Source: Thioploca sp. (lineage in GTDB: Bacteria > Pseudomonadota > Gammaproteobacteria > Beggiatoales > Beggiatoaceae). Taken from it: 39,246 nucleotides of DNA. The number at the start of each line of letters is the position of its first letter. Position 1 is the stretch's first letter. This document shows positions 1-39,246 of the stretch, piece after piece. The stretch spans positions 1-39,246 of the forward strand of contig JAAUSR010000049.1 in assembly GCA_012032555.1 (NCBI GenBank), given 5' to 3'. The translations under genes and the position numbers were made by a program. A model generated the notes under the pieces. It saw nothing but the letters and a program-made list of their open reading frames with translations. It was not told the origin of the DNA and did no database searches.

Positions 1-33
1 CTCAGTTGTGAGTTCTGTCAATTGCATTTTCAT
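1..33 (-). CDS. 5' end of an unknown gene, truncated by window edge
   Basis: Reading the minus strand, an ATG at 33-31 is preceded by AGGAAA about 7 nt upstream. It opens a frame of eleven codons (MKMQLTELTTE) that runs off the left edge without a stop. It lies 35 nt downstream of the stop of the small gene at 69-515 and in the same direction, so the two probably share a transcript. Nothing can be said about function. The call rests only on the ribosome binding site, the open frame and the operon-like spacing. Confidence 0.4.
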   Translation of the reverse strand, partial: MKMQLTELTTE

Positions 34-68
34 ACCCGGTTTCCTAAGTTTTCAAAACTTGTTCTTTC

Positions 69-515
69 TTATATTCTCCTTTTAGCAAAATAGCATTTTA
101 AATTTCGTGATACAACTCTATTATATTCAAGTTTACTATTTAGATATGGCCATAGATCATAGTGATGTGGATTTTGCCCGGTTTTTTTAATCTTGCCAGA
201 ATTTGAGTCGAGTTTCACTTGAGCTAAGCCAAAAAATGAGTTTCTTTGTATAGCTTTTTTTTTCAATGGATGTTGAAACAATCCTCTTGAACGTGTTATT
301 CCTTCTTTTGACAGCATTGACATCGCAAAAGCTCCGCAATCACCTTTCCTCTTTCTGTCATCTAGATAATGTTTGTTTTCTGGCTCATACACCCAAATTA
401 CAAAATCGTCTGGTATTGGAGGATTATTAAACACAAAACGAAAAAAATTTCCATTTGGTGAAACTGCGTCTTTCGGAGGACATTTCTTAGGCGTTTCGGG
501 GTGAAATGTTGTCAT
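69..515 (-). CDS. small hypothetical protein, 148 aa
   Basis: No family is recognised. The open frame extends upstream to 665, but I place the start at the internal ATG 515-513. It has a good ribosome binding site (TTAAGGAAAAT, about 6 nt upstream), and the upstream extension runs through a copy of a palindromic repeat that is unlikely to be coding. The protein begins MTTFHPETPKKCPP, is rich in Lys/Arg, Pro and aromatic residues (net basic), and has no signal peptide or membrane segment. Segments such as GDCGAFAMSML in the middle and HHYDLWPYL near the C-terminus look like a compact globular domain. A second gene starts 35 nt downstream in the same direction, so this may be the first gene of a small two-gene cassette, for example effector plus partner. 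That pairing is inference only. Confidence 0.55.
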   Translation of the reverse strand: MTTFHPETPKKCPPKDAVSPNGNFFRFVFNNPPIPDDFVIWVYEPENKHYLDDRKRKGDCGAFAMSMLSKEGITRSRGLFQHPLKKKAIQRNSFFGLAQVKLDSNSGKIKKTGQNPHHYDLWPYLNSKLEYNRVVSRNLKCYFAKRRI

Positions 516-538
516 TGGTATTTTCCTTAATCTAAAGT

Positions 539-769
539 ACGTAGCACGTAGGCTAGGTTGAGGAACGAAACCCAGCTTCTCAAACTTACGCAGTTTAAAT
601 GAACAATTTAATAATTCCAACAAGTTAGTATTTTGCAGTGCAAAAGAGCTATTGAATAAAATCAATTAGCAAGAGTAGGCTGGGTTAAGAAACCCAGCTA
701 ACCATTGGTTATCTAATGGTGTTGGTCTTAAATAAGCTGGGTTTCGTTCCTCAATCCAACTATGTGCTA
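539..769. repeat. inverted pair of GTAGG-type palindromic repeats plus a hairpin
   Basis: Positions 539-577 hold a repeat containing GTTGAGGAACGAAACCCAGC. A near-identical copy lies in reverse orientation at 734-769. Between them, 679-698 is a perfect small hairpin (GCTGGGTT / AACCCAGC around a 4-nt loop). Related elements recur at 12986-13084 and 19150-19210 (ACGTAGCACGTAGG, GAGGAACGAA). This is a dispersed short repeat family of the genome. The left copy overlaps the rejected upstream extension of the small gene at 69-515, so that gene's leader may be transcribed through it. Confidence 0.7.
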
Positions 770-813
770 AAGGTTTTATCGGTACGAACAGCACTTATCA
801 AAATCTTTAGATA

Positions 814-3414
814 TTACATATCAGCACTAATAACCTCATAGTACCTTCCAAACCAGTAAGCGATGAGAAAATCTATTCCCGACTGTCCCGAATATCCCCA
901 GATTCTAAACTTATTGAAAGGATTATCTTTCCAATAATAACTGGAGGTGGTTGACTCAAACAAAGGATATGCCCTTAAACTCTGCAATCGCTCGGCCGAA
1001 TCTGATTTTTTATATTTCCAGAGCAGTTCTGGGTATGGAGAAACCGTAAATTTGGGGTTGATCATCCAATCGATTAGAAATTGCTCTCTTTGTGTAGGTA
1101 TTTCTCGCAATCTCCAAATGGCTTGATCGACCCAGTCACTGTGATTAGGCTGATGTCTTAAGGTGCCAGACATCAGTTTAAAAAGTCCCATACGGTGAGA
1201 TAGCATTTTTTCGTCTATATCGGTGAAGACGCCTTTATAATGAAGTACTTCTGCTGAGTTATTACCGGCAGCATCTATAAATCCTTGATAGTTATTATAT
1301 AATCCCCATATACTCAGATGATTTCCGGACCAATCACTGACGATACCACCAATATTCATGAAAGTGAGATCAGACAGTTGTGAATACTTATTGATACTGT
1401 CATAACAGACTTTGATGTCATCATTCCAATCCAGTATCGGTTTATATTGTGGAAAATCTTTGATGATATTGTAAAGCACCAAGTTCATTTGCAGGGTATT
1501 AGGCCATTTGGTGGCTTCCCATAACTGCAACGGCCGGCACTTATTCAGAAATAGAGCATCATGTTGGCTCCTTAAATCTACCAGCGCATTAATCATGCGG
1601 ATTTTTAGATCCCCATATTTTGACATAACGGTATCATATTCAGTGCTAGAAAGTGTTTTTAGTGCTTTATAGCCCCATAACATCCCAATAAAGATGCCTC
1701 GCGCCATGTCATTATTGCCACCGCGCTTATACTCGACGTTGGTAACCGGCGCGTATTTCATCGTTCCACGGCGCCATTCCGGATCGTGATCAGATTGGCC
1801 GCTATCGATCATGATGGTTCGGGCAAATGTCGCTTCCAAATTGTCATTCGGGTTATCTCTTACAATTTCAATAGTATTGACAATACCATTCAATGATTTA
1901 AGCAAGTATTCAAGCGCAGTCGGATCTGTTGTCAACAGATATTTCTTCGCCATCGCAGCGACATAAACCCCAGTCCATAATAAGGCATCTCCGTCATGAA
2001 CGTAGCGATTTTCAGCTTCGTCCCATCTGGATACCATGCCTAACTCATTAATCTGCATGGTTTGCACCGCTTCAGCAAGAAAGGCTTCTTTTTCATGAAG
2101 CTTCCAGCGGTAGGCACGATTGCGCAACAAAGTTTCCGCTAGGCTAATCGGATCAATGATTTTCTGGATGACTCTTAATCTTTGTTGGTTTGCCGGTTGT
2201 TGATAATATTCAAAGTCGGTGGGATCAAAAACCCAGAAATGAATTTTCTGCTTAAATTCGTCCCGGTCAATGTAGGGTGCTACCTCGGGCAAAGTATTGT
2301 AATAAGATTCATCATATTCCGAAACAGACAAAATTGTATCCAACGCATCGGAATAAGGATTATCAGTTGTTGGAATATCCTGTCTCAAATTACGCCATAT
2401 CAGTTGATTCCCATTATCGGTGCTCCGATGCCAAGTTTCATAAAAGCGATAAGTTATCGAATTATAGGTAGCTGAATAAACACCGTCGTATTTTTCATCT
2501 CCTGATGGGATCAGCGTTTCTGTTACCGGTAGCGGCATATTATGGTGAAAGTCACTATCTCTGACCAATCCATCGGCCTCTTTGATAAACCCCACCCTAT
2601 CTAGATCAAAAAACATGGAAACGGTGCTATCTTCATTAAGCGTCGCATTCCCTTCAAGCGCGGATGAAACATGAAAAGATTTATAGGTATAGGCGTTATA
2701 ATCAAGCAACTTTATCAATTGGTATGAGCCGTCGTGGTTAGCTCTTAACTCGGCAGTTCCGGTATACTCGCCAATATAATCTGTTCCGGATATGGAATAG
2801 ATACCGACTACTGGAGAAATCACGGTCAAGCTGTCTAGCATGGCATCGGCAAGCCAATTTCTTATACCTACTGAACCGCTCGCCTGTTCAGAATCATTAA
2901 CCGCTATTTTAAGTTCGTTATTCAAATAAATCTTAATGTTATCACCAACCGCTGCAACTTTAAGATCATACCAAGTCTCATAATTTATCGGGCTATTCGT
3001 ACTCGTTATAAAGGTCCAGTCGTTATTCATTTTGCCAAGACCAACCAAATTGTTACTGGGTTCGATGTAGGCATAATAGCCCTTAAAACTATCTACGCCT
3101 ACCGCCGGGTTAGAAACGCGAAAAATGACACCGACATTGCCGCTGCCAGAATTGATTTTGAGACGGGCTTCATAGATAAAATCAGTAAAAGTCATTGAAC
3201 TGACCGCCTTATAACCTTGACCATTGGGAATAATGACAGCACCATCACTTAATCCCCAAGTACCGCCATAAGCGCTCCAATCGTTTACCACACCATTATC
3301 AAAATCTTCATGAATTGATTTTGAGAAACTAGCATTTGCAAATAAAAGAGAGCTTAATAAGATTAAAAAAACAATATGGAATTTAGTTTTAGCAGAAAAG
3401 TTTAATAGTTGCAT
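814..3414 (-). CDS. secreted protein with LamG-like domain and helical toroid-like region, 866 aa
   Basis: The start is set at ATG 3414-3412, because AAGGAGG sits 8 nt upstream and the protein then begins with a textbook Sec signal peptide (charged start, hydrophobic core around residues 13-26, then ANASFS). Residues about 33-200 (FDNGVVNDWSAYGG..., GVIFRVS, YYAYIEP, WYDLKVAAVGDNIKIYLNNE) have the pattern of concanavalin-A/LamG-like domains of the 3-keto-disaccharide hydrolase type, usually carbohydrate binding. A beta-rich linker follows to about 300. Residues about 400-860 are helical and Trp/Tyr-rich (RAYRWKLHEKEAFLAEAV, DALLWTGVYVAAMAKKYLL) and resemble an (alpha/alpha) toroid such as those in polysaccharide-active enzymes. 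Catalytic residues are not assignable. Likely exported and acting on or binding an extracellular glycan; the exact activity is unknown. It appears monocistronic. Confidence 0.75.
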   Translation of the reverse strand: MQLLNFSAKTKFHIVFLILLSSLLFANASFSKSIHEDFDNGVVNDWSAYGGTWGLSDGAVIIPNGQGYKAVSSMTFTDFIYEARLKINSGSGNVGVIFRVSNPAVGVDSFKGYYAYIEPSNNLVGLGKMNNDWTFITSTNSPINYETWYDLKVAAVGDNIKIYLNNELKIAVNDSEQASGSVGIRNWLADAMLDSLTVISPVVGIYSISGTDYIGEYTGTAELRANHDGSYQLIKLLDYNAYTYKSFHVSSALEGNATLNEDSTVSMFFDLDRVGFIKEADGLVRDSDFHHNMPLPVTETLIPSGDEKYDGVYSATYNSITYRFYETWHRSTDNGNQLIWRNLRQDIPTTDNPYSDALDTILSVSEYDESYYNTLPEVAPYIDRDEFKQKIHFWVFDPTDFEYYQQPANQQRLRVIQKIIDPISLAETLLRNRAYRWKLHEKEAFLAEAVQTMQINELGMVSRWDEAENRYVHDGDALLWTGVYVAAMAKKYLLTTDPTALEYLLKSLNGIVNTIEIVRDNPNDNLEATFARTIMIDSGQSDHDPEWRRGTMKYAPVTNVEYKRGGNNDMARGIFIGMLWGYKALKTLSSTEYDTVMSKYGDLKIRMINALVDLRSQHDALFLNKCRPLQLWEATKWPNTLQMNLVLYNIIKDFPQYKPILDWNDDIKVCYDSINKYSQLSDLTFMNIGGIVSDWSGNHLSIWGLYNNYQGFIDAAGNNSAEVLHYKGVFTDIDEKMLSHRMGLFKLMSGTLRHQPNHSDWVDQAIWRLREIPTQREQFLIDWMINPKFTVSPYPELLWKYKKSDSAERLQSLRAYPLFESTTSSYYWKDNPFNKFRIWGYSGQSGIDFLIAYWFGRYYEVISADM

Positions 3415-3725
3415 TAAGAAAACCTCCTTAAATGATGCAAAACACCAGTCATGGTATGACTTTCCACGCAAAGCATCACTGCTATTAAGTTAAGGTTTTA
3501 GTCCTCACTAAAGCTGGGACTGTTTTAAAGTATAAAAAAATTTATATTTTAATATTTTAATATTAAATTAAATCTCTTATAAAGTTAGCAAATTAAACCC
3601 AATATTACGTAAAATAATGTGATATCCAACTTTTACCTGATTAGTCCATCAAAATGAAGGTCATGACGTTCCAACAAATAAGGAGTATAGCCTGTGCAAC
3701 TGCTCCTAAACGCTATTCTCCCTAA
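3415..3725. other. AT-rich intergenic region upstream of the secreted protein gene
   Basis: No gene is seen. On the minus strand a TATACT box near 3530 could be the -10 element for the secreted protein gene, but no convincing -35 accompanies it. The 18-mer CACTGCTATTAAGTTAAG at 3476-3493 is shared with the arm of the fold-back element at 32851-32998, so a fragment of that repeat family sits just upstream of the gene. Confidence 0.4.
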
Positions 3726-3842
3726 TATCCTCTGTTTGACCGGCTACCGAAAGAAGTTTCAAGGGCACTCAAAGAAAGAACGGGAAAAGAGATCAGTATA
3801 TAGACAAGATGGGAAGAGCGTTTCAAAGTGAGACGAAAATAG
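3726..3842 (+). pseudogene. possible remnant of a coding sequence with an in-frame TAG
   Basis: Translation from 3726 gives a protein-like stretch (PLFDRLPKEVSRALKERT, then GKEISI), a TAG at 3801-3803, and in the same frame TRWEERFKVRRK before a second TAG at 3840-3842. There is a stop just upstream (3723-3725) and no start. The composition looks coding but the piece is too short to place in a family. A decayed transposase or phage-type gene is one possibility. Confidence 0.25.
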
Positions 3843-3918
3843 GGTAGTAGTGCTAAACAAGTAGTGATATAAACCTGTCAGGTTTTTTGAGAAAATCACT
3901 ACTTGTCTAGCACTACCC
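3842..3918. repeat. long nested hairpin / fold-back element just after the PIWI-like gene
   Basis: The outer arms GGGTAGTAGTGCTAAACAAG (3842-3861, continuing to GTAGTGAT at 3868) and ATCACTACTTGTCTAGCACT (3895-3914, continuing to ACCC at 3918) are inverted copies apart from a 3-nt bulge and one mismatch. A second hairpin, AACCTG/CAGGTT at about 3872-3884, sits inside and is followed by a T-run on the plus strand. It lies 17 nt beyond the stop of the gene at 3936-6482, so it may end that operon's transcript or protect its 3' end. The nested shape also fits a small non-autonomous fold-back element. Confidence 0.6.
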
Positions 3919-3935
3919 AATTTAGCTATGTAAGC

Positions 3936-6482
3936 TCATGAACTTAAATCTTTATCGCAACCAAATTTCCACCCTGTCTCCTCTAACGCTATTGCATCCT
4001 TTAGAATTTTAAACGGAAACGGCAACACGGGATAACCTTCCTTTCTCACAAAATCTACATTTAATAACGGAAAGAATTTATCCGGATTAAATTGGCCATC
4101 CAATAGGATAATATCACGTACCAAATTACTTCTCACTTGTGCCCGGTTACCTTTCAAAGCCTGACAGCCTCCCACCATGTACTTCATGGTTTTTTCGTCA
4201 AACCAGATGCCTTTGCCATAATCCATACCGTTAATTGGGGTTCTTAAATCAGTTCCAATGGCATTGGACAAGCGATCATTGAAATCTGACTTCTTGCTGG
4301 TATTTTTACTAATACCAAGGTGTTGATAACCGTTATATCCCCCTTTGGCAGAATCCTTAGTCAACTTCTCGAAACTGACTAGATCTTCCACATCTTTCTT
4401 TTTGGAAAGATTATCAACAACCGCATTCCATTTTTTGAAAATCTCTTGCCAACTTGAAGGTATTTGGTCAAAATTCTCGACCTTGAACTCGTCAAGCGAG
4501 CGACCTCGTTGACGTTGTTCGAGTCGGTTTAAAACTACCGTGGTGTTAAATAATGCCCGGCAATTATCTCCCTGAGAAATTTCGAGTAAGTATTCCCTTG
4601 AGATCATCACGTAACTATTTTCATGTAGTTCTTTTGCGTGTTCTTTATCCAGTTTCTGAACATTCCAAGTATGATAACGTTCCATTTGACTGAGAATATC
4701 TTGATAGTTCCGTCCCGTCAGTTGTTTCAAATCTTCCTTAAAGGTAGGGTTAGAAACTTCCTGAAAAAATAGACAGTTCTCTTTGCAATACAGAACTTTG
4801 CGTTTGTAAATGAAAAATACGCCTTCTAGAAGGGATAAATTTTGAGAAAATTGATTAGGCAAGCGTGACTGAATTTCTCGCGGGTGATACAACAGATCAA
4901 GAATGTGCAAGTTGTAAAGTGAGACCCACAAACGGGTTTCTAATTGTTTGTTGGTGGGCAACTTATAATTTAAATATTTCGATTTACTCATTTGCAGTGG
5001 CATTGCCTCTGAGTCAGAATCGTCAATATCAGAGTCATCTCGTGGAATTTGGCCATCAGGATCTTTTTCTGAGTCACTTTCCAAAGCAGTGTTATCTTCG
5101 GTATTGATATTCAGATGTTTAATAACGACACCTTGTTTTTTATAGAGAAGATCATTTTGATAAGGGTCTGGCAATCCTGCCAATGGATTGCCTTTCTCAA
5201 AAGCCGTTTTACTGTAATCGATGAGAATCAAAAATCGTTCGTTAGGCAAAGGATTTTTTAATACTTCTCGTTCTTTGACCTCGATAGAAATTTTCGCTTC
5301 CGTCAAAATTTTTTGAATAGCCGTTACCATTGTATTAAAACATTGCTGTTGATTATTTCTACCACCCTCTTCTTGCCAAAGACCATTAATGAGCGTGATA
5401 GGATACTTAGATAAGGGGAAGCTAGCCTTTTTTTGTAAAGTGACTTTTTTAACCTCAATGCGCGTCAATTCCGTCGGTAATCCCATTTTCGTGAGGTGTT
5501 GAGCTAATTTCTGATAAGTGGATAGCAGAACGTGACAACGAGATTGTTTGAGTTTATCCGGTTGAGTGGGATCAAAAAAATTAATCTGCTTTTTCTTTTG
5601 AGGCGGTAATGAACCTTTTTCTATCTCATCGGTTTGACTGGTTTGAAGCGTTGCTGAATTATCTTCTTTAGATTTTTTGCGAGCAGGACGGTTTTCACCT
5701 TGCAATCGATAGATAGCATACTGAGATAAATTATCTACATCTCTGGGAATAAGCGGTACAAAGGCTTTTCCGCCACTGGCTAATTTGTAATACGCTTTCC
5801 AAGCTAGGTTTTCTTTAGTAATCGGGCTGGTTTTATAAACCAGATACATTTGCCGCAACCTATCCGGCATGAGAAATTCCAAGGTATCTTGCTTACCACC
5901 ATTGCTTTCCGCAAGTTGGCGGTCACGTTTCCAATTGTGACGAGGATAGACCCCTAATACCGGCCGACCTTCAGATTTTCTTTTGCCTTCTTCTTCAACC
6001 GGGTAGTTGTACACTCGACCGGTAGGAAAGTACATGGGTCCCTGTCCAACAAAGGACATATCTATTTCGTCTTTCACACAATACGTCTTACCAGCCAGCC
6101 GAAACAGATCGGCAATGTCGCTATTGTCGTTCAAGTTAGGCAAAAACTCTACTGCTTGATACCTTTCACCTTCAAAATCCTCAATTTCAAAGGGTGGCTT
6201 GTCAATAGGCAAACAGATATAGACGCGTCGACGAGATTTATTGAACTCGAAGGCATATTGTGAACCATCTGCCATAATAGTCTGCTGGCGTAAACTACTG
6301 TACATCCTTTGATAGCGTACCGCGTCAGGAATTACTGGTGAATAAATCCTTGATTCACTCAAGTCATAGATATAAATACAGAAGTATTGACGTAACCTCT
6401 CATAATCAATCTTACTCCGCTGCACGGTCAAAGAAGAGGTGTTGATGGTAAATTGATTGGATTGTTTGGTCTTACTGGGCAT
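3936..6482 (-). CDS. unknown 848-aa protein with a possible MID/PIWI-like middle; partner of helicase-nuclease
   Basis: The start at 6482 has AGGAG 6 nt upstream and overlaps the last 11 nt of the helicase gene, so translation is probably coupled. No family is recognised with confidence. The N-terminal 300 residues are basic and mixed alpha/beta (PMYFPTGRVYNYP, MPDRLRQMYLVYKTSP). Residues about 312-459 include a predicted Rossmann-type run (FLILIDYSKTAF at 417-428, then DPYQNDLLYKKQGVVIKHL at 439-457) that resembles the MID-to-PIWI transition of prokaryotic Argonaute/pPIWI-RE proteins. An acidic, Ser/Asp-rich linker (466-493) interrupts it. The C-terminal 350 residues have no clear DEDX tetrad, so a PIWI fold, if real, would be catalytically inactive. 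Length and operon partner (helicase plus restriction-type nuclease) fit the pPIWI-RE type of island, but the match is weak and structural comparison could overturn it. Confidence 0.55.
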   Translation of the reverse strand: MPSKTKQSNQFTINTSSLTVQRSKIDYERLRQYFCIYIYDLSESRIYSPVIPDAVRYQRMYSSLRQQTIMADGSQYAFEFNKSRRRVYICLPIDKPPFEIEDFEGERYQAVEFLPNLNDNSDIADLFRLAGKTYCVKDEIDMSFVGQGPMYFPTGRVYNYPVEEEGKRKSEGRPVLGVYPRHNWKRDRQLAESNGGKQDTLEFLMPDRLRQMYLVYKTSPITKENLAWKAYYKLASGGKAFVPLIPRDVDNLSQYAIYRLQGENRPARKKSKEDNSATLQTSQTDEIEKGSLPPQKKKQINFFDPTQPDKLKQSRCHVLLSTYQKLAQHLTKMGLPTELTRIEVKKVTLQKKASFPLSKYPITLINGLWQEEGGRNNQQQCFNTMVTAIQKILTEAKISIEVKEREVLKNPLPNERFLILIDYSKTAFEKGNPLAGLPDPYQNDLLYKKQGVVIKHLNINTEDNTALESDSEKDPDGQIPRDDSDIDDSDSEAMPLQMSKSKYLNYKLPTNKQLETRLWVSLYNLHILDLLYHPREIQSRLPNQFSQNLSLLEGVFFIYKRKVLYCKENCLFFQEVSNPTFKEDLKQLTGRNYQDILSQMERYHTWNVQKLDKEHAKELHENSYVMISREYLLEISQGDNCRALFNTTVVLNRLEQRQRGRSLDEFKVENFDQIPSSWQEIFKKWNAVVDNLSKKKDVEDLVSFEKLTKDSAKGGYNGYQHLGISKNTSKKSDFNDRLSNAIGTDLRTPINGMDYGKGIWFDEKTMKYMVGGCQALKGNRAQVRSNLVRDIILLDGQFNPDKFFPLLNVDFVRKEGYPVLPFPFKILKDAIALEETGWKFGCDKDLSS

Positions 6483-9400
6483 GTTTATCTCCTTCAGTGA
6501 TCTTGTTGTTTTCGGTTAGCTGAGCTAATTCTTGCCAGACATCATTCAAGAACATGTCAAATATTTCATGGTGCCGGTTCTTATTTTGCCGACTTAATGC
6601 ACCTGCCAAGTAAACGAAGGAAGCTTCTTCCCAGGTATTGACCTTTCTTGAACAGTCTTCATTGCGATAGTAGGTTCGTTGTGTATAACCTTTGCCTTCG
6701 CTAAACAACAAGTTAATATACACCACCTTCGCATTTCTTACACCGGTGACACGCTGGATAGCTAACAGAGTATCATGCCCTTTCTTGACATAGTGTTCAT
6801 GGGTCAATTTGCGACTTATTGCCTCATCGTCAATATTCTCAAAATTCTTAATGACACGATCATCCCAATGTTTGGCATCTACATAAATTGGCAAGCCTTT
6901 AATTTTAAAATCCACTAATTCAAACAATTCATGCGGAATCTTATCATTAGCTTCTATTTCAATACCTGCCTGCTTTAGTAAAGCTTTTAAAGCTTCTTCT
7001 CCAATAGCACCTTGTAAAACCGCTCTTTGGAATTCCGGAAGGAACACCAGATTATCTTCCTGATAACTGAAATCGAATCGTTCCTTAAATCCCTTTAAGG
7101 CAAAATAATTCCTGACGACCACATTGTCACGTACCACTTCATAAACCTTGTTGGGTTGATAAATTTCAACGCCAGCCTGCCATTCGGGGAGAAAATGTTC
7201 TTCACCAGATTCACGACGAATGAAGATTTGTGCTTCTCCCTCGGGATTGGAGGAAATATGAGTCGTGGTAAATACACAAATTTCTCCCATCTTAAAGTCA
7301 AATTCAAAGCGTTCCTGAGCTGACCAATGCCAATGAAAATCTCCTTTCAAAGCCGCTTCGCGCATTCCTTCCCACAACCTCCGTAAAGACCAAGCCGCAT
7401 TTTCCGTCAGTTGACCTTGGCGTAATTGGTTAAATTCTACCTCCACCAGTTTTTTCATCCAATCTTCATACTGGGTAGTCATTTTCCCAAGTGATTCATA
7501 TTCCGTTTCGTTACGATAATGCTTCTCTTTGGCAGTGTTATGAATATCCTGGATAATTGCTTTTAATAGAGGTGATAAACGGGATTGCCGCTTTTCAAAC
7601 AAGATTTCGCTTAAGACAGCACCACTGTTATTATCTGGCATAGCCGTTCGTTCAATAATTCGCAGTATTTCTTCTGGTAAAGTTACTTCCGCTGGTTTGG
7701 CTTGTTCTCTTGTACGTTCAATACGTCCAATTTCCTGAGTCAGGAGGGTGATCATGTATTTACGGTAATCTTCCGTTTTTTTATAGACTTTATTGAGGTG
7801 ATCAAAATCCAATTCAGAATCACCTCCAATAAACTTTTTTAAATCATAGAAACCAATCACCTGATTGACTTTCAGTTTGCTGGCTTTATACAATGATTTT
7901 TCCTTGTTTCTAACCTCTTGCGAAGTTTCCCTATGTCGGTACTGAATATCACGGTCATCATCATAATTGCTGGCAAAAAAGTAATAGAGGGGATGAGACA
8001 TGTAGAAACTTTCAAAATCTCGTTCCACTATTTCCGTGGTGCCATCTGCTCGCGTTACTTTCAATTCGTATTGGAGGTTAACGCCATTAGAAGCGGAAGC
8101 ATGTTGTGTTATCACCATGACTTTACGTTGTTCTTCCAATCCCCGTTGGAAGATACTGTTATAAAACACCTTCTTGTCGTCGTAAATATTACCCCAGGCT
8201 TCTGCATTAGCAAAAATGATATAGGCACTGTTCGGCTGAGAGGAGGGACGATTGATGGTAAACAAGAAAACAGTATTAATTTTGGATTCCTCTGTGGTCT
8301 CCTCTGGCTTAATCAGTTCAACCGCGAAGGCTTCAGTCGGTCCGCGTCGCAAACAAGTCCGAAAGGCCGCAAATCCCGACGGTGCTGGTTCCTCGGAATC
8401 TGGTGTGGCCGTCATATATTTAAATATTTTCAGAGTATTACTAAATGTATCAGTGAAAATCAAATGAGTGTCATTATGACTTTCTTCGATAATCCAACGA
8501 AACGCTTCAAAATGAAAAGAGACACGTTGTAGGCGACGGTCTTTCTTGCCTTCAGACACCATGTTACTACCATACAAATTCACTCCATTACCACGTAATT
8601 CTTGCAAACCATTTAAAATTCGTTCAGACCAATCCTCATCGTTTTTATCCAACTCACGCGCCCTACGGACTGACCCATGCAGTTGAGTTTGTCGCGTCTT
8701 CTCCTTGACTGCCAACATGTCGGCAATGATAGAATCGTACTGATGTCGACTACCAGCATCGGGAATGCAGATACGTTGACGTTTTTCTTCTGGTTGAGAC
8801 TGACGAAATACGGATAAAGCGGTCCTTATCCAAGGCAAACTGAAGTGAGCATACTGCTGTGAAATATCCGAGGTAGCACTGATGCCAAAGACTAAATTAT
8901 TCGCAGCTAGCACAAATAAACGGGCTTCAGGAGTCATTTTCAGCGAGTAATGGTTAACCTCCAGGCGATTTTCAGAGTCAGCACTGTGTCGGTCGATAAT
9001 TTGGTTGTAGGTATACCCTCTAGTGAAAAAACTATCATCGCACCGTAAGCGTTTTAACAGAGGAAATACCTTAAGGATTTGGAAAGTATTAGGGTGTTGT
9101 AAATGCTTCCTAATTTTGACTACATCACCACGTGATAAAGTGTAGGTCGTAATGGACCTAGCGTTCATAATGATCTGACTATTTTTTAGTGGAGACAGTA
9201 CCACACTGTTTTCCCAGGCGAGGAGGTAAATAGTCCATTGCGATGGTAAGGATGTCAGGTTAGGTAAGGTTAACGTTGCTGAAGATTCACCTCGATAAAT
9301 CAATAGACTATCCTGCCAATTAGCTAATAAGGGTTGTTCTTCTGACAAAGCAAGATGTTTAAGCGCAACAGGTAAATCTAGGTCAGCAATCAATTGCTCT

Positions 9401-10758
9401 GGGGTTTCATACTCTTTTCGGAAATAGTGATTTTCCACCTCGTGCAAGATTTTTCTTAAAAATTCCGAAGCGCCGGGTCGAAATGCCGGACTATTTTGAT
9501 CAATGAATTTGTGGTATTCAGTGATTTGTTCGTCGTTTTTGATATCATAGATCAGGGTAAGCAGCCGGCGATAAGCGGCTTCATCCACCTTTTTACTATT
9601 TTTCAAATTAGCAAAGAAGTTAAAAATCTTGATTTCAAACTCTCGAATGGGTTGATAAAACTCCAAAAAAGAGGCATGGTTATCTTCCTTGGTGAAAACG
9701 AATTCCCCTTCGTAAGGATTCTTGAAATTATCCCGCAGATAGTACATCTCCGAAGAAATGGTATAACCACTATCAAAAATATATCCGAAGGGTTCGTCTT
9801 CTTGTTCGGTTCTTTTAAACAATTTATCAGCATTAGAAAATTTATAGTTATCCGTTTTGCCTCTAGGAAATTGTAATCCCATTTCAGACAGAGCTTGACC
9901 AAACGCTGCGGCAATTTCTAAGCCTTTTCGAGTCGCGTTCGATTCTCCAGCCTTGCCTTGATAATATTCACAAAAGTGCGACACAAAAATTTCCGGGCGC
10001 AGATTTTTCTTATCCTCTACTAAATGATCTAAAAAAGCATCCACTTGACGGTCAAATTCGTCTATAAAAATGTAGTAGCCTGATAATTCATAAACCGATT
10101 GGTGGCTTTCGCCATTAAACATGGGATAGCCCAATCTTTGGGTGGTACCAATAAGTAATACGTTGGCAGTATCTTGAGTAAAGGCGAGAAATGGAAAAAG
10201 TTCTTGCAGCAACGGAGAATTGAGAATGGCTTTCCTTGATGACGATTCGTCGTGAAGACCTTTGACACGTTTACTGACCGCTTCTCTACAAGCCCGCAGA
10301 ATTTCATTACAATGTTCATTCACATCCTTATAATGCCAAGGCATTTTTAAAAGTCGTTGGACTTCAACCAACCGTTCGCGGAGACTTTGTTCAGTATGAA
10401 AACGCATTGCCCCGAATAAACCTAATTCACCTATCTCAGTCAGTAATCGATTAAACCGCTTCTCTTGAACAATTTTGATAATAATTTCGTGATTAGCTCG
10501 GTAATAGACATGCTTGATGCCGGCTTGTTCACAGGCATTGGCGACTTCTTTAACGATGTTTTTTCTATCCGTCATAAAAATCGCTTGCCGTTTGGCTTTG
10601 GCAATTTCATTGAGAATAAAACATCCTTCATTATTGAAATCTTTATACAAGGCACTGGTCTTACCGTTACCCGTGGGACCAAGGATTTCTGCTAACCCTA
10701 CCTCGTACTTTTTAAATAGGTCAAAGTAAATATCGTTATAAGTTGGTTGTTTGGACAT
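6472..10758 (-). CDS. SF2-type helicase fused to a C-terminal PD-(D/E)XK nuclease, 1428 aa
   Basis: Helicase motifs are readable in order: Walker A GPTGNGKT (27-34), Walker B/DExD box FIDEFD (231-236), motif III GISATSD (625-631), a motif V-like QHASASNGVNLQ (885-896) and motif VI QEIGRIERTR (1008-1017). About 390 residues separate the DEFD box from SAT, so this is a large, divergent helicase rather than a standard RecQ or Hsd type. Near the C-terminus GEEALKALLKQ (1253-1263) and ELVDFKIKGLPIYVDAKHW (1280-1298) give the E...D-x(10)-DAK pattern of a PD-(D/E)XK restriction-type nuclease, with D1283, D1294 and K1296 as likely metal and catalytic residues. It is the first gene of an operon with the 848-aa protein, overlapping it by 11 nt. 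The ribosome binding site is weak. Probable role: ATP-driven DNA (or R-loop) unwinding and cleavage in defence against foreign DNA. No Fe-S cysteine cluster is evident. Confidence 0.8.
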   Translation of the reverse strand: MSKQPTYNDIYFDLFKKYEVGLAEILGPTGNGKTSALYKDFNNEGCFILNEIAKAKRQAIFMTDRKNIVKEVANACEQAGIKHVYYRANHEIIIKIVQEKRFNRLLTEIGELGLFGAMRFHTEQSLRERLVEVQRLLKMPWHYKDVNEHCNEILRACREAVSKRVKGLHDESSSRKAILNSPLLQELFPFLAFTQDTANVLLIGTTQRLGYPMFNGESHQSVYELSGYYIFIDEFDRQVDAFLDHLVEDKKNLRPEIFVSHFCEYYQGKAGESNATRKGLEIAAAFGQALSEMGLQFPRGKTDNYKFSNADKLFKRTEQEDEPFGYIFDSGYTISSEMYYLRDNFKNPYEGEFVFTKEDNHASFLEFYQPIREFEIKIFNFFANLKNSKKVDEAAYRRLLTLIYDIKNDEQITEYHKFIDQNSPAFRPGASEFLRKILHEVENHYFRKEYETPEQLIADLDLPVALKHLALSEEQPLLANWQDSLLIYRGESSATLTLPNLTSLPSQWTIYLLAWENSVVLSPLKNSQIIMNARSITTYTLSRGDVVKIRKHLQHPNTFQILKVFPLLKRLRCDDSFFTRGYTYNQIIDRHSADSENRLEVNHYSLKMTPEARLFVLAANNLVFGISATSDISQQYAHFSLPWIRTALSVFRQSQPEEKRQRICIPDAGSRHQYDSIIADMLAVKEKTRQTQLHGSVRRARELDKNDEDWSERILNGLQELRGNGVNLYGSNMVSEGKKDRRLQRVSFHFEAFRWIIEESHNDTHLIFTDTFSNTLKIFKYMTATPDSEEPAPSGFAAFRTCLRRGPTEAFAVELIKPEETTEESKINTVFLFTINRPSSQPNSAYIIFANAEAWGNIYDDKKVFYNSIFQRGLEEQRKVMVITQHASASNGVNLQYELKVTRADGTTEIVERDFESFYMSHPLYYFFASNYDDDRDIQYRHRETSQEVRNKEKSLYKASKLKVNQVIGFYDLKKFIGGDSELDFDHLNKVYKKTEDYRKYMITLLTQEIGRIERTREQAKPAEVTLPEEILRIIERTAMPDNNSGAVLSEILFEKRQSRLSPLLKAIIQDIHNTAKEKHYRNETEYESLGKMTTQYEDWMKKLVEVEFNQLRQGQLTENAAWSLRRLWEGMREAALKGDFHWHWSAQERFEFDFKMGEICVFTTTHISSNPEGEAQIFIRRESGEEHFLPEWQAGVEIYQPNKVYEVVRDNVVVRNYFALKGFKERFDFSYQEDNLVFLPEFQRAVLQGAIGEEALKALLKQAGIEIEANDKIPHELFELVDFKIKGLPIYVDAKHWDDRVIKNFENIDDEAISRKLTHEHYVKKGHDTLLAIQRVTGVRNAKVVYINLLFSEGKGYTQRTYYRNEDCSRKVNTWEEASFVYLAGALSRQNKNRHHEIFDMFLNDVWQELAQLTENNKITEGDKHAQ

Positions 10759-11588
<830 letters not shown>

Positions 11589-11673
11589 GAAATGTTGACA
11601 ACGAATGACCCGTAACAAAATAGCTAGCTAACATAAACCTAGCAAAACCAAACAGATATTACAGGAAAATCGA

Positions 11674-12975
11674 ATGAGTTATTTCGGACCAAAAGCTATT
11701 AATACCTTGTTATTTTTATTATTAATGAATATATGGCCACAATCGGTCTTAGCCGCTGAACTCAGTGTCGGTGACACGGCATGGTTGCTAACCGCTACCG
11801 CATTAGTGCTATTTATGACCATACCTGGCTTAGCTTTATTTTACGGCGGTCTAGTACGAAGCAAGAATGTACTCTCGGTGCTCATGCAATGTTTTGCTAT
11901 TACTTGTATAGTATCTATTCTATGGGTATTTTATGGTTATAGTTTAGCCTTTGGTGATGGCGGTGCCATGAATGCTTGGATTGGCGGATCTGATCGTATA
12001 CTTCTTAATAATATGGGGCGCGACAGCTTAGTTGGTAGTATTCCAGAAACCGTATTTAGCATGTTCCAAATGACTTTCGCTATTATTACTCCAGCCCTCA
12101 TTGCCGGTAGTTTTGCCGAACGGATGAAATTCTCCACCATGCTATGCTTTTCAGCTATCTGGTTGACAGTCGTTTACCTGCCAATTTGCCATTGGGTATG
12201 GGGCGGTGGCTGGCTTGCTAAGATGGGTCTACTTGATTTCGCTGGTGGTACAGTCGTGCATATCAATGCTGGCGTGGCCGCACTAATCGCAGCATTGGTG
12301 ATGGGGAAGCGGAAAGGTTTTCCAGGAACTGCCATGCCCCCTCATAACCTAACTATGACCGTGGCTGGCGCCGCTATGTTATGGGTAGGCTGGTTCGGCT
12401 TCAATGCGGGCAGTGCGTTAGCTGCAAATGGCAATGCTGGCATGGCTATGCTGGTGACTCACATTGGCGCGGCTTCCGGGGCGCTCGCGTGGATGATGAT
12501 GGAATGGTTACGGCATGGCAAGCCCAGCGTGCTTGGTATTGTCACGGGTATGGTAGCGGGACTCGGCACGATCACCCCAGCCTCCGGCTATGCCGGTCCA
12601 ATTGGTGCCCTGATTATCGGTTCTAGCGCTGGACTAATATGTTACTACTCCACTGCCTATGTCAAAGGTGTGCTACATATTGATGATTCCCTTGATGTAT
12701 TCCCGGTACATGGGGTGGGTGGAATCCTTGGCACCCTCATGACCGGTGTCTTTGTCGCCATACTCGGGGGATCAGGATTAGCGGCAGGTATGACAATTGG
12801 AGGCCAAGTCGCTGTACAATTCATCGGAGTTATAGCAACTTTTGCATGGTGTGCTATCGCGACTTGGATCATCTTGAAAGTCCTAGATGCAACCTTAGGT
12901 TTACGGGTCACCTCCGAGCAAGAGGTGGAAGGTCTGGACACCGTATTGCACGATGAAACGGGTTATAACCTGTAA
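11674..12975 (+). CDS. amtB: ammonium transporter AmtB
   Basis: An inner-membrane trimeric channel that carries ammonium/ammonia into the cell, regulated by the adjacent GlnK. The 433-aa protein starts with a cleavable signal-like segment (LFLLLMNIWPQSVLAAE) followed by about eleven hydrophobic helices. The twin pore histidines are in VVHINAG (H196) and PVHGVGG (H346), and the conserved Asp before the pore is D188. The FYGGLVRSKN segment and the FNAGSALAANG segment are typical of the Amt/Mep/Rh family. AGGAAA is 7 nt before the ATG. Gene order and spacing indicate co-transcription with glnK. A palindromic repeat starts 10 nt after the stop. Confidence 0.96.
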   Translation: MSYFGPKAINTLLFLLLMNIWPQSVLAAELSVGDTAWLLTATALVLFMTIPGLALFYGGLVRSKNVLSVLMQCFAITCIVSILWVFYGYSLAFGDGGAMNAWIGGSDRILLNNMGRDSLVGSIPETVFSMFQMTFAIITPALIAGSFAERMKFSTMLCFSAIWLTVVYLPICHWVWGGGWLAKMGLLDFAGGTVVHINAGVAALIAALVMGKRKGFPGTAMPPHNLTMTVAGAAMLWVGWFGFNAGSALAANGNAGMAMLVTHIGAASGALAWMMMEWLRHGKPSVLGIVTGMVAGLGTITPASGYAGPIGALIIGSSAGLICYYSTAYVKGVLHIDDSLDVFPVHGVGGILGTLMTGVFVAILGGSGLAAGMTIGGQVAVQFIGVIATFAWCAIATWIILKVLDATLGLRVTSEQEVEGLDTVLHDETGYNL

Positions 12976-12985
12976 AAATAATTTA

Positions 12986-13084
12986 ACGTAGCACGTAGGT
13001 TGGACTGACGAAGGAAGTCCAACAACCTATTAACAGAACTATAAATAAATGTTGGCGTTCGCAAGAGCACTCCAACCTACGCGT
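12986..13084. repeat. GTAGG-type palindromic repeat after amtB
   Basis: ACGTAGCACGTAGGTTGGA at 12986-13004 is matched at the far end by an inverted TCCAACCTACGCGT at 13071-13084. Inner small hairpins (GTTGGACT..AGTCCAAC) lie within. It is the same family as the copies at 539-769. It may act as a bidirectional terminator between amtB and the convergent CHAT gene, as no separate terminator is visible. Confidence 0.65.
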
Positions 13085-13094
13085 CTAAACGTAA

Positions 13095-13119
13095 GGGACG
13101 GGGTTGCAAACCCCGTCCC
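13095..13119. repeat. perfect 25-nt hairpin, left copy flanking the CHAT operon
   Basis: GGGACGGGGTT / AACCCCGTCCC form an 11-bp perfect stem with a GCA loop, followed by GCGAG. An identical 25-nt hairpin, also followed by GCGAG, lies at 18051-18075, on the other side of the two-gene CHAT operon. Confidence 0.85.
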
Positions 13120-13167
13120 GCGAGTAGGTAAATCCGGTTATCTATTCCTTAATCCGTTAAATCCGGT

Positions 13168-16100
13168 TTAACCTAGCGTAACTTTATTTTTAAGGCGTTC
13201 AAGGATGAAATAAATAATCGTAGAAAATTCCAAGTTTTTTTTACACAAATTATCCAAATCCCTTTCTCCATCAAATATTTTTTGGAAAATAGTGATTAAT
13301 TTCTCAGGAAGTTCATTCTTTTTCATTAAATGCAAGACCGTTTTTTGTTGTTTAGGTTTTGCAACATAATCTATTACTGTAGTAATTAATCCATTAAATT
13401 TCTGTAATTCGTATTGAGTTCTAAATGAATTAGCTTTTGCTTCTATTGCAAGGTAACGATAACATTTTGCTTGTACCGGCTGATTTTGTTGTTCGGCAAT
13501 TTTTGCCAATAGCATGTAGGTACCCCAAAGTTGCGCTAAACTTGGATCAATCTTCTTTTTTTTAAGAGCCAAAGCTTCTTCTGCTAGTTGCTGTGCTTCT
13601 TCCAAACTTTGAAAGTTATTTTTCAAGCACTCGGCAAGATTATTGAGTATATTTGAAATGAGCAAGTAATTCTCACTGTTTATAGCTTGAGAATAAGCAA
13701 GAGCCTTTTGATACCATGCTTTAGCCTCTTCAAATTTTCCAGTAGCATGAAGAACTGTTCCTAAACTGTTCCATGTTTCTACTATAGTTGTATTTTCTAA
13801 TTGCTCTTGAATTAATGCAGCTTTACGATATGCTTCTTCTGCATCATTTAAGTTACCTTGTTTTTGGTATACAAGACCAAGCTGATACCAAGCGGTGGCT
13901 TCCATTTCTGGTTCATTTAACCGTTGTGCAGTACTTAATGTATCATCATGGTATGATTGGGCTTCTTGCAACTTACCTTCTAAAAATGCTAGAGAACCTA
14001 GTTGACCTTTTATAACAGTTATTTGACGGATATCATTTTGTTCTTTTGCAATATCCAAGGCAGTATTATAGATGGTATATGAGTGTTTATAATCACCTTT
14101 TTTCATTAATACATTTGCTAAATTGGCTTGTAATATACCAGTTTGTCGTCTAACGCTTCGCGAAGTCTTTAGTTGTTCTACGATAAGTAATCCATCTCGA
14201 TAACTTTTCTCTGCTTGAATCAATTGTCCTTGTTTCTCAAGACAATTTCCTAAGTGAGTTAAAACAGCACTATGTTCATAACTAGATTTTTTTACCTTTC
14301 TTAATAAATGATGAAATAACTGTTCTGCTTGCTGATACCTTTCTTGATTGAGTAATTGTTTTGCTTGGCTGATATCAACTAAATAAAAGGCATCAAAATC
14401 CTTTTTTCCTTTTGTTCTTTTAATAAGTTGAGTCAGTACGGTTTTCTCACGACTAAGTCCAAAAATATCAAGAAATCTACTAACATTATTTCCAAACTCC
14501 ACTGCCCATACTATTCCTACCGCTAACACTTCATAAGCAGCATAAAGTAAATTAGGTAGTTCCCATCGAAGTATGGCACGAGTTTCAGCAGGATTTTTGG
14601 TATCATCAGATTCTAGTTGATTAGATAATTGATAATAATACTGTTGATAGCGAACAGTTAATTTTGCTTTATCTGTAGATGATAGTTTTAATCGTAAAAA
14701 ATACGCCAGATTAGGATGAAATTGAATATAAGTTTGACCAGCTATATCTTTAACTTGAATTAAACCAATAGATGCTAATTGCCAACGCAATGTTGACCAT
14801 GTCAATTCATTAACTCCTTGCGCCAACCCAGGTTCTGGGAAACCGGAAAATTTTTCAATTAAAAATTTGAACTTCCTATCTTCTTTCACTTCTCTACAAA
14901 GAGAATTTATAAATGCTTGTGATAACGATTCCATTTTTAAACCAAAACTTTCAATGACTTCTTGGGGATTATCACTCTGCTTTGCTTGTATAGATTTCCT
15001 TATCTCTTTTATAGAAGAGGATTCTTCAAATTTTCTTAGTTCGGTCACACCCAGCAGTATATTTTCCATCGCCCCACCCTGAAACATCCCCAACCTCGGT
15101 AACAATCGCCGCGATTCCTCATCCAACTGCTCAATCACTAATTGCAAGGTTGCCTCAACTGGATTGTTAGGCAATTCCAGCATTAACTGGTTTAAACGAG
15201 TTTCTAAACTTGCTAAATCCTCAGTTTCTAAAGAATGCGCCAACCAACTAATCGATAATGGATGAAACTGTACTTTAGCAAACCAATGCAACAACTCATC
15301 AGTTTGTAAACGCACCGACTTATTTAATAATACCAATAACCGTTCAAAATAATGTAAGGCATCTTCTTTATTCAAACCTGCTAATACCAATCGCCGAAAA
15401 TCGGCATTTTCATCACGTACTGGATAAGCTTCATGTTCTAATACCAGTGGACGGGTTGTTATCAAAACGCGAGTTTTACCCAATAGTGACCATTGCTGAG
15501 CAATCGTTAATAATTCCTGCAAAGTATCTTTTTTCTCAGTAGCATACCCTTCTAAATTATCTAAAATTAATAATATACGCTGATTCTGCAACACGACATC
15601 TGCTGCTGCCACATCTATTAAACTTTGTCCAATCACTGAACCCAAGGTTGTCACCGCCCATTGCACTGCATCCAATCCTTGATAACCGGAATAATCCACA
15701 AATACTACTGCATCAAACATGGCTTTTTGTAATAACCAACGCCCCAGTTTTTGAGCTAAGAATGTTTTGCCTTGCCCACTAAAGCCACTTACCACGACAC
15801 GCCGTACTCCGTCGACAAACCAATTTTCAATTTGCCATAACTTTTTACGTCGCCCCCAAAAACCTACCTCTGATAATTGAGATAAATTATGCTGATGAGA
15901 TTTTGGGGATGTTGGTGTCATTCTTGAAGTAAGAAGCGGTGTGTCTTCACCGGCTTGATACAAAGTGGGCAAAAACCAATCACTGACTTGAATTTCAACA
16001 CGCTCTTGTCCACGTTGCAAATCACGGCGTTTTTTATCTTGGAATAATGCTTGGCGCGCCTTATCTAAAGCCATTCCAACACTGTTACCTTGGGCAATTT

Positions 16101-17175
16101 CCCGATAAAATTCGCCAAACAGCAGTTCTGTTACTCGTACCATCACTGAATAACTCATAGCTAAAACTGACGGTACACTGGTTGTTACCAAACCCACGGC
16201 GGTACTCCCGATAGGATCTTCGTCAGTTTCATCATTGTCATGCCTCACCATGGCTGACTGACAAGCCGATAATACTATCAAACGTACCTTAGACTCTGAC
16301 AATAAATAGGCTAACCAAGAAGTTGGGACATAAAATTGGTCTCTACCATTTTTTCCATATTTGCTCGCTTGTTCAAATAACAAATAACCAGTATTTGCGC
16401 CAATTCTTAAATTACGCAATTTCTTACGCAAATCTCGAGGAAAATGCCCACCTAATTGTTTTGATAGGTTACCTTTTTCACTTAATTTGCCGGTTTTATC
16501 AAAAATACCATGCCCATCAAAATGAATCACATCAACACGCTGCAACCCAGAATTTTGCAAACGTTGCCATAAATTTTCCAACGTGGCTGGTTGTAAAAAT
16601 TCCACCGTGATAGCAGAATAATTTTCAATAGCTTTTAATACTGCTTGGGCGTCGGTGCGTGGATCAATAAAACTAACACCTTGCGGACGACTGATAACAA
16701 ACAAGATATGTAAATGCGATTGAGGCACATAAGCTGGAAACTGAGTTTGAAGTAGTGGAATCCGCCGTAGAATCGTAATCGAAGGCTGAAATGCAAATAA
16801 AAATTGCCCAGCATTATGTAATAATTCCCACGGTAAAGATAAAATTTCAGGTTGTTGGGCGGTAATCGTAACTAGATATTTATCACTGGATGTATTGATA
16901 AATTGAGTAAATAACTGTTTTGCTGAAGTATTATTAAATATCGCATCAAATAGTGCTTGTCCCCATCGCGGTAATTGCGCGGTAACTCGCTTGGCTTCTT
17001 GATCATCAATATCCATCACATACTGCGTGGCATAGACTTCTAAATAATGCCGGATCGCCTCTTTATCTTGGGCAGTGAGTGGTATAGTAAAATCGACATT
17101 CACCGGGGGATATTGAGCGAAGCGAATGGTGACTTGCTGAGAATTCTGGAAAGATAAATTAAGTTCTGAAATCAT
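13168..17175 (-). CDS. CHAT protease - STAND NTPase - TPR protein, 1335 aa
   Basis: An N-terminal adaptor region (1-145) precedes a CHAT caspase-like domain (about 150-400). The likely catalytic dyad is H222 in IHFDGHG and C305 in VLSACQS. A STAND/NB-ARC-type NTPase follows, with Walker A GFSGQGKT (464-471), Walker B ILLILDN (534-540) and an arginine-containing LITTRPL. The C-terminal third is a run of TPR units (repeated A..Y..AL pattern: EAEEAYRKAALIQEQL, EAKAWYQKALAYSQ), a sensor-type superhelix. Proteins of this layout are cytoplasmic signalling proteases that are activated on ligand sensing, several in antiphage immunity. The ATG at 17175 lies 28 nt beyond a perfect AGGAGG, while an in-frame CTG at 17196 is spaced 7 nt from it, so translation may start there. 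Co-transcribed with the upstream small membrane protein gene (43-nt gap). Confidence 0.9.
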   Translation of the reverse strand: MISELNLSFQNSQQVTIRFAQYPPVNVDFTIPLTAQDKEAIRHYLEVYATQYVMDIDDQEAKRVTAQLPRWGQALFDAIFNNTSAKQLFTQFINTSSDKYLVTITAQQPEILSLPWELLHNAGQFLFAFQPSITILRRIPLLQTQFPAYVPQSHLHILFVISRPQGVSFIDPRTDAQAVLKAIENYSAITVEFLQPATLENLWQRLQNSGLQRVDVIHFDGHGIFDKTGKLSEKGNLSKQLGGHFPRDLRKKLRNLRIGANTGYLLFEQASKYGKNGRDQFYVPTSWLAYLLSESKVRLIVLSACQSAMVRHDNDETDEDPIGSTAVGLVTTSVPSVLAMSYSVMVRVTELLFGEFYREIAQGNSVGMALDKARQALFQDKKRRDLQRGQERVEIQVSDWFLPTLYQAGEDTPLLTSRMTPTSPKSHQHNLSQLSEVGFWGRRKKLWQIENWFVDGVRRVVVSGFSGQGKTFLAQKLGRWLLQKAMFDAVVFVDYSGYQGLDAVQWAVTTLGSVIGQSLIDVAAADVVLQNQRILLILDNLEGYATEKKDTLQELLTIAQQWSLLGKTRVLITTRPLVLEHEAYPVRDENADFRRLVLAGLNKEDALHYFERLLVLLNKSVRLQTDELLHWFAKVQFHPLSISWLAHSLETEDLASLETRLNQLMLELPNNPVEATLQLVIEQLDEESRRLLPRLGMFQGGAMENILLGVTELRKFEESSSIKEIRKSIQAKQSDNPQEVIESFGLKMESLSQAFINSLCREVKEDRKFKFLIEKFSGFPEPGLAQGVNELTWSTLRWQLASIGLIQVKDIAGQTYIQFHPNLAYFLRLKLSSTDKAKLTVRYQQYYYQLSNQLESDDTKNPAETRAILRWELPNLLYAAYEVLAVGIVWAVEFGNNVSRFLDIFGLSREKTVLTQLIKRTKGKKDFDAFYLVDISQAKQLLNQERYQQAEQLFHHLLRKVKKSSYEHSAVLTHLGNCLEKQGQLIQAEKSYRDGLLIVEQLKTSRSVRRQTGILQANLANVLMKKGDYKHSYTIYNTALDIAKEQNDIRQITVIKGQLGSLAFLEGKLQEAQSYHDDTLSTAQRLNEPEMEATAWYQLGLVYQKQGNLNDAEEAYRKAALIQEQLENTTIVETWNSLGTVLHATGKFEEAKAWYQKALAYSQAINSENYLLISNILNNLAECLKNNFQSLEEAQQLAEEALALKKKKIDPSLAQLWGTYMLLAKIAEQQNQPVQAKCYRYLAIEAKANSFRTQYELQKFNGLITTVIDYVAKPKQQKTVLHLMKKNELPEKLITIFQKIFDGERDLDNLCKKNLEFSTIIYFILERLKNKVTLG

Positions 17176-17203
17176 GGTAAAGCACTTCGTGGACAGCGTT
17201 ATC

Positions 17204-17209
17204 CCTCCT
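17204..17209 (-). promoter_or_regulatory. strong ribosome binding site pointing to a possible CTG start for the CHAT gene
   Basis: AGGAGG on the minus strand is 7 nt before CTG 17196-17194, which is in frame with and 21 nt upstream of the ATG 17175-17173. Starting at CTG would add seven residues. The ATG itself has no closer binding site. Confidence 0.45.
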
Positions 17210-17218
17210 ATAATTTTT

Positions 17219-17824
17219 TTAATTATCTTTCAAGATAACTTTCTCTGTCAGATAAATAACATCTTGCTGACGACTAATACAATGCAAATCAACCAAATCT
17301 TCCAAAACTTCCTCTAGTTCATCAATACTTAAACTGAAATGATAGTTAGCTTGCAATTCCGATAAAGGAATTTCCAACCTTAACTCACTGCGACATAAGT
17401 GATGCAAGGCGACTAAAACTCTGGCATGTTGTGATCTCAATCTAATCGTTATTAAACTAATGACAAATTGAATTAAGTACAAAACTGCACCCACCTTCAT
17501 AAGCCAATCTGAGTCTGAGGTTGCCCCACCTATAATAGTAATGAAATTAGTAGCCTCCTTTAAACATTCGTGGGTATCTTCTATTAGTGCTTTTAAGTTA
17601 ATTTGTATATTTGGCAAGAGTTTGACGCTTTTCGCTATGGTAACAATCCCCGCTTGATTCCGTTCAATTTTTACTACTTTTGCTAGTGATTCATTGCTAG
17701 AAAGGCTACTATTCTGATATTCTTCAATAAAATCTTGAATAGTCGTGATAGCTTCAATGCCTCGTTGTTCATCCTGATAAGCAAATTGTCCAAATTGTTG
17801 ACAAACATTTAATGGTAATTGCAT
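17219..17824 (-). CDS. small one-TM protein with C-terminal winged-helix-like part, partner of CHAT protein
   Basis: Start chosen at ATG 17824 (GGAG 8 nt upstream). The longer open frame to 18031 has no binding site and a non-protein-like N-terminus. The 201-aa protein has a helical N-terminal half (1-100), one strong membrane helix at about 109-128 (LMKVGAVLYLIQFVISLITI), and a cytoplasmic C-terminal region (135-201: ARVLVALHHLC, then LSELQANYHFSLSIDELEEV) with the look of a winged helix. It is the first gene of the operon with the CHAT-STAND-TPR gene. That context suggests a membrane-anchored partner, substrate or effector of the protease. It does not resemble bacterial gasdermins. A TATAAT at 17905-17900 (minus strand), about 75 nt upstream, is a possible -10 box. 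Confidence 0.7.
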   Translation of the reverse strand: MQLPLNVCQQFGQFAYQDEQRGIEAITTIQDFIEEYQNSSLSSNESLAKVVKIERNQAGIVTIAKSVKLLPNIQINLKALIEDTHECLKEATNFITIIGGATSDSDWLMKVGAVLYLIQFVISLITIRLRSQHARVLVALHHLCRSELRLEIPLSELQANYHFSLSIDELEEVLEDLVDLHCISRQQDVIYLTEKVILKDN

Positions 17825-18050
17825 TGTTAATCTCCAAATCGGTGTTGGAACATTACCAAGCCACCGCATTATTAATAATTTTTTCAATAGGATCAGAAAA
17901 TTATAGTAAAAAATTGTTGTGCGGAACAGGGTTTGTAACTCCATCCCTGACTTTTTGTAACATACTGGTTTCCATAAAAATTTTGTTACCTCTCTGTTCT
18001 CGCAAAGAAACTTCATGGTTCTCATGAGCAAGGGGGTCTATTAAACATGA

Positions 18051-18075
18051 GGGACGGGGTTGCAAACCCCGTCCC
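18051..18075. repeat. perfect 25-nt hairpin, right copy flanking the CHAT operon
   Basis: Identical in 25 of 25 positions to 13095-13119 and in the same orientation, including the trailing GCGAG. The two copies bracket the CHAT operon at a distance of about 5 kb. Confidence 0.85.
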
Positions 18076-18297
18076 GCGAGCGAGAAAAACCACCCATTCA
18101 ACGCTTGGTAGACAAAGTTGCTAGCTCGCGTAGAATGCGCTAATGTATGATCTTAGCAGGACGGAGTTTTACCTTGCTAAGCAAATTTTGGCTGACCAAC
18201 ATTACCAAGCCGAGTTTGGTAACCAGTGAAATTTCTCCTAGAAACGATTAAAGTGATTATCGTTCTCGACTTAACTCATTTATTAAAGTGCATTGTT

Positions 18298-18540
18298 ATG
18301 AACATTGTCAAACAACGTTTAATAGACCTCATTCATCAACAACCGGATGATGTTTCAGCAGAAACGCTTTTACAAATGGTATCTGCTACGCTCATTCAAC
18401 TACAGCCGTCCAGCCATAAGCAATTACTGAACATTCCAGAATCCAAACAACTGGCTTGAGAACGGACAATACAGCGGATGAAACAAGGATATTCCCTCGG
18501 AGGACAAGTACCCAGCCGGGAATCTTTATATGAGTGTTGA
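18298..18540 (+). pseudogene. antitoxin-like small gene broken by an in-frame TGA
   Basis: From ATG 18298 the frame encodes 53 residues (MNIVKQRLIDLIHQQPDDV..., ending in ESKQLA), then TGA at 18457-18459. The same frame continues ERTIQRMKQGYSLGGQVPSR and ESLYEC to a TGA at 18538-18540. The tail, with GYSLGGQ..SRE.LYE, is the kind of C-terminus seen on small antitoxin-like proteins that pair with PIN or RelE-type toxins, so I read the whole as one gene of about 80 residues interrupted by a nonsense mutation. No toxin gene follows it directly. An intact YoeB-type pair starts 108 nt downstream. A sequencing error at the TGA is the alternative. Confidence 0.55.
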
Positions 18541-18648
18541 ATAGATTACACTGGATTTTTGCTAGCAACATAGTGGACTAAAACTTCATACTTAGGTTTT
18601 CATGCTAAGTCAGATCAAACTCATTCAATCAATTAAAGAGAATCTGTT

Positions 18649-18882
18649 ATGTTACAAGCCATAAAACAACACATTTTAGTAAGTGAACCAGGCAAAATAG
18701 AAATCACGGCACCAGAATTATCCAAAGGTAAAATTGTTGAAGTCATTGTTTTTATCGACAGTGAACCAGATACAACGGATTACTTGCTTGCTACACCAGC
18801 TAATAGAGAACATCTTGATAAAGCATTGCAGGACTTAAAAAATAAGGAGAGCTATATCTATATTGATGTTGATAAGTTATGA
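18649..18882 (+). CDS. antitoxin of a YoeB-type toxin-antitoxin pair, 77 aa
   Basis: A small acidic protein directly upstream of, and overlapping by 4 nt (ATGA), a YoeB-family toxin gene. Its N-terminal half (IKQHILVSEPGKIEITAPEL, then KGKIVEVIVFI) looks like a short beta-rich DNA-binding or dimerisation module. The C-terminal half (TTDYLLATPANREHLDKAL) resembles the toxin-wrapping tail of YefM-type antitoxins, which commonly contain LLATP.N..HL. Expected role: neutralise the toxin and repress the operon. AAGAGAA lies about 8 nt before the ATG. The region upstream (18541-18648) would hold the promoter, but no convincing box is seen. Confidence 0.8.
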   Translation: MLQAIKQHILVSEPGKIEITAPELSKGKIVEVIVFIDSEPDTTDYLLATPANREHLDKALQDLKNKESYIYIDVDKL

Positions 18883-19136
18883 GAAAAGTTGCTTTCTTAC
18901 CGGTTGCGTTTGAAGATTTTACTCAATGGACACGAGAAAACAAGAAAATTTATACAAAAATTATCGAACTCATAAAATATATACAGCGTGATCCATTTTC
19001 CGGCATAGGTAAACCGGAACCACTCAAGCACCAATTAACTGGTTTATGGTCGAGACGCATCACAGATGAACATCGTTTAATTTATCAAGTTACAGATGAT
19101 GAGATAATTATTGTTTCTTGTAAATTTCATTATTAA
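18879..19136 (+). CDS. yoeB: YoeB/Txe-family mRNA endonuclease toxin
   Basis: The 85-aa protein has the length and residues of YoeB/Txe ribosome-dependent mRNA interferases, which cut translated mRNA near the A site. Visible features are GKPEPLKH with E47, the WSRRITDEHRLIY segment (R59/R60, H65, R66), and the C-terminal FHY ending with H84-Y85 in the catalytic positions. The start codon overlaps the antitoxin stop (ATGA), so translation is coupled. All expected catalytic residues are intact, so the toxin should be active. The pair is chromosomal, between a CHAT operon and a rhodanese gene. Confidence 0.93.
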   Translation: MRKVAFLPVAFEDFTQWTRENKKIYTKIIELIKYIQRDPFSGIGKPEPLKHQLTGLWSRRITDEHRLIYQVTDDEIIIVSCKFHY

Positions 19137-19149
19137 AACCAACTTTTTA

Positions 19150-19330
19150 AAGCGGGATGGGGTTTGTAGCCCGCGTAGGATGCGCTGAGGGAGGAACGAA
19201 GCGCATCATCTGTTTCTTCACCTAGCTTACTCGCGGTTAGCCCCAAGGGGTAGCCAAGTAGGGTGGGCAAAAGCGCAGCATTGCCAACCATTTCCCTTGG
19301 TTTTTCAGTTGGTCGGGGGGCAATGCGGTT
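19150..19330. repeat. cluster of palindromic repeats after the toxin gene
   Basis: GATGCGCT (19179-19186) and AGCGCATC (19200-19207) form a hairpin around GAGGGAGGAACGA, the GAGGAACGAA-type repeat seen elsewhere. GCATTGCC (19278-19285) pairs with GGCAATGC (19319-19326) to form a second, larger hairpin. The 261 nt between the toxin and rhodanese stops are filled by these elements, with no gene visible. They may serve as the terminator for the two convergent genes. Confidence 0.6.
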
Positions 19331-19397
19331 TATCATTCCCCCATTCCCAACATCACGGCATGAAGAAGCAGACCACTACTTATCTGAGGATCATCTT

Positions 19398-19835
19398 TTA
19401 ACACTGTTCCCAAGGTAAGCCATGAAAACGCCAACCCCCTAACGTGCTACGGTGGTGATTGGCATCTAAAGCACCTTCAAAGCCTTCCAGTATATTGTAA
19501 ACCTTAGTAAAACCTTCGTTAACTAGGTTTTTGCCGGCTTCTAAAGAACGACGACCACTGCGACAAATTAACAATACCGGAACGGCTTCAACATCACTAT
19601 CCTGTGGATCATAGACTACTCCCCCTAACATTACTTTTCGCACTTCCGCAGCAAAGCGGGGGTTAACTTTCCAATCGGGTTCATCGATCCAGGGAATGTG
19701 TATTGATCCTTTGGGATGACCAATGAATAAGTATTCCATCTCTGAACGAATATCAACTAACACTGACTTGGGATTATCTTGTAACATTTGCCAAGCATCT
19801 TGAGGGGTAATTGAAATAACACCCGAATCACTCAT
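19398..19835 (-). CDS. single-domain rhodanese (sulfurtransferase), 145 aa
   Basis: A single rhodanese domain covers the protein: VLVDIRSEMEY (25-35), HPKGSIHIPW (40-49), and the active-site loop LLICRSGRRS with C91 as the persulfide-forming cysteine. The six-residue loop CRSGRR is the sulfur-transfer type. It has no signal peptide, so it is cytoplasmic. AAGGAGAG is 7 nt before the ATG. It is divergent from a TtcA-like ATPase gene, which needs a sulfur donor, so the two may act in one thiolation route. That link is inference. In a sulfur-oxidising host, other sulfur-carrier roles are equally possible. Confidence 0.92.
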   Translation of the reverse strand: MSDSGVISITPQDAWQMLQDNPKSVLVDIRSEMEYLFIGHPKGSIHIPWIDEPDWKVNPRFAAEVRKVMLGGVVYDPQDSDVEAVPVLLICRSGRRSLEAGKNLVNEGFTKVYNILEGFEGALDANHHRSTLGGWRFHGLPWEQC

Positions 19836-19949
19836 TGTTAACTCTCCTTGTCGAATAAAAATTTTAAGGTTACTCTATTTTGGCTAGAATATCGATTCTG
19901 CCATATTAAAAAATATATCAGAATGATTAATTCCTTCGTCAATCTAAAC

Positions 19950-20099
19950 GATTGGAAATCCACTTAAACGGATTAACCGATTGATTAACTAGATTAAAAT
20001 TTTTCGCACTGCGCCGGATCGCTGGGAAGTATACCATCGGACGATTAATAACATCAATTTGATCAGTTAGTTAGTCCATTTAAGCGGGTTTCCAATCAG
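19950..20099. repeat. imperfect fold-back element between rhodanese and TtcA-like genes
   Basis: GATTGGAAATCCACTTAAAC at 19950-19969 matches the reverse complement of GTTTCCAATC and its neighbours at about 20077-20097 (GATTGGAAACCCGCTTAAAT on the other strand). The arms continue imperfectly for about 45-50 nt, with a GC-rich centre near 20010-20035. The element fills most of the 316-nt divergent promoter region, so it may carry or disrupt promoter sequences for both genes. Confidence 0.6.
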
Positions 20100-20151
20100 T
20101 TAGCGAGCGAAGGTATTAAATTACTTTATTTTAAAACAAAGATAACCGGAT

Positions 20152-20907
20152 ATGAATCAGATTAAACAACCGCCTAAATCACTTTTGCGTGCTGTGGGAC
20201 GTGCCATTGCTGATTATGCGATGATTCAAGAGGGAGATAATATTTTATTAGGCTTATCTGGTGGTAAAGATTCTCTCTCTTTGTTAATTATTTTAAGACA
20301 TTTGCAATGTTATGCTCCGGTGCATTTCCAGTTAGGTGTGGTTACTGTTGATCCCCAGATTCCTGGTTTTGATCCCTCACCATTGAAAGGCTACCTTGCC
20401 CAGCTAGCAATGCCTTATTTTTATAGAAATCAAGATATTATGGCTGAAGCGCAACAACATTTACGTGGTAAATCATTTTGCGCTTATTGTGCCCGTATGA
20501 AACGAGGTATTATGTATTCAACCGCACGTCAACACGGTTACAATGTGTTAGCATTGGCACAACATCTCGATGATTTGGCAGAAAGTTTTTTTATGTCCAC
20601 CTTGTATGCCGGTCGCTTACAAACGATGAAAGCACATTACACCAATGACACAGGAGACATTCGGATTATTCGACCCTTGATTTATGTGCGCGAAAGACAA
20701 ACAGCGGCTTTTGCTCAAAGTGTCCAATTACCAGTCATTGCCGATAGTTGCCCCGCTTGTTTTGCACAGCCCACCCAACGGGCTTATATTAAATCTTGGT
20801 TAGCTCATGAAGAAAGTCAACATCAACATCTATTTAAAAATCTTTTACAGGCGATGCGACCGTTGATGACCAAACCAGCGGCTGTGGAATCATTGGTGAA
20901 AGATTAA
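20152..20907 (+). CDS. TtcA-like tRNA thiolation ATPase, 251 aa
   Basis: PP-loop ATP pyrophosphatase: SGGKDS at 36-41 binds ATP and activates the target base by adenylation. CAYC (C110, C113) and a second pair, CPAC (C200, C203), surround the expected Fe-S/thiol site. The layout FCxxCxRxKRGIMY and IRPLIYVRE follows TtcA, which makes 2-thiocytidine at tRNA position 32. At 251 residues it is shorter than typical TtcA (about 310), and it has a second CxxC where TtcA usually supplies one further cysteine-containing motif. It may therefore be a TtcA paralogue with another substrate. It is divergent from a rhodanese, a plausible sulfur donor. The ribosome binding site is weak. Soluble, no membrane segments. 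Confidence 0.8.
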   Translation: MNQIKQPPKSLLRAVGRAIADYAMIQEGDNILLGLSGGKDSLSLLIILRHLQCYAPVHFQLGVVTVDPQIPGFDPSPLKGYLAQLAMPYFYRNQDIMAEAQQHLRGKSFCAYCARMKRGIMYSTARQHGYNVLALAQHLDDLAESFFMSTLYAGRLQTMKAHYTNDTGDIRIIRPLIYVRERQTAAFAQSVQLPVIADSCPACFAQPTQRAYIKSWLAHEESQHQHLFKNLLQAMRPLMTKPAAVESLVKD

Positions 20908-20983
20908 AAGCAGTCTAATAAAAAATAATTTGATAAAACTAAGCGCACCATTAATTCAAGCCAATATCAATGTGAAGAAAATC

Positions 20984-21012
20984 TTGACAACTGCTTCAGA
21001 AAACAACACAAT
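20984..21012 (+). promoter_or_regulatory. sigma-70-type promoter for rpsT
   Basis: TTGACA (20984-20989), a 17-nt spacer, and CACAAT (21007-21012) lie 37 nt upstream of the rpsT start. The -35 is perfect and the -10 matches 4 of 6. Position and spacing fit strong expression of a ribosomal protein gene. Confidence 0.6.
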
Positions 21013-21048
21013 TTTTAGTTTTAAACTTATCCTTTTAGGAGTGAGATT

Positions 21049-21315
21049 TTGGCCAATTCTGCTCAAGCAAAAAAACGTGCCCGTCAAGCGGAAAAACACC
21101 GGCAGTGTAATGCTAGTAAGCGTTCTATGTTAAGAACATACCTCAAAAAGGTGGTAAATGCCATTATTGGTGGCAATCAACCAGAAGCCTTAGCGGCTTA
21201 TCAAGCTGCTGTTCCTATTATCGATAGAATGGCTAATAAGGGGGTTATTCATAAGAATAAAGCGGCACGGCATAAAAGTCGTCTCCATGGACGTATTCGT
21301 GCTATGCCGTCTTAA
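21049..21315 (+). CDS. rpsT: 30S ribosomal protein S20
   Basis: The 88-aa basic protein ([31 protein letters not shown], then [16 protein letters not shown]) is S20, which binds 16S rRNA in the body of the small subunit. The start codon is TTG at 21049-21051, preceded by AGGAG at 8 nt. A UUG start is also used by E. coli rpsT, where it helps autoregulated translation, so it is probably conserved rather than an error. A good promoter lies 37 nt upstream. Its stop codon overlaps the stop of the convergent response-regulator gene by 4 nt, leaving no room for a terminator between the two. Confidence 0.98.
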
Positions 21316-22742
21316 TGTAAGTGAATGCCGCTGCCTTCCGGCGCGGTATTTTCTTCTTGTTGGGGGTTACGAAAATCAATGGGGTTAATTTCGTAACTCG
21401 CCAACAACCGTTCAAATTCTCCTACTTCACAACCGGCAATTCGCGCCGCATGGCTGACATCCCCCTCTGCCAAACGTAACACCCAATGTAAATAATGATA
21501 ATCAAATTCATTACGTGCTTCTTCAAGTGTTTGCAGGCTGGTTTCACTTTCTTGTAAAGCTTGTTTAACCAATGATAGTGGAATAACCGGTGAAACTGAT
21601 AATACGGTACATTGTTCCACCACGTTTTGTAATTGGCGGACGTTACCGGGCCATGAAACCGACATCATGTATTCAAGTGCCTCGGGTGAAAATCGAACGA
21701 GAGTGAGGTCTTCTCGTTGAGTTTGTAAGGTCAAAAAATGATTAACTAACAAGGGAATATCTTCGCGGCGTTCTGCCAAAGTGGGCATATAGAGGGGAAT
21801 AACATTCAGTCGATAAAATAAATCTTCTCGAAATTCACCCCGTTTAACAGTAAGTGCTAAGTCTTGATGGGTCGCGGAGATAATTCGTACATCCACTTTG
21901 ATATTATCAATCGAACCCACGGGTTTGACTTTACCTTCTTGTAATACTCGTAATAGCTTAACTTGTAAAGTCAGTGGCATATCACCCACTTCATCTAAAA
22001 ATAAGGTGCCATTGTGTGCGGCTTGAAACAATCCGAGATTTTTTCGCACTGCCCCAGTGAAGGCTCCCTTCTCATGTCCAAACAATTCTGATTCTAATAA
22101 TTGTTCGGATAAGGCACCACAGTTAATCGCCAGAAAGACTTTATCGCCACGCGGACTGGCTCGATGAATAGCACGTGCGAGTAATTCTTTACCAGTTCCG
22201 GTAGCACCGCCAATAAAAACGCTACTGTGTGTTTTAGCGACTCGTTGCGCTTGTTTTAATAGGTTTGCCATAATGGAACTACGGTGAATGATTTCGGGAG
22301 CAAATTCAATTTCTTCTCGATAATTTCCTACCTGATTGATAGCGGCTTGAATACAGTCAAATAGCTTAGCTGGTTCAATCGGTTTGGTAAAAAATTCAAA
22401 GATACCTTGATGAGCCGCGCGGATAGCATCAGAAATTTGGGCTTTACCACTCAACATAATCACCGGCAAAACCGGGTTATATTTCTGAATTTCTTTAAGT
22501 AAAGTAATACCATCCATATCTTCCATCCGTAAATCGGTAATCACGAGATGTGGTTTGAAATGGGGTAATTCGTAAACCGCGTGGGTACCGGTTTCACTGG
22601 TTTTGACTTCATAGCCCGCTTCTTCTAACCAAGCGGATATCATGGTCAAGATAAAGGTATCATCATCAACTAATAAGATTCTCAGAGAAGAGAATTCCTC
22701 TTCACTAGGCAGCTTGTGTAGGGTGGTCGTTTTTTTAAGCAT
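21312..22742 (-). CDS. sigma-54-dependent response regulator (GlrR-like), 476 aa
   Basis: Receiver domain at 20-140 with acidic pocket DDD (26-28), phosphoacceptor D70 (ITDLRM) and K120. AAA+ sigma-54 activator domain at about 150-390 with Walker A GATGTGKE (179-186) and the GAFTGA loop (226-231) that contacts sigma-54. C-terminal region 400-460 is a degenerate Fis-type helix-turn-helix. Overall order and receiver sequence resemble GlrR (YfhA). AAGGAT is 7 nt before the ATG. No histidine kinase gene is next to it, so its partner must be encoded elsewhere. It ends tail-to-tail with rpsT with a 4-nt overlap. The intact GAFTGA motif indicates a working sigma-54 activator. Confidence 0.93.
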
Positions 22743-22770
22743 ACCAAAATCCTTGTGCTAAACTGCAACA

Positions 22771-22806
22771 TCCATGAAGTTGAATAGCGTTGAATTCATT
22801 CATGGA
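22771..22806. promoter_or_regulatory. inverted repeat in the leader of the response regulator gene
   Basis: TCCATGAA (22771-22778) and TTCATGGA (22799-22806) form an 8-bp inverted repeat 30 nt upstream of the response-regulator start. The inner sequence also repeats GTTGAAT. It could be an operator or an mRNA hairpin. No function can be shown. Confidence 0.35.
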
Positions 22807-22997
22807 GCTAATTAGATGAGATCTCAATTTCATAATCGATTATCTGATGCTGTACAATAGGGTTATTTCATTGAAATAGGCTTTAAAGAGTACGCAATAA
22901 TTACACCAAATTACTTAACATGTTCATTAATAATGATTAAAAATTATTTAGTTGCTAACATGAATCCCTTCGCCAATTGAAGAAGGAGTACCGTACT

Positions 22998-23708
22998 TTG
23001 AAACCCGAACCCTCAACAATTACTCAAGCTATCAATACCGTAAAACAACAGATTGCTCACGCTGCCCATCAATTTTCCCGTTCACCAGCCAGTATACAAC
23101 TATTAGCTGTCAGTAAAACTCATCCCGTTGCGGATATCATGATAGCTTATCAAAGTGGTCAACGTTGCTTTGGTGAAAATTACTTACAAGAGGCTGTACC
23201 AAAAATCCAAGCATTACATGATTATAAACTAGAATGGCATTTCATTGGTCAATTACAAAGTAATAAAACACGTTTGGTTGCTGAAAATTTTGACTGGGTA
23301 CAATCACTCGAAACCTTTAATCAGGCGCAACGTTTAAATGCGCAGCGACCTCAACAGCTGTCTCCTTTAAATGTTTGTATTCAAATCAACATTTCTCAAG
23401 AACAACAGAAGTCAGGAGTCGGACTCGTTGAGCTACCGACTCTAGCTCGACTGGTGATGAAATTACCTCGACTACGGTTACGCGGTTTAATGACTTTACC
23501 CGCACCGAGTCAAGATTTTGAACAACAAAGAATTCCTTTTCGGACTTTATGTACTGCTTATCATCAATTACAAGCAGAGTTAAGCTTTGAATTGGACACG
23601 TTATCAATGGGAATGAGTCATGACATGGTTGCAGCGATTGCAGAAGGTGCTACCTTAGTTCGAATTGGAACGGCTATTTTTGGAGAACGCGTTAAACCAG
23701 CGTCTTGA
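22998..23708 (+). CDS. yggS: pyridoxal phosphate homeostasis protein YggS
   Basis: A PLP-binding protein of the alanine racemase-like barrel fold that keeps cellular vitamin B6 in balance. The PLP lysine is K40 in AVSKTHP. GENYLQEA, EWHFIGQLQSNKTR and the C-terminal MSHDM...GATLVRIGTAIFGER are family signatures. The frame is open from a TTG at 22977, but AAGGAG lies within that extension, 9 nt before a TTG at 22998, so I place the start there (236 aa, the normal length). No ATG start is available in this region. It converges with a glycosyltransferase gene whose stop is directly adjacent. Confidence 0.95.
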   Translation: MKPEPSTITQAINTVKQQIAHAAHQFSRSPASIQLLAVSKTHPVADIMIAYQSGQRCFGENYLQEAVPKIQALHDYKLEWHFIGQLQSNKTRLVAENFDWVQSLETFNQAQRLNAQRPQQLSPLNVCIQINISQEQQKSGVGLVELPTLARLVMKLPRLRLRGLMTLPAPSQDFEQQRIPFRTLCTAYHQLQAELSFELDTLSMGMSHDMVAAIAEGATLVRIGTAIFGERVKPAS

Positions 23709-24788
23709 TCATAACCCCCCGAGCAGTTGACGCATGTTGTCTAAAAATAGGGCTAAGCAAAAATGTTGTGCTCTAGCTTCACAAGTTGAGCGCATACTCA
23801 ATGCTCGTGCTGGTGTTAGGGTCGTTACCGCTTCACAAATTGCAGCTAGGGTTGGTGGTGATTCAATTAAAATCCCAGTTTGTCCCGGTATCATCGTTTC
23901 TAATAATCCACCCTCGGCAACGCCAATCACCGGTTTACCAGCCGCCATGGCTTCTACTGGAGACAACCCAAAATCTTCGTTTTTAGGCAAATACAGGATA
24001 GCAATCGCATGACCCATTAACTGAGCCAATTGTTTTTCACTTACCCAATCCGTGAAATGAATATGCGGTGCGGCTTGCGCTAATTGTTGTAAGCGGCGTA
24101 ATTCTGAGCCTCCCGAAGTCACTATCAATTTTTTGTCTGGCATTTTTAAAAAGGCTCGAATAATTAAATCCACTCGTTTAAGTGGGTCTAAGCGCCCAGT
24201 TGATAAATAATAATCCGCTTGTCCTTGCCATATAAATCGCTGGGTATCACCGGGTGGATAAACGACAACGGCGTCTTTACCGAGATAGTGTTGAATGCGT
24301 TGACGAACGTGATGAGAATTGGCGATTAATAAATCCATTTGGGAAATGGCTTCTTCGTAACGCGGTTGTAAATAACGAATAAAAGCCTGTAATGCTGGGC
24401 GTAATCCCAGAGGTAATTGCTGTAAATAAAAATCACGTTGGTCATAAATAAATCGAGGCGGAGTATGACAATAGCAAATATTTTTTCCCGATTGATGATG
24501 ATGTACCGCTAACGGTGTATAAAAACCGCTATAGATAACCGTCTCGTAGGGTGATAAGCAAGTCGTTTTGCGGCTAAAAGTACGGGCTAGTTTAAATTGT
24601 CGCCATAACGGGATCGCACTATAAGCTTGTAAATTATGTTGAGTATCGGGACTTAACGGAGTTAAAAACGGATGATTAGCTTTGGCAAATCCATAACCCA
24701 AATTTGCTGGTAATCCCTGTGCTAACAAGCTACATAATCGACCACCTCCTTCTAAAGATTCAAAGTAATCATGTAAAATTAAATTCAT
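23709..24788 (-). CDS. GT-B glycosyltransferase, family 4
   Basis: Start placed at ATG 24788 (MNLILHDYFES): this removes a non-conserved 32-residue extension that would overlap the upstream gene by 83 nt. The resulting 359-aa protein has the N-terminal EGGGRL motif and the C-terminal nucleotide-sugar binding region STGRLDPLKRVDLIIRAF, ending in the EX7E-type motif EDFGLSPVEAMAAGKPVIG. This is a retaining GT4 enzyme, cytoplasmic, acting on lipid-linked or LPS/exopolysaccharide intermediates; the substrate is unknown. It follows the GT2 gene by 13 nt on the same strand with no binding site of its own, which suggests translational coupling. Confidence 0.88.
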   Translation of the reverse strand: MNLILHDYFESLEGGGRLCSLLAQGLPANLGYGFAKANHPFLTPLSPDTQHNLQAYSAIPLWRQFKLARTFSRKTTCLSPYETVIYSGFYTPLAVHHHQSGKNICYCHTPPRFIYDQRDFYLQQLPLGLRPALQAFIRYLQPRYEEAISQMDLLIANSHHVRQRIQHYLGKDAVVVYPPGDTQRFIWQGQADYYLSTGRLDPLKRVDLIIRAFLKMPDKKLIVTSGGSELRRLQQLAQAAPHIHFTDWVSEKQLAQLMGHAIAILYLPKNEDFGLSPVEAMAAGKPVIGVAEGGLLETMIPGQTGILIESPPTLAAICEAVTTLTPARALSMRSTCEARAQHFCLALFLDNMRQLLGGL

Positions 24789-24801
24789 ATTGTCAGCGGA
24801 A

Positions 24802-25806
24802 TTAAGCGGAATTTCTGCGGAAATAATGTTGGCGGATAAAATCTCTATACGCCTGAAACAACGGCAAAAATAGGTAAAAATCACGGCGTTTGAATAAAGC
24901 CAATGACTTACCCACTAATCGGACTAACATGACCCAAGGTAACCAATAAGGATAAAAGCGTGCTGTATATTTGAGGGTACTTAAATTTTCATAATAATTA
25001 GCGCGGCTTAATTGAGTTCGATCACCTTGAAGTGTGTTACCAATACTTGCGCTACCTTTATGATAAACTATACTTTGTTTACACCACCCGATAGTATAAC
25101 CATGACGTTTTAACCGTTGGGTATAATCCAGTTCTTCATAAAATAAGAAATAGTCTTCATTTAACCAACCCACTTGCTGGACCGCACTGCTTCGTAGAAA
25201 TAAAGCCGCTCCGGAAACGTAATCTAACTTAACGGTTGTTTCATCATATTGCATTACGGTAGGCAGTGGCTTGCCGCCATGAACGTGTCGGAAAACTGTC
25301 AATCGTGGGAAATAATGACACCCACCCGCGCATTGCACCCTATCTCTTTGATAAAAATCGAGCAAAGTACTACCAATCATGGCTTGGTGAGGATAAATTT
25401 GGGCATGTTGACACAAAGCGGATAAAGCGGATGCTTCTACAGTAGTATCATTATTAAGTAGCCATAAATATTCACAGGGATTTTCTTGTCCAAGCGCGTA
25501 ACGTATGCCAACATTATTACCACCCGCAAAACCCAAATTGGCACCGGTTTGAATCAGTACCACCGGATAATCGGGAAAAGGTGCGACGAGTTCCGTCAGA
25601 CCCTGGATAAATAGGCCAATTTCCGTCAATGCGTAATACTGTTGTGCCCACTGGAAAATTCGCTGGAAAGAATCATCAGCAGAAGCATTATCACACACAA
25701 TGAGAGTAAGCGAACCTTCATAAATGATTTGCCTTAATGATTCTAAACAAGCCAAAGTATCTCGCCAACTCTGCCAGTTGAGTACAATAATACCTATCTT
25801 TTGCAA
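24802..25806 (-). CDS. GT-A glycosyltransferase, family 2 (rhamnosyltransferase-like)
   Basis: Cytoplasmic-face inverting GT2 enzyme: N-terminal IGIIVLNWQSW, nucleotide-binding CDNASADDS, NLGFAGGNNVGI, the metal-binding WLLNNDT, and the acceptor-side DYVSGAALFL, followed by NEDYFLFYEELDYTQRL. This order is typical of rhamnosyltransferases in O-antigen or exopolysaccharide assembly. Start codon is TTG at 25806, with AGGA 8 nt upstream; no ATG fits. First gene of a two-glycosyltransferase operon. Its start lies only 18 nt from that of the divergent gspE, so the two promoters must overlap one another's leaders or coding ends. Substrate unknown. Confidence 0.9.
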   Translation of the reverse strand: MQKIGIIVLNWQSWRDTLACLESLRQIIYEGSLTLIVCDNASADDSFQRIFQWAQQYYALTEIGLFIQGLTELVAPFPDYPVVLIQTGANLGFAGGNNVGIRYALGQENPCEYLWLLNNDTTVEASALSALCQHAQIYPHQAMIGSTLLDFYQRDRVQCAGGCHYFPRLTVFRHVHGGKPLPTVMQYDETTVKLDYVSGAALFLRSSAVQQVGWLNEDYFLFYEELDYTQRLKRHGYTIGWCKQSIVYHKGSASIGNTLQGDRTQLSRANYYENLSTLKYTARFYPYWLPWVMLVRLVGKSLALFKRRDFYLFLPLFQAYRDFIRQHYFRRNSA

Positions 25807-25824
25807 AATAAATCCTGCTTAATT

Positions 25825-27540
25825 ATGTCTACGACTGAACATTTTATCGCAATTGAACCACCCACTTATCAGCCACGGTTAGGAGAAATGCTGATTGCAG
25901 CAAATTTGGTTACGGAAACTGATGTCCAACGTGCTCTAGAATTTCAAACCCGTTTTGGTGGCTTATTGGGTGCAATCCTAATTCGTATGGGTGCTTTATC
26001 GGAAGAGAATCTATTAAAGATCTTATCTCAACAACTCAATATGCCGATTATTGATAATCAAGCCATCCCACTCGATATCTACCAAATATTAGAAATTATT
26101 ACACAATCTGGCATTGATGAAAATTGGTGGTTAGATCAGGAAGTGGTCGCCTGGGAAACCGCTGATAGTATTCTCCATTGCCTCGCTCGTCAGCCTTTAT
26201 CTGATACCCTACGGGAAATTTTTTATAATATTTTTCCAGAAAAACAGCAGGTTTGGTATTTAGTTCGGAATCAAGATTTAGATCGGATTCTAGATTTATT
26301 AGCTAAAACTCAAGTTGATAATCCATTTGGCGATAGCGATGATGTGAATGTCTTACGGGAACTTGCTGAAGGTGCGCCCATTGTTGAATTTGTCAACAAC
26401 ATGTTATCTCAAGCTATCGATCAACGTGCTTCGGATGTCCATATTGAACCGGAGGAACACACCTTTTTTGTGCGTTATCGTATTGATGGCGTTTTATATG
26501 AACGGTTTAATTTACCCAAAGAACGTTTTAATGCAATCGCCTCGCGGATTAAATTAATCTCTGGACTTGATATTGCAGAACGACGCTTACCTCAAGATGG
26601 TCGTCTAAACACCCGCGTGAGTGGTCAGGATTTGGATATTCGCGTGTCGTGTCTACCTGGTGTGCACGGTGAATCGATTGTCATGCGCTTACTCCCGAAA
26701 GAACGCCAAACTAGCCGCTTAGAACAATTAGGTTTTGCCCCCGATCATTATCAACTTTTCCGGCAATGGATTAATGAACCGCATGGCATCATTTTAGTCA
26801 CTGGTCCAACTGGTTCAGGAAAATCAACGACCTTATATGCCACCTTAGATGCGATAAATAATCGAACTCAAAAAATGATTACCGTTGAGGATCCAGTGGA
26901 ATACCAACTCCAAGGGGTTACTCAAGTCCAGGTTCACAGTGAAATTGGCTACACTTTTGCGCATGCTTTACGAGCTATTTTAAGGCAAGATCCTGATATT
27001 ATTATGATTGGTGAAATTCGGGACCGAGAAACTTCTGAAATTGCCATCCAAGCGGCACTCACTGGACATATGGTACTATCCACTTTGCATACTAACGATA
27101 CGGTCAGTGCTTTTACGCGCTTAATTGATATGGGGGTAGAACCTTTCTTAGTAGCGACTTCAGTACGAGCAGTACAAGCACAGCGATTAGTACGTCGAGT
27201 ATGCTCCAATTGTGCTCAAGCTACCACCACCGTACCCATTGAATTGCAAAACCAAATTCAACAAGGGTTACCACCACAATTCGCTAATTTAGCACCACAA
27301 TGGCAACAAGCGGTTGGTTGCCAAGTTTGCCAAGGCACCGGTTATCAAGGTCGTATCGGTATCTACGAATTAATCTATCTCACGCCAGAAATGCAATCCT
27401 TAATATTAAATCATGCGGCTGCTACTGAAATGCGCCAATTAGCCACCCGGCAACGATTTCGCACTTTACGTGAAGATGGTTGGTTGAAAGCCTATCAAGG
27501 GATTACCACTTTAGAAGAAATATTACGCATTACGGATTAA
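25825..27540 (+). CDS. gspE: type II secretion / type IV pilus-family ATPase (GspE-like)
   Basis: Hexameric cytoplasmic secretion ATPase of the GspE/PilB family. N-terminal MshEN-like region (15-80: RLGEMLIAANLVTETDVQ), Walker A GPTGSGKST (327-335), Asp box EDPVEYQ (355-361), Walker B IIMIGEIRDRET (392-403), His box LSTLHTND (418-425), and a zinc-binding tetracysteine CSNC...CQVC (C460, C463, C499, C502). RASDVHIEP and HGESIVMRLL favour GspE over PilT. Start placed at ATG 25825, although the frame opens at a TTG at 25801 that overlaps the divergent gene. It stands alone, without other secretion genes nearby, so it could serve either a T2SS or a pilus system. Confidence 0.9.
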   Translation: MSTTEHFIAIEPPTYQPRLGEMLIAANLVTETDVQRALEFQTRFGGLLGAILIRMGALSEENLLKILSQQLNMPIIDNQAIPLDIYQILEIITQSGIDENWWLDQEVVAWETADSILHCLARQPLSDTLREIFYNIFPEKQQVWYLVRNQDLDRILDLLAKTQVDNPFGDSDDVNVLRELAEGAPIVEFVNNMLSQAIDQRASDVHIEPEEHTFFVRYRIDGVLYERFNLPKERFNAIASRIKLISGLDIAERRLPQDGRLNTRVSGQDLDIRVSCLPGVHGESIVMRLLPKERQTSRLEQLGFAPDHYQLFRQWINEPHGIILVTGPTGSGKSTTLYATLDAINNRTQKMITVEDPVEYQLQGVTQVQVHSEIGYTFAHALRAILRQDPDIIMIGEIRDRETSEIAIQAALTGHMVLSTLHTNDTVSAFTRLIDMGVEPFLVATSVRAVQAQRLVRRVCSNCAQATTTVPIELQNQIQQGLPPQFANLAPQWQQAVGCQVCQGTGYQGRIGIYELIYLTPEMQSLILNHAAATEMRQLATRQRFRTLREDGWLKAYQGITTLEEILRITD

Positions 27541-27771
27541 ATCAGTTAACAGTTAACGGTTATCAATTATCAGTTATCCAGATTGAAATATTTAAAATAC
27601 TCAGGTGGGTATTTCACTTATTGTCATTTTAGAAAGGCGTCAACAGATAATAAGTAAATTCACCTATCTTTAATAATAACTGCTAATCGAAAACGGACAA
27701 CTCCTAACCAAAAACGGACAACTGGTAACGATTAACTGATAACTAACAACTGCTAACTATTAACTGATAAT
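27541..27771. repeat. intergenic region of short direct and inverted repeats
   Basis: Variants of GTTAACAGTTAACGGTTATC and TTAACTGATAA occur at both ends (27545-27580 and 27731-27771), and AAAACGGACAACT occurs twice with a 21-nt period (27690-27702 and 27711-27723). No gene is visible. The repeats run up to the start codon of the PAS/GGDEF gene, which has no clear ribosome binding site. Confidence 0.6.
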
Positions 27772-30700
27772 ATGAACATGCTACCCACTGATTTTTTCCA
27801 ATTTTCTTCTGCATTAATGTGTGTACTTGATGCGAAAGGTAAGATTATCCAAATTAATCCAGCTTGGGAAAAACAATTCAACGTTGTCAATTATGATGTT
27901 GAACAAAGTGACTATCTCGATTGGGTACATTCTGCTGATAAAGCGAGTACCAGTGATCATCTTGCACAACTCGGTATAAAATTACCAACCCCAACTCACC
28001 CGGAACAACAACCCACTTCAACGATATCTCCCAACTCACATGTCAATTTTGCCAATCGATGGCGTGATTGTGCTGGTCATTATCACTGGCTCAATTGGGA
28101 AATTAGCACTGCACCACAACACCAATATTTCTATGCAGTCGCCACTGACATCACCAAACAAAAACGAGTCGAAAAAATTCTACATGATACCGAAGAACGG
28201 TTTGAACTGGCTATAAAAGGTTCTGAGCATGGGTTATGGGATTGGAATTTAGAAACCAATGAAATTTATTTATCACCGCGTTGGAAAAAAATGTTGGGCT
28301 ACACCGATGACGAAATCACCAATCATCTAGACGGGTGGATTAAATTTGTTCATCCGGATGACTTTACTCAGATGTGGCGAGTTATCGAAGCTTATCTTGA
28401 TCGGGAATTATCTCACTATGAAGGCGTTTATCGCGTTTGCCACAAAGATGGTCAATATCGTTGGATACTCGCTCGAGCAGCGGCTTTATGGGATGAACAA
28501 GGTCAACCCTATCGTATGGTGGGAACTTATACCGATATCACCGAAAAGAAACAGATGGAACAGGCTTTACAAGAAAGTGAAATATTACTTTCTGCCATTT
28601 TTGAAGTGACTAAAATTGGGTTATGTGTTATCAACGAACGCGGTCTATTTGTCCGAGTTAATCCCGCTTATTGCCAATTACATGGTTATTCTGCCAAAGA
28701 ATTACTTGGGCAACACTTCACTAGTTTATTACCTCAATCACAATATGATCACTATTTAAAATTATACCAAGCTTGGTTAGAAAACGATCCCCAAATTGAA
28801 ACGGAAGGAGAATGGTGTATTCAGAATAGTATGGGTCATTTTATCGATGTTAGTTTTACTACCGGTAGATTAACGCTTCCCAATGGAAATCACTATTGCG
28901 TTGTGGCTTTAAGTGATATTACCAAACGCAAACGTGACGAAGCTGAGCGGAACCGCTTATTTAATTTATCGTTGGATATGCAATCGATTATTGGGTTTGA
29001 TATGATTTTTAAGGAAGTTAATGCCGCCTGGGAATGTACCTTAGGTTGGAGCAAACCGGAATTGCTAAAACAATCGCCGCTCACTTTTGTACATCCCGAT
29101 GATAGAGAAATTTCATTAAAAACTATCCAACAACTCACTCAAGGTAAAACGATTTTTGGATTTGAAAATCGCTATTTATGTAAAGATGGTTCCTATAAAT
29201 GGTTATCCTGGAACATCTATCCGTTAGTTGATCAACAAACCCTGTATGTCGTGACTCGAGATATTACTGAACGCAAACAAGCCGAAGCTGAAATTAAGCA
29301 ACAACAGGCTTTTATTCGTTTAGTCGTTGATTCGGTACCAAATTTAATTTTTATCAAAGATCGGTTGGGAAATTTTATTTTTGTTAATCAGCCGGTTGCA
29401 GATTTATTCGGACTCAGTATAGAAAAATTAATTTGTCAAGAAAATAATGAACCCGAATATTTAGCACATTTTTTTACGCCAGTCGATCAAGAAGTGATTG
29501 AAAATCAATCGGAAGTGACAATTGAAGCCAGTTATCTCAATACTCAAGGAAAACAATTTCATTTTCATATTGTTAAAAAAGCTTTTCTACAAGCGAATGG
29601 TGAAACTCTAGTCTTATCTGTTGGAACGGATATCACCGAACGAAAACAACAAGAACAGGCTTTAAAACTTAGTGAAGCGCGTTATCGTGCCATCATTCAA
29701 GATCAGACCGATCTCATTTGTCGATTTTTGCCAGATGGCATTTTAACCTTTGTTAATCAGGCTTATTGTGATTACTTTGGTCAAAGTGAAACACAGTTAC
29801 TCGGTCAACCGTTTACCTTAATAATGTCCATGGAAAATAAACCCCGTTTTGATCAACGCTTAGCCCATCTCACCCCAATATCACCGGTTATCGTTGGAGA
29901 ATATAGTGTTCATCTTTCAAATGGTAGCATTCGTTGGCATCAATGGATTGATCGAGCGATGTTTAATACTCAAGGTCAAATTATTGAATATCAAGCGGTT
30001 GGACGTGATATTACCCAACGCAAACAAGCGGAAGAAGCTTTGCGCCAAAGTGAAGAACGCTTGCGAATCATTACCAGTGCGGCACCGGTCATTTTATTCG
30101 CCATTGATAATAAAGGTATTTTTACATTTTTACGGGGTAAAGCACTCCAGGTATTTAATCTTATCGATGATGAGTTAGTGGGACAATCTATTTTTAATAC
30201 TTTTGTTTATTTACCCAAGCAATTGGAAGATTTTCACCGTGTACTGGCTGGAGAAACGGTAACCACTTTAATCCAGTTGCCTCAATTCATACTCGAAACG
30301 AAATTAACACCACTCTATGATGAAGAACAAAATGTGATTGGTGCTATTGGTGTAGCCGTTGATATTAGCGAACGTTATCAGTTAGAAAATCGACTTAAAG
30401 ATACCGTTGCCGAACTAAAAACCATTTTAGATAACAGCGTCGTTGGCATTGCTTACCTAAAAAGTGGTATTTTCATTCGCGTGAATAACAAATTAGAAGA
30501 TTTACTGGGATTCTCTCATAATGAACTGTATGGGTTGCCTTTTAGCACGATTTATCCTTCTTACGAAGATTACCAACGCATGGAAAATCAAGCCTATCAG
30601 TTATTTAAACAATACAAAGAATATCGTGCAGAACAGCTTATTCAAACCAGAGATGGCAAGATTTTTTGGTCACGTATCGTTGGTAAAGCGGTTGATGCCA

Positions 30701-31656
30701 ACGATTTAACTAAAGGCACCATTTGGATAATGGAAGATATCAGTGTCCAAAAAGAAGCACAACAACACTTGCGATTAACCGCGGTTATTTTTGAAACTTC
30801 AGCCAATGCTATTATGGTAACCGATCTGAAAAGCCGAATTTTACGAGTTAACCCCGCTTTTACCAAAATCACCGGCTTTACGCTTAAAGAAGTTTATGGT
30901 CGGAAAACTAGTTGCTTGTCTTCCGGACAACATAATAAGTCATATTATGAAAAAATGTGGCAACAGATTAAACAAACTAATCATTGGCAAGGTGAAATTT
31001 GGAATCGTAAAAAAACGGGAGAAGTATATGTCGCTTGGTTATCCATTTCGGCTATTACCAATGACAAGGGAATATCGACTCAATACATGGCTATACTTAC
31101 AGACATTTCCAGTCTACAAGAGGATATTCAACAAGTTCGCTATCTAGCTAACTATGATTCTTTAACCCGGTTACCTAATCGGCTATTATTTCACGATAAC
31201 TTATTACAGGCGCAGAAATGGGCTAATCGCAATAAAAGATTATTTGCCTTATTATTTATAGACCTAGATGGCTTTAAACCGGTCAATGACACGCTCGGAC
31301 ATGCGATTGGCGATCAATTGTTGCAAGGTGTTGCACAGCGGCTACAAAATTGTATCAGAGAAACCGATACCATAGCCCGTTTAGGCGGTGATGAATTTAC
31401 CATCATATTGAATAATATCAAGAAACCGCAAGATGCTGCCAAAGCCGCTAGCCATATCTTGCAACATTTACAAAAGCCTTTTCAACTCAGTGGAAATATC
31501 GTCAACATTGCTGCTAGTATTGGAATTAGCTTATATCCCTATAACACTAAAGAAGTCGATAATTTGATTAAACAGGCTGACAAAGCCATGTATGAAGCGA
31601 AACATGCGGGGAAAGGGCGTTATTGTTTCTATGACCCGGTTCTCGATCAAGAATAA
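27772..31656 (+). CDS. multi-PAS diguanylate cyclase, 1294 aa
   Basis: About nine PAS domains (each ending in a PAC-type DIT.RK or DIS motif) occupy residues 5-1120, followed by one GGDEF domain (about 1130-1290) with the active site RLGGDEFTI. RETD five residues before GGDEF matches the RxxD inhibitory site, so product feedback by c-di-GMP is expected. No EAL or HD domain and no membrane segments are seen, so it is a soluble sensor synthesising c-di-GMP in response to ligands bound by the PAS stack, possibly oxygen, redox or small molecules. Ligands cannot be told from sequence. The start ATG at 27772 follows a repeat-rich leader without a clear Shine-Dalgarno. Confidence 0.93.
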   Translation: MNMLPTDFFQFSSALMCVLDAKGKIIQINPAWEKQFNVVNYDVEQSDYLDWVHSADKASTSDHLAQLGIKLPTPTHPEQQPTSTISPNSHVNFANRWRDCAGHYHWLNWEISTAPQHQYFYAVATDITKQKRVEKILHDTEERFELAIKGSEHGLWDWNLETNEIYLSPRWKKMLGYTDDEITNHLDGWIKFVHPDDFTQMWRVIEAYLDRELSHYEGVYRVCHKDGQYRWILARAAALWDEQGQPYRMVGTYTDITEKKQMEQALQESEILLSAIFEVTKIGLCVINERGLFVRVNPAYCQLHGYSAKELLGQHFTSLLPQSQYDHYLKLYQAWLENDPQIETEGEWCIQNSMGHFIDVSFTTGRLTLPNGNHYCVVALSDITKRKRDEAERNRLFNLSLDMQSIIGFDMIFKEVNAAWECTLGWSKPELLKQSPLTFVHPDDREISLKTIQQLTQGKTIFGFENRYLCKDGSYKWLSWNIYPLVDQQTLYVVTRDITERKQAEAEIKQQQAFIRLVVDSVPNLIFIKDRLGNFIFVNQPVADLFGLSIEKLICQENNEPEYLAHFFTPVDQEVIENQSEVTIEASYLNTQGKQFHFHIVKKAFLQANGETLVLSVGTDITERKQQEQALKLSEARYRAIIQDQTDLICRFLPDGILTFVNQAYCDYFGQSETQLLGQPFTLIMSMENKPRFDQRLAHLTPISPVIVGEYSVHLSNGSIRWHQWIDRAMFNTQGQIIEYQAVGRDITQRKQAEEALRQSEERLRIITSAAPVILFAIDNKGIFTFLRGKALQVFNLIDDELVGQSIFNTFVYLPKQLEDFHRVLAGETVTTLIQLPQFILETKLTPLYDEEQNVIGAIGVAVDISERYQLENRLKDTVAELKTILDNSVVGIAYLKSGIFIRVNNKLEDLLGFSHNELYGLPFSTIYPSYEDYQRMENQAYQLFKQYKEYRAEQLIQTRDGKIFWSRIVGKAVDANDLTKGTIWIMEDISVQKEAQQHLRLTAVIFETSANAIMVTDLKSRILRVNPAFTKITGFTLKEVYGRKTSCLSSGQHNKSYYEKMWQQIKQTNHWQGEIWNRKKTGEVYVAWLSISAITNDKGISTQYMAILTDISSLQEDIQQVRYLANYDSLTRLPNRLLFHDNLLQAQKWANRNKRLFALLFIDLDGFKPVNDTLGHAIGDQLLQGVAQRLQNCIRETDTIARLGGDEFTIILNNIKKPQDAAKAASHILQHLQKPFQLSGNIVNIAASIGISLYPYNTKEVDNLIKQADKAMYEAKHAGKGRYCFYDPVLDQE

Positions 31657-31776
31657 AAGTTGAAGCTAACTTATTGGCTTGGTCGTGTCGGCTTAAGAAG
31701 TTTAGCTTTGTCTTAACTAATCAAGAAACTCGTGGTCGAGTTTGGGCTACTCGACTATCAAGCTAATATTTTATTT

Positions 31777-32694
31777 TTAACGGTTATTTCTTTTTCCACC
31801 TAACTGTGCCAGTGGAATGTTCACGGTCTGGGGTGTGGATTTAACTGTTCCCCTTCCCCAAGCATGTGCATAAATAACTTCGTAAGTCACCGGTACATTT
31901 CCATCGGAGCGACGATATTGCTCATAAGCAGATAACATAGCTTGAAATTTTGCTTTACCCGTTAATCCCCGGGGACGACCCGCAGTAATATTATGGGCAC
32001 CGATATTTTTTAAGGCTTTCATAAGCTGTTTAACATCAGGGTAAGTCAATTGTAACCAATCAGTATCCAGTACCGGTTGGGTTAATTGGGCTTGCAACAA
32101 AGCATCACCTAATTCGTGTATATCTACAAAGCGATTAACATGATTAGCGTTATCAGCAATGGCCCAGCTATGACGTAATTCTTTTAAGGTATCGGGGCCA
32201 AAAGTGGAAAATAATAAGGCACCCGTTGGCTTTAACACACGAGTGAATTCAGCAAAAATACCGTGAATATCATTACACCATTGCAACATCAGGTTGGATA
32301 ACAGTAAATCAATACAGTTATCGGCGATTGGTAATTGGAGCGCATCGGCACAAGCGAAATGCTGTCGAGAAAACCACCGGGGAGCTTGACGACACGCTGT
32401 CTTTACCATTTTTAGAGAAAGATCAATGCCATAGATTTGTGCTTGCGGATAACGTTGACTTAACGCACGACTTAAACGACCACTTCCCGCACCAATATCG
32501 GCAATTGTTTGGGGAACAATTTTGAGGTATTCCAAACGTTCGAGTAAATGGTTACCAATCTGTTGTTGAAGTTGTGCATATTGTTCATAAGTTGACGCAA
32601 CACGGTCAAACGATTGGCTAAGTTGATATTTGTCGAGATATTCCGGGGTTAACATGGCCATTTTCAAAACGAAGAATTGCAGGTTTTCTAGCAT
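31777..32694 (-). CDS. bioC: malonyl-ACP O-methyltransferase BioC
   Basis: SAM-dependent methyltransferase that caps malonyl-ACP to start biotin (pimeloyl) synthesis. Seen in the sequence: SFDRVASTYEQYAQLQQQIG at the N-terminus, SAM motif I ADIGAGSGRLS, YGIDLS, LLLSNLMLQWCND, and STFGPDTLKELR followed by FVDIHELGDAL, the order typical of BioC. The annotated start at 32694 lacks a ribosome binding site; ATGs at 32661 and 32655 are equally possible and would remove 11-13 residues. A TATAAT at 32707-32702 lies only 7 nt upstream of the 32694 start, so the message could be leaderless if that promoter is used. No other bio genes are adjacent. Confidence 0.9.
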   Translation of the reverse strand: MLENLQFFVLKMAMLTPEYLDKYQLSQSFDRVASTYEQYAQLQQQIGNHLLERLEYLKIVPQTIADIGAGSGRLSRALSQRYPQAQIYGIDLSLKMVKTACRQAPRWFSRQHFACADALQLPIADNCIDLLLSNLMLQWCNDIHGIFAEFTRVLKPTGALLFSTFGPDTLKELRHSWAIADNANHVNRFVDIHELGDALLQAQLTQPVLDTDWLQLTYPDVKQLMKALKNIGAHNITAGRPRGLTGKAKFQAMLSAYEQYRRSDGNVPVTYEVIYAHAWGRGTVKSTPQTVNIPLAQLGGKRNNR

Positions 32695-32850
32695 AAGTCA
32701 GATTATAGTAACCGACCAAGGGTTGCAATTCCTTGTTACCCAGTGACCAATTTAGGTTTGCTGGTCAGTTTTTACCTAATAACTGACAGTTATCTCATAC
32801 TCAGTTGCCGCCAAGTCGTTCTCCATTCCGTAGGGCAGGAATCCTTTCCC

Positions 32851-32998
32851 ACCATACCGGTCACTGCTATTAAGTTAAGCCTAAACCAGTAGGGTGGCAC
32901 CGCCCACCATGAGGGTAAGAACTCGGCTTAGACACCGGTTATGGTGGGCAATGCCCACCCTACTTAGCTTAACTTAATGGCAGTGACCATACTGGTCC
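32851..32998. repeat. fold-back (MITE-like) element between bioC and hydrogenase genes
   Basis: The left arm (32856-32880, GGTCACTGCTATTAAGTTAA core) and the right arm (32967-32996, TTAACTTAATGGCAGTGACC core) are inverted copies. An inner pair, AGGGTGGCACCGCCCACC at about 32890 and GGTGGGCAATGCCCACCCTA at about 32943, extends the homology, giving arms of roughly 60 nt with some mismatches. The arm core recurs alone at 3476-3493. It may double as a terminator for the hydrogenase gene, which ends 29 nt away. Confidence 0.75.
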
Positions 32999-33026
32999 GG
33001 TGTAGCAACTGGACGATTTTGAATAG

Positions 33027-34751
33027 TTAACAGACTTTAATGTTCAACATTTCTTCACCATTCATATCAGTCAAATGGACTGCACAAGCAATACAAGGAT
33101 CAAAACTGTGAATAGTGCGTAAAATTTCTAGTGGTTGTTTCGTATCATACAGGGTGTGACCTTTCAGTGCGGCTTCATAAGCACCCGCTTGTCCTTTGGT
33201 ATCACGTGGTCCGGCGTTCCAAGTACTGGGTACGACGGCTTGATAATTGGCAATTTTCCCAGCTTCAATGACAATCCAATGCGCTAAGCCGCCACGCGGT
33301 GCTTCCATGTAACCGACTCCTCTAGCCTGTTTTGGCCAAGTTGCGGGTTCCCAGAGTTGTTCATTAAAAGTTTTAGTATCCCCCCCTTTGATATTGGCGA
33401 TTAAATTGTTATACCAAGTCTGCATGATGTCAGCCATAATCTTGGTTTCCAAAGTGCGCGCCGCTGTACGCCCTAAAGTAGAAAATAAAGCCGTTACGGG
33501 AAGTTTCAACTGAGTTAAAGTCATTTCTACTAATTCTTTAGTTTGAGCATGACCACTAGCATACATCATTAATACCCGTGCTAGGGGACCAACTTCAACC
33601 GCATGACCTTGCCAACGGGGTGATTTTAGCCAAGAATAAGCTTGTTCAACCGCTAATTGTTCATAAGGTGGAGTTGGTCCAGTGTAATTGAGCGTCGTTT
33701 CGCCATCATAAGGATGCAGACCTTGTTCGTTACCAACGCTGTAATCATACCAAGAATGGGAAACATATTCTTGAATTTGATCAGGGGCTTGGAGGTCAAT
33801 TTCATGAATTGTTGACAAATCTCGATTTAAAATGACACCGGCTGGAACTAAAAAGCGCGAAGGATCATCCAAACCTTCCACCGGAAAATCACCATAAGTT
33901 AAGAAATTACCTAATCCTTCTCCTTGATTACCCCAGTCTGGATAAAAACCGGCTATCGCCAGCGTATCAGGGAGATAAACTTGATCGACAAAATCACGCA
34001 TTAAGTTGATAATTTCTTGTACTTGAGCCAGTTTTTTCGCATTAAGAGCGGAGTCAGAATTGAGGTCAATGGCACACGGTACCCCACCCACTAAAAAATT
34101 CGGATGAGGATTTTTACCACCAAAAATGGCGTGTATTTTAGCCACTTCCCGTTGCCAAGCGAGCGCTTCCAAGTAATGAGCCACCGCCATTAAATTAGCT
34201 TCTGGCGGTAATTTATAAGCGGGGTGTCCCCAATAACCTTGGGAAAAAATACCCAGTTGCCCGGATTCAACGAAATTCCTAAGCTTCTTTTGCATATCCG
34301 CAAAATAGCCCGGCGAAGATTTAGAATAGCGACTCAGAGATTGCGCCAATTCCGAAGTCGCTTTGGGATCCGCATTTAGTGCCGAAACAACATCAACCCA
34401 ATCTAACGCATGTAAATGGTAAAAATGCATAACGTGATCATGAATATACTGGGTTGCAATCATCAGATTACGGATTAATTGGGCATTAGGGGGAATTGTG
34501 TAATTGAGGGCATTTTCCACTGCACGGATAGAAGCCATGCCGTGTACTAAAGTACAAACACCGCAAATCCGTTGCGCAAACACCCAAGCATCACGCGGAT
34601 CACGACCCCGTAAAATAATTTCAATACCCCGTACCATCGTACCCGATGAATAAGCCGATTCAATGGTTTTGTTAGTGGCATCCATTTGGGCTTCAATGCG
34701 GAGATGACCTTCAATGCGGGTAATAGGATCAACAACAACACGTTGGGTCAT
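33027..34751 (-). CDS. hupL: [NiFe] hydrogenase large subunit, group 1-like, no small subunit adjacent
   Basis: Catalytic subunit of a [NiFe] hydrogenase, which splits H2. The N-terminal nickel ligands are in RICGVCTLVH (C63, C66) and the C-terminal ones in DPCIACAVH (C553, C556). The following 15-residue tail, starting LTDMNG, would be removed by a maturation protease after H559. RGIEIILRGRDPRDAW and the overall length (574 aa) fit group 1 uptake enzymes. Start placed at ATG 34751 (GGAGAAAG 6 nt upstream) rather than 34772. Unusually, the gene that should precede it (small subunit, hupS) is absent: upstream is a divergent HNH gene, and downstream a fold-back repeat and bioC. All four metal ligands are intact. 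Confidence 0.93.
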   Translation of the reverse strand: MTQRVVVDPITRIEGHLRIEAQMDATNKTIESAYSSGTMVRGIEIILRGRDPRDAWVFAQRICGVCTLVHGMASIRAVENALNYTIPPNAQLIRNLMIATQYIHDHVMHFYHLHALDWVDVVSALNADPKATSELAQSLSRYSKSSPGYFADMQKKLRNFVESGQLGIFSQGYWGHPAYKLPPEANLMAVAHYLEALAWQREVAKIHAIFGGKNPHPNFLVGGVPCAIDLNSDSALNAKKLAQVQEIINLMRDFVDQVYLPDTLAIAGFYPDWGNQGEGLGNFLTYGDFPVEGLDDPSRFLVPAGVILNRDLSTIHEIDLQAPDQIQEYVSHSWYDYSVGNEQGLHPYDGETTLNYTGPTPPYEQLAVEQAYSWLKSPRWQGHAVEVGPLARVLMMYASGHAQTKELVEMTLTQLKLPVTALFSTLGRTAARTLETKIMADIMQTWYNNLIANIKGGDTKTFNEQLWEPATWPKQARGVGYMEAPRGGLAHWIVIEAGKIANYQAVVPSTWNAGPRDTKGQAGAYEAALKGHTLYDTKQPLEILRTIHSFDPCIACAVHLTDMNGEEMLNIKVC

Positions 34752-34938
34752 GAATTCTTTCTCCTTATTCAATTAATGGGAAAAAGTGAATGATAATCGA
34801 TCAATTGCTACTCTTCTTAAAACCGTTGCGTAAATATTTTAATTATTTATAATTTATAAAAATTCTTTCTAAGGTCTTAGTATAATAATTTCTAACCTGA
34901 AGTGAAACTCTATTGATGAAAAAATAAGGAAAATAATC

Positions 34939-35475
34939 GTGACCAGTGTAACTGACGTATTTCAGCAATCAGTGGCGGTATTTTCTAGAAATTACTTGCC
35001 TATCAATCAAATTAATATTAAACGGGCGATTATTCTGCTGGTAACTGGCAAAGCTGAACCGCTGGATTTTGGTGAGTGTAAAACGATTGCAGTCCGTTCA
35101 CCCAGTATGGTATTTTTTGTGCCACAACAAATTCGGTTGACTGTTAATCATAAAGAAATAACCTGGAAAATACCGGCGGTCAATCGGCGAGAAGTTTTGC
35201 GACGTGATAAACATGCTTGTCAATATTGTGGTAGTACTAAATACTTAACATTAGATCATGTTATTCCAACCTCCAAAGGTGGTCAACATACTTGGGATAA
35301 TGTCGTCACTGCTTGTGAAAGATGTAATAATCGTAAAGGTGATCGGACACCACAACAAGCGGGTATGGTTCTACGAAATAAACCTAAAACCCCGGTTCAT
35401 CCCATTGTTGCTTTTGCAGATCAATTTTGGCGTAACCATAATAATAAATTTCAAGGAGAGGAAATTGAAAATTAA
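34939..35475 (+). CDS. HNH endonuclease, 178 aa
   Basis: HNH (McrA-like) nuclease: the zinc and catalytic core lies at residues 90-135, with CQYC (C94, C97), LDHVIP (D106, H107), N121 and CERCNNRKG (C126, C129, K133). All HNH residues are present, so it should be active on DNA; the target is unknown. Residues 1-75 form a beta-rich N-terminal domain (KTIAVRSPSMVFF) seen in widespread stand-alone HNH proteins. The start is GTG at 34939 with AAGGAAA upstream. A TATAAT at 34881-34886 is a possible -10 box, and the gene ends at a clear rho-independent terminator, so it is probably monocistronic. It diverges from the hydrogenase gene. Confidence 0.92.
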   Translation: MTSVTDVFQQSVAVFSRNYLPINQINIKRAIILLVTGKAEPLDFGECKTIAVRSPSMVFFVPQQIRLTVNHKEITWKIPAVNRREVLRRDKHACQYCGSTKYLTLDHVIPTSKGGQHTWDNVVTACERCNNRKGDRTPQQAGMVLRNKPKTPVHPIVAFADQFWRNHNNKFQGEEIEN

Positions 35476-35509
35476 GGCAGGCGTATTTTCGAGGAATAAT
35501 ACCATTATA

Positions 35510-35547
35510 AACCAAGTTTTAACGACCTGAGAAGCTTGGTTTTTTTA
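35510..35547 (+). terminator. rho-independent terminator after the HNH gene
   Basis: AACCAAG (35510-35516) and CTTGGTT (35535-35541) form a stem with an 18-nt loop, followed directly by a run of T residues to 35546. It lies 35 nt past the HNH stop codon. Confidence 0.8.
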
Positions 35548-35793
35548 TTTAAACCGCTGTCCTACTCCATTTATGGCGACTTTGAGTCCCAGTCTATCGG
35601 TTTAGCTGATAGATCTCGTCTTATTAGACAATTCCATGGGTTAACTACCACCCCCGGCCATTAACGGAAACCCCCTCGATTTTAACAACTTCCCCATTTG
35701 GTACTAGAATTGCTGTCAATTGCCAAGCCATTCAACCCAATTAATCATACCAACTCGCACCCCAAAACAGCACTAAACGGAGGAGAGAACCTC

Positions 35794-38700
35794 ATGTTCA
35801 AAGACCTCTTCGTTTCCTACGGCCGCCGCGAAAGCTTAGGCTTCGTTGGCCGGTTACACCGACAACTCCAACTCGCCGGTTTCGACGCCTGGTTCGACAA
35901 AGTCAACATCCCCGACGGCGAAGACTACGCCGCCCGCATCAACCACGGCATCGAATCCGCTCACAACTTCGCCTACGTTATGGCACCCCGCTGCCTCACC
36001 TCACCCTACTGCCTAATCGAACTCGAATACGCCCGCATCCTCGGCAAACGCGTCATTCCCATCAACCAAATGGTCATTTTTACGACCGATGATAAAGCCT
36101 TATCCGCCAGCGACCAACAAGTCTTACACGGATTCTACGCCTATCACGGCATCGCCGACCCCAACATTACCACCACCCAAGCCGTCCTCGACCGTTCCCT
36201 TGCACTCATTGGCCGCACCGACTGGCTCGATGCCAAAGAAACTCTCACCGACGATGATTGCAACCAACTGGCTGCTTGGGCACGCCACTACGAAAACTTC
36301 TGGCACCACCACGACGACCCTGACTACCTCCACGACCACGAGCTGCCGGTTTTTGGTCAACCCATTGATCCGCTCGCGGGCGTGGTAGAACGAATTATCA
36401 CGGTGTTGCGACGCCATCAAAGTTACGTGCAACAACAGACTCACTGGCTCAATCTCGCGCTACACTGGCACCGCCACCAGCGCGCCACTTCCGATCTCAT
36501 CGTCGGCAAAGATCGCACCGCCGCCGAACAATGGCTGCTTACATCCTTTGACAGCGGCGAGCAACCCCCGTGTGAACCCCCGCTCGTCCTAAGTGAGTTT
36601 ATCTGTGAAGCCCGCAAAAACGCCGAAAACCTGATGACGCAAGCGTTTATCTGCTATGATGTCGAAGATAAGGCGATTCGCGATCAAATTATCCAGACGC
36701 GCGCGCGACACGCTATCACCACTTGGACGCATGATCGCGATATTCAAACCGGCGCCGACTATACCCAAGCAATTCAACAAGGCATTGAACAAGCTGATAA
36801 TTTTTTGTTGCTGCTATCGCCCCATTCAGCGCAATCCACATACTGTCGCCAAGAGCTGACCCATGCCCTTCAGTATCACAAACGCATTATCCCTATTTTG
36901 ATAGCCGCGACACCAGAGCCGTTGTTACCGGCCGATTTACGTGGCCTGCAATACTTGCACCTCGCTGATGACGGCATGGCCGCAATCTTGGCCCTCGTTC
37001 AACATGATCAAACTTATTTTGAACAACACAAAATCCTCCTCGTTCGCGCCTTACAATGGCTCTACGCCGGCAAACAACCCGCTTTCCTGTTACGCGGTTA
37101 CAACTTAGAACAAGCTAAAACTTGGTGGCGGTTAAGTGAGCGCCGCCAAACTCACCCACCCACCCCCTGGCATCGCGCCCTCATTACTGCCAGCGAAGCC
37201 GCCCGTGGCCAACTCCACACCGAAGTCTTCATCTCCTACTCCCGCAAAGACAGCGACTTTGCTCGCAAACTCAACCTCGCCCTGCAAACCGCTGGCAAAA
37301 CCACCTGGTTTGACCAAGAAAGCATTAGCTCTGGGGTCGATTTTGAAGCCGAAATTTTTAATGGCATCCGCAGTTCCGACAATTTTATTTTCATCATTTC
37401 TCCCGATGCCATCGACTCCGAATACTGCGAACGCGAAGTCAATTTCGCCGCTGAACAGCATAAACGCTTCATTCCGGTGCGGTGGCGTGATACCGACCCA
37501 CAACAACTCCCCGATACCCTCCAACGCCTACAATGGCTGGACTTTCTAAGCACACCCTTTGACCACAGCTTTACCGAACTCATCCAAGCCCTAGAACTCG
37601 ACCGTGACCACGCTCGCCAGCATACCATCTTACAACAACGCGCCCATGATTGGGAAGAATACCAGCGCAGCCCCGACTTCCTCTTAAACAAAACCGCTTG
37701 TCAAAAAGCCCTTGACTGGCTCGATACTGCCACCCACAAACAACCCGCTCCCACCGACTTACAACAGACCTTCATCCAAACCAGCCAACAAGCCCTCGCC
37801 GCTGCCGAAGCCGCTGAACAGCAACGCCGCGCCCACGAACTCGCCATTGAACAAGAACGCCGCGAAGCCATGGCACAGGTGCTCGACCAAGAGCGACAAC
37901 ATGCGCAGCGACAACGCTGGTTAATGCTCGTCATCATCTTCGCCTGGTTGATTTCCCTGCTAGCCGGCGGCTATGCGTTTGAACAGAAACACCGCATTGA
38001 ACAACAAAAAGTCGAAATCGAACAACAAAAATCCGCCCTCGAAACCGCCCTACAAGACGCCCAACACGCGAAACAGCTTGCTGACCAAGAACGCCAACGC
38101 GCCCAACAAGCCCTAATCAAAGCCGAAGCCGAAGAACACAAAGCCAAACACCAAGAACAACAAGCCCAAACCGCCCTCGCCGACGCCCAACAACAACGCC
38201 AACGTGCCGAACAACAAACTCAACTCACCGAACAACAAAAACAAATTGCCGAAACCCAAACTCAAAAGGCACAACAACAGGAAGAACTAGCCCAGCAACA
38301 AGCTCAAGTTGCTCAACAAGCTCAACGGCGAGCTGAACTAAACCGCCATCAAGCTCAACAAGAAGCCCGGCGAGCCCAACAACAAAGCAACATTGCCCAA
38401 GCTGAACGCCAACACGCGCAACAACAATCCGCCCTCGCCCAATACCAAGCCACCCGTGCCCAACAACAGACCGATCTCGCTCAACAACAAAAACAACTCG
38501 CAACGCAACAAAGTCGCTTTGCTCAACAACAAGCACTCACCGCTCAAGCTCAAACTATCGAAGCCGACCAACAACGACAAACCGCTGAAACCGCCGAACG
38601 CGAAGCGGCCACCGCGAAAGTTAGAGCTGAAGAGCAAACCAAGCGGGCTCAAGAGCAAGAGCGACAAGCTTTAGAACAAAAGCAACGCGCTGACCAACAA

Positions 38701-39120
38701 ACCCAAAAAGCCCAACAACAATCTTGGCGCAATGAATCCTTATTATCTGCTAGCCAAGCGGAACGCGAAATCGAAAAACAACATTTTCTCAACGCGGCTG
38801 TTTTCGCCCTACAAGGTTTACCCAAACCACTCGACGACTCGGAAAATCGTCATCCCTATGTCGGTCAAGCCGGTGCAGCATTAAGCCAAGTCGTCATTGA
38901 TAAATTACCACTACACAGTCGCCAGTTGGTTGGACATGAGTCTTCTGTTAGAACCGCCGCCTTCAGCCCCGACGGTCAGCGGGTGGTCACGGCTTCGGCT
39001 GATAAGACGGCGCGGGTGTGGGACGTCCACACCGGGGAACTCCGCCACTCGCTCGTCGGGCATGAGGATTGGGTTAATTCCGCCGCCTTCAGCCCCGACG
39101 GTCAGCGGGTGGTCACGGCT
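35794..39120 (+). CDS. three-TIR, single-TM, coiled-coil, WD40 protein (3' end missing)
   Basis: ATG 35794 with GGAGGAG about 10 nt upstream opens a frame with no stop to the window end; only about 1109 codons up to 39120 belong to it. Three TIR domains are readable: TIR1 at 1-130 ([20 protein letters not shown]), TIR2 at about 280-390 ([19 protein letters not shown]) and TIR3 at about 475-605 ([20 protein letters not shown]). Each retains a Glu after the YC motif, the position of the NADase catalytic residue in active TIRs. A membrane helix (about 709-729) is followed by a long Gln/Glu/Ala-rich coiled coil (about 731-975) and then WD40 repeats from 1043 ([12 protein letters not shown]). Likely role: membrane-anchored sensor using WD40 for ligand or partner recognition and TIR for signalling, immunity or cell death. 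GC content and codon use (GCC, CAA) differ from neighbours, suggesting transfer. Confidence 0.85.
38955..39120 (+). repeat. two copies of a 40-nt segment, one WD40 period (126 nt) apart
   Basis: The 40 nt at 38955-38994 recur exactly at 39081-39120 (core CCGACGGTCAGCGGGTGGTC). The 126-nt period equals 42 codons, one WD40 blade. Exact DNA identity, not just protein similarity, shows recent duplication or gene conversion within the WD40 array. Confidence 0.85.
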
Positions 39121-39246
39121 TGTGCCGCCATTGGTTTTGGGCATCCCATCGCCTCAAGAGTAACAAGGCCATTTTTCAACTCCAGTAAGGCTAACCGCTT
39201 GGGAATCGCAGTAATTTCATTAGATTTTTCCTCAATCGCTTCCTGT
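39121..39246 (-). mobile_element. fragment of an ISAs1-family transposase, opposite strand
   Basis: On the minus strand the last 126 nt translate to [20 protein letters not shown], then [17 protein letters not shown], a good match to the ISAs1-family DDE transposase segment with [11 protein letters not shown] and (V/I)T.DAMGC. The catalytic Asp of IDAMGC is Glu here, so this copy is probably inactive. The homology stops at about 39120, where the WD40 sequence begins, so both genes are broken at that join. It enters from the right window edge; the rest lies outside. Confidence 0.75.

Follow-up and report, generated by a model that had tools for sequence, protein, structure and literature searches.

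A probable divergent DdmDE system with an altered guide-end pocket in the DNA of Thioploca sp.

DdmDE and ApsAB are among the few systems that act on plasmids. In the DdmDE model, as laid out in the accessible part of PMC12409362, a guided, inactive Argonaute finds the plasmid and recruits a helicase-nuclease, which moves along the displaced strand and cuts. For ApsAB, a helicase-nuclease with the Argonaute-like ApsB from Escherichia coli ST38, antiplasmid activity is reported with no effect on eight phages, and a 28/25% identical ApsAB-like system of E. coli was tested as well (accessible part of PMC11096173). Here we compare with these systems a two-gene operon found in a 39,246-nucleotide stretch of DNA from Thioploca sp., the whole of which is referred to as the window. 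The two genes are best explained as a divergent DdmDE system, that is, a guided inactive Argonaute and a helicase-nuclease directed against plasmids above all, a reading to which we assign a probability of about 0.86. A preliminary description of this DNA had allowed for something new, and this holds for the lineage and for its altered guide-end pocket, but not for the kind of system, which is already known.

The operon and its surroundings

The first gene of the operon (6472..10758, minus strand, ATG start) encodes a DdmD-like helicase-nuclease of 1428 aa, and the second (3936..6482, minus strand, ATG start) a DdmE-like Argonaute-type partner of 848 aa, with an overlap of 11 nt (6472..6482, minus strand). 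Both this arrangement and the nuclease residues named in the preliminary description translate as reported there. All the motifs of the helicase are read from the minus strand, and their conservation was assessed in an alignment of 16 helicases spanning the range from the window protein to DdmD. Specifically, T29, G30, G32 and K33 of motif I (TGNGKT, residues 29-34, 10657..10674), D233 and E234 of motif II (DEFD, residues 233-236, 10051..10062), A628 and T629 of the SAT motif (residues 627-629, 8872..8880) and Q1008, G1011, R1012 and R1015 of motif VI (QEIGRIER, residues 1008-1015, 7714..7737) are invariant in the 16 members. The same is true of the PD-(D/E)XK nuclease core (residues 1250-1298, 6865..7011, minus strand), of the form G1250xxGE1254...E1280, D1283...D1294-A-K1296-x-W, in which G1250, G1253, E1254, E1280, D1283, D1294 and K1296 do not vary; in translation the window protein reads G1250-A-I-G-E1254 and D1294-A-K1296-H-W. 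The nuclease is fused to the helicase and paired with a protein of the Argonaute/PIWI type, in all likelihood as a defence operon, in line with the preliminary description. The absence of a DEDX tetrad from the partner, also remarked upon there, agrees with an alignment of 10 members in which no acidic column is conserved across the first PIWI strands; to judge from its sequence, the PIWI domain appears to be catalytically inactive, as in DdmE.

The operon is present in one copy in its own genome. At 0.396 and 0.404, the two genes have a GC content close to that of the window (0.411), and GC therefore gives no sign of recent transfer. Promoter and terminator scans returned no excess over shuffled sequences (20 vs 20.5; 7 vs 6.5). 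As for the surroundings, a gap of 491 nt (10759-11249), which carries the short direct repeat TTTTCGAGCCAA, separates the pair from the divergent glnK-amtB genes for a P-II protein and an ammonium transporter. Farther along, a 1335-aa protein with CHAT, NACHT and TPR domains is encoded at 13168-17175 on the minus strand, a domain make-up often linked to bacterial immunity. At the edge of the window, a 198-aa open reading frame (69-665, minus strand) with no Pfam family matches the PADLOC model PD-T4-10_A (E 4e-11).

Kinship with DdmD and DdmE

In general, annotation models recognize neither protein. The partner has no Pfam family at E<=1 and no match to any PADLOC model, and the helicase has four Pfam families at E 0.03-0.37, all below their own cut-offs, and one weak PADLOC match (RmrA, E 0.037). 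NCBIfam gave one match per protein, far below cut-off (E 0.13 and 0.1), so that the 'unknown family' of the preliminary description is an apt label at this level. The PADLOC models of DdmD and DdmE likewise leave both window proteins unmatched at E<=1, which reflects annotation models built on near relatives rather than a property of the system. Comparison of single sequences also barely reveals the kinship with DdmDE: by BLASTP the window partner reaches Vibrio DdmE at E 0.019, and the helicase matches DdmD at 4e-9, in short pieces only.

A search of the PDB with a helicase profile of 5 rows (A2) retrieved five distinct sequences at E<=1, all of them DdmD (2.4e-22 to 2.7e-22), with matches spanning motor domain 2 through to the nuclease. 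The corresponding partner profile (A1) retrieved four sequences at E<=1, all DdmE, from L. casei at 3.4e-6 and from V. cholerae at 0.37-0.39, and the Vibrio DdmE open reading frames were missed by it at E<=1. When whole lineages were aligned by hhalign, the helicases (A8) matched the DdmD set (A7) at E 3.3e-40 over 1084 columns, and the partners (A9) matched the DdmE set (A6) at E 1.7e-8 with a probability of 95.4 over 613 columns, nearly the full length; it is near the C terminus of the partner, in a conserved block (residues 762-823, 4014..4199, minus strand), that the sequence match to DdmE is best. Controls run with the same program on five column-shuffled and one reversed A6 profile gave E 0.16-0.63, and two crossed pairs gave 0.57 and 0.74. 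The reference for both sets is L051, a full-length Vibrio-type pair retrieved in the genome search at the level of the order (PADLOC DdmD 2736 bits, DdmE 1579 bits) and the sole row scored against PADLOC; L050 and L054 closely resemble it, and L053, L055 and L056 were assigned by position and alignment.

The predicted fold of the partner points in the same direction. The model of the window partner itself is poor (pLDDT 57.9, pTM 0.53). Foldseek placed Argonautes first (Ago2, 4.4e-5) with DdmE absent among the best 50 matches listed, although a family missing from a Foldseek or VIA list is thereby not disproved; VIA-align gave DdmE the ranks 1-5 (Z 8.7-7.7), a score that taken alone is a weak indication, near the level reached by unrelated models. 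Since DdmE was missing from the Foldseek list, a homologue (L024) was folded instead, whose partner is 19% identical to that of the window and yields a better model (pLDDT 78.1, pTM 0.75). With this model, DdmE occupies ranks 1-6 in Foldseek (9.5e-22 to 1.1e-12), followed by Argonautes, and ranks 1-6 in VIA-align (Z 16.4-11.6, 521-634 residues aligned), where Argonautes follow at Z 9.0 and below. The structural comparison envisaged in the preliminary description thus leads to a predicted DdmE fold, clearly for the homologue and weakly for the window protein.

In a tree of 24 helicases, rooted at the midpoint only and containing several long branches, the window protein forms one branch with those of L012 and L013 (support 100/100), all from Thiotrichaceae. 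This branch is part of a larger lineage (16 rows, support 100/98) that is separate from a DdmD-type group (7 rows, 99/98). The same gene pair also occurs in two deeper lineages, L032 (1097 and 729 aa) and L052 (1262 and 779 aa), neither of which belongs to the window lineage or to Vibrio DdmDE, and their grouping with each other may be a false join.

The farthest helicase in the tree is that of L061, an ApsAB-like proxy, the sole yield of searches for ApsAB itself, that stands in for the true ApsAB sequences. L061 was taken as such because its motif layout (GFGKS 213, DEEH 498, SAT 785, QAIGRVER 1095, DTKNW 1382; partner Y396xxxK...QG) resembles that of ApsA and ApsB in the accessible part of PMC11096173. 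It bears on whether the window pair is an ApsAB system proper, which would share the architecture and the reported antiplasmid activity, and indeed the L061 helicase matches both DdmD and the window lineage helicases (E 2.2e-9 against A8). Against this, the window helicase is much closer to DdmD than to L061 and, with its 1428 aa, has no N-terminal extension of the sort that places motif I at 218 in ApsA. The L061 partner matches neither the window partner lineage nor DdmE; specifically, the window partner lineage scores a probability of 1 and E 0.054 against the ApsB-like proxy, compared with 1.7e-8 against DdmE. An ApsAB system proper is consequently a very unlikely description of the pair.

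Inheritance, distribution and the guide-end pocket

The two genes are inherited together. When genome contigs were scanned with the helicase profile as sole query, 20 loci were found, and in 20/20 the partner lies directly downstream of the helicase on the same strand, a coupling that exceeds chance and that answers the survey of homologues proposed in the preliminary description. Within these 20 loci, the contig ends inside the partner gene in L014 and L021, the helicase of L022 is split and its partner short, and the partners of L019 and L031 are identical.

The pair is rare and patchy, as expected of a mobile defence system. Among 40 kin genomes, 25 of the same family and the window's own included, the partner is present in two, the window's own and G017, whose partner is identical to that of a Ca. 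Thiomargarita nelsonii contig (L013); a third copy comes from a Thiotrichaceae metagenome-assembled genome (L012). The identity of the G017 and L013 partners places the window in the family to which Thiomargarita belongs, and its host is probably a large sulfur bacterium. The helicase profile was positive in 3/369 genomes of the class, own included, and in 13/394 genomes of the order of G370, and a wider profile (A5) in 2/392 genomes of the family of L026. Among complete E. coli genomes, 25/5,426 carry at least 80% of a pair of the L026 type, in all 25 places on the chromosome, and in all 15 of the places listed both genes are annotated as 'hypothetical protein'. This lineage thus goes unlabelled in the E. 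coli records listed, and the PADLOC models overlook it.

Mobile elements recur around the relatives. Near relatives of the pair are also carried by an SXT/R391-like element; a TraI_2 relaxase gene lies two genes downstream of the pair in L004; a phage integrase adjoins it in L048; and in L033 a gene for a TnsA-like endonuclease is divergent beside it (7292-8164; 8554-14982), so that this pair may be cargo of a Tn7-like element. The helicase matches 144 plasmid records, 140 of them from Salmonella, none over more than 80% of the query. Among the four records of this list that were examined closely, both genes are present on plasmids of Citrobacter (L003) and Salmonella (L005). On a Salmonella Infantis plasmid (L011, 5661-9551) the helicase is broken into three open reading frames followed by an IS630 transposase at the place of the partner, which was not found in that record; the same short helicase match recurs in many other plasmid records from Salmonella. 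Plasmid records searched with the partner alone and phage records searched with the helicase gave no match, and of 117 pattern matches in viral contigs none was confirmed by tblastn. A literature search found no paper describing the Thiotrichaceae copies, which is not proof of absence.

What sets the Thiotrichaceae branch apart is the pocket for the end of the guide. In long Argonautes the 5' phosphate of the guide is bound by Y, K, Q and K (accessible part of PMC6299218), and by analogy the equivalent residues would contact the guide in DdmE. A signature D-x-Y...Q...KELxIK is common to DdmE and the window lineage, with Q376, K400, E401, I404 and K405 invariant in six aligned DdmE proteins, L053 included. 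DdmE itself is said to be without the ApsB form of the pocket motif, as far as the accessible part of PMC11096173 goes. In the window partner, the end of the MID domain (residues 439-455, 5118..5168, minus strand) reads D439-P-Y441...K455 and aligns with D361-P-Y363...Q376 of Vibrio DdmE. This stretch lies within residues 417-457, where the preliminary description had placed a transition from MID to PIWI, an assignment that fits. Here D-P-Y441 is kept and K455 replaces the Q of the other members. In the first PIWI helix (residues 519-531, 4890..4928, minus strand), Y523-N-L-H-I-L528 replaces their KELxIK. The hhalign pairing puts Y441 on Y363, Y523 on K400 and L528 on K405 of DdmE; K455 adjoins the H456/S377 pair and therefore falls on Q376.

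A pattern search over 31 distinct partners indicates how confined the change is. The MID motif was found in 27, with Q in 24 and K in 3, the latter being the window, L012 and L013 only. KELxxK occurs in 26/31, the exceptions being the same three, L032 (no match) and L053 (pattern match elsewhere). Throughout the Thiotrichaceae branch (3/3), in either sub-branch, KELxIK has become YNLHIL or SGLHIR, with R in place of the last K in L012 and L013, a mild change. A third lost position, four residues after the tyrosine, was considered and rejected: it is variable in the family as a whole (of 27 proteins, 10 have K, 4 have R and 13 another residue), and for this reason only the Q and KELxIK are counted as changed.

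As the guide-end pocket is rewritten in this branch, the type of guide or its anchoring may differ. A tentative possibility, to which we give clearly less than even odds, is that the large sulfur bacteria possess a DdmE with changed guide holding, using guides with a 5'-hydroxyl, other guides or guides anchored elsewhere, and hence a new specificity. A pocket rewritten in a single branch offers a natural experiment on guide retention by an inactive Argonaute.

The same replacements, shared by the whole branch, could be read as decay of the pocket in a pair derived from DdmDE that has given up guided defence, or has taken on a guide-independent role, for example as a helicase-nuclease triggered by DNA ends or structures. 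The Ca. Thiomargarita nelsonii copy could be taken in the same sense, since it is broken: compared with L012, about 0.7 kb is missing at about 3300-3440, so that the helicase lacks its nuclease end and the partner its beginning, and one TGA interrupts an upstream piece, damage that may be decay or an assembly fault. Nevertheless, the window and L012 copies are intact from end to end and have lost none of the motor and nuclease residues, dN/dS between L012 and L013 is 0.20 and 0.25, and the tyrosine of the pocket is retained throughout the branch, which makes a loss of guided defence highly improbable.

Proposed mechanism and comparison with known systems

The reading as a divergent DdmDE system draws on the observed gene pair with its domain make-up and intact motifs, on homology to DdmD and DdmE and on coupled inheritance. 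By analogy with DdmDE, the partner, as an inactive long Argonaute, would carry a short nucleic-acid guide that pairs with invading DNA, plasmids above all. Once bound to guide and target, it would recruit the DdmD-like protein, which would be loaded on the displaced strand and translocate by means of its SF2 motor, while the PD-(D/E)XK domain would degrade the target DNA. Plasmids are taken as the likeliest target because of the ApsAB work (accessible part of PMC11096173), and the window pair would thus be expected to eliminate them.

The preliminary description had instead linked the operon to pPIWI-RE, an RNA-dependent restriction system with a DinG helicase and a restriction endonuclease, which has in common with it a PIWI-type protein, an SF2 helicase and a nuclease of the restriction-endonuclease fold in one operon (accessible part of PMC3702460). 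A two-gene form of pPIWI-RE is nonetheless scarcely credible: neither window protein matched its Pfam models at E<=1; of the four cysteines that separate motif I from motif II (46, 76, 150 and 157), C150 alone is matched by Cys in each of the nine aligned rows, so that no DinG-type cluster is conserved; and both the sequence profiles and the predicted fold point to DdmD and DdmE. Moreover, pPIWI-RE differs in having three genes in the strict order REase, DinG, PIWI-RE, with a DinG-type helicase and another PIWI family, compared with two genes and a fused nuclease here (accessible part of PMC3702460).

ApsAB has the same architecture and a reported antiplasmid role, but the motif Y[X]3K[X]nQG[X]nK of ApsB, as given in the accessible part of PMC11096173, is not kept in the window partner. 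An unnamed sister lineage (L004, L005, L015-L031, L026), found on SXT/R391-like integrative and conjugative elements, enterobacterial plasmids and islands, resembles the window pair in gene order, profiles and motifs, with identities of 17-20% for the partner and 21-25% for the helicase; unlike the window pair, it keeps the Q and KELxIK of the pocket. Finally, the DdmDE of Vibrio cholerae and Lactobacillus casei is alike in having two genes, a helicase-nuclease followed by an Argonaute-like partner, with an SF2 motor, a C-terminal PD-(D/E)XK domain and the DdmE fold, no conserved PIWI catalytic acid being found. The window pair differs from it in its larger size (1428 and 848 aa vs 1190 and 687), in very low sequence identity, in its separate lineage in the tree, in the changed residues of the pocket and in its flank, as a gene for a WYL regulator stands beside Vibrio ddmDE and none beside the window pair.
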